NCBI RefSeq assembly: GCF_000685275.1
Contig: NZ_ARYK01000001.1
Location: 62,001-126,000, forward strand
Length of the DNA: 64,000 nt
Direction of reading: 5' to 3'
Origin: Hyphomonas johnsonii MHS-2
GTDB lineage: Bacteria > Pseudomonadota > Alphaproteobacteria > Caulobacterales > Hyphomonadaceae
Shown here one piece after another: positions 1-64,000 of the stretch. The notes below the pieces were generated by a model. It was not told the origin of the DNA. It did not search any database and worked only from the letters and a program-made list of their open reading frames with translations. How positions within the stretch are numbered: the first letter of the stretch is position 1; every line of letters starts with the position of its first letter. A program made the position numbers and the translations under genes.

Positions 1-1
1 C

Positions 2-568
2 CCGTTCGGGGCACAGGGCGATCCGTTCGAGGATATCCTGGGCGGCATGTTCGGCGGGCGCCGGCGCAGCCCCGGCCCGCAAAAGGGCCGTGATATCCGT
101 TATCGTGTGGAAGTTTCGTTCGAGGACGCCGTGAATGGCGCCCGGCGGCGCATGACCATGGCCGACGGAACCGCACTGGACGTCAATATCCCGGCCGGGA
201 TCGATACCGGCCAGACCCTGCGCCTGAAAAGCCAGGGCCAGCCTTCACCCAATGGCGGGGCACCGGGCGATGCCCTGCTCGAAGTCGAGGTACGCAAGAG
301 CACTGTCTGGCAACGCGACGGGCGCGATTTGCACATGGATGTGCCGATCGGCCTGAAGACGGCGGTCCTTGGCGGCAGCGTGGAAGTGAAAACACCATCC
401 GGCCAGCTGACCCTGAAAGTGCCGGCGGGCTCGAATACCGGATCCCAGCTGCGCCTGCGCGGCAAGGGTGTGCAGGGCGCCAATCCCGGCAATCTCTATG
501 CCCACCTCAAGATCGTGCTGGACGACCCGGCCGATGCCGGGTTGAAGCGATGGGCCGAAGGGCGTTAG
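2..568 (+). CDS. DnaJ/CbpA-type co-chaperone, C-terminal part (5' truncated by window)
   Basis: The reading frame is open from base 2, so the N-terminal J domain lies outside the window. The visible part begins with a Gly/Phe-rich linker and continues into the two beta-sandwich substrate-binding domains of Hsp40 proteins (DIRYRVEVSFEDAVNGARR and the VPIGLKTAVLGGSVEVKTP stretch). There are no CxxCxGxG zinc-finger repeats, which places it with class II J proteins such as CbpA rather than DnaJ itself. Family role: stimulates the ATPase of DnaK and delivers unfolded clients in the cytoplasm. It ends 66 bases before an unrelated secreted protein gene. Confidence 0.85.
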   Translation, partial: PFGAQGDPFEDILGGMFGGRRRSPGPQKGRDIRYRVEVSFEDAVNGARRRMTMADGTALDVNIPAGIDTGQTLRLKSQGQPSPNGGAPGDALLEVEVRKSTVWQRDGRDLHMDVPIGLKTAVLGGSVEVKTPSGQLTLKVPAGSNTGSQLRLRGKGVQGANPGNLYAHLKIVLDDPADAGLKRWAEGR

Positions 569-634
569 GATCCTGAACAGTTCCAACACATACGTTCACT
601 TCGCATTCAGGGCTTTGGACCTATAGGCTGAGCC

Positions 635-952
635 ATGAAACGGATTATTGCCTCCCTTGCGATTCTCGGCCTGTTTGCGGCCGGGCCAGCGCTTGCGCAG
701 CCGAAATGGGGAGATTCCTTCTCTCCGGGACAGGCGCGTGAGGCCGTGCGCGACGGCAAGACCGTGCCGCTGAGCAAGATTTTCCAGAACCTGAAGCGGG
801 AATATGGCGGCTACCAGCTGAGCGCGGACCTGTTCTCGAAGTCCGGGGGCGGCGCTGAATACCACATAGACTGGATGACCGGCGATGGGCACAAGGTGCG
901 CTTTGTCGTCGATGCCCAATCCGGAACCATAACGAATCGTCGCGGTTCGTAA
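635..952 (+). CDS. secreted PepSY-domain protein
   Basis: A 105-residue protein with a clear cleavable signal peptide (lysine/arginine start, hydrophobic core, ALAQ cleavage region near residue 22). The mature part resembles a PepSY domain: a helix starting near LSKIFQNLKREYGG and a strand pair ending KVRFVVDAQSGTITN. PepSY proteins are periplasmic and often act as inhibitors or sensors linked to signalling. It stands 34 bases before the response regulator and kinase genes on the same strand, so it is probably part of that unit and may influence the kinase. Its exact partner is not shown by the sequence. Confidence 0.75.
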   Translation: MKRIIASLAILGLFAAGPALAQPKWGDSFSPGQAREAVRDGKTVPLSKIFQNLKREYGGYQLSADLFSKSGGGAEYHIDWMTGDGHKVRFVVDAQSGTITNRRGS

Positions 953-986
953 TGTGTGATAATCCGTTACAAGGAAGGTAGTTCCC

Positions 987-1670
987 ATGCGTATCCTCGT
1001 CGTTGAAGATGATGCAGACCTGCGTCGCCAACTGGCCGACGTGCTGTCGCAATCCGGCTATGCGGTCGATCTGGCCGCGGATGGCGAAGACGGGCATTTC
1101 CTGGGCGACACCGAACCCTATGACGCGGTGATCCTGGACCTTGGCCTGCCCAAGATGGACGGTGTCAGCATTCTCAAGAAATGGCGCGCGGACGGCAAGT
1201 CGTTCCCCGTACTGATCCTGACCGCCCGCGACCAGTGGAGCGAGAAGGTGGCCGGCTTCGATGCCGGCGCCGATGACTACCTGGCCAAGCCGTTCGTCAC
1301 GGAGGAATTGCTGGCGCGCATGCGTGCGCTGCTGCGCCGCGCCGCCGGGCATTCGGCCGCGACCCTGGAAGCCGGCAAGCTGATGGTCGACACGCGCGCT
1401 GCCCGCGCGATGGTCAATGGTGAACCGGTCAAGCTGACCGCGCACGAATACCGCGTGCTGTCCTACCTCATGCATCATCAGGGCCGGGTCGTGCCGCGCA
1501 CGGAACTGGTCGAGCATATCTACGATCAGGATTTCGACCGTGACTCGAACACGATCGAGGTGTTCATCGGGCGCCTGCGCCGAAAAATCGGCGTTGACCG
1601 GATCCAGACCGAGCGGGGCCTTGGCTACCGCCTGATCGTGCCGGAGAACGAAGCGCGCGTTGCCGGATAG
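987..1670 (+). CDS. OmpR-family response regulator
   Basis: 227 residues. A receiver domain with the acidic pocket (VVEDDAD), a phospho-acceptor aspartate at residue 51 (VILDLGLPKMDG) and a conserved lysine (YLAKPF) is followed by an OmpR/PhoB winged-helix DNA-binding domain (LTAHEYRVLSYLMHHQGRVV through the GRLRRKIG recognition region). It starts at ATG after AAGGAAGG. The sensor kinase gene begins 25 bases downstream, so the two form a two-component system. The PepSY gene upstream suggests envelope or cation sensing, as in PhoP/PmrA-type systems, but the signal is unknown. Confidence 0.92.
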   Translation: MRILVVEDDADLRRQLADVLSQSGYAVDLAADGEDGHFLGDTEPYDAVILDLGLPKMDGVSILKKWRADGKSFPVLILTARDQWSEKVAGFDAGADDYLAKPFVTEELLARMRALLRRAAGHSAATLEAGKLMVDTRAARAMVNGEPVKLTAHEYRVLSYLMHHQGRVVPRTELVEHIYDQDFDRDSNTIEVFIGRLRRKIGVDRIQTERGLGYRLIVPENEARVAG

Positions 1671-1695
1671 GCGCGGGTCGCGCTAGACCGCCTGA

Positions 1696-3123
1696 ATGGA
1701 CGCACCGGCCAATCCTGTCACCCGATTCGCGGACCGCTGGTCCAGCGTGTCCCTGGCGCGCCGGATCATGATCGCCGCCGCGATCTGGGGCCTTGTCGTC
1801 CTGGTCGGCGGATCGCTGGCCCTGTCGGCCCTCTATCGCGCCCAGACGCTGGCCCTGCTGGAGGAAGACCTCGACCAGACGCTGGTCAGCCTGTCGCGCG
1901 ACCTGGTGCGGGAACAGGCGTTCCTGCCGGACGGGCGGGTCACCGATACCGAGCGCGACCTGCTGAGCGGCGACACGCGGTTCCAGACTCAATATTCCGG
2001 CCAGTACTGGGCGGTTGTCGGCCTGACCGAAGACGGCCGGGTGGCTGGCGATTTCCGGTCCAAGAGCCTGTGGGACGAGCCCGTCCCGTTGACCGAAGAG
2101 CAGATTCACGCAGCTGTCGCCGGTCCCGGCACGACGCGGTTTGCCGACTTTGACGGCCCGGCCGACCAGCGCGTGCGGGTGGCGGCCAAGGCGATCCTTG
2201 TCGAGGGCCGGACGACGCCGCTGATCCTGATGGCGGCCGCAGACCGGACACCCAATGACGCCGCCGCAACGCGCTTCCGCAACATGCTGCTGGGCACGAT
2301 GATCGCGCTTTTCGGCAGCGTGTTTGCGGCGATGGTCCTGGCGATCCGGTTTTCCCTGCGGCCCCTGAAGCGGATCGGGCAGGACATCGCGGAGATCCGC
2401 GAGGGCACACGGGCGACGCTGCAGCAGGACTATCCCCTGGAGGTGCGCCCGCTGACGGAGGAACTGAACAAGCTGATCGGGCACAACCGGGACGTTGTGG
2501 AACGGGCAAAGACCCATGTCGGGAATCTCGCGCATGCGCTGAAAACGCCCATTGCGGTCCTGCGCAATGAGGCGAAGGGTGGGACTCAGCTGGACGATGT
2601 TGTGCGGCGGCAGACCGAATCCATGCACGCGAACGTGGAACATTACCTGAAGCGGGCCCGCATGGTGGCCCGGGCAGAAGCCCTGGGCGCACGCACGGAG
2701 GTGACGCCGGTGGTGGAGGCGCTGGCGAGGTTGCTGAACCGGTTGTTCGATGCCAAGGGCATAAATGTCAGCGTCGAGGATGGCGCCGGTGCGGTGTTCC
2801 GTGGCGAGCAGCAGGATCTTGAGGAAATGATCGGCAACCTGATGGACAATGCGTGCAAATGGGCCGCGGCTGAAGTTGTGGTACGGGTGACCGACACGCC
2901 GGCCGCGCTGGAGATCGACGTTGAGGATGACGGGCCGGGCCTGTCGCCCGAAGAGCGCGAAGGCGCGCTGAAACGCGGCGTGCGACTGGACGAGACGACC
3001 CCCGGAACCGGGCTTGGCCTGTCGATCGTGACGGAGCTGGCCGAGCTGCACAAGGGCAGCCTGGACCTGGACAACAGCCCGATGGGCGGCCTGCGGGCGC
3101 GATTGAGGTTTCCGAAATCATGA
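1696..3123 (+). CDS. sensor histidine kinase
   Basis: 475 residues. Two membrane segments (about residues 24-48 and 195-215) bracket a periplasmic sensor region, followed by a HAMP-like linker, a HisKA dimerisation domain with phospho-acceptor His280 (LAHALKTPIAVL) and an HATPase_c domain (N box NLMDNACKWA, G1 DDGPGL, G2 GTGLGLSIV). It should autophosphorylate and signal to the response regulator just upstream. The stop codon overlaps the ATG of the next gene (ATGA), so the ccmI-like gene is translationally coupled to it, an unusual link between a two-component system and cytochrome c maturation. Confidence 0.92.
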   Translation: MDAPANPVTRFADRWSSVSLARRIMIAAAIWGLVVLVGGSLALSALYRAQTLALLEEDLDQTLVSLSRDLVREQAFLPDGRVTDTERDLLSGDTRFQTQYSGQYWAVVGLTEDGRVAGDFRSKSLWDEPVPLTEEQIHAAVAGPGTTRFADFDGPADQRVRVAAKAILVEGRTTPLILMAAADRTPNDAAATRFRNMLLGTMIALFGSVFAAMVLAIRFSLRPLKRIGQDIAEIREGTRATLQQDYPLEVRPLTEELNKLIGHNRDVVERAKTHVGNLAHALKTPIAVLRNEAKGGTQLDDVVRRQTESMHANVEHYLKRARMVARAEALGARTEVTPVVEALARLLNRLFDAKGINVSVEDGAGAVFRGEQQDLEEMIGNLMDNACKWAAAEVVVRVTDTPAALEIDVEDDGPGLSPEEREGALKRGVRLDETTPGTGLGLSIVTELAELHKGSLDLDNSPMGGLRARLRFPKS

Positions 3124-3731
3124 CACGAGCACACACAACCCGGATGCAGATGATCGTCATGGCCGCATGCCTGGTCATTGGCGTCGGCGGCTACCTGATG
3201 CTGGGGCGTCCAGGCATGGACGACATGCCGATGGACAAGCGCCAGCACGAAATCTCGGAGAAGATCCGGACCGCGCCCGAAACCCTGACGACGGCGGAAG
3301 CGCTGGCCAGCCTGGAACAGGCTGCGATCAACCAGCCGAATGCGCCGGAGCCACGCTATTACATCGGCGAGATGCTGCGCGGGCAGAACCGTCCTGACGA
3401 TGCTGCGCGGGCCTACCAGGCGGCCCTGCGGCGTGACGAGACCTATGTGCCCGCACTGGTCGGGTTGGCCCAGGTGCTGGTCGACCTGGGCGACGGCCAG
3501 GTCGGCCCCGATGCGGCGCGGCTGTTTGCACGGGCTTATGAGCTGGATGATACGCAGGTTCGGGCAGGCATGTGGGCCGCGATGGGCGCGGCGCAGGCCG
3601 GTGACCAGGAAAAGGCAGCGCAGATGATGCGGGCCGTTTTCGCCAAATTGCCAGCCGACGATCCGCGCCGTGAACGCTTCGGGGCGATGCTGGACGTGAT
3701 CGGCGATGGCGAGGCCCCCGCGGCAGAATAG
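3120..3731 (+). CDS. ccmI: CcmI-like TPR protein of cytochrome c maturation
   Basis: 203 residues with one N-terminal membrane anchor (VMAACLVIGVGGYLML) and a periplasmic region with tetratricopeptide motifs (TAEALASLEQA, EPRYYIGEMLRGQNRPDDA, YVPALVGLAQVLVDLGDGQ). This matches the C-terminal half of CcmI/CycH, the apocytochrome c chaperone of System I. The family is often longer, with a two-helix N-terminal domain; only one anchor is present here. Its position directly before ccmE, ccmF and ccmH supports the call. ATG overlaps the stop of the histidine kinase. Confidence 0.8.
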   Translation: MTRAHTTRMQMIVMAACLVIGVGGYLMLGRPGMDDMPMDKRQHEISEKIRTAPETLTTAEALASLEQAAINQPNAPEPRYYIGEMLRGQNRPDDAARAYQAALRRDETYVPALVGLAQVLVDLGDGQVGPDAARLFARAYELDDTQVRAGMWAAMGAAQAGDQEKAAQMMRAVFAKLPADDPRRERFGAMLDVIGDGEAPAAE

Positions 3732-3798
3732 CCGTCCTGTGCAGCTGCCACATCTGCCGCACTGTCTTTCCGGCCGTTTGGCGGTATAGACTGGCGGC

Positions 3799-4239
3799 AT
3801 GAGAGCCCGGACCCGCAGATTGTGGACATTTGGCGTTGCCGCCGCCCTGTTGCTGGCCGCTGCGGCGCTGGCATTCGTGGCGCTGCGCCAGAATGCGAAC
3901 CTGTTCTACACGCCTGAAACCCTTGCCGAAAACGGCGTGCCCGCAGCGGGCAAGGAAGTGAAGGTCGGCGGTTGGGTGGAGCCAGGCTCGCTGACCTATC
4001 CGGGCGATGGCAGCGAGATGGTGTTTTCGATCATCGACAACAGCCCGGCGAGCATCACGGTCAGCTTCACCGGCATCGCACCGGACCTGTTCCGCGAGGG
4101 GCAGGGCGTGGTCGCGATCGGGACGTTTGACGCCGATGGCCGGTTCACGGCGCGGCAAGTGCTGGCCAAGCATGACGAGAATTACCAACCCCGCGAGCTG
4201 AGGCCGCTGGGCGCCGGCCCGGACCAGAACGCCAGCTGA
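3799..4239 (+). CDS. ccmE: CcmE haem chaperone
   Basis: 146 residues. An N-terminal membrane anchor (about residues 9-28) is followed by the OB-fold periplasmic domain. The haem-binding motif is present at the C-terminal end (LAKHDENYQP); in this family the histidine binds haem covalently before transfer to apocytochrome c through CcmF/CcmH. The stretch GGWVEPGSLTYPGDGSEM is the conserved strand region. One base separates its stop from the ATG of ccmF, so the two are coupled. Confidence 0.96.
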   Translation: MRARTRRLWTFGVAAALLLAAAALAFVALRQNANLFYTPETLAENGVPAAGKEVKVGGWVEPGSLTYPGDGSEMVFSIIDNSPASITVSFTGIAPDLFREGQGVVAIGTFDADGRFTARQVLAKHDENYQPRELRPLGAGPDQNAS

Positions 4240-4240
4240 C

Positions 4241-6127
4241 ATGATTGAACTTGGCCACCTTGCGGCATTCCTCGCGCTGGCTGCTTCTCTGGCGCAGGGC
4301 GTGCTCGGCCTGACCGGTGCACGGGCGCTGGCCGGGCGTGCGGCCCTGGTGGCCTTCGCGGTGATGGTATTGTCTTTCCTGACGCTGGTGGTGGCGTTTG
4401 CGCGGTCGGATTTCTCCGTGGCGCTGGTGGCGAACAATTCCCACACCCTGAAGCCGATGCTGTACAAGATCGCCGGCGCGTGGGGGAACCATGAAGGCTC
4501 GATGGCGCTGTGGTGCCTCGTGACGATGGGCTTTGGCGCGGCCGGTGCGCTGTGGATGCGCACGGGGCGCGAGACGTTCGAGGCACGGGCGCTGGGCGTG
4601 CAGGGATGGCTGGCAACCGGGGCGCTGGGCTACCTCCTGTTCGCCTCGTCCCCCTACCTGCGGCTCGACCCCGCGCCGTTGCAGGGGGCGGGTCTCAACC
4701 CGATCCTGCAGGACCCGGCGCTCGCCTTCCACCCGCCCATGCTCTACCTCGGCTATGTCGGATACTCGTTCGTGTTCGCGCTGGCGGCAGCCGGGCTGAT
4801 GGAGGCGCGGATCGACCGGGTCTGGGCCAAGGAGGCGCGGCGCTGGTCGCTGGCCGCCTTCATTCCCCTGACACTCGGCATCGCGCTCGGCTCCTACTGG
4901 GCCTATTACGAGCTTGGCTGGGGCGGCTGGTGGTTCTGGGACCCGGTGGAGAATGCCTCGCTGATGCCCTGGCTGCTGGGTGCCGCCCTGCTGCACTCGG
5001 TGGCGGTGACCGAAAAGCGCGGCAGCTTTGCCGCATGGACTGCGCTGCTGGCGGTGCTGGCCTTCCTGTTCTCGATCATGGGCGCGTTCCTGGTGCGCTC
5101 CGGCGTGCTGACATCGGTGCATGCCTTCGCCGTGGACCCGCGTCGCGGCCTGCTGCTGCTTGGCGGGCTGATCGCCTATGGCGGCTTCGCGCTCGGCCTG
5201 TTCGCGCTGAGGGCGCCGAAGCTGGAAGGCGGCAAGCCGTGGACAATCCTGAGCCGCGAAGGCGCGCTGGTGGTGAACAATGTCGTGCTGGTCGTGGCGG
5301 CGCTGACGGTGCTGCTGGGCACGCTGTTCCCGTTGATTGCCGAGGCGGCGGGGCGGACGATTTCCGTCGGCGAACCGTATTTCCGGCTGACCTTCGTGCC
5401 GATGCTGGCGGCGCTGCTGGCGATCCTGCCGGTGGTGCAGGCCTGGAGCTGGGGCAAGGCGGACCTCTCGACGCTGTGGAAATGGGCGGCAGGCGGCGTC
5501 GGCCTGGTCGTGATCTTCCTGCTGCTGGGCGTCGGCCTGTGGGACATTCCGCTGGGGGCGGCCTTCGGGCTGGCGCTGGCCTTCTGGCTGATCTTCGGTG
5601 CGCTGTGGGAGTTGCGCCGCCGGGCCGTGACCCTGGCGCGTGTCTTCCGCCTGCCATTGCGCGTGTGGGGCATGACGCTGGCGCATATCGGCCTTGGCGT
5701 GTTCATCCTCGGCGCCGTCGTGGAAACGACCCAGCGCTATGAAGCGACGCTGGCCCTGCCGGCGGGCGGGTCGGGCACGGTCGCGGGCTGGCATGTGACG
5801 CTGCATGACGTGCGGGCCATCGAAGGCCCCAACTGGTATGCCGACAAGGCCGACCTGACAGCGCGCAAGGGCAGCGCGCGGGCCGAGATGGCGCCGACGA
5901 AACGCTATTATCCGGCGGCGCGCATGCCGACGACAGAGACGGCGATCCACAAGACCGGCACGGGCGACCTCTACGTGGCGCTGGGCGACCGGCGCGACGT
6001 TGACGGCGAAACGCGCTGGGTGTTCCGGGTGTACTTCAATCCGCTGATCGATCTGGTATATCTGGGCGTGTTGCTGATGGGGCTCGGTGCCCTGTTCAGC
6101 GTGTTGCCAAGGAGGCGGAAGCCCTGA
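4241..6127 (+). CDS. ccmF: CcmF cytochrome c haem lyase subunit
   Basis: 628 residues, a polytopic inner-membrane protein of expected length with more than ten hydrophobic segments. The tryptophan-rich WWD signature is intact near residues 225-243 (WGGWWFWDPVENASLMPW). The flanking conserved blocks (NNSHTLKPMLYKIAGAWGNHEGS and NPILQDPALAFHPPMLYLGY region) are also present. CcmF receives haem from CcmE and ligates it to the CxxCH of apocytochrome c together with CcmH and CcmI. Its TGA overlaps the proposed CTG start of ccmH. Confidence 0.97.
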   Translation: MIELGHLAAFLALAASLAQGVLGLTGARALAGRAALVAFAVMVLSFLTLVVAFARSDFSVALVANNSHTLKPMLYKIAGAWGNHEGSMALWCLVTMGFGAAGALWMRTGRETFEARALGVQGWLATGALGYLLFASSPYLRLDPAPLQGAGLNPILQDPALAFHPPMLYLGYVGYSFVFALAAAGLMEARIDRVWAKEARRWSLAAFIPLTLGIALGSYWAYYELGWGGWWFWDPVENASLMPWLLGAALLHSVAVTEKRGSFAAWTALLAVLAFLFSIMGAFLVRSGVLTSVHAFAVDPRRGLLLLGGLIAYGGFALGLFALRAPKLEGGKPWTILSREGALVVNNVVLVVAALTVLLGTLFPLIAEAAGRTISVGEPYFRLTFVPMLAALLAILPVVQAWSWGKADLSTLWKWAAGGVGLVVIFLLLGVGLWDIPLGAAFGLALAFWLIFGALWELRRRAVTLARVFRLPLRVWGMTLAHIGLGVFILGAVVETTQRYEATLALPAGGSGTVAGWHVTLHDVRAIEGPNWYADKADLTARKGSARAEMAPTKRYYPAARMPTTETAIHKTGTGDLYVALGDRRDVDGETRWVFRVYFNPLIDLVYLGVLLMGLGALFSVLPRRRKP

Positions 6128-6543
6128 TCTTCCTGCGACCCGTCCTGCTCGCGATTGCGGCCCTGGCCTGCGCGCTGACGTGCGCGGCGCAGGCGCTCGA
6201 CGACCCTGCGCAGGAAATGCGGGCGCAGGCGCTGATGCGGGAACTGCGCTGCGTGGCGTGCGAGAACGAGCCGATCTCGCAATCCTCCGCGGCGATTGCC
6301 GAGGACATGCGCGCCCGTGTGCGGGTAATGGTGGGTGAAGGGGCGACCGACGCGGAAGTGCGCGACTGGTTCGAGAGCCGTTACGGCGAATTCGTCCTGT
6401 TCCGGCCCAAGGGCAAAGACCTGACCGGCCTGTTCCTGTGGAGCGCACCGTTCGGTTTCCTGGTTATCGGCGGATTGATCGCATACGGATTGACGCGCCG
6501 CAGGCGCGCCGGTGCCGAGCCGGTTGCGCCGGAAGACGCCTAG
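6124..6543 (+). CDS. ccmH: CcmH thiol-disulfide subunit of haem lyase (CTG start proposed)
   Basis: A CcmH/Ccl2-type protein: signal peptide, the redox motif LRCVACENEPISQS (LRCxxC family signature), and a C-terminal membrane helix (FGFLVIGGLIAYGL). CcmH reduces apocytochrome cysteines. The first ATG (6217) would remove the signal peptide, leaving the redox motif in the cytoplasm. The in-frame CTG at 6124 overlaps the ccmF stop as CTGA and lies seven bases after a perfect AGGAGG (6110-6115), and it restores a normal signal peptide (LRPVLLAIAALACALTCAAQA). I therefore start the gene there. ccmG/DsbE, often between ccmF and ccmH, is absent. The stop codon overlaps the stop of the convergent prepilin peptidase. 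Confidence 0.88.
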   Translation: MIFLRPVLLAIAALACALTCAAQALDDPAQEMRAQALMRELRCVACENEPISQSSAAIAEDMRARVRVMVGEGATDAEVRDWFESRYGEFVLFRPKGKDLTGLFLWSAPFGFLVIGGLIAYGLTRRRRAGAEPVAPEDA

Positions 6544-7085
6544 CCGAGCGCGCCGAGGGCTGGCTGCGCGAGCCAGACCACCCATCCACCCAGCGCGATC
6601 CACGGACCGAAGGCGATGCGGGTTTCGTACGAGACGGCCTGGCGTCTGGCGCGGCTCATGACGAGTGCTGCGACCAGCCCTGACAGGGAGGCGATCAGCA
6701 GTACCGGGGCGAGCCCCGGCCAGGCCACCCACATGCCGATGGCGCCCATGAGCTTTGCATCCCCCCGCCCGAGGCCGTCGCGCCCCTTGAAATGCCGGTA
6801 GGCGATTTCGATGGCGACCAGCGAGACATAGCCGATACCGGTGCCCAGCAGGTGGTGCGGCCACAGCGCCGGGCGGGTCAGGGCGACCATCGCGGCACCA
6901 AGCAGCAGCACGGCGACATTGAGGAGATCCGGCAGGCGATAGGTGGCAAGGTCGATGACGGCGAGGGCGACCAGCAGGGCACCGAGGCCGAGCGACAGGC
7001 CCCGCGTGCCGGGCGGTGCGAGCCAGATGGCGCTGGCGCCCATGACCGGGATGGCGAGCATCAGGAAGATGTGGAGCGGTTTCAT
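6540..7085 (-). CDS. A24-family prepilin peptidase (CpaA/TadV-like)
   Basis: 181 residues with about six membrane helices. The two catalytic aspartate motifs of type IV prepilin peptidases are visible: VIDLATYRLPD (first Asp) and GRDGLGRGDAKLMG (GxGxGDxK second Asp). The N-terminal methylase domain of PilD-type enzymes is missing, as in CpaA/TadV enzymes that process Flp pilins or pseudopilins. No pilus genes are adjacent, so it is a stand-alone copy. It converges on ccmH with overlapping stop codons. Confidence 0.88.
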   Translation of the reverse strand: MKPLHIFLMLAIPVMGASAIWLAPPGTRGLSLGLGALLVALAVIDLATYRLPDLLNVAVLLLGAAMVALTRPALWPHHLLGTGIGYVSLVAIEIAYRHFKGRDGLGRGDAKLMGAIGMWVAWPGLAPVLLIASLSGLVAALVMSRARRQAVSYETRIAFGPWIALGGWVVWLAQPALGALG

Positions 7086-7255
7086 TCAGTGTGGCGAAGC
7101 CCGGCTGTTGCAGTCTGGGCGCCACGAAAGGTGGGCCGGGCACCAGAAGTCAAGCTCGCGTGGCCCGGACGCTCACGCAATCGGGATGGCGACAATGCTT
7201 GCCCCGCGTCGCGCGGTGCTTCAGTTTCGGCACGTATTCATTGAAAGGATCCGGC

Positions 7256-8500
7256 ATGACCAATCAGGCACGCGTAGAATTTCCGGGCCATGACGGCGCC
7301 CTGCTGGCCGCCCGTCTCGACGCGCCCGTGTTCGCACCGAAGGCATGGGCCCTGTTCGCACACTGCTTTTCCTGCTCGAAGGATGGCCTGGCCGCCCGCC
7401 GGATCACGGCCGCGCTGGTCGAAGCCGGCATCGGCGTGATGCGGTTCGACTTTACGGGCCTCGGCAATTCCGAAGGCGATTTTTCGAACACGAACTTTTC
7501 GACCAATATCCAGGACCTGGTTGCCGCCGCCGCGTGGCTGGAACGCGAAAAGGGCGGGCCGCACCTGCTGGTCGGGCACTCGCTGGGCGGTGCGGCGGTG
7601 ATCGTGGCAGCCGCGGACATCCCGCAGGCGAAGGCCGTGGTGACGGTCGGTGCGCCGTCGGAGGCGTCGCATGTCATCGAATCGATCAAGGCGCATGTCG
7701 ACACGATCGAGGCAGAGGGCGAGGCGGAGGTGCAGCTGGCCGGCCGGCCGTTCGTGCTGAAGCGGCAATTCCTGGACGATGTCCGCGCATCGAACGTGCG
7801 TGACGCTGCGGCGACTCTCAAGCGGCCGCTGCTGATAATGCATTCGCCGGTCGACGAGAGTGTCGGCATCGACAACGCGACCGGCCTGTTCGTGGCCGCC
7901 CGGCATCCGAAATCCTTCATCAGTCTCGACAAGGCGAACCACCTGTTGACGACCAATGGCGATGCCCGCCGGGCCGGCCGCATGATGGCTGCCTGGGCAG
8001 AGGCCTACGTCTTCGCGGCGGGGGTCGCCCAGCCGGACCATGCGACGGGCGGGACGCGGGATGTCGTGGTGACCGAGACCGGCAATGGCCTGTACGAGAA
8101 CATGATTGTCACCGGCGAGCATTTTTCGCTGGCCGACGAACCGATTGCCGTCGGCGGCGGCGGACGCGGGCCTGACCCGTACGAATATGTCTCAGCCGGG
8201 CTTGGCGCCTGCACGTCGATGACGGTGCGGATGTATGCCAACCGGAAGAAATGGCCGCTGGAACGGGTATCGGTCGCGGTTCACCATGCCAAGGACTATG
8301 CCGTCGATTGCGAGCATTGCGAGGAAGGCGAGAAAATCTCCATTTTTTACAGGGATATCACGCTGACGGGGGCGCTGGACGCGGCACAGGTCGCGCGCCT
8401 GATGGAAATCGCCGACAAATGCCCGGTGCACAGGACGCTCGAAGCAGGCAGCCATGTGCAGACCCAGGGACAGGCAGTGGATACGCGCGAATCCACCTAA
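7256..8500 (+). CDS. bifunctional alpha/beta-hydrolase / OsmC-family fusion
   Basis: 414 residues in two parts. Residues 1 to about 250 are an alpha/beta hydrolase with nucleophile elbow GHSLGG and late HSPVDESV and KANHLL motifs for the acid and base. The C-terminal ~150 residues are an OsmC/Ohr-like domain (GGRGPDPYEYVSAGLGACTS and DKCPVHRTLE) carrying the two peroxidatic-type cysteines. OsmC proteins reduce organic hydroperoxides, and the fused hydrolase may release or process the substrate. The ATG follows GAAAGGATCCGGC. This fusion is a recurrent architecture in Proteobacteria, so the join is not an artefact. Confidence 0.92.
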   Translation: MTNQARVEFPGHDGALLAARLDAPVFAPKAWALFAHCFSCSKDGLAARRITAALVEAGIGVMRFDFTGLGNSEGDFSNTNFSTNIQDLVAAAAWLEREKGGPHLLVGHSLGGAAVIVAAADIPQAKAVVTVGAPSEASHVIESIKAHVDTIEAEGEAEVQLAGRPFVLKRQFLDDVRASNVRDAAATLKRPLLIMHSPVDESVGIDNATGLFVAARHPKSFISLDKANHLLTTNGDARRAGRMMAAWAEAYVFAAGVAQPDHATGGTRDVVVTETGNGLYENMIVTGEHFSLADEPIAVGGGGRGPDPYEYVSAGLGACTSMTVRMYANRKKWPLERVSVAVHHAKDYAVDCEHCEEGEKISIFYRDITLTGALDAAQVARLMEIADKCPVHRTLEAGSHVQTQGQAVDTREST

Positions 8501-8587
8501 CTGTCTTTTAATGACCATTATTCCCACGACATGACTATCTTGGGCAAACCGGCTAACCGATGCAAATTCAGTGACTTGGAGAATAGA

Positions 8588-10123
8588 ATGAAGAAATTTG
8601 GCATTTCGAGACAGGCCCTCGTGGCAGCTGTCTTCGGCGCGGCGGCTATCGGCACGCTAACGCTGGCGCCGAAGGTCTTCAGCCCGGAAGCGGGCGCGCA
8701 GCCGATTGCCATCGAGGCGCCGACGGGCGCGCCGCTCAGCTTCGCGGACCTGATCGAGCGGGTCGAGCCTGCCGTGGTCAGCGTCAACGTGGTCAGCGAG
8801 CGCGAAGTCGGCAAGCTGGCCGACATGGAACAGTTCTTCGAGCAGTTCCGCGGCATGCCGGGCTTTGATGAATTCCTCCAGGATCGCCAGCGCAAGGAAG
8901 ACGAGCGTGACGAGCCGGAGACGCAGGAATCCCGTTCGCTCGGTTCCGGGTTCCTGATCTCGAAGGACGGCTATGTCGTCACCAACAATCACGTGGTCGA
9001 GAATGCCGTCGAAATCGAAGTGACGCTGAAGGACGGGCGCGAGCTGGAGGCCGAACTGGTCGGCACCGATGCGCAGACCGACCTGGCTGTCCTGCGCATC
9101 AAGGAAAAGGGCACTTATCCCTATGTCCGCTTCGGCAATTCGCACGACATGCGCAAGGGCGACTGGGTCGTGGCCCTGGGCAACCCGTTCGGCCTTGGCG
9201 GAACGGCGACTGCCGGCATCCTGTCGGCTGACGGACGCAATATCGGCGCCGGCCCCTACACGGATTTCCTGCAGATCGACGCATCGATCAATCGCGGCAA
9301 CTCGGGTGGCCCCACCTTTGACCTCAACGGCAATGTTGTCGGTGTGAATACGGCGATCTTTTCGCCGACGGGCGGCTCGGTCGGTATCGGCTTCGCCATT
9401 CCGGCCGAGCTCGCTGATGAAGTGACACAGGCGATCATCAAGGATGGCCGCGTGTCGCGCGGCTGGCTGGGTGTCGCCATCCAGGACCTGACGCCCGACA
9501 TGGCGGAAGCCCAGGGCATGAAGGAAGACGACGGCGCGATCATTGCCGACGTCACGTCCGGCAGCCCGGCTGAAAAAGGCGGCCTTGAACGCGGCGACAT
9601 CATCCTGTCGGTCAACGGCACGAACGTCACCGACGCGACCACGACCACCCGTGTCGTCGGCAAGCTGATCGCCAATACGGCCAACAAGTTCGAAATCATC
9701 CGCGGCGGCAAGCGCAAGACCATCGAAGTGACGGTCGGCGAACGTCCCGATGATCCGAACGCTGCGATCGTGCCGGCTTCCTCGTCGCCGGGCGTCAAGG
9801 CAGACCCGAACGGCACCGAGATCGACGAACTGGGCGTGACCTTCAAGCCGATGGACGACGCCTTGCGCACCAAGCTCGGCCTGCGTGCCGGTGACGCCGG
9901 ACTGGTTGTGACCGACGTGGCCCGCAAGGGCGTGTTCGAGGACGCAGGCCTGCAGACCGGCATGGTGATCCTCGACGTCAACGGCCAGCCGGCAACGTCT
10001 GTCGACGCGTTCGAGAAAGCAATCGCAGCGGCCAAGAAGGCCGGGCGGACGAAAGTGCTGATCGCAGTGCGTATCGGCCAGATCACGAACTATCGCACAC
10101 TCGACCTTTCGACAAAGGAATAG
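8588..10123 (+). CDS. degP: DegP/HtrA-type periplasmic serine protease
   Basis: About 511 residues: signal peptide (residues 1-38), a trypsin-like domain with catalytic His135 (NNHVVENA), Asp165 (TDLAVLRI) and Ser239 (GNSGGPTFD), then two PDZ domains (about residues 295-385 and 425-505). The protease and chaperone role in envelope quality control is well established for the family. The start follows a purine-rich AGAATAGA, and earlier in-frame starts lack an export signal. A response regulator/kinase pair follows within 36 bases, an arrangement that suggests an envelope-stress circuit. Confidence 0.95.
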   Translation: MKKFGISRQALVAAVFGAAAIGTLTLAPKVFSPEAGAQPIAIEAPTGAPLSFADLIERVEPAVVSVNVVSEREVGKLADMEQFFEQFRGMPGFDEFLQDRQRKEDERDEPETQESRSLGSGFLISKDGYVVTNNHVVENAVEIEVTLKDGRELEAELVGTDAQTDLAVLRIKEKGTYPYVRFGNSHDMRKGDWVVALGNPFGLGGTATAGILSADGRNIGAGPYTDFLQIDASINRGNSGGPTFDLNGNVVGVNTAIFSPTGGSVGIGFAIPAELADEVTQAIIKDGRVSRGWLGVAIQDLTPDMAEAQGMKEDDGAIIADVTSGSPAEKGGLERGDIILSVNGTNVTDATTTTRVVGKLIANTANKFEIIRGGKRKTIEVTVGERPDDPNAAIVPASSSPGVKADPNGTEIDELGVTFKPMDDALRTKLGLRAGDAGLVVTDVARKGVFEDAGLQTGMVILDVNGQPATSVDAFEKAIAAAKKAGRTKVLIAVRIGQITNYRTLDLSTKE

Positions 10124-10159
10124 GATAGATTCATGCTCGACACAGTGGTGGGAGACTCA

Positions 10160-10831
10160 ATGCGCGTTCTTGTTATCGAAGATGATGCCGAAATGGCGAG
10201 CTTCATTCAGAAAGTCCTGAGTGAAGCGGGCCATGACGTCGATACCGCAATCGACGGTGAGCGAGGCCTGGAAATGGCTCGCTCGGTCGATTTCGACGCA
10301 CTGGTGGTCGACCGCATGCTGCCGGAGAAGGATGGCCTGACGCTGCTCAAGGAATACCGGGAGGCTGGCGGTACGGCGCCGGCCCTCTTCCTGTCGGCGC
10401 TGGGCGATGTCCAGAACCGCGTGCAGGGCCTGAAGGCCGGGGCGGATGACTACCTGTCCAAGCCGTTTGCCCCGTCGGAACTGGCGGCCCGGGTCGAAGC
10501 GCTCGGCCGTCGCCAGATGGGCGAGCAGCAGGTCACCTCGCTGAAGGCGGGCGATCTTGAAATGAACCTGCTGACCCGCAAGGTGACGCGGGCAGGCCAG
10601 AAGATCGACCTGCAGCCGCGCGAATTCCGCCTGCTGGAATACCTGATGCGCCATGCCGGCCAGGTTGTGACCCGCACGATGCTGCTGGAAAAAGTGTGGG
10701 ATTACAATTTCGACCCCCAGACGAATGTCATCGATGTGCACATCTCGCGCCTGCGTGCGAAGATCGACAAGGAATTCGATGAGCCCCTGCTGCATACGGT
10801 TCGTGGCGCCGGGTATCGCTTGCAGGGCTAG
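10160..10831 (+). CDS. OmpR-family response regulator
   Basis: 223 residues from the preferred ATG, which follows GTGGGAGA with good spacing; another in-frame ATG at 10133 adds nine residues. Receiver domain with acidic pocket (VIEDDAE), phospho-acceptor Asp51 (VVDRMLPEKDG) and YLSKPF, then a winged-helix effector domain (LQPREFRLLEYLMRHAGQVV to HISRLRAKID). It lies just behind degP and before its kinase, so it probably takes part in envelope-stress control; direct regulation of degP is only inferred. Confidence 0.93.
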   Translation: MRVLVIEDDAEMASFIQKVLSEAGHDVDTAIDGERGLEMARSVDFDALVVDRMLPEKDGLTLLKEYREAGGTAPALFLSALGDVQNRVQGLKAGADDYLSKPFAPSELAARVEALGRRQMGEQQVTSLKAGDLEMNLLTRKVTRAGQKIDLQPREFRLLEYLMRHAGQVVTRTMLLEKVWDYNFDPQTNVIDVHISRLRAKIDKEFDEPLLHTVRGAGYRLQG

Positions 10832-10864
10832 ACGGCCCGCTCCGGGGCTGGCACGAGGCAGGTC

Positions 10865-12265
10865 ATGAAAATCGGCCTGCCGACCTTCCTGCGGACGACG
10901 ACGTTCAAGCTGGCGCTGCTGTACAGCGCCATGTTTGCGGCGTTTTCGGCCGTGCTGATGGTCTATCTCTATTATTCGACGGTCTATTATATCCGCGCCG
11001 AAGCAGAGCGGCGGCTGGACCTCGAATTCGAGCAGCTCGGCAATGCCTATTTCACCGGCGGGATGGAGCGGCTCAGCCAGTCCGTCCTGGAGCGCATGAC
11101 GCGGACGGGATCGACCTATTTCTACTATCTAGAGGATTCGTCCGGCGGGAAGATTGCCGGGCATTTCCAGCTGATGCCGGTGCCATTGACCGAGGCGAGT
11201 TCCCGCACGGTCTATTTCGACTTCAACCAGCCCTTGCCGGACGGGTCGTTCGTCGTGCGGTCTGCCGCCGGCAAGATCGTCCGGCTGCGCGATAATGGCG
11301 GGGCGCTGCTGGTCGCGTTCGATGCGGCGCAGCAGACGGCCATTGTGCGGCGTATCCAGCGGGCGATCTTCATCGCGGCGCCGATCGGCATTGTGCTGTC
11401 GCTGCTGGGCGGGGTGCTGATTTCGCGCGGCGCGGCGCGGCGGGCTGACGAGCTGGCGCGGACGGCCGAAGCGGTGATGGGCGGCGAACTGGGCCGGCGG
11501 GTGCCGGTGCGCGGGTCTGGCGATGAATTCGACCGGCTTGGCCAGCGCATCAATGCCATGCTCGACCAGATCGAGAAACTTGTCGACGCGACACGCCACA
11601 CCGGCAATGCGATCGCGCACGACCTGCGCTCTCCGCTGTCGCGCCTGCGCAACCGCCTGGAGATTGCCCTTTCGCAGCCGCTGTCGCAGGAGGATGCGAG
11701 CGCGACGCTGAATGAAACGGTCGAGGAAGTCGACCGGGTGCTCACAACCTTCAACGCGATCCTGCGGCTCGCCCGGCTGGAAGCCGGTGCCGAAGGTGAA
11801 CGGGTGCGCATGGACGTCAGCGAACTGGCCGAGGAACTGGCGGAACTGTTCGATCCGGCATGCGAAGAAGCCGGTCTCGCCTTCCGCAGCCAGATCGCCC
11901 GTCACCTGACCATTCTCGGCGACCGCGACCTGATCGGCCAGGCGCTGTCCAACCTGCTCGACAATGCCGTGAAATACACGCCAGCCGGCGGAACGATTTC
12001 CTTCACCGTGACGCGCGGGCCGGATGGCACGATCGATGTCGTCGTCGTCGATTCCGGGCCCGGTGTGCCGGCCGACCAGCGCAAGCGGGTGGTGCAGCGT
12101 TTCCAGCGAATGGATTCGGCGCGCACGCAGCCCGGCTCCGGCCTCGGCCTGTCGCTGGTCGATTCGGTTGCGGAGATGCATGGCGGCCAGCTGATCCTGC
12201 AGGATGCGGGCGGGCCTGAAGGCCAGCCGGGCCTCAAGGCGGTCCTGCGCCTGCCGCGGGCCTGA
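10865..12265 (+). CDS. sensor histidine kinase
   Basis: 466 residues. Two membrane helices (about 16-38 and 166-190) enclose a periplasmic sensor region with an aromatic-rich YLYYSTVYYIRAEAERRLD segment. A HAMP domain, HisKA with His252 (AIAHDLRSPLSRL) and HATPase_c (NLLDNAVKYTP, DSGPGVP, GSGLGLSLV) follow. Partner of the response regulator 33 bases upstream. Six bases separate it from glnE, so glnE may be read through from this operon. Confidence 0.92.
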   Translation: MKIGLPTFLRTTTFKLALLYSAMFAAFSAVLMVYLYYSTVYYIRAEAERRLDLEFEQLGNAYFTGGMERLSQSVLERMTRTGSTYFYYLEDSSGGKIAGHFQLMPVPLTEASSRTVYFDFNQPLPDGSFVVRSAAGKIVRLRDNGGALLVAFDAAQQTAIVRRIQRAIFIAAPIGIVLSLLGGVLISRGAARRADELARTAEAVMGGELGRRVPVRGSGDEFDRLGQRINAMLDQIEKLVDATRHTGNAIAHDLRSPLSRLRNRLEIALSQPLSQEDASATLNETVEEVDRVLTTFNAILRLARLEAGAEGERVRMDVSELAEELAELFDPACEEAGLAFRSQIARHLTILGDRDLIGQALSNLLDNAVKYTPAGGTISFTVTRGPDGTIDVVVVDSGPGVPADQRKRVVQRFQRMDSARTQPGSGLGLSLVDSVAEMHGGQLILQDAGGPEGQPGLKAVLRLPRA

Positions 12266-12271
12266 CCTGTC

Positions 12272-14959
12272 ATGCTGACGATCCGCCCCCTTGCTGACAC
12301 GCCTGATGCGGCCCTGGCCGCCGCCTTGCCGCACGCGCCGTATCTCCGGCGCCTGTCGGATCGCGGTGTGGAGAGGGATTTCGATCAGGCCCTTGTCACC
12401 GTGCGGACCCTTCCGGGCGAGATGCCGATCGAAGAGGCGATGACGGTGCTGCGCAAGGCCAAGCTGGCGGCGCACCTGGCGCTGGCGGCTGACGACCTGG
12501 CGGGAACGCGTGACGTGATGGACGTGACGCACGCGCTGACCGACCTGGCGATCGAAAGCGTCCGCGCGGCCCTGCGTGTGGCGCTGGCCAGCCGCGCGCT
12601 GTCAGACCGGGGCCTGTTCATTGTCGCGCTCGGCAAGATGGGCGCCTACGAACTCAACTATTCAAGCGATATCGATATTGCGGCGTTCTATGATCCGGAT
12701 GTCTTCGAGGGCGGTGAGCGCGCACCGGGCGACACGGCCCAAAGGGTGATCCGCGATGTCGTGCGCCTGCTCGATGAAACCACGGCGGACGGCTATGTGT
12801 TCAGGACCGACCTGCGCCTGCGCCCGGACCCGTCCTCGACGCCGCTGGCAGTGTCGACCGGCATGGCGGATCTCTACTACGAGAGCGTCGGGCAGAACTG
12901 GGAACGCATGGTCTGGATCAAGGGCCGGGCCGTGGCCGGCGATGACGCCACGGCGGCGCGGTTCCTGAAGCGCATGTCCAGCTATGTTTGGCGGCGCAAT
13001 CTCGACTATTGGGCGATCGACGACATCCAGGCGATCAAGCGCATGATCAACACCAAGATCGGTGCCCACGCCCTGGCCGAACCGTCACCCGACATCAAGC
13101 TGGGGCCGGGGGGGATTCGGGAGATCGAGTTCTTCGTGCAGACGCAGCAGCTGATCATGGGGGGCCGCCAGCCGGATCTCAGGGACAATACGACGCTTGG
13201 CGCGATGCAGGCGCTGGGCGATGCCGGCATTGTGGGCGCAGACACGGTGAACCGCTTGTCGGCCGCCTACCGGGCGCTGCGCAACCTGGAACACCGCATA
13301 CAGATGCGCCACGACGAGCAGACCCACAGGGTGCCTGCCGATGACGCCGAAAGGGCCGACGTCGCGGCGCTGTGCGGCTATCCATCACTGAGCCGGTTCG
13401 ACCAGGACCTGCTGGAAACGCGCCAGGCTGTGCAGGCGAGTTACGACGCCCTTTTCGTGCACGAAGAAAGCACGATCGATGCACAGAGTATCGGCAACCT
13501 TGTATTCACCGGCGTCGACGACGACCCCGGCACGGTGGAGACGCTGTCGGCGCTGGGCTTCGGCGATCCGTCGATACCGATCAGCACGATCCGCAACTGG
13601 CACCGGGGCAATGTGCCGGCCACGCGGACCGTGCGCGGGCGCGAACTGCTGACGGCGATCCTGCCGCGCATGCTGAAGGCGATGGGCGATACGGGCGAGC
13701 CGGACGAGGCGTTCCGGTGGTTCTCGCGTTTTTTCAGCGGCCTGTCCTCGGGCGTGCAGACGCTGGCGATGCTGCTGGCCAATCCGGAATTGCTGGACGA
13801 TCTTGTCGCGACCCTGGCGCTGGCGCCGCGGCTGGCGGAAATCCTGTCGCGCCGGCCCGACCTGCTGGAAGCGCTGGTCAGCGGGCAGGAGCCGGTGGCG
13901 CCGCAGATCAGCCCCGACACGAGTTTTGACGCGGCGCTCGATGACTGGCGGCGCTATCACCGCGACCAGAGCTTCCTGATCGGCCACCGCCTGCTGCACG
14001 GCCTGATCGATGCGTCGGATGCGGCGGGCCACTGGTCGCGCCTGGCCGATGAAACGATCCGCCAGATGGCGCGTGTCGCGACCGCCGAGACAGTGCGCCG
14101 CTATGGCGAGGCGCTGGGAACGTGCGGCGTGTTCGCGATGGGCAAGCTGGGCGGCGCGGAAATGACAGCCGGCTCGGACCTCGACATCATCGTGATCTAT
14201 GACTCGCCCTCGCTGGACGGGCAGACCTGGTTTACCCGGTTCACGCAGCGCCTGATCACGGCACTGACGGCGCCGACGGCGGAAGGCGCGCTGTATGAAG
14301 TCGACATGCGTCTCAGGCCCTCCGGGCGGGGCGGACCTGTCGCCGTCAGCGTGCCGGCATTCGGGCATTACCAGAATGACGAAGCCTGGACATGGGAGCA
14401 CATGGCATTGACCCGGTTGCGCTTCGTGGCCGGCGACGCGACCCTCGGCGAACGGGTTGCCGGTATCGCGAAGGCGGCGATTGCCGCGCGGGCCGCGAGC
14501 GACGACGGCAAGATTGCAGCCGACATTTCCGACATGCGCATGCGCCTGTTCCAGGAGAAGCCGGGCAAGGGCCTGTGGGACCTGAAGACCGATCATGGCG
14601 GCCTGATCGACATTGAATTCATCCTGCAGCAGGACATGCTGCTGTCAGGCGACCCGGCCCTTATCCGCGCCAACATGGCCGATGCGGTGGACGCTGTGGC
14701 GCGCAGCAAGCCGGACGAGGCCGGGACCTATGAGGCATTGGCGACCTCGCTGGCCTTCCTGCAGGCGCTGCAACAGGTCCAGCGGCTGGCAGTGGGCAGC
14801 GACATGGTGGCAGACGCCATTCCCGAAGGCCTGAAGCAACGGCTCTGCCGGGCCGTCGGTGCGACGGATTTTGCCTCGCTGGAGACCGATCTTGCGGCGG
14901 TGAAACGCCGGGTTTCGGCCATCGCTGCAGAAAAACTGCACCTGCCAGCGACGGATTAG
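12272..14959 (+). CDS. glnE: bifunctional glutamine synthetase adenylyltransferase/deadenylylase
   Basis: 895 residues, slightly short of the usual ~950-980. Two nucleotidyltransferase domains with paired acidic motifs are visible: GKMGAYELNYSSDIDI near residue 120 (N-terminal, deadenylylase) and GKLGGAEMTAGSDLDI near residue 623 (C-terminal, adenylyltransferase). Each is followed by its helical domain. The enzyme sets glutamine synthetase activity in response to PII. Directly behind a histidine kinase gene, with no obvious own promoter in the six-base gap. Confidence 0.96.
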   Translation: MLTIRPLADTPDAALAAALPHAPYLRRLSDRGVERDFDQALVTVRTLPGEMPIEEAMTVLRKAKLAAHLALAADDLAGTRDVMDVTHALTDLAIESVRAALRVALASRALSDRGLFIVALGKMGAYELNYSSDIDIAAFYDPDVFEGGERAPGDTAQRVIRDVVRLLDETTADGYVFRTDLRLRPDPSSTPLAVSTGMADLYYESVGQNWERMVWIKGRAVAGDDATAARFLKRMSSYVWRRNLDYWAIDDIQAIKRMINTKIGAHALAEPSPDIKLGPGGIREIEFFVQTQQLIMGGRQPDLRDNTTLGAMQALGDAGIVGADTVNRLSAAYRALRNLEHRIQMRHDEQTHRVPADDAERADVAALCGYPSLSRFDQDLLETRQAVQASYDALFVHEESTIDAQSIGNLVFTGVDDDPGTVETLSALGFGDPSIPISTIRNWHRGNVPATRTVRGRELLTAILPRMLKAMGDTGEPDEAFRWFSRFFSGLSSGVQTLAMLLANPELLDDLVATLALAPRLAEILSRRPDLLEALVSGQEPVAPQISPDTSFDAALDDWRRYHRDQSFLIGHRLLHGLIDASDAAGHWSRLADETIRQMARVATAETVRRYGEALGTCGVFAMGKLGGAEMTAGSDLDIIVIYDSPSLDGQTWFTRFTQRLITALTAPTAEGALYEVDMRLRPSGRGGPVAVSVPAFGHYQNDEAWTWEHMALTRLRFVAGDATLGERVAGIAKAAIAARAASDDGKIAADISDMRMRLFQEKPGKGLWDLKTDHGGLIDIEFILQQDMLLSGDPALIRANMADAVDAVARSKPDEAGTYEALATSLAFLQALQQVQRLAVGSDMVADAIPEGLKQRLCRAVGATDFASLETDLAAVKRRVSAIAAEKLHLPATD

Positions 14960-15015
14960 CGGGCCCGCATCGTTGAACCTGTGATGGGGCAATCAACCAT
15001 ACGGAGTTCAATCTC

Positions 15016-15519
15016 ATGAAACGCATTACACTCGCTACCCTGGTCAGCGCGGCCGCCGTGGCCATAGCGCTGCCAATTGCTGCGCAGGCCGCACCACATG
15101 GCGGTCATCACGGCGGTGACCATATGAAAGCCATGGACACCAATGGCGACGGCGACGTCTCCAAGGAAGAAAAGGCCGCTTTCCGCACGGCCATGTTCAA
15201 CGAGGCCGACACCAACAAGGACGGCAGCCTGAGCCAGGCCGAAATGACGGCCCACCACGCGGCCAAGGAAGCCGCCCGCAAGGCGGAAAGGCAGGCCAAG
15301 ATGTTCTCGGCCCTTGATGCTGACGGCGACGGCAGTGTCAGCGCGGAAGAATTCGCCAACCCGCCGATGCGAGGCCGGATGGCGAAGTTCGACACCGACG
15401 GTGACGGCACGCTGAGCGACGCTGAACGCGAAGCTGCAAAGGCGGCACGCCATGAGCGTCGCGGCAAGTGGCACGAGCGTCGCGGCGACAAGCCTGCGCC
15501 GCCGCCTGAAGCAGAATAG
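15016..15519 (+). CDS. secreted EF-hand calcium-binding protein
   Basis: 167 residues with a signal peptide ending near AAQAAP. Four EF-hand loops with the DxNxDG/DxDxDG pattern are present: DTNGDGDVSKEE, DTNKDGSLSQAE, DADGDGSVSAEE and DTDGDGTLSDAE. The sequence after the signal is histidine-rich (HGGHHGGDH) and the tail is basic. Likely a periplasmic calcium or metal-binding protein of unknown role. It precedes the sigma-factor operon, but a 159-base gap suggests separate transcription. Confidence 0.88.
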   Translation: MKRITLATLVSAAAVAIALPIAAQAAPHGGHHGGDHMKAMDTNGDGDVSKEEKAAFRTAMFNEADTNKDGSLSQAEMTAHHAAKEAARKAERQAKMFSALDADGDGSVSAEEFANPPMRGRMAKFDTDGDGTLSDAEREAAKAARHERRGKWHERRGDKPAPPPEAE

Positions 15520-15678
15520 GCCGGGCCCAAGCCTGACGGGCCGGATGCATGATATGCGAAATTCTTCTCCCCCTTCGCAACACGCCATGTGTCCGGCCCA
15601 ACCGGCCTTGCGGTCCAATGCCAGCCACGCGGATGAAGTCATTTCCCCTTCTGCGATGCGCAGGCTAGACAGACACCC

Positions 15679-16221
15679 GTGGCATTCACTTCGGACCTTG
15701 ACCAGATCGCACGCGCGGCTGCCGGTGACCGGCAAGCCGCTTCGGCGCTGGTCAACCGCTACAGCCCCGGCGTGCTGGCACTTGCCTCGCGCATGCTGTC
15801 GGATCGGACAGAGGCCGAAGACGTGACACAGGAGACATTCATCCGGGCCTGGAAGGCCCTGCCTGACTGGGAACCAAGGGCCAAGTTCTCGACCTGGCTG
15901 CACCGGGTCGCGCTGAACCTGTGCTATGACCGCCTGCGCAAGCGGCGCGAGACATTGATGGACGAGCTGCCGGAACGCACAGATCCGGCGCTGATGCCGC
16001 ACGAGGCGCTGGACCAGGCAGAACGCGTGCGGGCCGTCGAGGCGGCCATTGCCGCGTTGCCGGAGCGCCAGGCCGCCGCCTTGACGCTGTGCGCGCTGCA
16101 GGACCATTCTCAGGCCGAAGCGGCGGACATCATGGAGATCAGCGTTGAAGCGCTGGAGAGCCTGCTCGCGAGGGCACGGCGCACCCTGCGAACGGTACTG
16201 ACGGAAAGGAGCGAAGCATGA
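15679..16221 (+). CDS. ECF-type RNA polymerase sigma factor
   Basis: 180 residues from a GTG start. Region 2 is recognisable (ALASRMLSDRTEAEDVTQE and FIRAWKALPDWEPRAKFSTW), and region 4 carries the helix-turn-helix (LPERQAAALTLCALQDHSQ through ISVEALESLLARARRTLR). The stop overlaps the ATG of the next gene (ATGA), the usual coupling of an ECF sigma factor with its membrane anti-sigma factor. Confidence 0.92.
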   Translation: MAFTSDLDQIARAAAGDRQAASALVNRYSPGVLALASRMLSDRTEAEDVTQETFIRAWKALPDWEPRAKFSTWLHRVALNLCYDRLRKRRETLMDELPERTDPALMPHEALDQAERVRAVEAAIAALPERQAAALTLCALQDHSQAEAADIMEISVEALESLLARARRTLRTVLTERSEA

Positions 16222-16664
16222 CACGGCAACCAATGACAGACGCCCGGCTGATCGACCTGATCGAAGCCTGGGGCGCCGACACGAACGCCTTTCCCGAAAC
16301 GGAACGTGAGGCGGCTTCGCGCCGCCTGGCCGAATCACCAGAGACGTTCGCGGCGGCGCTGGACAATGCGCGCTCGGTGGACGGACTGCTGTCCGGCCTG
16401 CCGGAGATATTGCCGTCTGCGGCGCTGACGGCCCGCCTTGTTGAGAGCGCGCCGAAGCCGGCCCGTGCATCACGCAACTGGCTGGCCATGCTGCCGCGCT
16501 GGCCTGCCGTGGGCGCGTTCGCCTCGCTGGCCATCGGCCTCGTGATCGGCCTTAACGGAATCCAGCCGGCAGCGACGGATTCATCGGAAGACGCAGTCGA
16601 TACGCTGGTCTACGCGGCACTCGGATATGACAGCGTGAGTTTTGACCAGGAGACCATCGAATGA
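16218..16664 (+). CDS. putative membrane anti-sigma factor
   Basis: 148 residues: a soluble N-terminal helical region (about 1-90), a single membrane helix (VGAFASLAIGLVIGLNGI) and a short acidic periplasmic tail. There is no HxxxCxxC zinc motif. Its position between an ECF sigma factor and a Spy-like periplasmic protein, with ATGA overlaps on both sides, is what supports an anti-sigma role. Sequence similarity alone is not strong. Confidence 0.6.
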   Translation: MTRQPMTDARLIDLIEAWGADTNAFPETEREAASRRLAESPETFAAALDNARSVDGLLSGLPEILPSAALTARLVESAPKPARASRNWLAMLPRWPAVGAFASLAIGLVIGLNGIQPAATDSSEDAVDTLVYAALGYDSVSFDQETIE

Positions 16665-17161
16665 GCGAGCCAGGCACACGGCGCCGCATCCCCTTCTGGC
16701 TGACGCTGTCCCTGATGGCGAACATGCTGCTGGTCGGCCTGCTGGTCGGCACGGTCGTGCGTTCGGGCGATGACACGCACCGACGCGACCGGATGATGTC
16801 AGAGCGTCCGCCCGTCATGGAACATGCCAGCCGCAAGGACCGCGAGGCCATCCGGCGCGTGATGATGGAATCGTTCAAGTCTGCCAGGGACGAGATGGAT
16901 CACCGCAAGGCGGCGCGCGCCGAACTCGGCCGGGCCTTGCGCCTTGAACCCTATGATCCGGATGCGGTCCGCGCGGCGTTTGCCGAGCTGCGGCGCACTG
17001 ACGAAGCGGTGCATGCCGTGACGCATGAATCGCTGGCGACCCGGCTGGGTGACCTGTCGGCGAGCGAGCGTGACGGTCTTGCCCAGTTGCTGTCCCGCGA
17101 ACCGGGAGAGGGCCGCCGCGGCCGGCATCCCGGCGGGCCACCCGGACCCGAACGGGACTAG
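16661..17161 (+). CDS. Spy/CpxP-like periplasmic metal-sensor protein
   Basis: 166 residues with an N-terminal membrane anchor (LTLSLMANMLLVGLLVGTVV) and a helical, Arg/Glu-rich periplasmic domain. It resembles the periplasmic heavy-metal sensor/resistance family related to Spy and CpxP (REAIRRVMMESFKSARDEM, LRLEPYDPDAVRAAFAELRR). Such proteins bind metals or misfolded proteins and modulate sigma/anti-sigma pairs. Start codon overlaps the stop of the anti-sigma gene, making a three-gene operon. Confidence 0.75.
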   Translation: MSEPGTRRRIPFWLTLSLMANMLLVGLLVGTVVRSGDDTHRRDRMMSERPPVMEHASRKDREAIRRVMMESFKSARDEMDHRKAARAELGRALRLEPYDPDAVRAAFAELRRTDEAVHAVTHESLATRLGDLSASERDGLAQLLSREPGEGRRGRHPGGPPGPERD

Positions 17162-17173
17162 GACAGCCCGCCC

Positions 17174-17569
17174 TCAATCCTGCGACTTGTGCGCCAGGGC
17201 GGCGGCATTGGCCTCCCAGTTCTGGCCGTCAAAGGCGTTGACCGTAACGTCGAAGGCCTGCCAGGCGTCAAGGCACCGCCAGGTCACCGCAATCCCGTCG
17301 GGATTGGTGCGCGGCACATAAAAACTCTTCACGCCGCAATGCCTGCAGAACAGGTGGCGGGCCACGCCCGTGTTGAACGTGTACGCGCTGAGACTGTCTT
17401 CCCCCTCCAGCAGGCGGAAGCGGCTGGCCGGGACGATGACGTGCAGGTTACCGCTCATGATGCATATCGAGCAGTTGCAGGCCTCGACCTCGATGGCGTC
17501 GGGCAGTTCGACTTCGAACCGGACCGCGCCGCAATGACAGCCGCCGGCGCGCGTCGCCAGGCCAGGCAT
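17174..17569 (-). CDS. GFA-like zinc protein (glutathione-dependent formaldehyde-activating family)
   Basis: 131 residues with the cysteine layout of the GFA family: GGCHCGAVRFE at the N-terminus, CNCSICIMSG in the middle and FCRHCGVKSFY later, which together bind two zinc ions. Family members are annotated as S-(hydroxymethyl)glutathione synthases or simply GFA/CENP-V proteins; the true substrate is generally unknown. Its ATG overlaps the TGA of the upstream minus-strand gene by one base. Confidence 0.9.
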   Translation of the reverse strand: MPGLATRAGGCHCGAVRFEVELPDAIEVEACNCSICIMSGNLHVIVPASRFRLLEGEDSLSAYTFNTGVARHLFCRHCGVKSFYVPRTNPDGIAVTWRCLDAWQAFDVTVNAFDGQNWEANAAALAHKSQD

Positions 17570-17781
17570 CAGTCAGGCTCCCGCATGTGCGAAGCGAAGG
17601 CCGTCAGGATCAGTGCGACCAGTTTCAGTTCGTTCGCGGCAAGGTCGTTGTCGCGCGCCACCGGGACCGAATAGGGAATTTCCAGCGAATAGGTTTCTGC
17701 GCCCGGCGGGTCGAGCGGCGTGGCGTCGGCAGCACCGGCAAGGCAGGCGCCTGCGAGGATCAGGCAGATGCGGCTGAACAT
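17569..17781 (-). CDS. small secreted protein of unknown function
   Basis: 70 residues. A signal peptide (FSRICLILAGACLAGAADA) precedes a short mature part with the motif LEIPYSVPVARDNDLAANEL. It could be a lipoprotein if the LAGAC cysteine is lipidated. The stop codon overlaps the ATG of the GFA-like gene, so the pair is probably cotranscribed. I do not recognise the family, and no Shine-Dalgarno sequence stands out. Confidence 0.5.
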   Translation of the reverse strand: MFSRICLILAGACLAGAADATPLDPPGAETYSLEIPYSVPVARDNDLAANELKLVALILTAFASHMREPD

Positions 17782-17796
17782 TCAGGAGGCCTTTTT

Positions 17797-19245
17797 CTAT
17801 CCGACCCAGACGGGCGGGCGGCGATGGGTCCAGGGACGGGCGCGTTCGAGCTGGCCGGCGAGCGAGAACAGCAGGCTTTCGCTGCCATAGCGGCCGCCGA
17901 ACATCATGCCGACGGGCAGGCCCAGGGGCGCGGTCGGGGTGGGAGGGGTCCAGTGCAGGGGCACGGACATGGCGGGGGCGCCCATCTGGTTGAACACCGG
18001 GCAATGCGGCGAGAAGCTGGCCACCGCCGCGCCCATCGTGTCCGGGTCTGCCGTCAGCGCCAGGACGCCGAGCTTTTCCGGCGGGCGCGAGATGGTTGCC
18101 GACAGCGTCATGTCGAACCCGCCCGCGTCGAGGAAGCGCTCGTAGACGATGGCGGCGGTCTGGAATGCATTGTTGGCCTTGGCGAGTTCGACCATCGGCA
18201 CGGTGCGCCCGAGGGAGGCCATCTGGAAGGTGATCGGTTCCAGCTCGTCCTCGCGCACGGCGCGGCCGAGCGCGGCGCTGCGATCGTCGACCATGGCGGC
18301 GATGTTGGCCGAGATGGCGAAGAGGGCTGCCTTGCCAAGGGCCTCGCCGTCCATCACGGGGGCGGCTTCGACAACCGTATGGCCGAGCTCTTCGAGCAGC
18401 TGCGCCGTGGCCTTGAGGCCGGCTTCGGCGTCGGCGTCGGGCTGGGTGCCGTTGGGGGCGGTGCGCCAGAGGGCGATCTTCAGGCGCCGGGGATCCTGGC
18501 CGAGTTCGTCGAGATAGGGCCGCACCGGCGGCGGGGCATGATAGCGGCTGCCGGTCTCGGGGCCGTGGGTGGCATCCATCAGGGCCGCATTGTCACGCAC
18601 GCTGCGGCTGACGGCATGGACGGTGGAGAGGCCGTTCCAGCCTTCGGTGCGGCCAGGGCCCATCGGCATGCGCCCGCGCGAGGGTTTCATGCCGAACAGG
18701 CCGCAGCAGGCCGCCGGGATGCGGATCGAGCCGCCGCCGTCGCTGGCCTGGGCGGCCGGAAGGACGCCTGCCGCGACACAGGCTGCGGCGCCACCGGACG
18801 AGCCGCCGGAGGTGCGCGTCGTGTCCCAGGGATTGCGGGTCTGGCCGTGCAGCGTGGATTCCGTGGTGGTGGTCAGGCCGAACTCGGGCGAGGTCGTGGC
18901 ACCGAAGAAGACCAGCCCGGCCTTGCGATAGCGGCTGGTCAGGGTGGAATCCTCCGCCGCGATATTGCCCTTCCAGGCCACCGACCCTTGCGTGATCGGG
19001 GCACCTTTCACGTCGATGGCGAGATCCTTGGTCGCGAAGGGCACACCGGCGAACGGCCCGTCGCCGAGCGGGGCCGCAAGCTGGTCATGGGCGAGTTCCG
19101 GGAAGAGCGCGGAAAAGCAGTTTATCTGTTCCTGCGCGCCTTCGGCCCGTGCCAGCGCGGCATCAAGCAGTTCCGATGGCTTGACCTTTTTCGTGCGCAC
19201 CAGGGCCGCGAGGCCGATGGCGTCATAGTCTGCAAAATTGTCCAT
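17797..19245 (-). CDS. amidase (amidase-signature family)
   Basis: 482 residues with the amidase-signature Ser-Ser-Lys triad: lysine in PFATKDLAID, and the Gly/Ser-rich block TSGGSSGGAAACVAAG followed by DGGGSIRIPAACCG. These enzymes hydrolyse carboxylic amides, aryl acyl amides or 6-aminohexanoate cyclic dimer; the substrate cannot be told. The start follows AAGGGAG with seven bases spacing. A second paralogous amidase lies at 33526-34890. Confidence 0.92.
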   Translation of the reverse strand: MDNFADYDAIGLAALVRTKKVKPSELLDAALARAEGAQEQINCFSALFPELAHDQLAAPLGDGPFAGVPFATKDLAIDVKGAPITQGSVAWKGNIAAEDSTLTSRYRKAGLVFFGATTSPEFGLTTTTESTLHGQTRNPWDTTRTSGGSSGGAAACVAAGVLPAAQASDGGGSIRIPAACCGLFGMKPSRGRMPMGPGRTEGWNGLSTVHAVSRSVRDNAALMDATHGPETGSRYHAPPPVRPYLDELGQDPRRLKIALWRTAPNGTQPDADAEAGLKATAQLLEELGHTVVEAAPVMDGEALGKAALFAISANIAAMVDDRSAALGRAVREDELEPITFQMASLGRTVPMVELAKANNAFQTAAIVYERFLDAGGFDMTLSATISRPPEKLGVLALTADPDTMGAAVASFSPHCPVFNQMGAPAMSVPLHWTPPTPTAPLGLPVGMMFGGRYGSESLLFSLAGQLERARPWTHRRPPVWVG

Positions 19246-19302
19246 TCCGGACTCCCTTGTTTTACCGGCAGTCTGGAACCTCGTGGCCCGAAAGGAAAGG
19301 GC

Positions 19303-20349
19303 TCATTCGGTGTCGGGCAGGAGTTCGGTCTCAACCAGGAGGACACGTGTGCCGACGGCCGGCCGCTCGACGGTGAGTTCGCCGCCTGCCTTGCGGGCGA
19401 AGGCGTCCATGAGGCGCGAGCCGAGCCCGCTGCGGCCGTCAGGCTGGGCAGGTTCGGACGGCATGCCCTTGCCATCGTCGACGATCGACAGGACCCAGCG
19501 CCCTGACGGCGGTTGCCGGAACTCGACACGGATTTCGCCGGACTGGCCGTCTTCAAAGGCGTGCTTGGCGGCGTTGGTGACGACCTCGTTCATGACGAGG
19601 CCGATGGCCACTGCCCGGTCACGCGGAAGCGACACGGCATCGCAACCGAGACTGATCGTCACCGTGTCGCGCATGAAGAGTGCGTCGGACAGCATGCGTG
19701 TCAGCGAGGCGAGATAATTCGGCATGCTGATCTCGTCGACATAATCGGCGCCACTATAGATCGAGTCATGGATCGCCGCGAAACTGTGGACGCGCGCGCC
19801 GGCAACGGCGAGCGCTTCCTGGACTTCTTCGGACTCATGATGCCGGCGCTGCATTTCCAGCAGGCTGGCGACCATGGCGAAATTGTTCTTGGTGCGATGG
19901 TCCAGCTCGCGCAGCAATAATTGATGGGTCTCGAGTTCGCGGTCCCGCTCGGCGGCGGCCCGGCGGATGGCGCGGCGGAACAGTTCGGCGAATATCGCAA
20001 TGACGACAGCAGCGGTGCCGTTGACCAGCGTCCTGGGGCCGTCGGACGGGTTGAGGAAATGGAAGGAATGGGTGTCCGGCAGAACGAAATACCAGGCATA
20101 GGCGAACGTGCCCACGAAGGTGATCAGGCCGGCCTGCCATCGGCCGAACAGGGTGGCGATCAGGATGGCGGGATAGATCGGTGCATAGGGGCCGGCATCG
20201 GGGGCGAACATGTTGACGCCATAGCGCGCCATGATGGCCGCGAGGACACACAGGGATCCGAACAGGAACTGGACCGGCAGTGCCGGCATGAGCGGCGAGA
20301 ACCGCTCAACAAGATCGAGTTCGCCGAGCCTCCTGCGTCGGTAGGGCAT
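19303..20349 (-). CDS. DUF4118 / HisKA_2 sensor histidine kinase
   Basis: 348 residues. The N-terminal ~110 residues hold four membrane helices of the DUF4118/KdpD-like type (FGRWQAGLITFVGTFAYAWY). A HisKA_2/HWE-type dimerisation motif follows with His151 (LRELDHRTKNNFAMVASLL), then an HATPase domain (AIGLVMNEVVTNAAKHAF, SIVDDGKGMP). No response regulator is adjacent, so it is an orphan kinase; relatives feed the PhyR-EcfG general stress response or light and oxygen sensing. AAGGAG precedes the start. Confidence 0.9.
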   Translation of the reverse strand: MPYRRRRLGELDLVERFSPLMPALPVQFLFGSLCVLAAIMARYGVNMFAPDAGPYAPIYPAILIATLFGRWQAGLITFVGTFAYAWYFVLPDTHSFHFLNPSDGPRTLVNGTAAVVIAIFAELFRRAIRRAAAERDRELETHQLLLRELDHRTKNNFAMVASLLEMQRRHHESEEVQEALAVAGARVHSFAAIHDSIYSGADYVDEISMPNYLASLTRMLSDALFMRDTVTISLGCDAVSLPRDRAVAIGLVMNEVVTNAAKHAFEDGQSGEIRVEFRQPPSGRWVLSIVDDGKGMPSEPAQPDGRSGLGSRLMDAFARKAGGELTVERPAVGTRVLLVETELLPDTE

Positions 20350-20450
20350 TCCGACCAGCTCCTTGCATGCGGGGTAAACCGGCTCATATCGGCTAGCAGA
20401 ATGCGTGTATATAACTATTGTTATCGACAGGCCGGGCGACCTGTGCCGCG

Positions 20451-20771
20451 TCAGGCCAGGGCGACGGCCGTGCCGGAGACGGCGACCATCATCATGGACC
20501 CGTTCTGACCGATGACGGTGTAGTCGAACTTCGCCCCGACAATGGCATTCGCGCCCAGCTTGCGGGCCTCCTCGATCATCTCGTCCATGGCGCCGTCGCG
20601 GGTTTCGCGCAGCGTGCTCTCATAGGCATTGGACCGACCGCCAACGAGGTTGGTGAAGCTGGCCAGGATGTCCTTGCCGAGATGCGCGCCGATGACGACC
20701 TCGCCGCAGACAATGCCCTTGTAGGCGGCGATCTCGCGGCCCTGGATGGTGGGTGTGGTGGTGATGATCAT
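20451..20771 (-). CDS. YbjQ/UPF0145-family protein
   Basis: 106 residues from the ATG at 20771, which follows CGGAG. It matches the YbjQ-like (heavy-metal-binding-like) domain: [20 protein letters not shown] at the N-terminus and [20 protein letters not shown] near the end. The function of this small pentamer-forming family is not established. The longer in-frame extension upstream has no ribosome site and no family match. Confidence 0.85.
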
Positions 20772-20925
20772 GTGGAACTCCGATTTGCCGGTAAGGCGGG
20801 TTGGGCCATTTCTAAGCGAATTCCCGCGCGAAAGCACCATGACGTGATGAGATGTCATCGGGCGTGATTTGCTGAGGGGCGTGTACAGACCTAGACGGGC
20901 GGGTCAGACATCAGGAGATATCATC

Positions 20926-21348
20926 ATGCTGAAGCCGCTTTCCCTCTTTGTCCTTCGCCTTGGTACGGGCGGGTTGATGGTCCTGTGGGGCATGATGAAG
21001 GTCGTTTCGCCGGCCAGCTCCATCGGCGTGTCGCAGAAATACTATGGCGGGGCCCTGAACGCCGAGATGATCCAGATGCCGCTTGGCGCATTGCAGGTGG
21101 CGCTCGGCGTTGCCGTCATTGTCGGCCTCTGGCGCAAGGTGACCTATCCGGCAGTTGCGGTCGTGACCGGTGTCGGCCTGCTGGCGATCTGGAAATATAT
21201 CGTGGACCCGATGGGCCTGTACCTGCTGACCGAGGGAAACAACAATCCGCTGTTCTTCCCGTCCCTGGCGGTTTTTGGCGCCACGCTGGCGATGATGGCG
21301 TTCCGCGCAGACGATGCGTGGAGCCTGGACGCCAAGCTGTTCAAGTAG
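20926..21348 (+). CDS. DoxX-like membrane protein
   Basis: 140 residues with four hydrophobic helices (LFVLRLGTGGLMVLWGMMKV, MPLGALQVALGVAVIVGLW, AVAVVTGVGLLAIWKYIV, FFPSLAVFGATLAMMAF). Length and helix pattern match DoxX-type small membrane proteins. The ATG follows GGAGATATCATC. Function in this lineage is unknown. It converges on mutB with 16 bases between stops. Confidence 0.7.
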   Translation: MLKPLSLFVLRLGTGGLMVLWGMMKVVSPASSIGVSQKYYGGALNAEMIQMPLGALQVALGVAVIVGLWRKVTYPAVAVVTGVGLLAIWKYIVDPMGLYLLTEGNNNPLFFPSLAVFGATLAMMAFRADDAWSLDAKLFK

Positions 21349-21364
21349 CGCCGGACGGCTGCGT

Positions 21365-23521
21365 CTATTCCGCAGCCGTCTTGGTGGCGTCATCCTCCAG
21401 CACTTCCAGCATCTTGATGGCACTGTCGGCGATGACGGTGCCGGGGGGGAAGATGGCAGTGGCACCAGCGGCGTAGAGCGCATCGAAATCCTGTTGCGGG
21501 ATGACGCCGCCGACGATGATGCGGGCGTTGGCCGCGCCTTCATTGCCGAGGGCGCGTTTCAGTTCCGGCACCAGTGACAGGTGGCCTGCCGCAAGCGATG
21601 AGGCGGCGACGATGTCGACCTCGGCCTTGCGGGCGTCTGCAGCGGCCTCTTCCGGGGTCTGGAAGAGCGGGCCGATCTCGACATCCCAGCCGAGGTCCAT
21701 GAGGGCCGAAGCGACGACCTTCTGGCCGCGGTCGTGGCCGTCCTGGCCCATCTTGGCGATGTAGATTTTCGGGCGGCGACCGTGTTTCTTTTCGAACACG
21801 GCGGCGAGCGACTTGGCCGCGTCGGCCTTGTCGTCGCCTTTGACGCCGCCGCCATAGACGCCCTTGATCGAACGGATGACGGCGCTGTGGCGGCCCTGGC
21901 TGCGCTCGACGGCCTCTGAGATTTCGCCGACCGTGGCCTTGGCGCGGGCGGCGTCGACAGCGAGGGCGAGCAGGTTGCCCGTCGTGCCCGCAGCGGCATC
22001 GGCGATGGCATCCAGCTTGGCGGTGACTTCGGCTTCGTCGCGGTCAGCCTTGAGGCGCGCCAGCTTTTCCAGCTGCATGCGGCGCACGGCGGCATTGTCG
22101 ACCTTGAGGACGGGGACGTCTTCGTCTTCATCGAGATGGAACTTGTTGACGCCGACCACGGTCTGCGTGCCGCTGTCGATGCGGGCCTGCGTATTGGCGG
22201 CGGCTTCCTCGATGCGCAGCTTCGGCAGGCCTTGCTCGATGGCCTTGCGCATGCCGCCCATTTTTTCGACTTCCTCGATATGGGCGAGGGCCCTGGCGGC
22301 GAGGTCGTGCGTCAGGCGCTCGACGTAATAGGAGCCACCCCACATGTCGATCGTCTGGCAGGCGCCGGCCTCCTGTTGCAGGAAGAGCTGTGTGTTGCGG
22401 CTGATGCGGGCGGAAAAGTCTGTCGGCAGGGCGAGGGCTTCGTCGAAGCTGTTGGTGTGCAGGGACTGCGTCTGGCCGCCGGTGGCGGCAACCGCCTCGA
22501 GGCAGGTGCGGATGACGTTATTGTAGACGTCCTGCGCGGTCAGCGACCAGCCGGAGGTCTGGCTGTGCGTCCGCAGGCTGAGGGATTTGACGTTCTTCGG
22601 CTTGAACTCCTGCTGCACCAGTTTCGCCCAGATCAGGCGTGCGGCGCGCATCTTGGCGACTTCCATGAACGTGTTCATGCCGATGGCCCAGAAGAAGGAG
22701 AGGCGCGGGGCAAACTTGTCGACATCGAGACCGGCGGCGACGCCGGCGCGGATGTATTCGATACCGTCGGCCAGCGTGTAGGCGAGTTCCAGGTCTGCCG
22801 TCGCACCGGCTTCCTGCATGTGATAGCCGGAGATCGAGATGGAATTGTATTTCGGCATGTTCTGCGAGGTATAGGCGAAGATGTCCGAAATGATCCGCAT
22901 GCTGGGCTTTGGCGGATAGATATAGGTGTTGCGGACCATGAACTCCTTGAGGATGTCGTTCTGGATCGTTCCGGCCAGCTTGTCGGGCGTGACGCCCTGT
23001 TCCTCGGCGGCGGCGATATAGAGCGCGAGGATCGGCAGCACGGCGCCGTTCATGGTCATCGACACAGACATCTTGTCGAGCGGGATGCCGGAGAAAAGCG
23101 TGCGCATGTCGTAGATGGAATCGATGGCGACGCCCGCCATGCCGACATCGCCGGAGACGCGCACGTGATCGGAATCATAGCCGCGGTGGGTGGCAAGGTC
23201 GAAGGCGACCGAGAGGCCCTTCTGGCCGGCGGCGAGGTTGCGGCGGTAGAAGGCATTGGAGTCTTCAGCGGTGGAGAAGCCGGCATACTGGCGCACGGTC
23301 CAGGGCTGGTTGGTGTACATGGTCGGGTAGGGGCCGCGGCCGAACGGGGCGAGGCCGGGATAATCGTCGAGATAGTCGAGGCCCTTGGTGTCGGCGGCTG
23401 TGAAGGCCGTCTTGACGGCGATGCCTTCGGGCGTATCCCAAGGTGTGCCGAGGGCGGGCGCGTCTGCCGCTGCCTTGGGCGTGTCGAGATCCAGTTGGGT
23501 GAAATCGGGAAATTTACGCAT
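21365..23521 (-). CDS. mutB: methylmalonyl-CoA mutase, large (catalytic) subunit
   Basis: 718 residues, full length. The N-terminal TIM-barrel substrate domain ([20 protein letters not shown] and [20 protein letters not shown]) is followed by the C-terminal cobalamin domain with the base-off motif [12 protein letters not shown] and the [11 protein letters not shown] and GGVIPQQD loops. It interconverts methylmalonyl-CoA and succinyl-CoA with adenosylcobalamin, in propionate and branched-chain amino acid breakdown. I prefer ATG 23521 over 23539 because only the former has a purine-rich AAGG upstream. The small subunit is 750 bases upstream on the same strand. Confidence 0.96.
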
Positions 23522-23591
23522 CGGTTGCAAGCCTTGCATTATGGTGTGACTGGCGGGTCAATGCCCGTCCGGAACAGGGAGATGTGCCAGC

Positions 23592-24245
23592 ATGGCGGGA
23601 CTGAAAATCGCAGCGCGACTCGGCGTGGTGGCGGCGCTTGCCACGCTGGGCGGAGCGCCGGCCGAGGCGCAGGCCGCTGACGGCCCGGCCCAGACCGGAT
23701 TCTATGCGGCCCTGCGCGGGTATGGTTCGATCGAGGACCAGAACAATTTCATCTTTGAAAACAGCCGGGAAATCGCTGTTGCGCTCGGCTACCGGGCGGC
23801 GCCGTCTGTCCGGCTCGAGGCCGAGTTCGGGTCTCGCCGGTCTGACATCGTGGGCCTGAATGGCGGGACAGGCGTGCGCGGCGATGCCAGCGTCCAGACG
23901 CTGGGCCTGCATGCCTTCTACGATTTCCGGGCGGGCAAGAAGATTCGTCCGTTCGTTGGCGTCGGTGTTGGCGGCGCGGTGCTGGATTTCAGCTTTTCCG
24001 GGCCGGCGGATATCAGCCCGGGCTTCATCGTGACCGGCGACGACCAGGACTTCAGTCATTATTTCGATTTCTTCGCTGGCACGTCCTATCACATCAACGA
24101 CCGCTGGCGCCTGTCGGCCAGCGCCGAGTACGTCACGTTGCGCGACGATTCGATCGACTCCAATATCGGCGAGATCGACGGCATCAACCGCGCCTACAAT
24201 TATACGGTCGGCGTGCGCTATTTCTTCGGCGCGAACGACCGCTAG
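23592..24245 (+). CDS. outer-membrane beta-barrel protein
   Basis: 217 residues: signal peptide ending AEAQAA, then alternating hydrophobic strands typical of small OmpA/OmpW-like barrels and ending in an aromatic strand (YNYTVGVRYFFGANDR). Glycine- and tyrosine-rich strands such as GFYAALRGYGSIED and LHAFYDFRAGKKIRPFVGV support this. It sits on the plus strand between the two minus-strand mutase subunit genes. Likely a pore or structural outer-membrane protein; ligand unknown. Confidence 0.82.
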   Translation: MAGLKIAARLGVVAALATLGGAPAEAQAADGPAQTGFYAALRGYGSIEDQNNFIFENSREIAVALGYRAAPSVRLEAEFGSRRSDIVGLNGGTGVRGDASVQTLGLHAFYDFRAGKKIRPFVGVGVGGAVLDFSFSGPADISPGFIVTGDDQDFSHYFDFFAGTSYHINDRWRLSASAEYVTLRDDSIDSNIGEIDGINRAYNYTVGVRYFFGANDR

Positions 24246-24271
24246 GGCGGGACGGGCAGCCAGCGGGCGCG

Positions 24272-26146
24272 TCATCGCAGCAGCCCCAGTTCGGCGTGCG
24301 CGAGCTTTAGTGTGTGCAGCACATCGCAGCCCATGAAGATGTTTGCGTCGACGTCCGGCGTTTCGAACTTTCCGGCGAGCCAGAGGTGGCTGACACCGGC
24401 GGCCTTGAGGGCGGCAGCAGCGGCGCCAGCCTCTTCAGCATAGCGCGTGTCATTGCCGCAGAGGACAGCGATCCGGCAGCCGGACGCCTTGAAGGCGACC
24501 GCCAGTTCAGCAGCGGATTTCGGGGCAACCGGCGGTTCCTTCGCGGCGAGGCCGCCGGCGGCGAAGAGGTTGCGGGCAAAGTCTGCGCGGGCCGAATGTT
24601 CGGCGACGGGGCCGAGCGTGGCGAGGAAAATGGCGGGCTGCTTCTTCGCACCGGCAGCGGCATCGCGCAGCGCCTCGTAAGGGGCAGCGATATGGATGGG
24701 GGCGAGCGGAGGGCAGGTGAGGGCAGGCGCGGGCGCTGGTGGGGCCGGTTTCGGCTGGAACGGATCGGCGGTGGGCGCGGCGATCTCGTCGAGCAGCGGG
24801 AACTCGCTGATGCCGGTGATCGGCACCTTGCGTCTGGCAATGTCCTTGGCGCGGGCGTCGCGGATGGTGGCGACACGGTCCTGGAAGGCACCGGAGACGA
24901 GCGAGTCGGCGTATCCGCCTTCGCGTTCGATGTTCTGGAATTCCTCCCACGCGGCGGCGGCGAGATCCTGGGCGAAGGTTTCGGTGAACCATGCACCGCC
25001 GGCCGGGTCGGCGACGCGGCCGAGCTGGCTTTCTTCCATGGCGATGATCTGGGTGTTGCGGGCGATGCGGCGGCCGAGTTCCTCGGGCACGCCGATGGCT
25101 GAATTGAACGGACGGACGGTGACAATGTCCGCGCCGCCAATGGCGCCGGCGAAAGCAGCGGTGGTGCAGCGGAGCATATTGGTCCAGGCGTCAAAGCGGG
25201 TCAGCATGCGTGCAGATGTCGTGGCCTGGATGCGCATCGGCACGGGCGCCACGTCAAGCACTTCAAGGCAACGGGCCCAGATGCGGCGCGCGGCGCGCAG
25301 CTTGGCGACGCCGAGGCCGTAATTGGCGTCGAGTGCGACAGAGAAGGTGATGTGCGGGGCGAGGGCGGCAATGTCGGCGTCTGGCAGGCGGCGCAATGTG
25401 TCCACGGCGCTGGCGATCAGGGCGCCGAGTTCCTGCGCGTCCGATCCGCCGGCCTCGTGCACCATGCGGGCATCAATGCGGAGGCGGCCAGCGGCGGGCA
25501 GGTGTGCGGCGAGGGTGGCAAGCGTGTGGGCGAGGCGTTCGAACGTCTCTTCGAGGCTGGCATCGAGGCCGCCGGTGCGCGCCAGGGCGCCGAGCGGGTC
25601 GAGATTGACGTCGAGTTTCAGGGCGGACGTGTTGTCTTGCGCCTGCGCCCATTCGATGAGCTGTTCGGCGGCGTCGAACCCGGCATCGCGCGTGTGGTCC
25701 AGCGCGACGGGGGCCATCGCGGCGTCGACGCCGTCAAGGACGGTTGTGAGGCTGGCAAGGTCCGTGACCTGGACACCGCTTGTGCCTGCCGGGTCGAGGG
25801 TCAGTTCCACGGAGGAGACGCCGCGTTCGAGATCGCGGAGGATTTCGGCATTGGTGGTGGCAGGATCCGGGTGGGAGAAAGCCTGGCGGATGTCCCAGGG
25901 CAGCCAGCGGTTCGGGGCGGCGGTGGGGCCGCGCAGGTAAGGCGCTGCGCCGGGCGCGCCGAGCGGGTCGGTGGCCGAGGGGAAATCGCTCTCGCGGTAG
26001 AGCGGTTTCACGGCGAGACCGTCAGCGGTGTGGCGCGTGATCGTGTCGATGCCCTTGCCCTTGAGCGCCTTGTCGACGGCGGCCAGCCATTCGGCTTCGG
26101 TGGCGTCCTTGAATGCGTTGCTGAGGGGGAGGATGTCGTCTGCCAT
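24272..26146 (-). CDS. mutA: methylmalonyl-CoA mutase, small subunit
   Basis: 624 residues with the mutase barrel fold (AVDKALKGKGIDTITRHTADG, RKVPITGISEFPLL) and a degenerate C-terminal cobalamin-like domain: the DxHxxG motif of the catalytic subunit is missing, as expected for MutA. It forms the heterodimer with MutB. The start ATG at 26146 has only a weak ribosome site. The gap to mutB is filled by an opposite-strand barrel gene, so the subunits may be transcribed separately. Confidence 0.93.
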   Translation of the reverse strand: MADDILPLSNAFKDATEAEWLAAVDKALKGKGIDTITRHTADGLAVKPLYRESDFPSATDPLGAPGAAPYLRGPTAAPNRWLPWDIRQAFSHPDPATTNAEILRDLERGVSSVELTLDPAGTSGVQVTDLASLTTVLDGVDAAMAPVALDHTRDAGFDAAEQLIEWAQAQDNTSALKLDVNLDPLGALARTGGLDASLEETFERLAHTLATLAAHLPAAGRLRIDARMVHEAGGSDAQELGALIASAVDTLRRLPDADIAALAPHITFSVALDANYGLGVAKLRAARRIWARCLEVLDVAPVPMRIQATTSARMLTRFDAWTNMLRCTTAAFAGAIGGADIVTVRPFNSAIGVPEELGRRIARNTQIIAMEESQLGRVADPAGGAWFTETFAQDLAAAAWEEFQNIEREGGYADSLVSGAFQDRVATIRDARAKDIARRKVPITGISEFPLLDEIAAPTADPFQPKPAPPAPAPALTCPPLAPIHIAAPYEALRDAAAGAKKQPAIFLATLGPVAEHSARADFARNLFAAGGLAAKEPPVAPKSAAELAVAFKASGCRIAVLCGNDTRYAEEAGAAAAALKAAGVSHLWLAGKFETPDVDANIFMGCDVLHTLKLAHAELGLLR

Positions 26147-26346
26147 ATATCGGAATGCCTGTTTTCACCTGTTTGCCTAGGTAATGGAGTTGACGCCAAC
26201 GTAAGGTCAAGGGCTTGCGCAGGGGCAGCTGTGCGGCCGGAAGGCGTCGCGGCGCGCTTGTGGCCTGATGTGTATGCGTATTTACTGCAGAAACAGGGAA
26301 GAAACCGGCGAGCAGACAGGCCGCCATGCAGAAAGGCACGTCACCC

Positions 26347-26910
26347 ATGAGATTAAACAAACCGAGGATCGCGCCGCTGACAGACGCGGAAATGGACCCG
26401 GACCAGAAGGCGGAGCTGACCAAGACGTTCCAGGGCCGGCCGGTATACAACATCTTCCGGACGCTGAGCCGCGCGCCGAAAGCGTACAAGTCGTTCATGC
26501 GCTGGGGCGGCTATATCCTGTCGGATCACAACAGCCTGGCCCCGCGCGAACGCGAGATTGTCATCCTGCGCACCGGGTTCAACTGGAAGTCCGGCTATGA
26601 ATGGGCCCAGCATGTGCGGATCGGCAAGGAAGTGGGCCTGACCGATGTGGAGATCGAAGCGATCAAGGAGGGCCCGCTGTCGCCGGACTGGAAACCGATC
26701 GACAGCGCCATGATCCGGGCCGTGGACGAGCTGACCAGCGACGCGTTCATTTCCGAGCGGACATGGGGCGAATTGTCGGAACTGACCGAGAAGCAGCGCA
26801 TGGACCTGGTGATGACCGTCGGCCAGTACACGCAGGTGTCGATGATGCTGAATTCGTTCGGCGTGCAGCTGGATGACGACCTGGAACTGGACCCTGACTT
26901 GAAGGGATAA
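26347..26910 (+). CDS. carboxymuconolactone decarboxylase-family protein
   Basis: 187 residues (ATG at 26347, preferred over 26326 because it fits the family start and follows AAAGG). The fold is recognisable from LAPREREIVILRTGFNW and YEWAQHVRIGKEVGLTD, the conserved helix pair. It has no CxxC motif, so it is not an AhpD-type peroxidase. Family members include gamma-carboxymuconolactone decarboxylase and many uncharacterised proteins. Function here is undetermined. Confidence 0.85.
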   Translation: MRLNKPRIAPLTDAEMDPDQKAELTKTFQGRPVYNIFRTLSRAPKAYKSFMRWGGYILSDHNSLAPREREIVILRTGFNWKSGYEWAQHVRIGKEVGLTDVEIEAIKEGPLSPDWKPIDSAMIRAVDELTSDAFISERTWGELSELTEKQRMDLVMTVGQYTQVSMMLNSFGVQLDDDLELDPDLKG

Positions 26911-27072
26911 AGGGGCGGGGGCCTCACACCAACCAGATACGGCCAATCCGTTGGACGCCGGCGCTTCACCATGTTCCGGAATGGCGAAGGCGCCACACGG
27001 CGTCGCGCGGGGGACAGGGCCGGAGAATTGAGGGCGCTGCCGAGCGCCTGCTTTGATATCAAGGGGACGCAT

Positions 27073-28173
27073 ATGAGCAAATGGACCAAGGACCGGATCA
27101 AGGACCTGAACCGGGTGAATCTGGAAGACGTGTCGGATGGGGGCCTGTTGTTGACCCGGGAAGACCTGAATGCCGGCTCACTCGTGCTGGAAGAGCTGGA
27201 CGACGAGCTGAGACGGCGCGGGTACGGTGATGACGCCGATTTTTCCGATGTGAAGGATCAGTATTTCAACTTTCCGCCCAACCGCAGGCGCTTCCCGGGA
27301 CCGGCGCAGTACAATTACCAGCGGGCGAAATACCTTGTCGCGAAATATGCCATTCCGGCCAGCTGGGTGTTTGCGATTCCAGTCATTGGGCCACTGAACA
27401 ATAATGAGGGATGGGCGATGGCCGTGTTCATGTTCCCGCTCTTCGCATGGATATTGGTCATGTTTGTCTTCGGGTGGATAAATTTTGGCGGGCCGCCCAA
27501 GATCGTCTCCTGCCTGCGCCCGTTCGATGACAGGAAACTGTCTGTCCCGTTGAAGCGGTTCCTTCGGAAATACCTTGGCTTTCGTGCGCATACCTACACG
27601 CTGGCCGACAAGGGCATCAAAGCGAATACGGCCATGTCCATCGGGTCTGTATTGTCGCCCTTCGTTGGCATCATATCGGTCCTGCTGGGGGGCGCGCTGG
27701 CTGCGGGTGCGCTGTTCCTGGCGATGGTGTCACCCTGGATTCGGCAGTCCCTGCGGGTGCTCAAGCTTGGTGCGCCTTCAGCCTTTGTGCATGTCGACAA
27801 GCAGCTTGAGAAAAGCGTCGTGCGATCTGCGCAGCAGACATTCTCCGGCGGCACGCCGTTCAATATCAAGTGCCCCCACAATGGGTGGAGACCCTGTGTT
27901 CAATATCTCGCTCACAAGAGTGACGTTATCGTCATTGATCTGAGCAATATCGGGCCGAGTGTCGGCTGGGAACTCGGCTATATCAAGGCGCGAGACCTGT
28001 TGGGCAAATGCGTGTTTGTCTGCCAGCAGGGGCGGGAGGTGTCGAAGAGCGCCCTTGCCCAGCTCGGATTGGGGAATCCGGTCGTATACGCGTATTCCGC
28101 AAAGGGCCTGCTGGACCAGGCGGACGATGCGGAAGCGAGTTTCCAGCAGGCCGTGGTCGCGGCCGCGCGCTGA
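27073..28173 (+). CDS. membrane protein with C-terminal TIR/deoxyribosyltransferase-like domain
   Basis: 366 residues from the ATG at 27073, which follows AAGGGG. An N-terminal soluble part (about 1-90) is followed by two hydrophobic helices near 95-140 and two more near 190-225. The C-terminal ~130 residues look like a Rossmann-type TIR/nucleoside deoxyribosyltransferase-like fold: SDVIVIDLSNIGPSVGWELG has the strand, Asp/Ser loop and WE pair, and GKCVFVCQQGRE the next strand. Such domains can hydrolyse NAD or related nucleotides. I do not recognise a named family, and the enzymatic call is inference. Confidence 0.55.
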   Translation: MSKWTKDRIKDLNRVNLEDVSDGGLLLTREDLNAGSLVLEELDDELRRRGYGDDADFSDVKDQYFNFPPNRRRFPGPAQYNYQRAKYLVAKYAIPASWVFAIPVIGPLNNNEGWAMAVFMFPLFAWILVMFVFGWINFGGPPKIVSCLRPFDDRKLSVPLKRFLRKYLGFRAHTYTLADKGIKANTAMSIGSVLSPFVGIISVLLGGALAAGALFLAMVSPWIRQSLRVLKLGAPSAFVHVDKQLEKSVVRSAQQTFSGGTPFNIKCPHNGWRPCVQYLAHKSDVIVIDLSNIGPSVGWELGYIKARDLLGKCVFVCQQGREVSKSALAQLGLGNPVVYAYSAKGLLDQADDAEASFQQAVVAAAR

Positions 28174-28288
28174 CGTTCCGGTCTCCGAGGTGCGCAACCC
28201 GGTGGTCGCCAGATCCCGGGCCTTGCGCTCTGTCGGCGTGCGCCTTCCGGTTGGTGGCGGCGGCGCGCGGGTCGGCCAGCTGTCGGCG

Positions 28289-28891
28289 TCAGGCTGGCGT
28301 GACGCGCAAGGCTTCGAACTGGCTGGCCATGTCGTCTGCAAGGGCAGCGAGTTCGTCTGCGTCCGTGCCACGGTGCATCTCGATCTTCAGGGCAGAGATG
28401 TCTGACTGGTAGCGCCGGGCGAGGCGGCGGCAATCCGTGTCGGCCGGAAGTTCGCCGAGTCGTTTGGAGCGTTCGAACTGGGCTTCGAATTCTGCCAGCA
28501 TCCTGTCGAGATACTGGCGGGCATCGTCGGCGATGATGTCATCAGCCGATGTGATGCCGAGTAGAGTCTTGACCAGCATGCAGGCCGCCTGTTGGGGATT
28601 GTCCGGAGCGGACCGCGGCATGACGCGAATATATCCGGCGAGCGCGGCGAGTGGCGATTCGGCATCGTCGAGGTCGGAGCGCAGGGCGCGGTTCATGGTG
28701 GTGAAGTATTTTTCCAGCGCGGCGCGGAAAAGCGCTTCCTTGCTGGAGAAGGCCGCATAGATGCTGCCGGGCTTCATGCTGAGCGCTGATTCCAGATCCT
28801 TGAGAGAGGTCGCATGATACCCCTTGGCCCAGAAAAGGGTCATTGCCGCGTCGAGCGCGGCGTCACGGTCATAAGGGTGTGCGCGTGCCAT
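28289..28891 (-). CDS. TetR-family transcriptional regulator
   Basis: 200 residues. The N-terminal helix-turn-helix is typical (AAMTLFWAKGYHATSLKDLE and ALSMKPGSIYAAFSSKEALF), close to the AcrR-like group with a C-terminal ligand-binding domain. It is divergent from an AhpD-like gene, and the 168-base region between them contains two palindromes of TetR-operator type. It probably represses that gene and itself in the absence of a ligand. Confidence 0.92.
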   Translation of the reverse strand: MARAHPYDRDAALDAAMTLFWAKGYHATSLKDLESALSMKPGSIYAAFSSKEALFRAALEKYFTTMNRALRSDLDDAESPLAALAGYIRVMPRSAPDNPQQAACMLVKTLLGITSADDIIADDARQYLDRMLAEFEAQFERSKRLGELPADTDCRRLARRYQSDISALKIEMHRGTDADELAALADDMASQFEALRVTPA

Positions 28892-28953
28892 GCCCTGTAA
28901 ATAGGACGTGTTTCCGGGCCTGTCGCGACCAAACCGTGGGTATTGCGGGTCAC

Positions 28954-28996
28954 ATTTGAGTGATCACTCAAATTATACCTTGGGTGATCGCTCAAG
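28954..28996. promoter_or_regulatory. two palindromic operators, probably for the adjacent TetR regulator
   Basis: A perfect 20-bp palindrome, ATTTGAGTGATCACTCAAAT, lies at 28954-28973. A second, imperfect copy (CTTGGGTGATCGCTCAAG, 28979-28996) is centred exactly 24 bases downstream. Both share the half-site TTGAGTGA/TTGGGTGA. They lie between the divergent TetR gene and the AhpD-like gene, the usual place for a TetR operator. Binding is inferred. Confidence 0.75.
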
Positions 28997-29059
28997 CATT
29001 CATAGGTGCAGGGCGTCCCACCAAGGGCAGACGATCCACCCCAACTCCCGGAGACCGAC

Positions 29060-29614
29060 ATGACGACTTTCACCCTGCACACCGAAGAAACTGCCCCAGA
29101 AGACAGCAAGGCCATCCTGGCCCAGGCGCAGAAGGAGACCGGGATGATCCCGAACCTGTACGCCACGATGGCCGAAGCGCCGGGCCTGCTGAAAGCCTAC
29201 AAGTTCCTGCACGAGCAGTTCGCCGCATCCAGCTTCGACAAGGATGAGCTGACCGTCATCTGGCAGGCGATCAATGTGGAACATGCCTGCCACTATTGCG
29301 TGCCCGCACACACCGCCATCGCGAAGAGCATGAAGGTCGACGACGCCATCACTGATGCCTTGCGCAACGAAACCCCGCTGCCGAACGCGCGGCTTGAAGC
29401 GCTGCGCACGTTCACGCTGAACGTGGTGCGTGGACGCGGGAACGTGGATGACGCCGCCGTGCAGGCTTTCCTCGATGCCGGGTTCACACAGCGCCAGATC
29501 CTGGAAGTCCTGATCGGCGTCGCCCAGAAGGTGATGTCGAACTATACCAACCACCTGGCGCAGACGCCGGTGGATGCTGCGTTCAAGGCACTCGAGTGGC
29601 ACAAGGCCGCTTGA
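29060..29614 (+). CDS. AhpD-like carboxymuconolactone decarboxylase-family protein
   Basis: 184 residues from ATG 29060 after CCCGGAG. It carries the AhpD-type redox signature EHACHYCVPAHT (CxxC with a nearby histidine), which in the family supports alkylhydroperoxidase activity. The rest (KETGMIPNLYATMAEAPGLL, AFLDAGFTQRQILEVLIG) matches peroxidase-related CMD proteins. Likely controlled by the divergent TetR protein through the palindromes at 28954-28996. Confidence 0.88.
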   Translation: MTTFTLHTEETAPEDSKAILAQAQKETGMIPNLYATMAEAPGLLKAYKFLHEQFAASSFDKDELTVIWQAINVEHACHYCVPAHTAIAKSMKVDDAITDALRNETPLPNARLEALRTFTLNVVRGRGNVDDAAVQAFLDAGFTQRQILEVLIGVAQKVMSNYTNHLAQTPVDAAFKALEWHKAA

Positions 29615-29635
29615 GCCTGTTGACGCAGTCGGATC

Positions 29636-29669
29636 AAAAAAATGGCCTGCTCGGAAAGGGCAGGCCATT
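29636..29669 (-). terminator. intrinsic terminator of the carotenoid oxygenase gene
   Basis: A perfect 10-bp stem (AATGGCCTGC with GCAGGCCATT, 29641-29650 and 29660-29669) with a 9-base loop is followed, on the minus strand, by seven T residues. It lies 27 bases past the minus-strand stop at 29696. Without a T run on the plus side it is weaker for the AhpD-like gene. Confidence 0.8.
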
Positions 29670-29695
29670 CTTGATTCGAAAGGTGGCTGTTGACG

Positions 29696-31138
29696 CTATT
29701 CCGCCGGGGCCCAGTTGCCGTGGAAGCCGGGCGGGATGCGGTGAGGCACGTGGACCAGGGCGACAGGCGGCGCGGTGAAGTTCATCGCGTCGATGATGGC
29801 CAGGTCTGTCGTGTCCGTGTTGGTGTCGACGACATAGCCCATCAGCCAGCCATCGCCTTCGGGCGCATCATCGGTGCGCGGAATGAAGACGAATTCGCCG
29901 GGCACGCGGCCGGGGCCGAAATCGTGGACTTCACGCGTTCCGGCATCAAGGTCATGCTTGTAGAGCTTTGTCTGGTCGAACACTTCGAAGCCATGATTTT
30001 CGGGCAGCGCCATCGTGTAGGCATAGCGGTATTTCTTGCCGATGAAGCGTTCGTCCGGACGCGGGAATTCCTGCGGGGCTTCGTCCAGGGTGGTGCGGGT
30101 GACCTTGCGGGCAGCCGGATCGATGATCCAGCGCTCGAACGTGACCTTCTCTGAATCCGGGCCCTGCATGCTGTCGGCGAACATGGTGTCGTGGACGCTG
30201 ACATCCATGATGACGGTGCCGTCGTCGGCCTCGTAGGCATTGCAGGGGTGGAAGACGTAGCATGGCTCGACATCGCACCAGATGACATCATCATTGCTGC
30301 CGTGGCGCGGCATCAGGCCGATGCGGGCCTTGTGGGCGGTGTTCCAGCGATAGGGGAAGGACTGGCCGGCCAGCAGGGTCTTCATCGAGAACGTGACCGG
30401 CAGGTCCATGATGACGACATATTGCTTCGTCACGGCGCAGTCATGGATCGAGGGGCCGTGCTCGACCTTGATCGGTTCCTCGCGGATGACCTTGCCGCTG
30501 GCATCGACCACGGTGTGGTGGATGGTGGCCGGGTCGAGCGCGTAATAGGTGATGGCGTGCATCTCGCCGGTTTCCGGGTCGAGGTGGGGGTGGGCGGAGA
30601 AGGAGTTCTTCAGCGTGCCGCCAAAGGGATCGTGGGCGAGCGTGTCGAGTTCGTCATTCAGGCGGACCGGCCAGGCGCCGGCCTCGACGAGGGCCCATGT
30701 GTTGCCATTGTGGCCGATGACATTGGTGTTGGCATTGTCCTGCGTGCCGCGGCGCGGGCCGGGTGCGGGGGCCTCGCCAAGCGCGGCGGACACCGCATTC
30801 GAGCGAACCCAGCGGTTGCGATACCACAGGGCCTTGCCGTCTTTCAGGCTGACGCCGTGGATCATGCCGTCGCCGGAGAACCAGTGATAGGTGGCCGGGT
30901 TGGGCTTGGCGACAGGGTTGGGCCCGATGCGCAGGTAGCGCCCGTTCAGGGCGGCGGGGATTTCGCCGGTGACGGCCAGGTTTTCCAGCGTCATCTCTGC
31001 TTCGACCGGCGTGTGGATGCCGGTGAGGAATGTATTCGTCTTCTGGCCCATCCGGGGGCGGGATCGGTTGAACTCGACGATCTTCATGATGCCTTGGGTC
31101 ACACTCTTGCGAATGACGGTTTCGACGGGGCTGGCCAT
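29696..31138 (-). CDS. carotenoid cleavage oxygenase
   Basis: 480 residues of the RPE65/CCO family. The iron-binding histidines can be placed in AHPHLDPETGE, IHDCAVTKQY, YVFHPCNAYE and the C-terminal GFHGNW. Blades of the seven-bladed propeller are recognisable, for example RYLRIGPNP and HWFSGDGMIHGV-like YHWFSGDGMIHGVSL. These enzymes cleave carotenoids, apocarotenoids or stilbenes with oxygen. Divergent from a TetR gene, so possibly induced by its substrate. GGAGATCC precedes the start. Confidence 0.92.
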   Translation of the reverse strand: MASPVETVIRKSVTQGIMKIVEFNRSRPRMGQKTNTFLTGIHTPVEAEMTLENLAVTGEIPAALNGRYLRIGPNPVAKPNPATYHWFSGDGMIHGVSLKDGKALWYRNRWVRSNAVSAALGEAPAPGPRRGTQDNANTNVIGHNGNTWALVEAGAWPVRLNDELDTLAHDPFGGTLKNSFSAHPHLDPETGEMHAITYYALDPATIHHTVVDASGKVIREEPIKVEHGPSIHDCAVTKQYVVIMDLPVTFSMKTLLAGQSFPYRWNTAHKARIGLMPRHGSNDDVIWCDVEPCYVFHPCNAYEADDGTVIMDVSVHDTMFADSMQGPDSEKVTFERWIIDPAARKVTRTTLDEAPQEFPRPDERFIGKKYRYAYTMALPENHGFEVFDQTKLYKHDLDAGTREVHDFGPGRVPGEFVFIPRTDDAPEGDGWLMGYVVDTNTDTTDLAIIDAMNFTAPPVALVHVPHRIPPGFHGNWAPAE

Positions 31139-31190
31139 TGGGGGATCTCCGGGGCTTGAAACGCGCGTGAATTATGTTTACAGCACTAAC

Positions 31191-31796
31191 ATGACTTCGA
31201 AAGGTAACACTGTCAACATAAATACGCCCAAGGGCGCCTACCATCATGGCGACCTGCGCTCGGCGCTGATCGAGACCGGATTGAAGCGCCTGGAGCAGGG
31301 CAGCGCGGAATCGCTGAGCCTGCGCGACATTGCGCGGGAGATCGGCGTCAGCGCGACGGCGATCTATCGCCACTTCCCGGACAAGGACTCGTTGCTGGCG
31401 GCGCTGGCAGCCGAAGGGCTGGCCAAGCTGGCACGTGAACAGAAGGCGGCCGGCATGGCGGGCGGCAAGCAGGGCTTTGCCGAGATGGGCCGGGCCTATG
31501 TACGGTTCGCGATGCGCCATCCCGCGCTGTTTCGCCTGATCTATTCTTCGCTGCCGCCGACCACGGACCCTGCCTGTCAGAACCCGGAGGAGTCGCCGGG
31601 CTGGCTGTTGCGCCAGACCGTGTCAGATCTCGCCGGGCCGACAGCCAGCGACGCGCAACGCCGCACCGGCGTGCTGCGCGCCTGGGCCCTGGTCCATGGC
31701 CTGGCCATGCTGATGCTGAGCGGCCAGATCGCCGCCAAGGACGCCGACAAACTGATCGACGAGGTAATCAGCGTCGACAGCCTCAAGCTGGGATAG
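31191..31796 (+). CDS. TetR-family transcriptional regulator (WHG-type C-terminus)
   Basis: 201 residues from ATG 31191. The helix-turn-helix is clear (AESLSLRDIAREIGVSATAI and YRHFPDKDSLLAALAAEG), and the C-terminal region (RHPALFRLIYSS) matches the TetR_C_33/WHG type. It is divergent from the carotenoid oxygenase gene with only 52 bases between the starts, so it likely controls it. A short inverted repeat (ATGTT...AACAT, 31174-31192) overlaps its own start, a weak operator candidate. Confidence 0.9.
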   Translation: MTSKGNTVNINTPKGAYHHGDLRSALIETGLKRLEQGSAESLSLRDIAREIGVSATAIYRHFPDKDSLLAALAAEGLAKLAREQKAAGMAGGKQGFAEMGRAYVRFAMRHPALFRLIYSSLPPTTDPACQNPEESPGWLLRQTVSDLAGPTASDAQRRTGVLRAWALVHGLAMLMLSGQIAAKDADKLIDEVISVDSLKLG

Positions 31797-31889
31797 GCGG
31801 CACGCTGCCTGTCCCGACGTTACCGCTTGTCCCGCATCGCGGGGCGCCTAGTTTCAATCCGAAGACCAACAATCCTGTGAGGAAATTCC

Positions 31890-32891
31890 ATGGCCCTGCC
31901 GCCCATCCTGCAAAACCTGCGTATCCCGGTTATCGGGTCGCCCCTGTTCATCATCTCGAACCCTGACCTGGTGATCGCCCAGTGCAAGGCCGGCGTTGTC
32001 GGCAGTTTTCCGGCGCTGAACGCCCGGCCTGGCCCGGTGCTGGATGAGTGGCTGGACAAGATCACCACGGAACTGGCCGAATGGGACGAGAAGAACCCGG
32101 ATCGCAAGTCCGCCCCCTATGCCGTCAACCAGATCGTGCACAAGACGAACAACCGGCTGGAGCATGACGTCGAGATGTGCGTGAAATGGAAAGTGCCGGT
32201 GGTGATCACGTCGCTCGGTGCGCGTCAGGAAGTGAATGACGCGATCCATTCCTATGGTGGCATCGTGTTGCACGACATCATCAACGTGGTGTTCGCCCAC
32301 AAGGCGCTGGAGAAGGGCGCTGACGGCCTGATCGCGGTGGCCAGCGGCGCAGGCGGCCATGCCGGCACGCTATCGCCATTTGCCCTGATCCAGGAGATCC
32401 GCGAGTTCTTTGACGGGCCGCTGGCCCTGTCCGGTTCAATTGCGACCGGCAATGCCGTGGCGGCCGCGCAGGCCATGGGGGCAGATTTCGGCTATATCGG
32501 TTCGGCCTTCATTGCGTGCCACGAGGCCAACGCGATGGAAGGCTACAAGGACATGATCGTCGACTCCAAGGCCGGCGACATCATCTATTCGAACCTGTTC
32601 ACCGGCGTGCACGGCAACTACCTGGCGCCGTCAGTTGCCAGGGCCGGTCTCGACCCGAACAACCTGCCGGAATCCGATCCGTCGGCGATGAATTTCGGTT
32701 CGGGCGGCAATCAGGAAGCCAAGGCCTGGAAAGATATCTGGGGCTGCGGGCAGGGCATCGGTGCGATCAAGACGCGGATGTCGACGGCCGACTATGTCGA
32801 CCAGCTGGAGCAGGAATATGATGGCGCGCGCGCCGCGCTGGCCAAGCGCCACGCCTATACCGCCGCCAAGACACCCGTCGCTGCCGGATAG
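31890..32891 (+). CDS. nitronate monooxygenase-family flavoprotein
   Basis: 333 residues with the FMN-binding TIM-barrel features of the nitronate monooxygenase/2-nitropropane dioxygenase family: PVIGSPLFIISNPDLV, ASGAGGHAGTLSPFALI (the proposed catalytic histidine region) and SGSIATGNAVAAAQAMGADF. It oxidises nitronates such as propionate-3-nitronate, or in related enzymes reduces quinones or enoyl substrates. Separate from its neighbours in regulation as far as can be seen. Confidence 0.9.
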   Translation: MALPPILQNLRIPVIGSPLFIISNPDLVIAQCKAGVVGSFPALNARPGPVLDEWLDKITTELAEWDEKNPDRKSAPYAVNQIVHKTNNRLEHDVEMCVKWKVPVVITSLGARQEVNDAIHSYGGIVLHDIINVVFAHKALEKGADGLIAVASGAGGHAGTLSPFALIQEIREFFDGPLALSGSIATGNAVAAAQAMGADFGYIGSAFIACHEANAMEGYKDMIVDSKAGDIIYSNLFTGVHGNYLAPSVARAGLDPNNLPESDPSAMNFGSGGNQEAKAWKDIWGCGQGIGAIKTRMSTADYVDQLEQEYDGARAALAKRHAYTAAKTPVAAG

Positions 32892-33004
32892 GCACGGCCC
32901 TTTGCGGCAAGTCAGTCGCCCGTCCGCCCCGTCACACGGGCGGGCGGGCGAAACTTTTCCGACCTGGTGTCCGGTGGGGCCATGATGGTGCCTGAGCGGA
33001 GGGC

Positions 33005-33478
33005 ATGGTCATGGCGGACATTGCAGGGCTGGCAGCGAGCGCGGCTGGCGGCGGAATATTCGGTTTGATCGGGTCGGTCGTCGGGCGGGCCGCAAACCTT
33101 GTCGAGCGCCGGCAGGAGCAGGCGCAGGAACGCGCGCGCTGGGAGCACGAGACCCGCCTGATGGACCTGCAGATGCAGGCACGGCGCGCCGCCAGCGCCG
33201 ACGACCTGCGCCTGGCTGACGTGACGGGCGGCTGGCAGGGACTGGCCGCATCCATCGCAGCGGAGGAGGCGATCGGCGAGAGCTATGCATGGGTCAATGC
33301 CGTGCGCGGGCTGACCCGGCCGGGGCTTACCGTGCTCCTGTGGGTCATCACCGGCCTCGTCTTCCTCGGCAGTGGCGCGGCGGCACGTGGCGAAATTGTC
33401 GAGACGGCGACCTTCGCGGCGACGGCTGCGACGCTGTGGTGGTTCGGCGACCGGGGGCCGCGACGCGAGCCGCGTTGA
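33005..33478 (+). CDS. holin-like three-helix membrane protein (GTA/phage type)
   Basis: 157 residues. An N-terminal Gly/Ala-rich hydrophobic segment (AGLAASAAGGGIFGLIGSVV) is followed by a charged coiled region (VERRQEQAQERARWEHE) and two helices at the end (LTRPGLTVLLWVITGLVFL and AATAATLWWFGDRG). This layout, with RP before a helix and WFGDR at the end, resembles the three-helix holins linked to gene transfer agents and phages (PF11351-like). No other phage gene is near, so the assignment is tentative. Confidence 0.5.
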   Translation: MVMADIAGLAASAAGGGIFGLIGSVVGRAANLVERRQEQAQERARWEHETRLMDLQMQARRAASADDLRLADVTGGWQGLAASIAAEEAIGESYAWVNAVRGLTRPGLTVLLWVITGLVFLGSGAAARGEIVETATFAATAATLWWFGDRGPRREPR

Positions 33479-33525
33479 TTGCCGCAAGCGGCGTGCTACG
33501 CTCGTTTCCAAACGAGGAGAACGCC

Positions 33526-34890
33526 ATGACATTGAAGGACGGGATGGACCTTGCATCGGCCGGCGCGCTGGAAACCGCTGCGGCGGTGAGGGCGGGAGAT
33601 GTGTCGGCGCTCGAGGCCTGCGACGCGGCGATCGCGCGGATCGAGGCGCGTGACGAGCCGATCAATGCGGTGGTCGTGCGTGACTTCGAGCGGGCGCGGG
33701 CGGCCGCGAAACATATCGACAAGACGCGCCAGCCCGGCGATGCGCGCCCCCTGCTGGGCGTGCCGATGACGGTGAAGGAATCCAATGATGTTGCCGGCCT
33801 GCCGACGACCTGGGGCATGGACGTGTTCAAGGACCTGCCGGTCGAGGAAGACGCGGTGGTGGTGGCACGGTTGAAGGCTGCCGGCGCGGTGATTCTCGGC
33901 AAGACCAATGCGCCGGTGGCGCTGGCCGACTGGCAGACGGAAAACCCGGTCTATGGCCGGACGGTGAACCCGTTCGACCCGGCCCGGTCTCCGGGCGGGT
34001 CGTCAGGCGGGGCTGCGGCGGCGCTGGCCAGCGGCATGGTGGCGCTGGAAATAGGCTCGGACATAGGCGGATCCATCCGTATACCCGCGCATATGTGCGG
34101 TGTATTCGGGCACAAGCCGACCTATGGCGTGGTGCCGGCAAAGGGGCACGGGTTTCCGGGTACGGACGGCGTGGATGTGCCGCTGGCCGTTGTCGGGCCG
34201 ATGGCGCGCAACACGCGCGACCTTGCGGCGGCCATCGATGTGATCGCCGGGCCGCAGGCAGGGGCGGGCTATCGGCTGGACCTGCCGGCAGCGCGCCATG
34301 ACAGCCTGGCGGACTATCACGTGCTGGTGCTGGATCACCTGCCGAACCTGAGCGCGGATGCAGACACACGGGCGGCCGTCGCCGGCCTGGCGGATGCAAT
34401 GGCGGAAGCAGGCGCGGATGTGTCGGACGATACGGGATTGCTGCCAGACTTGCGCCAGATGCACGAGACCTATGTGAAGATGCTGAACACCGTAATCATG
34501 CGGGGCGCGCCGGGCGCCCGGCCGGTGGACGCGCATGAGTGGATGGAACTGGTCGACGAACAGATGCGGACCATACGCGCCTGGCGCGATGTGTTCGAGA
34601 CGTTCGATGTGATCATTGCGCCCGCTTTCAGCACGCCAGCCTTCCCCTACCAGACCGATCCCGACTGGAGCAATCGGACCCTGATGATCGACGGAAAACA
34701 GACCGCCTATGGTGCGCAGCTTGCCTGGGCCGGGCTGGCGACATTCCCCGGCCTGCCGTCGACGTGCACACCGGTTGCGCGAAGTGAACAGGGCCTTCCG
34801 ATCGGCCTGCAGGTGATCGGCGCACCTTATGGTGACCGCACGACGCTGGGCTTTGCCGGATTGCTGGAAGCGGCCGGGCTGACGCTCTGA
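33526..34890 (+). CDS. amidase (amidase-signature family)
   Basis: 454 residues from ATG 33526 (GAGGAG upstream). Triad elements: Lys83 in MTVKESNDV, the block SPGGSSGGAAAALASG and GSDIGGSIRIPAHMCG. The 31%-like level resemblance to the amidase at 17797 can be judged only by eye, but both share the same signature layout. Substrate unknown; candidates are aliphatic or acyl amides. Followed by glycerol kinase 61 bases later. Confidence 0.92.
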   Translation: MTLKDGMDLASAGALETAAAVRAGDVSALEACDAAIARIEARDEPINAVVVRDFERARAAAKHIDKTRQPGDARPLLGVPMTVKESNDVAGLPTTWGMDVFKDLPVEEDAVVVARLKAAGAVILGKTNAPVALADWQTENPVYGRTVNPFDPARSPGGSSGGAAAALASGMVALEIGSDIGGSIRIPAHMCGVFGHKPTYGVVPAKGHGFPGTDGVDVPLAVVGPMARNTRDLAAAIDVIAGPQAGAGYRLDLPAARHDSLADYHVLVLDHLPNLSADADTRAAVAGLADAMAEAGADVSDDTGLLPDLRQMHETYVKMLNTVIMRGAPGARPVDAHEWMELVDEQMRTIRAWRDVFETFDVIIAPAFSTPAFPYQTDPDWSNRTLMIDGKQTAYGAQLAWAGLATFPGLPSTCTPVARSEQGLPIGLQVIGAPYGDRTTLGFAGLLEAAGLTL

Positions 34891-34951
34891 CTGGCGGCTT
34901 GCGCCGCGCCGGCGGCTGGGACAGGATCACACGTTTAGCGGGAGGAACAGG

Positions 34952-36439
34952 ATGGCGGGACCGGACAAGCTGCTGGTGATCGACGAGGGAACGACATCGA
35001 CGCGGGCCATCGTGTTCGATCGCGATTTCGCGCAAGTTTCCCTGGCGCAGCAGGACCTGACGCTGTCCTATCCGGCCGACGGGTGGGTGCAGCAGGACGG
35101 CGAGGAAATCTGGGCGCGCACGCTGGCGGTGTGCCGCGAGGCCGTGGCGGCGGCAGGCGGAATTGCCGGAATTGCAGGCATTGGCATCACCAACCAGCGC
35201 GAAACGACGCTGGTGTGGGACAGGGCGACCGGCGTGCCGATCGCGCCGGCCATCGTGTGGCAGGACCGGCGCACCGCGAAGGCGTGCGAGGCGCTGAAGG
35301 CGGCGGGCCATGAAGCGGCGGTGCATGCAGAGACCGGCCTGTTGCTGGACCCCTATTTCTCGGCGACCAAGATCGGCTGGATCCTTGATTCGGTGGATGG
35401 CGCGCGGGCGCGGGCCGAGGCGGGTGACCTGGCGTTCGGCACGGTCGAGAGCTTCCTGATCTGGAAACTGACCGGCGGGCGGGTGCATGCCAGCGATGTG
35501 ACCAATGCCTCGCGCACGCTGCTCTACCGGCTGGGTATCGGGGCGGATGGCGGCTGGAGCGAGGAGATGGCGGCGCTGCTGGATGTGCCGATGGGGATGC
35601 TGCCGGAGGTGAAGCCGAATGCGGCCGATTTCGGCACCAGCGACGCAGACCTGCTCGGTGCGGCGCTGCCGATCCTGTCAGCGGCGGGCGACCAGCAATC
35701 GGCGCTGGTGGGGCAGGGGTGCCTGCAGCCCGGCATGGCCAAGATCACCTATGGCACCGGGGCATTCCTGGTGGCGAACACGGGCGCCGTGCGGCCCGAT
35801 TCGCAGCACAGACTGCTTGGCACGGTGGGCTATGAAACCGCAGGCGGGGCCGCGATGGCGCTGGAAGGCTCGATCTTCAATGCCGGCACGGTGGTGAAAT
35901 GGCTGCGCGACGATCTCGGAATCGTCGCTTCGGCACAGGATACCGAAAGCATGGCGGCTGGCCTGGACGGCAATGGCGGCGTCTATATCGTGCCGGCCTT
36001 TACCGGGCTGGGCGCGCCGCACTGGAATGCCGACGCGCGCGGCACGATCAGCGGCATCACACGGGCGACGAGTGCGGCGCACCTCGTACGGGCGGGGCTG
36101 GAATCGGCAGCCTACCAGACGCGGGACCTGCTGGAGGCATTCGCTGCAGACGGTGCGCAGATTCGGGAATTGCGGGTCGATGGCGGCATGGTGGCGAATG
36201 ACTGGCTGATGCAGTTCCTGGCGGACATTTGCGACCGGCCGGTGCTGCGCCCCGACTATCGCGAGATGACGGCCCTGGGGGCGGCGGCCCTGGCGGCGAT
36301 CCAGCTCGGCTGGATCAGCGTGAAGGCCTGGACCGAGCGGCCGGTGGCCGGCACGCGGTTCGAACCCCTGATGGCAGATGCAGAGCGGGCCGGCCTGCTG
36401 AAGGGCTGGCAGGATGCCATGCGCCGGACGCTGGCCTGA
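34952..36439 (+). CDS. glpK: glycerol kinase
   Basis: 495 residues, full length, FGGY carbohydrate kinase family. Diagnostic GlpK segments include IDEGTTSTRAIVFD, DGWVQQDGEEIWA, GITNQRETTLVW, ITYGTGAFLVANTG and FTGLGAPHWNADARG. It phosphorylates glycerol to glycerol 3-phosphate in the cytoplasm. Start after GGGAGGAACAGG. No glpF or glpD is adjacent. A strong hairpin lies after the stop, though its T run faces the other strand. Confidence 0.96.
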   Translation: MAGPDKLLVIDEGTTSTRAIVFDRDFAQVSLAQQDLTLSYPADGWVQQDGEEIWARTLAVCREAVAAAGGIAGIAGIGITNQRETTLVWDRATGVPIAPAIVWQDRRTAKACEALKAAGHEAAVHAETGLLLDPYFSATKIGWILDSVDGARARAEAGDLAFGTVESFLIWKLTGGRVHASDVTNASRTLLYRLGIGADGGWSEEMAALLDVPMGMLPEVKPNAADFGTSDADLLGAALPILSAAGDQQSALVGQGCLQPGMAKITYGTGAFLVANTGAVRPDSQHRLLGTVGYETAGGAAMALEGSIFNAGTVVKWLRDDLGIVASAQDTESMAAGLDGNGGVYIVPAFTGLGAPHWNADARGTISGITRATSAAHLVRAGLESAAYQTRDLLEAFAADGAQIRELRVDGGMVANDWLMQFLADICDRPVLRPDYREMTALGAAALAAIQLGWISVKAWTERPVAGTRFEPLMADAERAGLLKGWQDAMRRTLA

Positions 36440-36484
36440 ATGCCGGGCTGAACTCGCGTTTCGGCTGGCGCCTTCACATTCCGG

Positions 36485-36518
36485 ACAAAAAAAGGCCGGC
36501 GGAACAATGTTCCGCCGG
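36485..36518 (-). terminator. intrinsic terminator of the TonB-dependent receptor gene
   Basis: Two 13-base arms (GGCCGGCGGAACA, 36492-36504, and its complement at 36506-36518) form a very GC-rich hairpin. On the minus strand it is followed by seven T residues. It lies 25 bases past the receptor stop at 36543 and may also act on glpK reading the other way. Confidence 0.85.
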
Positions 36519-36542
36519 CCCCTGATTCTGGTGTTCGTCTGA

Positions 36543-39500
36543 CTAGAACTTCTTGCTTACGTTGACGAAGGCACGGCGGCCACGGACGTCGTAACCTGTC
36601 GCGCTCAGCGGTGTGTTACCGGCGCTGAGCTGAACAATGTCGGACACCTGCGGTGGGTGCTCGTCGAAGATGTTACGCACGCCGCCCGTAAGCGTCCACG
36701 TATCACCCGACCAACGAACGGACAGGCCGTGCGTCCACTGTGCTTCCGTGTAGACCTTGTAGAGGCCTGTCAGAGCAAAGTATGCCTGCGGATCGTTGTA
36801 GTCAGCGCTGTAGTAGCGGTTGTCATCCTGACGGCCGATGAAGTCGGTGAACCAGGTGTATGTCCAGTCACCGCGATCAAGACGGATCGATGCGTCACCG
36901 ACAACGCTCGGATAACCGATCGTGCCGTTGAAGTCGTTGTCCGCAATTCCGGACACGAAGTCAGAACCGAACACGTTGATGTAACGTTCGAAGGCCCAGT
37001 TGACGGAGCCGTCGACAATCAGCGTGCCGAAGTTGAATTCGTTCGTGTAACGGACTTCGAGGTCGATACCGTTCTGCGACTGGGAATCAACGTTCAGGGT
37101 TGGCGCCTGGATGTTGTCCAGGTTGTAAGCACCGATCGTTGCCGTGCCCGGGTTCCGTTCGAACAGGTCACAGAAGTCGTTCGGGTAAACCGTCGTTGCG
37201 TAGCAACCACCAACGATCTGAGCAGCCGAGAGGCTGGTGATCTGATCTTCGATCTCGATCTCGTAATAATCGACAGCGATGTTCAGGTCGGCAAAGGTTG
37301 GTGTCCAGATGATACCGGCTGTGAACGTGTCACCGGTTTCTGGCTCCAGCAGTTCACCACCACCGGACGTGATCACGAGCGCCGAAGAACCGGTGCCTGT
37401 GTAGTTGTCCGGAACACCCGCAGCCGAGCAGTTTGCGCGGACGTTCGGGCTGGTGCTGTCAGCCCAGTTGACGCAGGGGTCAATGGACGTCTGGCTCTGG
37501 AAGCCGGTCTGGTCTTCGAGGAAGAGCTCGAACAGGGCCGGTGCGCGGTAGGACGTGCCGTAGCTCGAACGAGCACGCAGGACCGGGTTGATCTGCCAGT
37601 TGAGGCCGACTTTGTAGATCGAGCCCGAACCACCGATGTCGTAGTCAAATGCACGGACGGAGCCCGAGAATTCGACATCTTCAGCCAGCGGAGCGCCTTT
37701 CAGAAGCGGAACGTTGATTTCGGCAAATACTTCCGAAACGCTGTTCGTGCCTTTGGTCGGGCCAGCTGTCGAGGAACCCCAGATGTCGCCACCCTGGGTG
37801 AGGACACCCGGCTGGTCGTCGATCGAGAATTCACGATACTCAGCACCGAAACCGACGCCGAGTGCACCAGCAGGCAGTTCCATCAATTCACCGGCGAGAA
37901 CGCCTGTGAACGTCGTTTGTTCGTAGATCGTGTTACCGGTCTGGTACCCACCAATCGCCGCAACGAGATCGCTGACATTTGCGCCGGACAGGATGCCGGG
38001 GCTCAGGAAGTCGATGCTCGGTGGTGCGATCGTGTCGGGATTGCCGTCACCATCGATGTCGGCAACGCCGTCATAGTTCCAGTCGCCCGACTTGGAGAGC
38101 AGGATCTCGCTGCCGCCGTAGCTGCCTTCGCCGCGCGAGTAGCTGCCGTCGACTTTCCACGACCAGGAATCCATGACGCCCGGTGAGAAGCCGCCGGAAA
38201 GCGACGTGCTTGCGTAGTAGTAGTCAAGCTCGATGTCGTCGGTCGTTGGGAACGGGGCAACGATCTGGACAAGGCCGTCGACCGAGTTCGAGTAGGTCGG
38301 GTCGCTGATGTAGCCGTAGTTCGGGCTGTTGCCAGCTGCGTTCGTAGCAGAACCGACAACCGGGAAGAACTGACGCCAGCCTTCGACATTGGTTTCGCGA
38401 CGGCTGTACAGCAGTTCCGTATCCCAGGCCATGCCGCCCAGGTCGACGTCAGCCGTAGCGAAGAGGGAGATGTTCTCGTTGCGCGGGATGAAGTCCCGGT
38501 TGTTGAGGAAATCACCGTTCAGGTAGTCTTCGAAATAGGCTTCGCCAGTTGGCAGGTAGCCGGTGCCGACGCGCGGGCGATAGCCCGGGATGCTGACGCC
38601 GGTCGCCGTTGCGCCCGTGATGCCGTCAGGCGATGGCACGAGACGCTGGCCAGTGAACGAGTCAATGGCCGTGTTGTAGTAGAGGTTGTTACAGTTGTCC
38701 GTTGGACGACGGCCATCTGCCGAGAGGTTCAGACGGTCGATCAGACCGCCACCGTTGACATCGCGCACGTAGTCACGTGGGCAGTCGAGGTAATCACGCT
38801 CGCTCGTGTCGAGCTGCTCGGACATGCGGTATTCAGCCGAAATCGTGAAATCAGCATAGTCGCCAAGCTGGAAGCCGTAGGCACCGCTGACCGAATACTG
38901 CTCGCCGCCGCTGTCGAACGGACGCGTCATCTGGGCGTTCAGCTCAAGGCTGTCGACCGTGTCACGGGTGATGATGTTGACAACACCGCAGACAGCGTCC
39001 GAACCGTAGATCGTCGACGCGCCGTCCTTCAGGACTTCGATGCGCGAGATGATCGACTGTGGAAGCACGTTCAGGTCGAGGGCGGCGATGGAGCCGCGCG
39101 TACCGGCCGGGCCGGGGCGCTTGCCGTCAACCAGGACCAGCGTACGGGTGTCACCACACCCGCGAAGGTCGATGGTCTGTGCGCCGATGCCGCCGTTCGT
39201 GACGAAGTTCTGGAACGTGTTGTTCAGCTGGGTCGAGCCCGAAGCGAGCGACGAACCCTGCAGAAGCGCAGCCGTGTCAACGAGACCTTCCAGCGTTGCG
39301 ACTTCGGCCGTGATGACCTGGATTGGCGATGCTGAAGCGAAGTTGTCGCGTGCAAGAAGCGAACCGGTGACAACAATCTTGTCCTGGCGCGATTCAGCTT
39401 CTGTCGGGACTTCCGCGACGGTTGAAATGACAGTGTCGTCTTCAGTGCTGGCTGGATCTGCTTCTTGCGCGTTTGCTGCGCCCGAGAGAACCAGCGCGCT

Positions 39501-39548
39501 GATAGCAACGCCACTGAGGACAGAACGACGAATGGGTCGTCTAATCAT
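36543..39548 (-). CDS. TonB-dependent outer-membrane receptor
   Basis: 1001 residues. A signal peptide (ISALVLSGAANAQ) precedes a TonB-box-like DKIVVTGSLLARDN segment, a plug domain (ASTIYGSDAVCGVVNIITRD) and a large beta-barrel ending in an aromatic strand (RRAFVNVSKKF). The DVRGRRAF C-terminus is typical of the oar-like/large receptors of Caulobacterales and Sphingomonadales, which take up peptides, oligosaccharides or siderophores. It is divergent from a secreted S9 peptidase, which makes peptide uptake plausible. AGGTAGGGG precedes the start. Confidence 0.95.
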   Translation of the reverse strand: MIRRPIRRSVLSGVAISALVLSGAANAQEADPASTEDDTVISTVAEVPTEAESRQDKIVVTGSLLARDNFASASPIQVITAEVATLEGLVDTAALLQGSSLASGSTQLNNTFQNFVTNGGIGAQTIDLRGCGDTRTLVLVDGKRPGPAGTRGSIAALDLNVLPQSIISRIEVLKDGASTIYGSDAVCGVVNIITRDTVDSLELNAQMTRPFDSGGEQYSVSGAYGFQLGDYADFTISAEYRMSEQLDTSERDYLDCPRDYVRDVNGGGLIDRLNLSADGRRPTDNCNNLYYNTAIDSFTGQRLVPSPDGITGATATGVSIPGYRPRVGTGYLPTGEAYFEDYLNGDFLNNRDFIPRNENISLFATADVDLGGMAWDTELLYSRRETNVEGWRQFFPVVGSATNAAGNSPNYGYISDPTYSNSVDGLVQIVAPFPTTDDIELDYYYASTSLSGGFSPGVMDSWSWKVDGSYSRGEGSYGGSEILLSKSGDWNYDGVADIDGDGNPDTIAPPSIDFLSPGILSGANVSDLVAAIGGYQTGNTIYEQTTFTGVLAGELMELPAGALGVGFGAEYREFSIDDQPGVLTQGGDIWGSSTAGPTKGTNSVSEVFAEINVPLLKGAPLAEDVEFSGSVRAFDYDIGGSGSIYKVGLNWQINPVLRARSSYGTSYRAPALFELFLEDQTGFQSQTSIDPCVNWADSTSPNVRANCSAAGVPDNYTGTGSSALVITSGGGELLEPETGDTFTAGIIWTPTFADLNIAVDYYEIEIEDQITSLSAAQIVGGCYATTVYPNDFCDLFERNPGTATIGAYNLDNIQAPTLNVDSQSQNGIDLEVRYTNEFNFGTLIVDGSVNWAFERYINVFGSDFVSGIADNDFNGTIGYPSVVGDASIRLDRGDWTYTWFTDFIGRQDDNRYYSADYNDPQAYFALTGLYKVYTEAQWTHGLSVRWSGDTWTLTGGVRNIFDEHPPQVSDIVQLSAGNTPLSATGYDVRGRRAFVNVSKKF

Positions 39549-39860
39549 TGGTTATACCCCTACCTGTTTTACCTCAAGAATTCACATATTGGCTCGTATC
39601 GCACGCCGACTGCTCGCAGTAATGCGTTCGAGATAGGATACGTTGAGCCGGTCGCGCCGCTCCTGACAAGCCTTTATGACAGAATCTTAATATGGCGGAC
39701 ATTTCCACCGGCGTGTGTGATTTTTGAGCAACATTTTGCCCGACGCGATATCCCCAAGAAATTGAATTCACTAAAAAATCCCCATCCTCAAAGTGCGCGC
39801 GAGGCTTGACGCCCACCGGCCCGGAAAATACTGGAGATAGTTAACTTTGGAGGGACTTAG
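39549..39860. promoter_or_regulatory. 312-base divergent promoter region of receptor and peptidase
   Basis: No gene is supported here. On the plus strand a TTGACG (39806-39811) with AATACT about 15 bases downstream is a plausible promoter for the peptidase gene, and GGAGGGA precedes its ATG. The middle part is AT-richer than the flanking genes. I see no clear Fur box or other named operator. Confidence 0.5.
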
Positions 39861-41879
39861 ATGTTGAAACGCCTCGTTGCGGTGGGTTGCACCACACTTT
39901 TGGCCAGCGCGTTAATGGCGCAAGCCAAGCCTCTTTCAAGCGAAGATTTTTCCAAATATCCCAGTGTTTCAAGTGTTTCCATGTCGCTCGAGGGTGACAT
40001 GCTCGTGGGGGTCATTGCTGATCCGTCGCAGGATGGCGAGACAACCGCTGCAGCCTATTGGGACCTTTCCGGCAAGATCGACACGACCAAGCCGCTCGTG
40101 CCGGCGGCGATCACGCCAAATAGCGGGAAAACAACATTCTACGCCGCAGCGGCGCTGAAGGACAAAAAGTCAATCTGGTACACGGTCCAGCCCTATATCG
40201 GCGCGCTGTATGGCTGCGGCGAAGGCCGCGACACGGGCGCGACGAAAAAGTATCTTGTGAAAGCCTATATGGGGAATGAGAAGATCACGAAGATCGACGA
40301 CCTGCCCAATGGCCGGGCCGAGATCGGTGCCAACAAGGACACGTTGCGTTGCTTCGAACTCACGGGCCAAACCCAAACTGAGTCACTCCTGCCCCTGGAC
40401 CCGTCCAAGATCGTGATTTCGCGCGCGTCGACCAAGAACGGCACCAGCTTCTTTACGCACGACCTGTCCAATGGCCGTGAAAAATTCCTCTACAAGGCCA
40501 GCGACACGCAGGCGATCCAGATTTCCGACAGGGACGGCATGCCGGTTGCCCGCACGGAACTGGAATATGAGGGCGGCGCCTGGCGGCAATACATCAGCCT
40601 TCCCGATGCCAGTGGCAAGTTCAATCGTGCAAACGCGCTGACGACCGAGATCGCCAATCGGTACACAATGAATGTCGTCGAACGCCAGAATGGGACCGGC
40701 AAGTATTTCGTGATTACCGACAAGTTCTCGGACAAGACCGCAGTCTACCTCTACGATGCGGAAGCGAACACGTTCAGCGATACGGCCGTGCTGGCCCATC
40801 CCGAATTCGATATTTCGAGCCTGATCTTCTCGCGGCGCGCGCAAGACTTTGGGGACCTGATCGGCTTCACCTATGATGGCCCGACAAGCACCGCTTACTG
40901 GCTTGATCCCGAATTGAAGGGCATCCAGGAGGGGCTCGACGCGGCCTTCCCGGGCAAGCATGTCTCGCTGACCGACTACACGGCAGACCGCAACCGCGTC
41001 CTGTTCCAGGTCTCGGCCCCCAATTCGCCGCCAGCCTATTACCTGCTGGTCGACAAGGCGAAAGTGGCCGTCATCGGTTCACAGCGTCCGTGGATCGACG
41101 AGGACTCCCTCGGCAAGGGCGACTTCGTCTATTACACCGCCCGCGATGGCATGAAGATTCCGGCGATCATCACCTATCCGGCCGGCTACAAGGAAGGCGA
41201 CAAGGCGAAGGGCGCCATCATCGTGCCGCACGGCGGCCCGTGGGCGCGTGATTATGCCGATTTCGATTCATCGGGCTGGACACAGTTTTTCGCCAGCCGC
41301 GGCTATATCATCATGCAGCCCCAGTATCGCGGCAGCTCCGGTTGGGGACGTGCGCTCTGGCTGGCCGGTGACGGCGAGTGGGGCCAGAAAATGCAGGACG
41401 ACAAGGACGATGGCGCTGCCTGGCTGGTTTCGCAGGGCTATGTCGATGCCGACAAGATTGCCATCCACGGCTATTCCTATGGCGGGTTTGCGGCGATTGC
41501 CGCGTCGGTTCGCCCGAACAGCCCGTACCAGTGTGCAATCGCCGGTGCCGGTGTCGGCAACCTGGCCAAGCTGTCGAACGAATGGGGCGACAATCGCATC
41601 CAGCGCATCGTCCAGGGCGACACGGTCAAAGGCATGGATCCGATGCAGAACACCGACAAGGTGAACATCCCGATCCTGATCTATCATGGTGACTATGACG
41701 TGCGCGTGCCGATCTTCCACAGCCGCGATTTCTACAACGCGATCAAGGACAAGCAGCCCGACAGCGAGTTCATCGTGTACAAGCAGATGGGGCACCAGGG
41801 GAACAAGTGGCTGCCCGAGGCGAAGGGCGACATCCTGGACCAGATCGATCGCTTCCTGACCACCAAGTGCAACATGTAG
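39861..41879 (+). CDS. secreted S9-family prolyl oligopeptidase-like peptidase
   Basis: 672 residues with a signal peptide (AVGCTTLLASALMAQA). The N-terminal half is a propeller-like domain, and the C-terminal half is an alpha/beta hydrolase with the S9 triad: Ser539 in HGYSYGGFAA, Asp613 in HGDYDVRVP and His645 in QMGHQGN. The PHGGPWARDY oxyanion region and QPQYRGSSGWG are also conserved. It probably cleaves peptides in the periplasm, providing substrate for cells that import them by the divergent TonB receptor. The start has a strong GGAGGGA. Confidence 0.95.
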   Translation: MLKRLVAVGCTTLLASALMAQAKPLSSEDFSKYPSVSSVSMSLEGDMLVGVIADPSQDGETTAAAYWDLSGKIDTTKPLVPAAITPNSGKTTFYAAAALKDKKSIWYTVQPYIGALYGCGEGRDTGATKKYLVKAYMGNEKITKIDDLPNGRAEIGANKDTLRCFELTGQTQTESLLPLDPSKIVISRASTKNGTSFFTHDLSNGREKFLYKASDTQAIQISDRDGMPVARTELEYEGGAWRQYISLPDASGKFNRANALTTEIANRYTMNVVERQNGTGKYFVITDKFSDKTAVYLYDAEANTFSDTAVLAHPEFDISSLIFSRRAQDFGDLIGFTYDGPTSTAYWLDPELKGIQEGLDAAFPGKHVSLTDYTADRNRVLFQVSAPNSPPAYYLLVDKAKVAVIGSQRPWIDEDSLGKGDFVYYTARDGMKIPAIITYPAGYKEGDKAKGAIIVPHGGPWARDYADFDSSGWTQFFASRGYIIMQPQYRGSSGWGRALWLAGDGEWGQKMQDDKDDGAAWLVSQGYVDADKIAIHGYSYGGFAAIAASVRPNSPYQCAIAGAGVGNLAKLSNEWGDNRIQRIVQGDTVKGMDPMQNTDKVNIPILIYHGDYDVRVPIFHSRDFYNAIKDKQPDSEFIVYKQMGHQGNKWLPEAKGDILDQIDRFLTTKCNM

Positions 41880-41920
41880 GCACATGCGCCGGTCCGGACG
41901 GACCAGCCTGAATCACCAAG

Positions 41921-41951
41921 CGTCCCGGTGCCCTGGCATAGGGACGTTTTT
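41921..41951 (+). terminator. intrinsic terminator of the S9 peptidase gene
   Basis: CGTCCC (41921-41926) and GGGACG (41941-41946) form a stem that may be extended by the inner GGTGCC/GGCA pairing, followed directly by TTTTT. It lies 42 bases after the stop codon. Confidence 0.78.
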
Positions 41952-41999
41952 CATTGTGGGGGCAGCCAGCGACGCGGGTGGCTGCAACCCTGCCTCTTG

Positions 42000-42050
42000 T
42001 TCAGGTTGAGTCTGTGCGGTTTTGGAGTATCAACACCAGGGTGAAATAGG
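42000..42050. repeat. direct repeat, left copy, flanking the glycosyltransferase gene
   Basis: This copy starts TTCAGGTTGA and ends TCAACACCAGGGTGAAATAG plus a final G, with a 20-base variable middle. The right copy at 42881-42932 has the identical first ten bases, a 21-base middle and 18 of 21 matching bases at the end. TTGA and TCAA face each other in both, so each copy can form a hairpin. Confidence 0.75.
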
Positions 42051-42085
42051 CTTCCTCGGGACGCCGGCAAAAGCGGCCGACACGA

Positions 42086-42865
42086 TCATGCTGAAGCGCG
42101 AAGTGACAGAGATGCGCCTTGCGCTTCACCCACGAGGCTGCTCAGCCGTGTGTCCTGCGCTGTGCAGGCCGCGTCGTTGCGATCAAAATAGTCCCACGTC
42201 CTGACGCCGTCATTTTCCGCTTTGGAGGCATCGCCGCGCACCATCTTCACAGTGCGCCAGTATTCCCGGCTCTGCGTGATATAGTGGTTCAGCTGGAGCT
42301 CCACATTGTTGGATATGATGCGGCGGCTGTCGAGGTCGCGCACCTTGTGAGTGTACATCCAGTCGGCATTCAGGGCGGCCGTGCGCGCGATCCACTTGGT
42401 GTTTTCATGTGCAGCCAGATTCGGCCGGCAGGAGAGAAGATCGCGCCGCAGGCTCTCTGGATGCTCATCGTGGCCGCTCGAGCCGAACACCGTCCAGTTG
42501 GTGTAGATCAGGTCGACGGCCTGCATCTGCTTGTCCAGCAGGGCCTTCAGGCTGGACCCGTCCTTGACGAACCAGAACTCGTCGAGGTCGGCCATGATGA
42601 GCCAGTCGACCTGACTGCCAATGTCCAGCGTGGCGTAGACTTCGCGATAGTGGCCCACCTGGTTGTGCGGCTCGGACCGGGCGACAAGTTCGATGCGGTC
42701 CCGGAAAGGGTGGGCCTCCACGCGCGCGATCGTGTCGTCGGTCGAACCGTTGTCGATCAGGAAGATGCTGTCGCAGCCCAGCCAGACATAGTGGTCCAGC
42801 CATTCCGTGATGTTCATCGCCTCGTTTTTCATGATGGCGAGTACGCCAAGTCTCGTGTTGTGCAT
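42086..42865 (-). CDS. glycosyltransferase family 2-like protein
   Basis: 259 residues. The N-terminus shows the GT-A/Glyco_tranf_2_4 pattern: LAIMKNEAMNITEWLDHYVW, FLIDNGSTDDT and the nucleotide-metal segment MADLDEFWFVKDG (DxD). These enzymes are usually distant relatives of sugar transferases that act on surface polysaccharides. No other surface-polysaccharide genes are near. Base composition is less GC-rich than the peptidase gene next to it, and the gene is bracketed by two direct repeats, so it may have arrived as a unit. Confidence 0.82.
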   Translation of the reverse strand: MHNTRLGVLAIMKNEAMNITEWLDHYVWLGCDSIFLIDNGSTDDTIARVEAHPFRDRIELVARSEPHNQVGHYREVYATLDIGSQVDWLIMADLDEFWFVKDGSSLKALLDKQMQAVDLIYTNWTVFGSSGHDEHPESLRRDLLSCRPNLAAHENTKWIARTAALNADWMYTHKVRDLDSRRIISNNVELQLNHYITQSREYWRTVKMVRGDASKAENDGVRTWDYFDRNDAACTAQDTRLSSLVGEAQGASLSLRASA

Positions 42866-43094
42866 GGACTCAAAATCTCATTCAGGTTGAATTTATACGT
42901 GCGCACGAAATTCAACACTAGAGTGAAATTGGTTTTGTGGTGTGGCTGCCTGTCGCGGGGCGCCCGTCTGGCGTCTTCCTGGCTTGGGGTGGGCTGGCGT
43001 GTATCGGGCCGCTGCCGGGGCCCGCGCAGGGACCTGATTGCCCGGGGATTGCCCGCGCGTCGGGCGTCCTGGCGTGGCCGTGCATGTGACGGGC
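42866..43094. other. gene-free GC-rich stretch between the glycosyltransferase and element junction
   Basis: No reading frame is supported by start, composition and length here. It holds the right copy of the flanking repeat (42881-42932) and then a GC-rich run of short repeats such as GCCGCTGCCGGGGCCCG. It might be the 5' region of the gene cut at 43,133. Confidence 0.4.
42881..42932. repeat. direct repeat, right copy, with internal hairpin
   Basis: Matches the left copy at 42000-42050 in its first ten bases (TTCAGGTTGA) and at 18 of the last 21. Within it, GTTGAATTT (42886-42894) and AAATTCAAC (42908-42916) are perfect complements around a CGTGCGCACG core. Distance between copies is about 881 bases, just enclosing one gene. 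Confidence 0.75.
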
Positions 43095-43133
43095 ATGGCA
43101 AAGCGGCCTGTGACACGGCGCGATCTGCTGTAG
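43095..43133 (+). pseudogene. 5' stub of a chromosomal gene with a twin-arginine signal, cut by the element
   Basis: A short frame reads MAKRPVTRRDLL and then stops. TRRDLL matches the twin-arginine signal core (S/T-R-R-x-F/L-L). GC content falls just after it and the mobile-element frame begins, so this looks like the first twelve codons of a gene interrupted by integration. No strong ribosome site is visible, and a chance match of a 12-residue frame cannot be excluded. Confidence 0.3.
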
Positions 43134-43150
43134 ATGCTGATGGATGGCTG

Positions 43151-43255
43151 GTGCCGCCGGACGGAGTGGACTTAAACACTCTTTTCGACGAACTAGCTCT
43201 CATTGAAACACAACTTGAGCCCTTCAAGCAAGAACTTGAGGAGCTGGGACTATGA
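43151..43255 (+). CDS. short coiled-coil protein coupled to mobC, possibly truncated
   Basis: A frame ending LFDELALIETQLEPFKQEL... with heptad-like leucines runs into the mobC start: its TGA overlaps the mobC ATG (ATGA). The best starts are GTG 43151 or 43166, which give 34 or 29 residues. Codon use looks genuine from about 43170. It may be the C-terminus of a gene whose 5' end was left at the other end of the element. Unknown family. Confidence 0.35.
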   Translation: MPPDGVDLNTLFDELALIETQLEPFKQELEELGL

Positions 43256-43689
43256 GACGACCCGGCGGACCCAAAACCTATGTGACATTCTCGAAAGCGG
43301 CGAGCTATGAGGAGATCGCAGCGCGTATTCCAATTCCTAAAAGGACCGCGCCATTTTCGCTTCGCCTGAGCGAACAAGAACGAGCCGAACTCAAAGCCAA
43401 CGCCGATGGCCAACCTTTGGGCGCTTACATCAAGTCGCGGCTATTCACGGGGCCGCAATACCGCTCCCGTGCGCGGCAGGTGGATCGTGAGGTTCTCGGC
43501 AAGGTTCTGGGGGCATTGGGGCAATCGCGGATATCCCAGAACCTTAATCAGATCGCCAAAGCGGCCAATATCGGCGCGCTGCCTCTCACACCAGATTTGA
43601 TCGAAGAGCTTCACGAAACTTGCGCAGAGTTGAAGTCTCTTCGGCAGGATATCATGGCTGCGCTTGGCTTGCAGGGCCGCTCGCCATGA
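43252..43689 (+). CDS. mobC: MobC-like relaxosome protein
   Basis: 145 residues. The N-terminal half has a ribbon-helix-helix-like core (APFSLRLSEQERAELKANAD), and the C-terminal half carries the MobC signature (SRISQNLNQIAKAANIGALP). Such proteins bind near oriT and help the relaxase open the nick site. The stop overlaps the relaxase ATG (ATGA), giving a coupled mobC-relaxase pair. Confidence 0.85.
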   Translation: MRRPGGPKTYVTFSKAASYEEIAARIPIPKRTAPFSLRLSEQERAELKANADGQPLGAYIKSRLFTGPQYRSRARQVDREVLGKVLGALGQSRISQNLNQIAKAANIGALPLTPDLIEELHETCAELKSLRQDIMAALGLQGRSP

Positions 43690-45005
43690 TCCTGCATGGC
43701 AATGCCAGAGGCGGTGGAAGTGAGCTTGCTGTCCACCTGATGCGCACAGATGAAAACGAGCATGTTCAGGTGCATGACGTATCGGGCTTCATGTCCGATG
43801 ACGTGCGGGGTGCGTTTCTGGAAGTTGAAGCATTGGCGAAAGGCACGCGGTGCCAGAAGCCGCTTTTTTCTCTCAGCCTCTCGCCGCCAAAAGATGCCAA
43901 TGCCAGCGCGAAGGACTTTGAGCAGGCGATTGCCAAGGCTGAAGAGGCTCTCGGGCTATCAGGCCAGCCGCGCGTGATCGTTTTTCATGAAAAAGGCGAG
44001 CATAGGGATCGGCATTGTCATGTGGTGTGGAGCCGCATCAATGCTGAGCAGATGCGCGCTATCCCCATGCCATTCAATCGACTCAAGATGCGCGATGTCA
44101 GCCGCGACCTCTTCATTGAGCACGGATGGGATGTTCCGCGCGGCCTGATCAATTCTCAAGAGCGCAATCCCCTCAACTACACGCTTGAACAATATCAACA
44201 GGCTAAGCGCATTGGTCGCCATGCCGATGAGATCAAGGCCGATATCCAAGCGGCCTGGGCGATGAGCGACACGCGCGCCGCCTTCGAACACGCACTACAG
44301 GATAAGGGCTTTAAGCTTGCACGCGGGGATCGGCGCGGCTTTGTTGTGGTCGATCACGAAGGGGAAGTGATGAGTGTCCCGCGCTGGGTTGGCGTGAAAA
44401 CCAAGGCCGTGCGTGAGCGACTAGGTTCAGAAAAAGACCTTCCTGACATTCAGGCCGTCCAATCGCAATATGCTCGGGAGATGGCCGAAAAAATGAGTGG
44501 CTTCGCCAACGAGTTGAGAGTTCGTAACGCTGAACGACTGGCTGAGCGCACCGCCCGAAAGCAGACGTTTATCGAGCGGCAGCGCTCTGAGCGCGCCGAA
44601 GCACTCAAGCGCATTCAAGAACGCAGCATCAATGAAGCGCGCGAGCGGCAGGCCAAGTTTCCGAACGGCGTGTTGAAGCGCGCATGGTCATGGCTGAACG
44701 GTGAGAATGCACGGATCAAACGCGAGAACGAGGCAGAAGCCTTGCAAGCCAAAGCGCGCGACGAGGCGGAAAAGAAAGCACTCATTCAACGGCAACGCGA
44801 GCAAAGGACGTTCTTTCAGCGGCGCGAGGTCGAAAAGCGCGATAAACTGGTGGTGCAGCATCGCGAGATTTCAAAGGAGCGCGCTGAATTCGAGAAGCGA
44901 GCGGAGCCGACGCGCGACGAACAAAGAGAGGCCTTCAAAGAACGCCGCCGCGCATCGGCGGCGCGCCGTCCAGCGCGGGATCGAGACCCGTCCCATGATG
45001 TCTGA
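43686..45005 (+). CDS. mobA: MobA/VirD2-type HUH relaxase
   Basis: 439 residues from the coupled ATG 43686. The relaxase domain occupies the first ~200 residues; the metal-binding motif is HRDRHCHVVWSRI with His106, His110 and His112. The rest is a long, highly charged, coiled-coil tail rich in Arg/Glu/Lys (residues ~260-439). It nicks oriT and leads the transferred strand through a conjugation channel. A MOBQ/MOBP-like protein; the subfamily cannot be fixed by eye. Confidence 0.9.
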   Translation: MILHGNARGGGSELAVHLMRTDENEHVQVHDVSGFMSDDVRGAFLEVEALAKGTRCQKPLFSLSLSPPKDANASAKDFEQAIAKAEEALGLSGQPRVIVFHEKGEHRDRHCHVVWSRINAEQMRAIPMPFNRLKMRDVSRDLFIEHGWDVPRGLINSQERNPLNYTLEQYQQAKRIGRHADEIKADIQAAWAMSDTRAAFEHALQDKGFKLARGDRRGFVVVDHEGEVMSVPRWVGVKTKAVRERLGSEKDLPDIQAVQSQYAREMAEKMSGFANELRVRNAERLAERTARKQTFIERQRSERAEALKRIQERSINEARERQAKFPNGVLKRAWSWLNGENARIKRENEAEALQAKARDEAEKKALIQRQREQRTFFQRREVEKRDKLVVQHREISKERAEFEKRAEPTRDEQREAFKERRRASAARRPARDRDPSHDV

Positions 45006-45023
45006 GCGGGTGCGACGCAGCGG

Positions 45024-45467
45024 CTAAAAGTCAAATAGGTCTGCCTGCTTCGCCAGCAGTTCATCGAGCAGTATCAGGTGAGCGAAGTTGTTGACCATGT
45101 GATTGTGCTTCAGGCTCAACGCCGTGTGGATGTCGCCGCTGGACACAACCTCTGACCCGTCAGGAATTTTCCAATCTGTTTTGCGAAGCTGCCTGACGCA
45201 TTCACGGTATCGGCTGATGTCTCTGGCTAGATCGGCTTTGAACTTGTCACGCATAGCCCGCAAGGTTCCCGAGCGTTTAGGCTCTGCCATCCCGTCAGCG
45301 GCTTTGATGTCTTCGCGGGCATGGCCCTGATAGCCGTTCTGGCGGGTTACTTCGAGAATTTCCCGTGGACGGCGTGGCCGCCCGCCGAGAAAATAATACC
45401 ATGGGTGGCCTGGGCAGTAGCCTTCATGTTCGTAAGCTTCGGATGTGGTGAATTGTCGGGCGGTCAT
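45024..45467 (-). CDS. conserved-looking protein of unknown function, paired with ardA
   Basis: 147 residues from ATG 45467. No family recognised. The N-terminus is aromatic (EGYCPGHPWYYFLGGRPRRP), and the rest is helical and charged. It begins two bases after the ardA stop on the minus strand, so the two are almost certainly cotranscribed and probably translationally linked. Likely accessory to plasmid or element establishment, inferred from context only. Confidence 0.6.
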   Translation of the reverse strand: MTARQFTTSEAYEHEGYCPGHPWYYFLGGRPRRPREILEVTRQNGYQGHAREDIKAADGMAEPKRSGTLRAMRDKFKADLARDISRYRECVRQLRKTDWKIPDGSEVVSSGDIHTALSLKHNHMVNNFAHLILLDELLAKQADLFDF

Positions 45468-45469
45468 CT

Positions 45470-45988
45470 TTAAGCCCTCCAGAACACATGGACGGCCTCA
45501 AAGCCTGTCTCGATGGTCATGATGTCATTGATTTCCCAGTCCCGCGCCATTGCGCTCCAATCGATGTAATATTGGAGGCTTTCGGGGATATCGGTGCCTT
45601 GTTCGGTTGTCTCCTGCACGAAGTCGGCGGTGGAGCGATACTCTCCCGCATACTGATCACTGATTGCGTCTTGCGCATCTTTGAGGCTGCCGAAATACTC
45701 GATCAGCTTGCCGCCAAGCTCGCCATGCTCTGAAATAAAGGCGGCAATCTCTGAGACACGCTCAAAGCTTTCCCATTCGCTGATAGAGGCGCCTTCAAAG
45801 CCTTCATAGTCGTGAATTGACCACTCTTCCGTCTCTTCAATCGGCGAGGCTTTCAGCATCGTTGAGACCTCGTCCCAGATTTGCCAAGCATCTTGATCGG
45901 CGTTGATCCAACGCCCGTGCAGGATGCCGTTATTGTACGCCGCTAAGCAGGCGACATATATTCTGATTTCACTCGTTTGGTCTTCCAT
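45470..45988 (-). CDS. ardA: ArdA-type antirestriction protein
   Basis: 172 residues from ATG 45988, after GGGAG nine bases upstream; the longer frame start at 46186 is not supported. The protein is very acidic and matches ArdA: RIYVACLAAYNNGILHGRWI at the N-terminus, HDYEGFEG and SEWESFERVSEIAAFISEHG in the middle. ArdA mimics B-form DNA and inhibits type I restriction enzymes as an element enters a new cell. Confidence 0.92.
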   Translation of the reverse strand: MEDQTSEIRIYVACLAAYNNGILHGRWINADQDAWQIWDEVSTMLKASPIEETEEWSIHDYEGFEGASISEWESFERVSEIAAFISEHGELGGKLIEYFGSLKDAQDAISDQYAGEYRSTADFVQETTEQGTDIPESLQYYIDWSAMARDWEINDIMTIETGFEAVHVFWRA

Positions 45989-46011
45989 TTTACTGATCTC
46001 CCGTAGGGTAT

Positions 46012-46205
46012 GGGTTGCACATGCAACCCTGCCTCGTGGCGAACAGCGGGTGTCCAAGCGGAGTGAAAAATCGACGGCGGGCGCAGCAGCTATGCTGCGA
46101 GCCTCGGGAGACCGTCTATCTTTTGCGAAGCGCGGTGAGGGCGGAGCCCTAAGCCTTAACGCAAGGGATCGAAGCCGGATGACCAAGCCCGCTAGCGGGC
46201 TTGGT
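46012..46205. other. structured GC-rich intergenic region, candidate oriT or ncRNA
   Basis: A gene-free stretch upstream of ardA. It contains an 18-bp inverted repeat (GGGTTGCACATGCAACCC, 46012-46029), a GCAGC/GCTGC hairpin near 46080-46100, and a perfect 24-bp palindrome at 46182-46205 (arms ACCAAGCCCGCT). The density of hairpins next to mobilization genes suits an origin of transfer, but no known nic sequence is recognised, and a structured RNA is equally possible. Confidence 0.4.
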
Positions 46206-46250
46206 TCACGAGAGCCCGGCCTGTAAGGAAGTACCGGAGATGGCGCATTG

Positions 46251-46330
46251 TTCTTCCAGTGTAAGTCGTTGTAAAATATTTAAAAAAATATCATTTGGAA
46301 GAATTTATAAAAATAATGGAATTTTCTTCC
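46251..46330 (+). promoter_or_regulatory. AT-rich ietA upstream region with repeated TTCTTCC motif
   Basis: TTCTTCC occurs at 46251-46257 and 46324-46330 on the plus strand, and as GGAAGAA at 46297-46303. The last two form an inverted repeat around the AT-rich promoter-like stretch before ietA. No clear -35/-10 pair is visible. It may be an operator for autoregulation. Confidence 0.35.
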
Positions 46331-46369
46331 GCATTCGATTATGATGATTCTTTAAGAGAAAGACATTGA

Positions 46370-47491
46370 ATGAGCAGTCCAGAAAACAAGCTTCAAAAAG
46401 ACTTTTCCGACTTGGCGCGTGTGGCCCTCACCGGACGAACTCAAGATGTCCAGGTTTTGCTTCAGCGAGCGATTAAGAGGCATCGGGACCAACTCCCAGG
46501 CCTCACTGACAAGTTAATGGAATTGCTCCGCGAGTCGCCTACACGTTCCTCACCGCTTCGCAAGCAGGCAAGTCTTTCACTGCCTGTTGATGCAGACTCA
46601 AGACTGCATTTGATCCGAGTTGAAGATAATCCAGAACTGAGTCACGAGCCAGTTTACTCTGAAAAAATCCGGACGGTTCTTGATCGTGTGGTTGCAGAGC
46701 GACATCGTATTGAGGCACTTCTAAAGGCGGGCGTAGAACCTACGCGCACTGTCATTTTCACGGGACCACCCGGTGTCGGCAAGACGCTTACTGCCCGATG
46801 GTTGGCAATACAGCTAAAACGCCCACTTATCATATTAGATCTGGCTGCCGTGATGAGTAGCTATCTCGGCAGGACAGGGGGCAATCTCCGTCAGGTTCTG
46901 GACTTTGCCAAGAGTGTAGATTGCGTACTTCTGCTTGATGAGTTGGACGCCATTGCCAAACGCCGAGACGATAATAGTGAAGTGGGAGAGCTCAAGCGTC
47001 TTGTCACCGTGCTAATTCAGGAGATTGATGATTGGCCTGCAACAGGCCTACTGCTAGCGGCCACAAATCATGCCGAACTATTGGACCCCGCGATTTGGAG
47101 AAGGTTTGACGAGCGGGTTGAGTTCTCTCTTCCGAACAGTGAGGCCATCCAGAACTTTGTGATGGCGCAGCTATCTGAAGAGTCCGTCGATGCAAAGTTG
47201 TGGTCACGAATTCTATCTTTAAGCTTTAAAAAAAGCTCTTTTAGCGACGTAGAGCGAGCGTTGAAAAACGCGAGGCGTGGAGCAGCTCTCAACGGAGGCG
47301 ATTTGCACAAGCATCTTCTCTCAGTTGTTAAGAGTGAAGGTTTGGATAAGGGCGAGCTCATAAGCCTCGCAACAGAGCTGGTGCACAGCAAGCTCATGAC
47401 CCAGCGTTCTGCGCACGAATTAACAGGGGTCGCCAGAGACACAATTCGAGCACATATGCATGATCGTCAGAACAGCGAGGGCGCTCAATGA
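46370..47491 (+). CDS. ietA: IetA-like AAA+ ATPase
   Basis: 373 residues. An N-terminal helical region (about 1-120) precedes an AAA+ core: Walker A GPPGVGKT (residues 132-139, Lys138), Walker B VLLLDELDA (Asp190, Glu191), sensor LLAATNHAE and arginine finger region AIWRRFDERVEF. The C-terminal ~110 residues form a lid. Its TGA overlaps the ATG of a subtilisin gene (ATGA). ATPase plus subtilisin in this order is the IetAS pair, first described as a plasmid stabilisation/incompatibility locus in Agrobacterium and later listed as an anti-phage system. Start after AGAGAAAG. Confidence 0.85.
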   Translation: MSSPENKLQKDFSDLARVALTGRTQDVQVLLQRAIKRHRDQLPGLTDKLMELLRESPTRSSPLRKQASLSLPVDADSRLHLIRVEDNPELSHEPVYSEKIRTVLDRVVAERHRIEALLKAGVEPTRTVIFTGPPGVGKTLTARWLAIQLKRPLIILDLAAVMSSYLGRTGGNLRQVLDFAKSVDCVLLLDELDAIAKRRDDNSEVGELKRLVTVLIQEIDDWPATGLLLAATNHAELLDPAIWRRFDERVEFSLPNSEAIQNFVMAQLSEESVDAKLWSRILSLSFKKSSFSDVERALKNARRGAALNGGDLHKHLLSVVKSEGLDKGELISLATELVHSKLMTQRSAHELTGVARDTIRAHMHDRQNSEGAQ

Positions 47492-49710
47492 CAAAACGCA
47501 ATTTTTTATTGGGAAAAGGGGAAAGGCTTACTGAGGATGTCGTCGTAAAAGGCGGTGGCGGTCCCAAGGATCATCCGTATACCTTTGATGAGGCCGTGGC
47601 GCGATTGTCCCCTATGCTTGCTTCGACTGTGACGACCATAATGGACTTACCAGCAGTAGCCTGCCCCGAGAACAAGGCGATAGCCTCCCTAACAATCAAT
47701 CCTGAGTATCTCGCAAAATCGTACTTCCCATCTGCGCTGCTAAGGTCACTTGGCGTGGAAGCTGTGGGTAGCAAGCAGAAAAAAATTACTCCTGAAAAGC
47801 GATCGCGCGAGAGGGCGCCAGAAGAAAAGCTCACCACTGAGCTATTTGTGATGGGCAAGCGTGAGGCCTTTCAGCGATGGAACGATAGTATTGCAAGCAT
47901 GGATCCGGCCTCACAAGAGGCTCAGGAGTTACTAAGAATTGAAGAGATTTCTGCTCCGACGCCAAAAAGTAAGATCAAAGGCACTCTGCCGAGATCTGGT
48001 AAAGGCGTATTCGAAATAGTTCTTCATGCGGATGAATTATTCGGGGAACAAATCGTTCTTCCGGAACTCAGAGCATACCTCCAGAGTTTGGAGTTGGAGC
48101 CATCGCTTCAAAAGCGTTTTTATGCCGGAGGTTTAGGCTTTATCGAGCTGGACGCCCCCGCCGAACAGATTCTAGATATCGCAAAATTCAGCGCCTTGCG
48201 GGCTGTGCGTCAAATGCCAAGATTGCGAATGTTGCGCCCTCCGGTGAAATCAGCAAGCATTCCAGCGCCCGCGCCTGTGCTTCCGGCTGATCCTCCGGTT
48301 AATTTGAACATTAAGGCCGCTATTTTTGACGGCGGAATTCCTGACGACCATCCTTTGACGCACTGGGCCACGCCCATTGAAACTTCAGGGCTGGGAGATG
48401 AACATGCAGAGTTTGTCTCGCACGGGGTTGGAGTCACTTCAGCCTTTCTATTTGGCCATATTACGCCAGGTGCGGATCTTCCGCGTCCGTATTGCTATGT
48501 CGATCACTATCGCGTTCTTGATGCAGAGCCAGGCGCAGATCCACACGAGCTTTACGAAGTCCTTGAGAGAATAGATGCTGTTCTTAGCGCCGAAGAATAT
48601 GACTTAGTAAACTTAAGCTTAGGCCCATCGGTTCCTATCGAAGATGATGAAGTTCACGCTTGGACCGCTGTATTGGATGATCGGTTTGGTAAATCAGATA
48701 CGCTTGCGGGTATTGCGGTTGGCAATGACGGTGAGGGCGACGCTGATTTAGGACTAAACCGCGTACAGGTTCCTTCAGACTGTATAAATGCGCTTGCTAT
48801 TGGGGCATGTGACAGTCGTGAAAGTTCATGGAAGCGTGCAAGTTACAGTTCAGTTGGACCGGGGCGAAGCCCTGGCATAGTGAAGCCAGATTTGGTCGAT
48901 TTTGGCGGGGCTTTGGATCGCCCCTTCCTAACTCTTGGTATCAGTTCCACACCTTCTCTAGAGTCAACAGGGGGAACATCTTTTGCTACTCCAAGTGCAT
49001 TGAGAGCGGCAGCAGGAATTCTCGCCCATTTTGAGACTAACATTAGCCCTTTATCGGCGAGGGCGCTTCTGGTTCATGGCGCGGAATGTGATGAGCATGA
49101 TCGAAAGGAAGTTGGATGGGGAAGAATTCCACAATCCTTAGATGATATAGTGATCTGCGACGACGATACAGTGAGGATTGTCTATCAGGGCTCAATTTCG
49201 CCTGCGAAGTATCAGCGCGTGTTTGTGCCGATGCCGGATGGACTGATATCAGGCAAGGTCGCCATTACAGCAACGATTTGTTACAAGTCTCGTACAGACC
49301 CGCATCATCCTGGAAATTACACTCAAGCAGGACTAGACGTTTCTTTTCGTCCACATGATCAGAAGTTCTCAAGAGCGGGCCAGCTGCATCCTGACACGAA
49401 GTCGTTTTTCGGTAAGAACAGTGCTGGCTTGTTTGAAGATGAGCAGCGTCGTGATGCATGGAAGTGGGAAAACTGCTTGCACGACAGTCACACGTATATG
49501 GGCAAATCATTGAAAAACCCGTGCTTCGATATCCACTACAACTCACGCCTAGAAGGGCGCGATTTTAGGCCGGATGTTTCATTGCCGTATTCAATGATTA
49601 TTTCGGTCAGAGCTAAAAGTATAGACGACTTATATGACCAAGTTGTGCGTAAATATGCTACCCGCCTTGAACCGATAAGGCCGAGTATCGAAATACCAAT
49701 CAGAACCTAG
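47488..49710 (+). CDS. ietS: IetS-like S8 (subtilisin) serine protease
   Basis: 740 residues. The catalytic triad is readable: Asp281 (IFDGGIPDDHP), His312 (VSHGVGVTSAF) and Ser498 (GGTSFATPSAL). The N-terminal ~270 residues precede the protease core and have no signal peptide, so it should act in the cytoplasm. The C-terminal ~200 residues form an extra, probably beta-rich, domain. Together with IetA it makes the IetAS pair: the ATPase presumably senses or unfolds a target that the protease cuts. Mechanism is inferred from the family. Confidence 0.85.
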   Translation: MTKRNFLLGKGERLTEDVVVKGGGGPKDHPYTFDEAVARLSPMLASTVTTIMDLPAVACPENKAIASLTINPEYLAKSYFPSALLRSLGVEAVGSKQKKITPEKRSRERAPEEKLTTELFVMGKREAFQRWNDSIASMDPASQEAQELLRIEEISAPTPKSKIKGTLPRSGKGVFEIVLHADELFGEQIVLPELRAYLQSLELEPSLQKRFYAGGLGFIELDAPAEQILDIAKFSALRAVRQMPRLRMLRPPVKSASIPAPAPVLPADPPVNLNIKAAIFDGGIPDDHPLTHWATPIETSGLGDEHAEFVSHGVGVTSAFLFGHITPGADLPRPYCYVDHYRVLDAEPGADPHELYEVLERIDAVLSAEEYDLVNLSLGPSVPIEDDEVHAWTAVLDDRFGKSDTLAGIAVGNDGEGDADLGLNRVQVPSDCINALAIGACDSRESSWKRASYSSVGPGRSPGIVKPDLVDFGGALDRPFLTLGISSTPSLESTGGTSFATPSALRAAAGILAHFETNISPLSARALLVHGAECDEHDRKEVGWGRIPQSLDDIVICDDDTVRIVYQGSISPAKYQRVFVPMPDGLISGKVAITATICYKSRTDPHHPGNYTQAGLDVSFRPHDQKFSRAGQLHPDTKSFFGKNSAGLFEDEQRRDAWKWENCLHDSHTYMGKSLKNPCFDIHYNSRLEGRDFRPDVSLPYSMIISVRAKSIDDLYDQVVRKYATRLEPIRPSIEIPIRT

Positions 49711-49758
49711 TGCGTACGGTCAATTTCAGTTTAGTACCTGAGCCGAGGTGTGGGAGAG

Positions 49759-50880
49759 CTAGATCGACCGATTTTCTGAGAGTCGAAGAAACAGGTTCAT
49801 CTTGTCCACATCATTTATGCTGGCGACGTGGTTGAGGAATGCAATATTGACCTTGTGTGAGGTATTGATTAGAGCGCGTAATAGTTCCGTATTCTGCAAG
49901 CTCGTCCCGCTCAGCGCGCTCCTGTCTGCAGTGATGTTGTCATGAGTGGTCTGCGCAAAATAGGTATGCATCTTTCCAATTAAACCGACCATGATGTCGG
50001 AAATCTGAATCCCTTCCTCGGACTTGGAATCCGCAAATCTGTAGTTTTGCAATGGTTGTCCATTGGATGAAGGCTTTATCGTCTTCATTTCATCCCGAAT
50101 GGAATCCTCCATATCGAGGATGTGGTTGGAATTTTTAAACACAGCGATACGCGTCAGATAGAAGATGGTGAAGTTTTCGATCAAGAGATGTGGTGTGAAC
50201 CCTTCTATGAAATCGAGGCTCTGAAGGTTGCATCCAGCCTGCAGCATGCCTTTGAGCATCATTGTGTTGAATTCAGGTAGAACTTCTTCGCTACGCCCCA
50301 GCAAAGCGAGGAGCTCTTCGAGAAACTGCTTTCGATTCTCCGGCGCAACATCTGGATAGTGATACTTATAGAGAATGTTTATTGTTGCAGGGAGGTTTGC
50401 TCGTAGCAGCGTGGTCAGGTCAGCCTTTAGCACGATGTGTAGTTCAGTCAGGCGTGGTTGACCCAGTCTGTAAAGGATCGAGTCTATGATATCGACAAGT
50501 GACCAATATAGCGGGTCAAGTGCATGATAGTGGACCATTAGGCCATTATCGGTGACCCATTGCAGAAACATGGTCAGCTTGTCGGACTTGAGTAGGTCCA
50601 AAAACTCACCCTTGGCAACATGCTTGAGTTTGATTTCATCCGCACTCTTCTGGATGCGCATTGCATCACGCAATGGCTGAATATCAAGCGGGCGTGGTCC
50701 GCTGTCATGGACTACACCTCCTAAAACGAAGACGGCGAGCTCTGCAACGTTTAGGCCCTGAAGTCCAAGGCGGAGCTTTTTGATGTTGTTTGTTTCGTCG
50801 TGATAAAAGGTATAGGCCGCATCGGCCTTTGTCAGTCCATGCATAGCTATGTGTGCATTTCGAATTTCACCAATGTCCAT
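49759..50880 (-). CDS. DUF3800-like protein
   Basis: 373 residues from ATG 50880 (a GTG at 50895 would add five). The sequence opens with TFYHDETNN, then VFVLGGVV, DEIKLKHVAKGEF and a late SKSEEGIQISDIMVGLIG. These Asp/Glu positions fit the DUF3800 family, an RNase H-like fold found often in defence islands and mobile elements. It converges on ietS (48 bases between stops) and is divergent from the large nuclease-like protein. Function unknown. Confidence 0.6.
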   Translation of the reverse strand: MDIGEIRNAHIAMHGLTKADAAYTFYHDETNNIKKLRLGLQGLNVAELAVFVLGGVVHDSGPRPLDIQPLRDAMRIQKSADEIKLKHVAKGEFLDLLKSDKLTMFLQWVTDNGLMVHYHALDPLYWSLVDIIDSILYRLGQPRLTELHIVLKADLTTLLRANLPATINILYKYHYPDVAPENRKQFLEELLALLGRSEEVLPEFNTMMLKGMLQAGCNLQSLDFIEGFTPHLLIENFTIFYLTRIAVFKNSNHILDMEDSIRDEMKTIKPSSNGQPLQNYRFADSKSEEGIQISDIMVGLIGKMHTYFAQTTHDNITADRSALSGTSLQNTELLRALINTSHKVNIAFLNHVASINDVDKMNLFLRLSENRSI

Positions 50881-51047
50881 CAAAGGCAACCCCACAAGTA
50901 TTGTATTTAGAAGGCTGCACTATAAACCAAAGGTAGCTCATACATTTTTCAATATTTGAACGCTTGTGGCGTGCAGAAGCGGCCACCTTAACACCCTTTC
51001 TGTTGATAAGTCTGTAGATTTAGAGAAGAACTACTGCCTTACCCCTA

Positions 51048-51053
51048 TATAAT
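51048..51053 (+). promoter_or_regulatory. TATAAT -10 element before the large nuclease-like gene
   Basis: A perfect TATAAT lies about 70 bases before ATG 51124. No matching TTGACA stands at 17 bases, only weaker TTGATA further up. If used, transcription would begin near 51060, excluding the earlier ATG at 51052. The 243-base divergent region (50881-51123) otherwise holds nothing identified. Confidence 0.4.
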
Positions 51054-51123
51054 GTTCTCCAGAAAATACTCATGCGAATCGGGTGATTGTTTCACCCCTA
51101 ACGAAAGCGCCCTTGTCAATTTC

Positions 51124-54100
51124 ATGTCCCAACTTTCTGCCACACAGATCCCAAAACCTTCGGATGATCAGGCATTTGAACGAGCATGTTTGGTGCTCTT
51201 TCGGAACGTCCTCAACGACCCCTCCGCTAAGCTGTACGGACGGAAAGGCACTTCGCAATATGGGGTCGATATTGCAGGCATTAGAGATGGCGATAACCAC
51301 TGCGTGGTCGGCATACAATGTAAACTTAAGGGACCAGGCAAGGAACTCGACGAAAAAAAAGATATCCGAGACCAGGTTGCCATGGCACGAAAGTTCAGGC
51401 CTCTGCTGTCTGAGTATCTGATTGTCACTAGCGCTCCTGATCATCCGTCGTATGATACTTTAGGGCTTGAGCTATCTCAGTCAGAGAGCGAAGGCAGGTC
51501 CAAACCGATTAAGATACGCATACTCGGTTGGGAGTCTCTCGAAAGAGAGGTTAGGGAACACCCCGAAGCACTGAAAGCATTCGATCCGTCTCACACGCCT
51601 CATGGCGATCAAATGATCAGCATGATGACTGAGTTGTCAGCGGCAATCACGGCTGACATTCGTTCAAATCCGGAAATCCACACCTCCGACCAAGCAGCCC
51701 GCTTTGAAGTAGATACAGGCGTTGTTGGCATGGAAGCACAAGGTGTAGCTGCCGTTATCAATCAGCAAATTTCTGACTATGCCGACCTAATTTCGACAGA
51801 CCCTAAAAGCGCCTTGAAGCTACTAAGCTCGGTTCGGGATAAGCTGGATGATGGAGCCACACAAACTCTCCGATATCGAGTGGTTGCAAATATAGCAGCC
51901 TGCTATCTTGAGCTTGGTGAAGAAGCCAATGCCGCAGAGCGCCTCATCAACGCCTACGACATTGACCCCGAAAATCCCAAGGCATCAGCCAACAAGGCCT
52001 TGGGACTGCTTCTGCAAAATGAAACCGCCAAGCTAATCTCATTCGCAGAGGCAAAGTTAACATCTCAATCTGAAAATGCGTCCTTGGCAGGATATCTCAT
52101 TCAGGCGCGCATTGGTACAGAGTGTCTCGACCCGCTGGAAGCTATTCCCGAAGCGCTACGTGAGCATGCAGAGGTCCAGCTTGCTTGTGTCCGATACTAC
52201 ATGGAGGCAGGGGCAGAGGGTGAATGGTGGCCGCATGCAATGCAGGCCTACAAAGACCACCAAGATGTGCCAGGAGTATCTGAATTCTACGCGGCTGCCC
52301 TTCTGGAAAGAACAATTACCGCAACTGGATATAGATACGGATACATCCTCACGGACGAGCAGGAAGGTGACCTTAGGGAAGCAATTCAAATTCTTTCTCG
52401 TCAATGGAGCGAAATAAAAGATCCAAAGACACACACGCGGGGGGAGCCCATCGCTACACCACTCAACTTGATGGTGGCGCATCGACTGTTGGGCGAGCAT
52501 GAACCGGCGCTTCAAATTGGACAGGACGCTTTGCATCTTTTCCCTGATAGCGAAGATGTTAAGGAACGTCTGGCAGCGGCCTATATGGATGCGGGAAAGA
52601 GATCGGACGCAGCCGAACTTACAGCCAGCCTCACAGTCACCCCAGCAATTTTCATGGTTCGCTTTACTGCCGCGATGGAGATGCAGGACTGGAAAACCGT
52701 AAACGAACTATATGAAGCACATCTCGACAAGTGTCCCCTTGCGGAGAAAAGTATTGTATCCGCAGGCCACCTTATCAGCAGTATGAGCGGGGAGGCGTCA
52801 GGTCAAATTGAAGTCAAGTTGACCGAAGCACTGAAAGAATTCGAATCAAGCCCGCGCGCCTGCATCGCCCTAAGTCAATTTGCAGGAGCCAACTCACTCA
52901 ATGAGCGTGCGGATCAATTCTTTAATCTGGCGAAGAAATGTATCAGCGAACCATCCCCCAGTTTCGCGGCACGGATGATGTTTGCGCAGGAGGCAATCAA
53001 TAGAGGCGACAACATAGCCGCAGCGAGTGCGCTTTATGGATATGTTGACACTTCGAGAGATTCTTCTGAATTGCGGACTCTGGCACATGCGTTAGCAAAT
53101 GAGTTTCCGGTCAGACAACGAAGCCGAGACTTCTTTCAGAAGCTGCCGGATGAAATATCATCCACACCTTCATATCAGGTATTCGAAGCATTCAGCCTAA
53201 TCAATGCAGGGCAGCTTAAAGAGGCTATCCCTCTTTTGGAGAGCGCATTTTCTTCTGAGCGGAAGCTAAGCACGCTAATATACCTTTTTAACGCGTTTAT
53301 GAGGATTGATGACCGCAAAAGTATCAAAGACTATCTCGACCAAGATGGAATTGATGATCTCGAAGGCCCTCCGATTCACCGGATAACTCTTAGTCAGATT
53401 CTCTTGGAATTTTTCGAATGGGACCGGGCGATCTCTATTGGTTACGATACCGTTTGCGCCGCCACCAATATGCCTAATGTGGTAATGAAATTCTGTGGCC
53501 TTGTGCTAAAGCCAACCGCGAACAGGCCAATCGATTTCGACGGACGCGTTGCACCGAAATGCTGGGTGAAATTGCGCAGCGAGCAAGGCGATAGATACGA
53601 ATGTATTATAGATGAAGAAGCTGACCGCGCCTGGGGCAGTGCGGCGAGTTCATCCAACACGTTTGTACAGCGTATGCTGGGTCTTTCAGATGGAGATTCC
53701 TTCAAAGAAGATGCTGTCTTTGGGATAACGAAAACTTGGACTGTTGAGGAAGTAAAGCCGCGCTGGTTACAGGCATTTCATTATCTCAGCGCCAGCTTTT
53801 CTCAGAGATTTCCCGGCGTGCCCGGCTTTGTCTCTTTCACCATGAAAGACGACGACATTCAGCCGGCGCTAGACCAAGTCAAACGGCAAGGCGAAGCTAC
53901 ACGAGAATACGCAAACCTCTATTTAAGAGATGGCGTTCCTGCGGCTATCGTTGCGGGCCGTCGCGTAGGCGGAGCGATAGCGTTTGCGGACTACCTGCCG
54001 ATAATTGGTGAGAACTTGCGGACCTGCTTGGGAAGTCATCAGGAACGCCATGAAGCCTTCGAGACGATACGAGAAATTCAAAACAAAGGAGTTATTGTCG

Positions 54101-55041
54101 ATGCGCTTACGGCATGGCGTGCGGCCGAGCTGAAGGTGTTTCCCGCACTAAAGGCTGTATTAGGACCAATATACTTGCCTCAATTCGAGCTTGAAACCTT
54201 AAAAGAAATTCTTGAAGACCAAATGATGGATAGAGAAGGCAGCTCGCTATCCATGAGCTATGAGAACGGCCAGTACTTCCGAAGAATGACAACGCCAAAA
54301 GAGCGGAAGGAAACACTCAAAATTCATCAAGAGCGCTTGGCCGAGATTCAAATACATTGCCAAACTGAAGCAGTCGTCCTTCCCACAGAGATGAATGAGG
54401 TATTAGAACAACTGGCAAATGCCGAACTGGCAAAAGATATATCGCCCGTGCTGATTCCTATTGATGAGCGAGCGCTCTTATCGGACGATATGCGGCTACG
54501 CGAGTGGGCATTTGCCGCATGTGGTCGTAAAGGACTGTGGTTGCAGACTGCGTTGATGGTAGCGCTGGATGACGGCCATATCACCCTGGACGAGTATAGC
54601 GACGCTATAGTGCTTCTTGCCGCTCATAGACATGATTATGTATCGGTCGGAGCGGAGGCCATGCTAAGCGTGGTTACACGGGGGAATAGCGATCACCTCT
54701 ATGAGCTTCTGGCTCTGTGCCAGTTTGTTGGATCAAAGAATGCTGAATTCAGATCGCACCTAAAGTTAGTCGCTGAGTTCATAAATAGGCTCTGGAAAAT
54801 CAGCACCCTTCCAGATCTGACGGTTATGAAGGCTACGAGTATTGCGCTTCGCGCACTCCTGACAAAGCATCGAGAGAAAGAGTGGGCGCTATGGGCAGCC
54901 GGATTGGCTGTGATTTTGGATGCTCAGCCCAAGGGATATTTTCAGTCTTGGCTCAGAGGGCACTTCCTTAGCGTCGAGGAGGTGAACGACGAGATCGGAA
55001 AATTTTCGGAGGCTCCAAAAAAAGGACGTAAGCGAAAATAG
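51124..55041 (+). CDS. large Mrr-like nuclease - TPR - Gre-like - PIN protein
   Basis: 1305 residues from ATG 51124; ATG 51052 adds 24. Four parts are visible. (1) Residues ~15-150: PD-(D/E)XK domain of Mrr type, with YGVDIAGI (Asp49) and VGIQCKLK (Gln65, Lys67), which is the D...QxK form. (2) About 200-780: helical TPR repeats such as ACYLELGEEANAAERLINAY and AAYMDAGKRSDAAELTASL. (3) About 805-880: a GreA/GreB C-terminal-like fold (CWVKLRSEQGDRYECI, MLGLSDGDSF, TWTVEEVKP). (4) About 985-1180: PIN-like nuclease with IVDALTAWRAAEL and LLSDDMRLREWA...MVALDDGHIT. No P-loop was found. Domains 3 and 4 are inferred by pattern. The gene lies in a defence-like cluster, so a nucleolytic effector role is likely. 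Confidence 0.6.
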   Translation: MSQLSATQIPKPSDDQAFERACLVLFRNVLNDPSAKLYGRKGTSQYGVDIAGIRDGDNHCVVGIQCKLKGPGKELDEKKDIRDQVAMARKFRPLLSEYLIVTSAPDHPSYDTLGLELSQSESEGRSKPIKIRILGWESLEREVREHPEALKAFDPSHTPHGDQMISMMTELSAAITADIRSNPEIHTSDQAARFEVDTGVVGMEAQGVAAVINQQISDYADLISTDPKSALKLLSSVRDKLDDGATQTLRYRVVANIAACYLELGEEANAAERLINAYDIDPENPKASANKALGLLLQNETAKLISFAEAKLTSQSENASLAGYLIQARIGTECLDPLEAIPEALREHAEVQLACVRYYMEAGAEGEWWPHAMQAYKDHQDVPGVSEFYAAALLERTITATGYRYGYILTDEQEGDLREAIQILSRQWSEIKDPKTHTRGEPIATPLNLMVAHRLLGEHEPALQIGQDALHLFPDSEDVKERLAAAYMDAGKRSDAAELTASLTVTPAIFMVRFTAAMEMQDWKTVNELYEAHLDKCPLAEKSIVSAGHLISSMSGEASGQIEVKLTEALKEFESSPRACIALSQFAGANSLNERADQFFNLAKKCISEPSPSFAARMMFAQEAINRGDNIAAASALYGYVDTSRDSSELRTLAHALANEFPVRQRSRDFFQKLPDEISSTPSYQVFEAFSLINAGQLKEAIPLLESAFSSERKLSTLIYLFNAFMRIDDRKSIKDYLDQDGIDDLEGPPIHRITLSQILLEFFEWDRAISIGYDTVCAATNMPNVVMKFCGLVLKPTANRPIDFDGRVAPKCWVKLRSEQGDRYECIIDEEADRAWGSAASSSNTFVQRMLGLSDGDSFKEDAVFGITKTWTVEEVKPRWLQAFHYLSASFSQRFPGVPGFVSFTMKDDDIQPALDQVKRQGEATREYANLYLRDGVPAAIVAGRRVGGAIAFADYLPIIGENLRTCLGSHQERHEAFETIREIQNKGVIVDALTAWRAAELKVFPALKAVLGPIYLPQFELETLKEILEDQMMDREGSSLSMSYENGQYFRRMTTPKERKETLKIHQERLAEIQIHCQTEAVVLPTEMNEVLEQLANAELAKDISPVLIPIDERALLSDDMRLREWAFAACGRKGLWLQTALMVALDDGHITLDEYSDAIVLLAAHRHDYVSVGAEAMLSVVTRGNSDHLYELLALCQFVGSKNAEFRSHLKLVAEFINRLWKISTLPDLTVMKATSIALRALLTKHREKEWALWAAGLAVILDAQPKGYFQSWLRGHFLSVEEVNDEIGKFSEAPKKGRKRK

Positions 55042-55099
55042 AGACGCCTACACAACTTCGAAAGTTAGGTAGAGTAAGACTTAAACGGCATCCAATCCG

Positions 55100-55400
55100 C
55101 GCAGGGTTGGTCACACTGAGGGTGTCACGCTGAAGGCGTCTCCATGAAATGGTCTGGGGTCTTGGGGGCAGGAACGCCGCCTAAGTCGATGGGGTGCAGG
55201 GGAGAGCGAAGTCTCCCTTGCGAGTGGTGGAACGGCGATACGTTTTGATGGCTCTGGATGGGTTGCCCAGGAAGAGCCAGGGCCGGAGGGATGCAACGGG
55301 AGCGCGCAGCGGGCTCCCTTGCCAAGGTTGCTGGTATTACCAGCATACACCTTGCGCTTCTCACTATGGCCACCACGCTGACCAATCTTGAAATTTGAAC
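55100..55400. other. GC-rich structured intergenic segment, candidate ncRNA or transfer/replication site
   Basis: Within the 465-base gap after the large gene, GC content rises well above both neighbours. Two hairpins are clear: GGGAGA/TCTCCC around GCGAAG (55200-55217), and GGGAGC/GCTCCC (55298-55318). Several short frames cross it but none shows a ribosome site and natural codon use. The remainder of the gap (55401-55506) is AT-rich promoter-like sequence. Confidence 0.4.
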
Positions 55401-55506
55401 TCTCCAGCCTGACCCACTCACTGACCTTCTTTTGCATCTGCTACGCCGATAACGTCGATATCATTTTGATCTAGAATTTCGCCTAAATACATTCGTATAC
55501 TGGACT

Positions 55507-56388
55507 ATGATCGATGAACTAAAATCTGAACTCGACCGCACTGGTCTCACACTTCGTAAGCTCGCTCTTCACATTGTTGAAACTGATCGATCCAAACTGT
55601 CGCCTGAAACTCTCAACTCCATGCTTGCTGAATGCCCACTTCATAGCATTACCGATCAATCTGCTGATCTCGTCGAGATTCTTCGAAGCCATCCCGACAC
55701 GCCAGCGCCTTCTGATAATCGTCGCGCTAAACGTGATACCATTAGACGTTCCGTCATCAGCGCAGAAATGAGCGCCCAACTTGATCACGAACTCACTCGA
55801 ACCGCAGCCTCTGTCAGCGTGTTAGCTCGTCGTCTTTTTCCGAGCATGGATTCAACAAAGGTCGCTCAATCAATCTATCTTGCTAGAAAAGGCATCCTCA
55901 CCACGCTGCCTGCGAATGTATGGAGCCCATTGATAGAGCATCTGCAGTCATTGCCCTCTCCTGGATCGACACTTCCTATATCTGAATCTGGCGGCGAGAT
56001 GGTGCTGCCCACGGCAGAGAGCTATCCTAAAAAGGCTACGCGGTTATCTTCGGTCGACGATAGCGCTGCTGCCCCCGATCTGGAGCTCGCGCAAATCCTG
56101 CCGCCGGCTCCGCGCCCAAACATGATTGGCTGCTCGCTTTCGGATAGGCCCAAGCGCGCTGGATACGTGGTTATTGATGAGCAGCTTTATCAAGCGCTAC
56201 ACGATCAGCGCCGCCGCACTCTCGTTTCACCCAGACGTCTACTGGCCGCTGCTGATAAGGCTCCTGCGGGCTTAAAAACGCATCTCGTAAAAAGCTGGTT
56301 CTCCGGCCAAACACGATGCGCAGAAGGGCATTACCTTGAGTGGGTTTTTCAGCGCTATCGCGCTCTTCCAAGCGCCCTCAAAAAGTAG
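55507..56388 (+). CDS. protein of unknown function, possible DNA-binding regulator
   Basis: 293 residues. Not recognised. The N-terminal ~60 residues are helical (ELDRTGLTLRKLALHIVET), and the C-terminal ~70 (QLYQALHDQRRRTLVSPRRL and LVKSWFSGQTRCAEGHYLEW) resemble a small DNA-binding module with a repeated-looking helix pair. A TATACT box ends only five bases before the ATG, so the gene may be read from a leaderless transcript. Two nested inverted repeats follow its stop. Confidence 0.6.
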   Translation: MIDELKSELDRTGLTLRKLALHIVETDRSKLSPETLNSMLAECPLHSITDQSADLVEILRSHPDTPAPSDNRRAKRDTIRRSVISAEMSAQLDHELTRTAASVSVLARRLFPSMDSTKVAQSIYLARKGILTTLPANVWSPLIEHLQSLPSPGSTLPISESGGEMVLPTAESYPKKATRLSSVDDSAAAPDLELAQILPPAPRPNMIGCSLSDRPKRAGYVVIDEQLYQALHDQRRRTLVSPRRLLAAADKAPAGLKTHLVKSWFSGQTRCAEGHYLEWVFQRYRALPSALKK

Positions 56389-56421
56389 ATACAATTTTAC
56401 TAAAGTTGTATCGAAACTTTA
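56388..56421. repeat. two nested, mutually exclusive inverted repeats
   Basis: GATACAA (56388-56394) pairs with TTGTATC (56406-56412), and TAAAGTT (56401-56407) pairs with AACTTTA (56415-56421). The arms overlap, so only one hairpin can form at a time. It lies in the 84-base gap between two element genes and could be an operator or attenuator. Confidence 0.45.
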
Positions 56422-56472
56422 CATATTCCTAAAAATTTATCCCTATACTGATGAGGTGTGTGAATTCGTGCA

Positions 56473-57423
56473 ATGCGCGGAAATTCATTTGAATCAAAGA
56501 CAATAAAACTGGGCGCGAAGCGCTCAACGCCAAGAGCCCGAGAAGAGGCAAGGCATAAGGGAAGTGTGTGTGGGATGGCATCGCCAGAAAGCAAATTAGC
56601 AGAATTCAGAGAAATGGGCTTGGCCATGGCCGCGCCGATTATGAGCGCGATGCTTCCAGGTGGGAAACCTATTGAGGCTCTAGCAAATGTATTTTCTGTT
56701 GCTCATGGACAGGCGGAACAATCAATTCAAACCAGTCTTGTGCGGCAGGTCTGGGCGGGGGTGATCGATCCTTCACAGCTCAGTATACGTGTTAATGGCG
56801 CGGATGCGGCAGCCCTCATGGCGCAAGTTCAAGCCTCGGAAGCGAAGCGTGCGTCTGAAAACCATATGTTCTTAATCACGTTAAGCCAGTTGAACGATGC
56901 AATTGATGAAATGGAAGCTCGGGCTGATGAAATGGAAAGAAGCTTTGTCGAGAAATACGGGGAGAGTTGGCGTGAAGATCTTGCTCTCAAAATTCTTGAT
57001 GAAGATGAAATCCCTCAACGCATGGACGGCGAGAGCCTCGCTGATTATCGTGAACGTGTCGAGCAGGCTCTTATCGAGGAAATGATCGATGAAAATGGCG
57101 AGATTAAAGATCAGTACAAAAATGATCCTGAGCTAAAAGATCGCGCTGAGTGGGCGAAGACGCGTTGGGATACAAGACAGGCGAAACTTAAAGCAGAAGG
57201 CTTGGAGGCAACATATAATGATCCAAACGCTACTGACGTTGAGCGTCAAGAGGCGCTAGAAGACGCTTCTCAGGCGGGGGTGAGGCTTGCTAAGCATAAT
57301 GCCGCAGATGAAGACATTGCGGCAGAAATGGACGCTGAAATGGATAAAAGGCTAGATGAAGTCAGTTCGACAAAGGAAGTGGCTGTTGAAAACAGCTTCC
57401 TCTCCATGACGGGCCAGTCCTAA
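56473..57423 (+). CDS. acidic helical protein of unknown function
   Basis: 316 residues from ATG 56473; an in-frame ATG at 56575 (MASPESK) may be the real start, as neither has an ideal ribosome site. A hydrophobic N-terminal third (MGLAMAAPIMSAMLPGGKPI) is followed by a long, highly acidic helical region rich in Glu/Asp/Ala (DAIDEMEARADEMERSFVE). No enzyme motif is seen. It converges on the next gene with overlapping stops. Could be a DNA mimic or a structural protein; unresolved. Confidence 0.6.
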   Translation: MRGNSFESKTIKLGAKRSTPRAREEARHKGSVCGMASPESKLAEFREMGLAMAAPIMSAMLPGGKPIEALANVFSVAHGQAEQSIQTSLVRQVWAGVIDPSQLSIRVNGADAAALMAQVQASEAKRASENHMFLITLSQLNDAIDEMEARADEMERSFVEKYGESWREDLALKILDEDEIPQRMDGESLADYRERVEQALIEEMIDENGEIKDQYKNDPELKDRAEWAKTRWDTRQAKLKAEGLEATYNDPNATDVERQEALEDASQAGVRLAKHNAADEDIAAEMDAEMDKRLDEVSSTKEVAVENSFLSMTGQS

Positions 57424-57899
57424 TTAAGGGTGTCGTAGTCGTTGCTAGCTGTTTGAAACAGCGCGCCGTCAGTTTTGAGGTAATTCGTCGCTTTTTGTGT
57501 TTTGGCGATTATGTCTCCCATTGAAATTGGAGCATCATAAACATCCTGATAATAAAGAGCGAATGAGTTTGCCGGAGTATCGTTTTGCTCGAAGAAAAAC
57601 TCAATATTACCTACGCCGCCACTGTTCGCCACGTTAGTTAGACCAACTCTTAGTTGCTCAGGCGTGAGGTCGGTTTCAGTTCCCATGTAAACCGCAATGC
57701 CAATCCCATCAGGATTGCTCGCATTCCACTCGGTTGCCGCATCATCTGCGTTCTCAACATAACTAATAGTCGTAGCGGCCACCGTTGTTGCTGCCGCAAC
57801 GGGCGCAGGTTTAGGAGCATCTTCCGCATACGCCGCGCTCGCAAAGGGCAGTGAGCCTGTGGTCAGCGCTAATAATCCTGCTTTTACTGTGTTCTTCAT
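57420..57899 (-). CDS. secreted protein of unknown function
   Basis: 159 residues from ATG 57899, which follows GAGGC; the longer start at 57914 adds five residues ahead of the signal peptide. The N-terminus is a clear export signal (TVKAGLLALTTGSLPFASAA) with cleavage near AYAED. The mature part is Ala/Thr-rich then globular (GIGIAVYMGTETDLTPEQLR). It converges on its neighbour with the stop codons overlapping. Family not recognised; a periplasmic or surface role is inferred from the signal alone. Confidence 0.6.
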   Translation of the reverse strand: MKNTVKAGLLALTTGSLPFASAAYAEDAPKPAPVAAATTVAATTISYVENADDAATEWNASNPDGIGIAVYMGTETDLTPEQLRVGLTNVANSGGVGNIEFFFEQNDTPANSFALYYQDVYDAPISMGDIIAKTQKATNYLKTDGALFQTASNDYDTLN

Positions 57900-57957
57900 A
57901 GCAAATAGCCTCAAAATCGATCGGGATACTGCGCTGTAATCATTCGCAAATTCTGGT

Positions 57958-57975
57958 CAAAAAGGACCCTTTTTG
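57958..57975. promoter_or_regulatory. 18-bp perfect palindrome, operator candidate
   Basis: CAAAAAGGACCCTTTTTG has 8-bp perfect arms around a 2-base centre. It lies 59 bases before the start of the minus-strand secreted protein gene and 199 before the resolvase. It could be an operator for the former. Confidence 0.4.
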
Positions 57976-58113
57976 TTGCAAAGCAATTATCTTTTGTGTT
58001 ACGTTCCGTATTGAATAAGAAGCCGTTGTTTTTACTCGGCTTTGTAACAAGTGCGGGTCGTTGCGAATCGTAACCGTGCAAATTCAACAAAAACGGTCGT
58101 TTTTTGGGTGTGT

Positions 58114-58142
58114 CGCCAGCGTTGCTTTGGTGGCCGCTGGCG
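58114..58142. repeat. hairpin just upstream of the resolvase gene
   Basis: CGCCAGCG and CGCTGGCG (8 bp each) flank a 13-base loop, ending 31 bases before the resolvase ATG. It might be part of a recombination site or control translation of the resolvase. Confidence 0.4.
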
Positions 58143-58173
58143 TCATTTCAACTCACTTGAAAGGACACCGACC

Positions 58174-58731
58174 ATGGCAAAGACCTATGGCTATTACCGC
58201 GTAAGCACACATGACCAGAACCCCGAGCTACAAATCTCCGCGTTGAGGGCGGCGGGATGCCACCCAGTTATCAGAGACGTGGGAGTTTCAGGCGCGAAAG
58301 CGTCACGGCCCGCATTCGATCAGATCATGAACAGGATAACCGATGGCGATAAGCTGATCGTCTGGCGATTGGATCGCATGGGACGGTCCTTGCGAAACTT
58401 GGTTGAGGTGAATGAAACGCTGATTGAGCGCGGAGCGAAATTCGAGTCCCTTACTGAGAAGCTCGACACCTCAACCCCGATGGGGGAGTTTGTGTTTCAC
58501 ATCCTGGCCGCAGTCGCGCAGCTTGAGAGACAGATCATTCGCGAGCGTACGCTGGCGGGCATGGCTGTGGCTGCTGCGAAAGGACGATTTCCAGGTCGTC
58601 CTCGGAAAAGAAGCAACGAGTCCCCTATTCAAAGAGGAAAAAAATTGAATAGAAACATCCGTATACTGTATAATAATGTATATGTGGGACAAGAAAGAAA
58701 TAAAGAAGTGGAATCGTCATTTTGCAAATGA
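58174..58731 (+). CDS. serine resolvase/invertase lacking its HTH domain
   Basis: 185 residues from ATG 58174 after AAAGGACACC. The catalytic domain is intact: YYRVSTHDQNPELQ with the nucleophile serine, the SGAKASRPAFDQIM block, VWRLDRMGRS with the conserved arginines, and the long E helix. After GRFPGRPRKRSN the expected C-terminal helix-turn-helix of Tn3/Hin-type enzymes is absent and a different sequence follows (LNRNIRILYNNVYVGQERNK). The lost HTH, with the next promoter inside this tail, points to truncation by recombination. It may bind DNA poorly. Confidence 0.82.
   Translation: MAKTYGYYRVSTHDQNPELQISALRAAGCHPVIRDVGVSGAKASRPAFDQIMNRITDGDKLIVWRLDRMGRSLRNLVEVNETLIERGAKFESLTEKLDTSTPMGEFVFHILAAVAQLERQIIRERTLAGMAVAAAKGRFPGRPRKRSNESPIQRGKKLNRNIRILYNNVYVGQERNKEVESSFCK
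58645..58674 (+). promoter_or_regulatory. promoter with TTGAAT and TATAAT
   Basis: TTGAAT (58645-58650) and a perfect TATAAT (58669-58674) are 18 bases apart, inside the altered tail of the resolvase. The ATG codons at 58676 and 58682 follow directly, so the next gene may be expressed from a leaderless transcript starting near 58681. Confidence 0.6.
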
Positions 58732-59023
58732 CCCGATGTGGGCCGTTGAGGTTCACCTTAAGTTTTTAGATGAGCAGCGGAGGTGCGGAAGCCGAGACAT
58801 TGGATTTCAAGAGCTTGCTATCGCTGCAAAGTTTGACATTAACCCTTTTGAAGACATGTCTTTCGACAGGCTGGACCCTGTGAAGATATTTTTCGAGTTT
58901 CTTCCAAAAAAGTATCACAATGACTACGCGAAAGTAGACGTCGGGAATAAAATTGATGAACTCAAACGGCTTTACCAGGGTGGTCACCCCGCACCAGATC
59001 ATCGTACGTCCGGTCCCACATAA
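58676..59023 (+). CDS. protein of unknown function
   Basis: 115 residues (113 if it begins at the second ATG, 58682). Not recognised. The sequence is charged and aromatic, with KKWNRHFANDPMWAVEVHLK and a FDINPFEDMSFDRLDPVKIF block. Its first 56 bases lie inside the resolvase frame, and its last 62 bases overlap the 3' end of the opposite-strand gene. Short and weakly supported, but the strong promoter and codon use favour a real gene. Confidence 0.5.
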   Translation: MYMWDKKEIKKWNRHFANDPMWAVEVHLKFLDEQRRCGSRDIGFQELAIAAKFDINPFEDMSFDRLDPVKIFFEFLPKKYHNDYAKVDVGNKIDELKRLYQGGHPAPDHRTSGPT

Positions 59024-59798
59024 GCATGAGCATAAGCACCAAAAGTGATTGGGTTAGCATCTCTGAGAAAAATGCATCTTGCTCCACTTGATTTTGATCG
59101 TCGAGGAAGAAGGTTTGGTTTGGCATGCCAACTTTACCGCGCATCTGATTGAGCCCGTACTGCCAAGCAAAATGTAATGCGATGTGCGGGTCCAAAGCTT
59201 TGCGATTGTATCCTCGAAAACGCTTATAACGGTCTCTCATTTTTCTAATAAGCATTGGATTGGTAGCTTTCTCGAAATCTCCAAAACCTAAAACCCTCAT
59301 CACCGCGTATGGAACCTGATCAGATGACAGCATGTCAATGATTAGGCCCCAATTCTCCTTAAAATCTTCGATGGGACGCAAGGCGCACTCCCTCTCGAAT
59401 TGTCGGATTTCAGTTGCCGACATCCCTTCGGTTATTCTTTTATAACGAGTATTTTCTCTATGCCCGTCAAAGGCGGATTCTACGTTGTCGAACAATCCAG
59501 AATCTCTCTGATCAACATAGGCCGCAGCGATAATGAACTCTGCAAGGTTGTTGATAATATTGTGGGCGCTCTGTCGGTTCAGTGACTCTCCTTCTTCTGC
59601 TTCAAAATTAAAGGGAGGAATAATACTCCGAATTTCATCCAATGCACGATCTGCGGCACCACTCTGGTTCAATACAAGATTTGGAATTGATGACACCGTC
59701 GCTCCTGAAAGCCAGTAGTAGACTGTTTTCAAATACAGCCTTTCCGATGATCGAGAGTTCTTTCTAAATCTATTTTTTTGTTTGTGCTTCTTAGCCAT
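58962..59798 (-). CDS. protein of unknown function
   Basis: 278 residues from ATG 59798 (a TTG at 59840 would give 292). Not recognised. The N-terminus is basic (AKKHKQKNRFRKNSRSSERL), then a mixed alpha-helical protein with EEGESLNRQSAHNIINNLAE and PYAVMRVLGFGDFEKA; the C-terminus ends in a hydrophobic MLTQSLLVLMLMLMW. Low GC and different codon use from the mobilization genes suggest a separate origin. Overlaps the neighbour convergently by 62 bases. Confidence 0.55.
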   Translation of the reverse strand: MAKKHKQKNRFRKNSRSSERLYLKTVYYWLSGATVSSIPNLVLNQSGAADRALDEIRSIIPPFNFEAEEGESLNRQSAHNIINNLAEFIIAAAYVDQRDSGLFDNVESAFDGHRENTRYKRITEGMSATEIRQFERECALRPIEDFKENWGLIIDMLSSDQVPYAVMRVLGFGDFEKATNPMLIRKMRDRYKRFRGYNRKALDPHIALHFAWQYGLNQMRGKVGMPNQTFFLDDQNQVEQDAFFSEMLTQSLLVLMLMLMWDRTYDDLVRGDHPGKAV

Positions 59799-59986
59799 CT
59801 CGCGAAATTTCTGATGCTTGGGGGGGAATCTTCTATACAAGCTCTAACATCGTAGCGTGACAGCTTTTCCGCAAGTCTGTTAGATCAACCTCACCAAACG
59901 CGAATAACGAATTAGCATTTAAAAACAGAGCGCTAGCTTCTGTTCGCGGGAGAGTTTTGTTTAACGGTTGTCCAAGGAGCTGAGCC

Positions 59987-60412
59987 ATGGAATTTTGTCG
60001 CGAATGTCTTATTGCTGCGTACTGCAAGCGTCTTGTGACACCAATTTTTGTGGACGATGAACTCAAGCGCCCGTTCTTTCAGTCCGACTTAAAGGCCTTC
60101 TTGGTGCGCTACACTTACACGCATGGTTTGCCACCTAGCGAGTGGCACGAGCACCTTGTTGATTTGAACCGCGATTATCGTGGCTGGTACAAAAGCGGGG
60201 ATGGACGAGAAGTGCTTCTTAGATTGAGCGTCTTCGAAATCCCTCACATCCGGGAATGGTTTCGTGACTACATCCAAATCGTTCCGAACGGTGTTGAAAC
60301 GCGCTTGCGCGGCGAAAGCAAGGAAAGGGTTCGAGTTCTCGCGACTATCATGCGGGCCTATTATCCTGAAGAAGCGATGATGTGGGGCGTCCGTGCGGCG
60401 AACGATAATTAG
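59987..60412 (+). CDS. protein of unknown function
   Basis: 141 residues, ATG after a good CCAAGGAGC. Not recognised. It has a cysteine-rich start (MEFCRECLIAAYCKR), a central YTYTHGLPPSEWHEHLVDLN and a C-terminal AANDN typical of many small alphaproteobacterial proteins. A strong intrinsic terminator lies 28 bases after the stop, supporting a real transcription unit. Confidence 0.62.
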   Translation: MEFCRECLIAAYCKRLVTPIFVDDELKRPFFQSDLKAFLVRYTYTHGLPPSEWHEHLVDLNRDYRGWYKSGDGREVLLRLSVFEIPHIREWFRDYIQIVPNGVETRLRGESKERVRVLATIMRAYYPEEAMMWGVRAANDN

Positions 60413-60439
60413 AGCTCAGACATCCGTATCGGAATTATT

Positions 60440-60462
60440 GAAGCGCTTCGGCGCTTCTTTTT
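60440..60462 (+). terminator. intrinsic terminator
   Basis: GAAGCGC (60440-60446), tetraloop TTCG and GCGCTTC (60451-60457), followed by TTTTTC. A textbook UUCG-type terminator for the upstream gene. Confidence 0.9.
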
Positions 60463-60544
60463 CTTGGCTATCGCCCTAAGCGTCACCCAGAGCGCTGTAT
60501 TCCTGATTTTGAGCCAAGGGGCTCAACACAAGAAAGGGGGTGCA

Positions 60545-60841
60545 ATGCTCGCCAATCAAAAACACAAAGCAGCGGGACAGTCGATCTTCATGTCGTCTGT
60601 AACCGGACTGGCCAACACTCTGGCGGTAGTGACAACATTCATTGGAGCGCCGCCGCTCTATGGCCGGACCGTTGGCTGGGTGCAGGGTTTCACAGCCAAC
60701 AACTATGGCAGCGGGTTTGAAGATATCACAGCTTTCACATGGGGCGTTGTCTGCGCCTGTCTCGTCTTCTTCATCTCGCGCGCTTCAATCTCAACTGCAT
60801 TGGTCATGGGCGGTCTCGCTCTGGCTACGCGCATTTTTTAA
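60545..60841 (+). CDS. small integral membrane protein
   Basis: 98 residues from ATG 60545, directly after AGAAAGGGGG. Three hydrophobic segments are likely: FMSSVTGLANTLAVVTTFIG, TWGVVCACLVFFISR and STALVMGGLALATRIF. It precedes another tiny membrane protein and the coupling protein gene, so a role in mobilization or in docking VirD4 is possible. Family not recognised. Confidence 0.65.
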   Translation: MLANQKHKAAGQSIFMSSVTGLANTLAVVTTFIGAPPLYGRTVGWVQGFTANNYGSGFEDITAFTWGVVCACLVFFISRASISTALVMGGLALATRIF

Positions 60842-60862
60842 CCCAAAGAAAGGAGCCTAAAC

Positions 60863-60997
60863 ATGGCTAAGTATACATCTCAAAAAGTTGGTGAACTCCA
60901 CCGCATCACCAAAAAGAAGTCGAACATCGGCGAAACGATTGCCGGCATCGCTGCTGTGATCTTTGTCATCATGATTATCGGTGCAATCGCTGGATAA
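60863..60997 (+). CDS. 44-residue single-pass membrane protein
   Basis: A short gene with a strong AAAGGAGCC ribosome site and ATG 60863. The N-terminal half is basic (ELHRITKKKSN), and the C-terminal half is one membrane helix (ETIAGIAAVIFVIMIIGAIAG). It sits between a small membrane protein and a terminator before the coupling protein. Function unknown. Confidence 0.65.
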   Translation: MAKYTSQKVGELHRITKKKSNIGETIAGIAAVIFVIMIIGAIAG

Positions 60998-61016
60998 TCT
61001 TCAACTTTAACATTGC

Positions 61017-61054
61017 GGGGCTGAGGCGCAGAGGCGGCTTAGCCCCCTTTTTTT
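61017..61054 (+). terminator. intrinsic terminator before the coupling protein gene
   Basis: GGGGCTGAG (61017-61025) and CTTAGCCCC (61038-61046) pair with one G-U, followed by a seven-T run. The VirD4-like gene begins ten bases later, so its expression depends on read-through or a nearby promoter. Confidence 0.85.
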
Positions 61055-61063
61055 GAGGTTCAT

Positions 61064-62668
61064 ATGAAACTGAGGGATAACGAAACCCATCGCTTCGGCT
61101 CGGCGGAGTTCTGCGATAAGCGCGATTTAAACCTCGCAGGCATGCTTAAACAGCGCCCACACTCGCTTCTAGTTGGATTTAACGGCAAGCGGCCCGTCTT
61201 CTACGGTGACGCTGGCGGCCTGCTTCTTATTGGTGGAGCGCGAGGCGGAAAGCTGAAAGACTTGCTCTCCTATAATCTGTGCGCAGGCATCCATAGCCCT
61301 TCGATGCTTGTGCTGGATATGAAGGGCGAACTGGCGGCTATCAGCCAGGATCAAACACTCGACAAAAAACACTGCGTTTACTGGAATCCGGCAGCCCTCC
61401 ATGGCTTGCCTCAACACCGCATCAATCCTGTTGATTATGTGCGGATTGATAGCCCCAGCTTGATCTCAGATGTCAAAGTGCTGGCGCATAATCTCATCCC
61501 GCCATCAGGCAGGCATAACGGGGATTATTTCGAAGCGCGGGCGCGAGAGTTTCTCGAAGGGATCATTCTGACGCTTGTGCGGTTGCACGGTGTTTTGACG
61601 CTCGCGCTTTTGTACGAAGCCGTGAACCTCATTCCTGGCGGCGGGGAAGCGTGGCTCAATTTTGCGTTCGAGATGAACCAGTCCGGCTTCGCTGTCTCAG
61701 CGCGCATCGAAGAGGAAATTGCCGCCTCCCGCGACGGTCATTCCGGCTCGGGCTTTCAAGGCATTCTGGGGGAGGTGTTCAAAGCTTTGTCGCCGCTTTC
61801 AGATCCGACGCTGATGGCAGCGGTGTCGCCGCCCTTTGATTTCTCCATGGAGCAAATGTGTGCAGATCAGGCAGTTCAGCTTTACATCATGCCGCCTGCT
61901 GAATTCATTGAGCCCTGGGCTCCCGTGATCAAGGCGCTGTTTGTGGCGGGGATGATCTACAAGGCGCGAAAAGCCCAAGCGCCGCAGCAAACATGGATTC
62001 TCGATGAGTGCGCGCAGCTCGGCGGGTTTCCGCTCGTCGAGAAACTCTTCACCTATGGGGCCGGGATCGGGATACGTCCGTGGGCGGTGTTCCAGTCGGT
62101 TTTCCAGATGGAGCGGATTGGCAAGGGCGCGCAAAACATCATCACCTCAAGTGCGCAGCTGAGGAGCTATTTTGCCATTCGCGATATTGAGACGGCGCAA
62201 AGCGTCTCTCGGATGCTTGGCGCGCAGACGCTCGAATGCGATGATGAATTGATGCAGCAACGGGCGCGCCACGCCAGGCATCAGGCGATGCAATCCATGA
62301 TGAGCGGCGGCGATCCGCTGATGGCGGGGATGAGCATTGCCCACCATGGGCGCGAAGCGCAGCAAAGAAGCAAACAGCACCGCCAGCTTCGCACGCCCGA
62401 GGAAGTGCTAAATACCCCCAAGGACCAGCAATACATCTTCACCGACGCTTTGCCTAAGCCGCTATTGGCCGAGCGAAAGCCTTATTACGAGCAGTCCTTC
62501 ATGGCGGGTCGCTATCATCCGAACCCCTATCACCCGCCGGAGGGCCGCGTGCGTGTTAAGACGCGCTGGGGGCGTGCTTGGCGAGCGGTTGTTCGAGAGC
62601 CAGTGCCAGCGGCCTTCGCCGACTACCCGCAATATGCGGATGGTTGGTGGTCCCGCATCGCGCCTTAG
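61064..62668 (+). CDS. VirD4/TraG-type coupling protein with variant Walker A
   Basis: 534 residues of the type IV coupling protein family. The Walker A region reads IGGARGGKLKDLL with Lys63 followed by Leu rather than Ser/Thr, and Walker B is WILDECAQLGG (Asp314, Glu315). Other conserved blocks are SMLVLDMKGELAA, YWNPA and FAIRDIETAQSVSRMLG. It has no N-terminal membrane helices, unlike VirD4, so it may dock to membrane partners such as the small proteins just upstream. It would deliver the relaxase-DNA complex to a mating channel supplied in trans. Confidence 0.82.
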   Translation: MKLRDNETHRFGSAEFCDKRDLNLAGMLKQRPHSLLVGFNGKRPVFYGDAGGLLLIGGARGGKLKDLLSYNLCAGIHSPSMLVLDMKGELAAISQDQTLDKKHCVYWNPAALHGLPQHRINPVDYVRIDSPSLISDVKVLAHNLIPPSGRHNGDYFEARAREFLEGIILTLVRLHGVLTLALLYEAVNLIPGGGEAWLNFAFEMNQSGFAVSARIEEEIAASRDGHSGSGFQGILGEVFKALSPLSDPTLMAAVSPPFDFSMEQMCADQAVQLYIMPPAEFIEPWAPVIKALFVAGMIYKARKAQAPQQTWILDECAQLGGFPLVEKLFTYGAGIGIRPWAVFQSVFQMERIGKGAQNIITSSAQLRSYFAIRDIETAQSVSRMLGAQTLECDDELMQQRARHARHQAMQSMMSGGDPLMAGMSIAHHGREAQQRSKQHRQLRTPEEVLNTPKDQQYIFTDALPKPLLAERKPYYEQSFMAGRYHPNPYHPPEGRVRVKTRWGRAWRAVVREPVPAAFADYPQYADGWWSRIAP

Positions 62669-62703
62669 ACGGCACAGCTTCCAAATCAAATGCGGAGCAA
62701 TCC

Positions 62704-62934
62704 ATGGAACACCCGAACATCACAACCAGCGCCGAAGCGAGCATGCTGGAGAAGCATCGCAAGCCTTTGGTGCCTAGCCTTGATCTGACGCCGGGCGGAA
62801 GCCTGCAATACCAGACCGATTATGATGTTGAGCGCATGCGTGAGCGGCGCATCAGCTTTATCCGCCATCGCTTGTCGATGGCCTCACACAAGGTTCAACG
62901 AGATCACGATCAAGCTATTTCTCAAGAGCAATAG
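62704..62934 (+). CDS. small protein of unknown function
   Basis: 76 residues from ATG 62704. The sequence starts MEHPNITTSAEASMLEKHR and ends in a charged helix (RERRISFIRHRLSMASHKVQ). Not recognised. It lies 35 bases after the coupling protein and 29 before the next gene, in a same-strand operon. No clear Shine-Dalgarno. Confidence 0.5.
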   Translation: MEHPNITTSAEASMLEKHRKPLVPSLDLTPGGSLQYQTDYDVERMRERRISFIRHRLSMASHKVQRDHDQAISQEQ

Positions 62935-62963
62935 CCAACTCAAACCACTAGAAAGGACATCCC

Positions 62964-63383
62964 ATGAGTGAAGCCCCACCAGGCAACCCGAAAACTGAAA
63001 ATGCCCCCGAGATTGTGCTGCGTGACAATGCCTTGCGCGCCGCGATCTGGAAGGTCGATGGTGAGTATGGCCCGATCTACAACACAAAAATCTCCCGCTA
63101 CTATAAGAATGACGAGGGTGAGATTCGTGAGACAAGTTCCCTGCGTGAGCGGGACTTGCTGCCAGCCGCAGAGCTTGCGGCAGAAGCCCATCGCAGCATC
63201 AGAGACCGTAAGCGGGAAAACGCCCAGACACGCTCCGAGCGTGATCAGCAGTCAGATCAGAGCAATCACGACTGGCATGATGACGAACTGTCACGCGGCG
63301 ACATTCAGCGCGAACGCTTCAAGCAAGAGCGCGAGACAAAAGGCACTCGCCGCACGCGCCCACGAGATAGAACGGCCCGCTGA
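62964..63383 (+). CDS. conserved-looking mobilization-region protein
   Basis: 139 residues, ATG after GAAAGGACATCCC. The first half (APEIVLRDNALRAAIWKVDG and YYKNDEGEIRETSSLRERDL) resembles small proteins found near relaxase and coupling-protein genes on plasmids. The second half is a long hydrophilic stretch rich in Arg, Asp and Ser. The stop codon falls in the loop of a 7-bp hairpin. Function unknown. Confidence 0.65.
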   Translation: MSEAPPGNPKTENAPEIVLRDNALRAAIWKVDGEYGPIYNTKISRYYKNDEGEIRETSSLRERDLLPAAELAAEAHRSIRDRKRENAQTRSERDQQSDQSNHDWHDDELSRGDIQRERFKQERETKGTRRTRPRDRTAR

Positions 63384-63393
63384 GATGCGGGCC
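63374..63393. terminator. hairpin spanning the stop codon
   Basis: GGCCCGC (63374-63380) and GCGGGCC (63387-63393) form a stem whose loop contains the TGA. No T run follows, so termination would be weak, and pausing or protection is also possible. Confidence 0.3.
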
Positions 63394-63413
63394 TAAAGCC
63401 AACCCATTTCTTC

Positions 63414-63454
63414 TTGACGATTTTGAAAAGTGAGCGTATGTTCACTATCTGTTC
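63414..63454 (+). promoter_or_regulatory. promoter overlapped by an alphaproteobacterial LexA (SOS) box
   Basis: TTGACG (63414-63419) and TATGTT (63437-63442) are spaced by 17 bases. GTTC (63440-63443), seven bases and GTTC (63451-63454) match the alphaproteobacterial LexA consensus GTTC-N7-GTTC exactly and overlap the -10 end. An AGTGA-N8-TCACT repeat (63429-63446) overlaps as well. LexA bound there would block the promoter of the recombinase operon, so it should be induced by DNA damage. Confidence 0.75.
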
Positions 63455-63505
63455 TTTTGGTCGATCCCGTTGGATTGAGCAAAGCAAGAAGAGGAAAGGA
63501 CGAAG

Positions 63506-63523
63506 ATGATTGAAACACGCTAA
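63506..63523 (+). other. possible 5-codon leader frame
   Basis: ATGATTGAAACACGCTAA follows AGGAAAGGACGAAG, a stronger ribosome site than the next gene has. It could be a leader that tunes translation of the downstream gene, or simply a chance frame. Confidence 0.3.
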
Positions 63524-63543
63524 CTAGAAAAGGAACACGAGTC

Positions 63544-63918
63544 ATGGAGGAAACCAGGACCACGCAACTGTCACCGGAACGCGCAGCCGGAACGCCAATA
63601 GAGGGGCGAAGCCAGCGCGAATTTAAGAACACCGTGTCGGTCGATCTCGAAGCCTATATGCCGCTTCTCGAAGACACGGACATTCCCGACGATCAAAAGC
63701 TTGAATTGCTGCAGGCACTATATGCCATCATGGCGAGCTTTGTTGATCTGGGGTTTTCGCTTGAAACGAGCCCCTGTGGAAAACCGCAAAAAACTGGCGA
63801 TCCTTCGGCTCAAGCCCTTCGCGATCATGTATACTCTTCTCATCAAAATCAAATTGAGCGCTTTAAAAATGTTGCAGACCGCACGTGCGATGTTGCAGGG
63901 GAAGGAGTCGAAGCATGA
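63544..63918 (+). CDS. protein of unknown function coupled to a serine recombinase
   Basis: 124 residues, ATG after AAAAGGAACACGAG. Not recognised. The central part is helical (DDQKLELLQALYAIMASFVD) and the ends are hydrophilic. Its TGA overlaps the ATG of the recombinase gene (ATGA), so it may be a recombination directionality factor or a recombinase partner. It is the first gene behind the SOS-type promoter. Confidence 0.6.
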   Translation: MEETRTTQLSPERAAGTPIEGRSQREFKNTVSVDLEAYMPLLEDTDIPDDQKLELLQALYAIMASFVDLGFSLETSPCGKPQKTGDPSAQALRDHVYSSHQNQIERFKNVADRTCDVAGEGVEA

Positions 63919-64000
63919 CCCTACAAGCCAAGACAAAAACTGCGATTATCTATTGCCGGATATCATCGCTAAAACAGGCCTCAGACGGGGACGGGCTCAA
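63915..64000 (+). CDS. serine recombinase, N-terminal fragment (cut by window)
   Basis: Only the first 28 residues are visible: MTLQAKTKTAIIYCRISSLK then QASDGDGL. AIIYCRISS with the nucleophile serine pair and a following Q is the start of a serine resolvase/invertase or large serine integrase catalytic domain; the ISSxxQxxxGxxL pattern suits large serine recombinases. Likely the integrase of the element. Translation is coupled to the preceding gene. Confidence 0.75.
   Translation, partial: MTLQAKTKTAIIYCRISSLKQASDGDGL

Follow-up and report, generated by a model that had tools for sequence, protein, structure and literature searches.

A LexA box on the recombinase operon of a tRNA-seated island in Hyphomonas johnsonii, and a recombinase frame predicted to be joined to the mobilization genes by excision

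Inspection of a 64,000-nucleotide stretch of the Hyphomonas johnsonii MHS-2 genome (contig NZ_ARYK01000001.1; hereafter the window) revealed an island of ~22.3 kb, seated in the 3' end of a tRNA-Thr(GGT) gene, in which a small gene and a large serine recombinase (LSR) lie behind a promoter carrying a LexA box, and in which the reading frame of the recombinase passes through the attachment core. The explanation that we consider likely, taken as a whole, is that of a LexA-controlled operon, excision driven by DNA damage, and expression of mobC and the relaxase that depends on the excised circle. The operon and its promoter comprise the following features (window coordinates):

63415 to 63443, + strand: promoter, with TTGACG (63415-63420) as the -35, a 17-nt spacer and TATGTT (63438-63443) as the -10; the CTTG/TTG spacing is kept in relatives
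63429 to 63446, no strand: imperfect dyad AGTGAGC-GTAT-GTTCACT, sharing the first LexA half-site
63440 to 63454, + strand: LexA box GTTC-ACTATCT-GTTC (GTTCACTATCTGTTC), overlapping the -10 and kept in relatives
63491 to 63523, + strand: conserved mini-ORF, made up of the Shine-Dalgarno (SD) sequence GAGGAAAGGA (63491-63500) and ATG ATT GAA ACA CGC TAA (63506-63523, MIETR)
63528 to 63535, + strand: SD-like sequence AAAAGGAA of the small gene, directly 3' of the mini-ORF stop
63544 to 63918, + strand: small gene, 124 aa, first in the operon and found upstream of nearly all LSRs of the clade
63915 to 64000 and on to L001:9613 (65612 in window numbering), + strand: LSR, a 565-aa frame when integrated, which enters the tRNA-Thr gene

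The first-pass annotation had proposed an exact GTTC-N7-GTTC box, known as the alphaproteobacterial LexA site, at the -10 end of a well-spaced promoter, and this holds in each part: the box is exact (+ strand), it has four bases in common with the -10 of TTGACG-N17-TATGTT, and the motif is the published LexA box of Caulobacter (PMC12700426, PMC12907096). The annotation had also let the box lead to a serine recombinase and a coupled small gene; the operon is confirmed, but its order is corrected, the small gene coming first and overlapping the start of the recombinase by ATGA (63915-63918). With 1.3 promoter-like sites expected in the region, a promoter scan returned three. GTTCN7GTTC occurs once in the window, where 1.84 occurrences are expected by chance, and at least one was present in 85 of 100 shuffles of the window, so that the bare match is not significant, an argument from motif count alone was rejected, and the case for LexA depends on comparison with relatives. 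The dyad, in the form AGTGAGC-N4-GTTCACT, is found in six members of the family with a GTTCAC-type box (L008-L010, L014, L016 and L030), and is not present in L011, L101 or most box-bearing members. In the recombinase tree these six dyad-bearing members are spread over separate branches.

A search of 398 genomes of the order recovered the 124-aa small gene in 44 of them, with the LSR directly after it in nearly all retrieved loci; further loci were obtained through the recombinase itself (41) and through a class-wide profile search (24), and 75 non-redundant upstream regions of the small-gene/LSR operon constituted the test set for the box. When every pair of 4-mers at gaps of 0-15 was counted with no prior choice of motif, GTTC-N7-GTTC was the top spaced word, present in 27 of the 75 regions; after shuffling, the commonest word reached only 6-8. 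The counted boxes have the orientation of the coding strand, and most are located 60-140 bp upstream of the small gene, distant homologues included. A TTG is found 20-29 bp upstream of the box in 15 of the 27 (random positions: mean 3.0, maximum 8), and TAT or TAA within the 7 bases before it in 22 (random: 3.6, maximum 11). In the closest relatives the N7 and the flanks vary around an unchanged CTTG, TAT and pair of GTTC halves; the relatives include a Henriciella MAG, with a recombinase 91% identical to that of the window.

The exact box is absent within 400 bp in about two thirds of the members of the LSR family, indicating that the machinery can do without LexA control. No GTTCN7GTTC box was present in any Rhodobacterales member tested, and an unbiased word search in these box-negative members gave no shared operator. 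The Rhodobacter-type motif GTTCN7GATC was considered as a substitute in them and rejected, no consistent site being found. Four loci (L024, L027, L029 and L149) harbor a TATAGGA-N5-TCCTA(T)-like palindrome near the position of the box, upstream of the small gene, which suggests a different repressor. On a tree of 70 recombinases the distribution of the box requires no fewer than 18 gain or loss events, of which well-supported branches make 11 unavoidable. Together, the repeated gains and losses, the box-free Rhodobacterales and the alternative palindromes characterize LexA regulation as an option that has been repeatedly adopted or lost.

GTTCN7GTTC occurs 111 times in the 3.6-Mb host genome, against 67 for a reversed control pattern. 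The host lexA gene carries GTTCTACATGTGTTC 41 bp upstream of the matched frame and 19 bp upstream of the longest open frame, and further boxes precede recN, rmuC, a comM-like Mg-chelatase gene and a photolyase gene; no exact box was found at the host recA (L128:1-310). By inspection, a one-mismatch GTACN7GTTC is located on the reverse strand ~75 bp upstream of recA. The N7 spacer of the window box ranks 15th among 100 genome matches by a spacer matrix, below several other host boxes. Given lexA itself, the boxed SOS genes and the published motif, the host possesses the appropriate repressor and employs this motif; with a box in the promoter, boxes on host SOS genes and boxes on orthologous operons, the operon has the sequence features expected of a member of the alphaproteobacterial LexA (SOS) regulon. 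In the absence of binding or expression data, LexA binding and SOS induction of the operon are inferred from sequence, and on this basis we regard its direct control by LexA as very likely.

The recombinase matches the resolvase catalytic domain (PF00239, 5e-24), PF13408 (9e-8) and the phrog_95 integrase family (5e-57), and scores 19.2 bits against PF07508, slightly below the cut-off of 21.1; it has the resolvase catalytic domain, recombinase domain and zinc ribbon that define a large serine recombinase. Its relatives in phages are only distant ones. The small protein had no family match in Pfam, PHROG, NCBIfam or PDB sequence searches, its predicted structure has low confidence (pLDDT 63) and gave no fold match, and its relatives include none in viral contigs and no plasmid match. 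It is probably an accessory or directionality factor for excision, a role that is inferred.

The mini-ORF that separates the LexA box from the small gene has a strong SD of its own, with the family form GGAAAGGA, which is the second most frequent independent word of the family (21 of the 75 upstream regions). Where this SD precedes an ATG other than that of the small gene, the frame closes after 2-5 codons in all cases found, and the sense codons differ between family members. The mini-ORF most likely serves translational coupling or protection of the leader. Leader minigenes acting through coupling or mRNA protection have been described, and those of axe-txe, LEE1 and LEE4 resemble it in being very short ORFs with a strong SD ahead of the main gene (PMC8708949). 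The literature searched contains no example ahead of a serine recombinase.

The island itself extends from the left attachment core to the tRNA-Thr(GGT) gene just past the recombinase, where TGGTGCCGC recurs as the right end within the tRNA 3' end (L001:9480, 65479 in window numbering). Its further features are:

43149 to 43157, + strand: left attachment core TGGTGCCGC, identical to the tRNA-Thr(GGT) 3' end
43151 to 43255, + strand: alternative C-terminal tail of the LSR (VPPDGVDLNTLFDELALIETQLEPFKQELEELGL), which continues the LSR frame in the excised circle alone
43252 to 43689, + strand: mobC/NikA-like relaxosome protein
43686 to 45005, + strand: MobA/VirD2-type relaxase (PF03432, 2e-15; scanned as the frame 43620-45005)
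46370 to 49710 and 49759 to 50895: cargo, the IetA/IetS anti-phage system (AAA ATPase and S8 protease) and the candidate defence protein PDC-S51
51052 to 55041: protein of 1329 aa that combines TPR repeats with the PIN domain of the TPR-GreAB-C-PIN system, possibly additional defence cargo
58051 to 58731: second, small serine resolvase/invertase
61064 to 62668, + strand: TraG/VirD4-type coupling protein of the island (PF02534, 4e-40)

An integrase with attachment repeats at a defined site and a relaxase make the island an integrative mobilizable element (IME), a designation that rests on the lack of mating-pair genes among the proteins scanned and is given with reservation, since that scan, which returned no VirB/Trb match, covered small ORFs incompletely. 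In related genomes the tRNA-Thr site is seen empty, and in several it is occupied by other elements. In most of the elements compared, a core of 7-12 bp is common to the two ends; none was obtained for one genome (G223). For the element of another genome (G006), a repeat at L099:6091 was rejected as the left end, the true one lying upstream of the mobC homologue (L157).

In the integrated form, the LSR frame passes through the attachment core and ends in antisense tRNA sequence (...AKGVVPRGRIELPTSS...). The predicted circle junction, composed of right end, core and left end, reads ...AKGVVPPDGVDLNTLFDELALIETQLEPFKQELEELGL, and the TGA stop of the tail (43253-43255) overlaps the ATG of mobC (43252) as ATGA, after which the relaxase follows. 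A natural joined form is found in a genome that carries two such elements in tandem at tRNA-Thr (G075; L101:2610-4724 and L102:10538-12546), each with its own LexA box: the joint (L101:4617-4724) reads ...MVLPEGESLNTLFDELAAFEEQLKPYAYELEELGL, with ATGA into mobC, and its tail is 66% identical to that of the window (E 1.5e-9). The recombinase of the first copy is interrupted by a stop near L101:4078. Across genomes of the order, 25 of 26 left ends combine an ATGA/GTGA overlap with mobC, an open frame upstream of it and a related tail; a protein motif of the tail is present in 15 of the 26 (shuffled mean 0.06), and the codons of the four closest tails differ mostly at third positions. At the other end, the LSR frame enters the tRNA 3' end in the same frame at 23 of 26 named-genome loci with a tRNA, and the intact order-level LSRs with a terminal tRNA likewise read through it in that frame, the sites being tRNAs for Thr, Arg, Ser, Leu, Ala, Tyr and Met.

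Immediately upstream of the chromosomal mobC, the final 100 bases, which correspond to the tail, contain no promoter-like site by a simple consensus scan that could miss a relaxase promoter; this fits weak mob expression while the element is integrated, although weak or absent expression in that state is itself inferred, as is any effect of the tail on the activity or stability of the recombinase. Expression of mobC and the relaxase from the LexA promoter dependent on excision is, in our judgment, fairly probable. No earlier report of the recombinase-attP-mobC architecture was found in a literature search of limited scope.

Several other readings have to be weighed against this proposal. That the box is a chance match, or a product of shared ancestry without function, is hardly credible: about two matches are indeed expected per 64 kb, but the frequency of the box among the non-redundant upstream regions exceeds that of any shuffled word several-fold, its position and strand are fixed, on the -10, and it recurs on separate branches of the tree. 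It is also conceivable that the direct repeat is bound not by LexA but by another regulator, for example an element-encoded repressor reading the dyad, which extends into the first half-site and is seen again in six members, and the palindrome TATAGGA-N5-TCCTAT near the same place in some box-free relatives could be cited in support. We find this very unlikely, as most box-bearing members lack the dyad but have the GTTC halves and the 7-base spacing fixed, the same motif is found on host SOS genes, and no regulator gene was recognized in an incomplete scan of the element proteins. Concerning the frame through the core and the overlap with mobC, both might be side effects of integration into tRNA 3' ends, which are alike, so that a frame that stays open across one will often do so across another, and might then have no regulatory meaning. 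This too is unlikely: at the opposite end, the tail is conserved as protein and varies mostly at third positions, and the overlap with mobC is nearly invariable; moreover, the frame is identical at tRNAs of seven specificities.

A possible but doubtful alternative accepts the LexA box as real and assigns it mainly to integration on arrival, conjugative single-stranded DNA inducing the SOS response of the recipient and the recombinase then inserting the element. In its favour, the recombinase is itself transcribed from this promoter, integration by serine recombinases does not usually need helpers, and TndX of the IME Tn4451 performs both reactions without a directionality factor, according to a review (PMC5704250); for the V. 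cholerae integron, incoming DNA has been described as inducing SOS (PMC8191803), and no evidence presented here makes the small protein an excision factor. Conversely, the promoter in the circle also reaches mobC and the relaxase, which points to departure rather than arrival, and the two uses are not mutually exclusive. Which of the two reactions is induced by damage is unresolved, as the function of the small protein is not established.

Under the preferred reading, that of LexA control coupled to excision, LexA would cover the -10 and the start region in the undamaged cell and block the single promoter serving mini-ORF, small gene and LSR. Upon DNA damage, RecA would trigger self-cleavage of LexA and the promoter would open, allowing the recombinase, probably together with the small protein, to excise the island. 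Because the attachment core lies inside the recombinase frame, excision would fuse this frame to the opposite-end tail that overlaps the start of mobC, and the transcript of the circle would run in the order promoter, small gene, recombinase, mobC, relaxase, until reintegration split the operon again. The first-pass annotation had predicted that damage switches on excision or integration; as the circle transcript should run into mobC and the relaxase, that prediction should be widened. These steps are a proposal, built on what can be read directly from the sequences: the box and its conservation, the host SOS boxes, the attachment cores, the frame across the core, the conservation of the tail and the tandem junction.

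Elements of this arrangement have parallels. For ccrC, the serine recombinase gene of SCCmec, cleavage of LexA at the promoter is reported to relieve repression (Liu et al. 2017, cited in PMC9728531), and it resembles the recombinase gene of the island in this respect. It differs in belonging to a staphylococcal cassette and in having another operator. We know of no relaxase operon joined to it through excision. The intI genes of class 1 and Vibrio integrons are site-specific recombinase genes directly controlled by LexA, but encode tyrosine recombinases and belong to a cassette platform rather than an excising island. Mobility of SXT/R391 ICEs is likewise turned on by DNA damage, but by an indirect route through the SetR repressor and activators, and with a tyrosine integrase. 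LexA boxes on genes of mobile elements are known, mostly for tyrosine integrases, phage genes and transposases; the box described here recurs across an old family of alphaproteobacterial serine-recombinase islands. In Tn916-type elements the transfer genes are served by transcription across the joined ends, possible only in the circle; the joint of the present island differs in lying inside a coding frame, with a stop/start overlap and a LexA box on the promoter. Finally, in the mycobacteriophages BPs and Brujita attP lies within a gene and integration alters the C-terminus of the protein, and BPs provides a precedent, in its repressor, for a tail-dependent change in activity or stability (PMC4557955). 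The exchange of the C-terminus on integration is common to both, whereas the gene of the island encodes a recombinase rather than a repressor and the change also makes or breaks a mobilization operon; the switch is therefore considered to work in part like the BPs type and is not counted as a member of it.

The LexA reading of the box is supported by comparison, without laboratory proof, and the wider architecture surprises more than the box itself. For annotation, it carries the warning that the 3' ends of these recombinase genes are antisense tRNA. For the biology of the elements, the recombinase-attP-mobC overlap explains how the relaxase may be silenced in the integrated state without a dedicated repressor, and, given the IetAS anti-phage system on the island, defence genes could spread more readily in response to DNA damage. 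More generally, we lean towards the view that one widespread family of tRNA-seated mobilizable islands in the alphaproteobacteria uses excision as a gene switch, the single promoter of which has in many lineages, and repeatedly, been put under the LexA of the host, such that damage, excision and mobilization may form one ordered programme.
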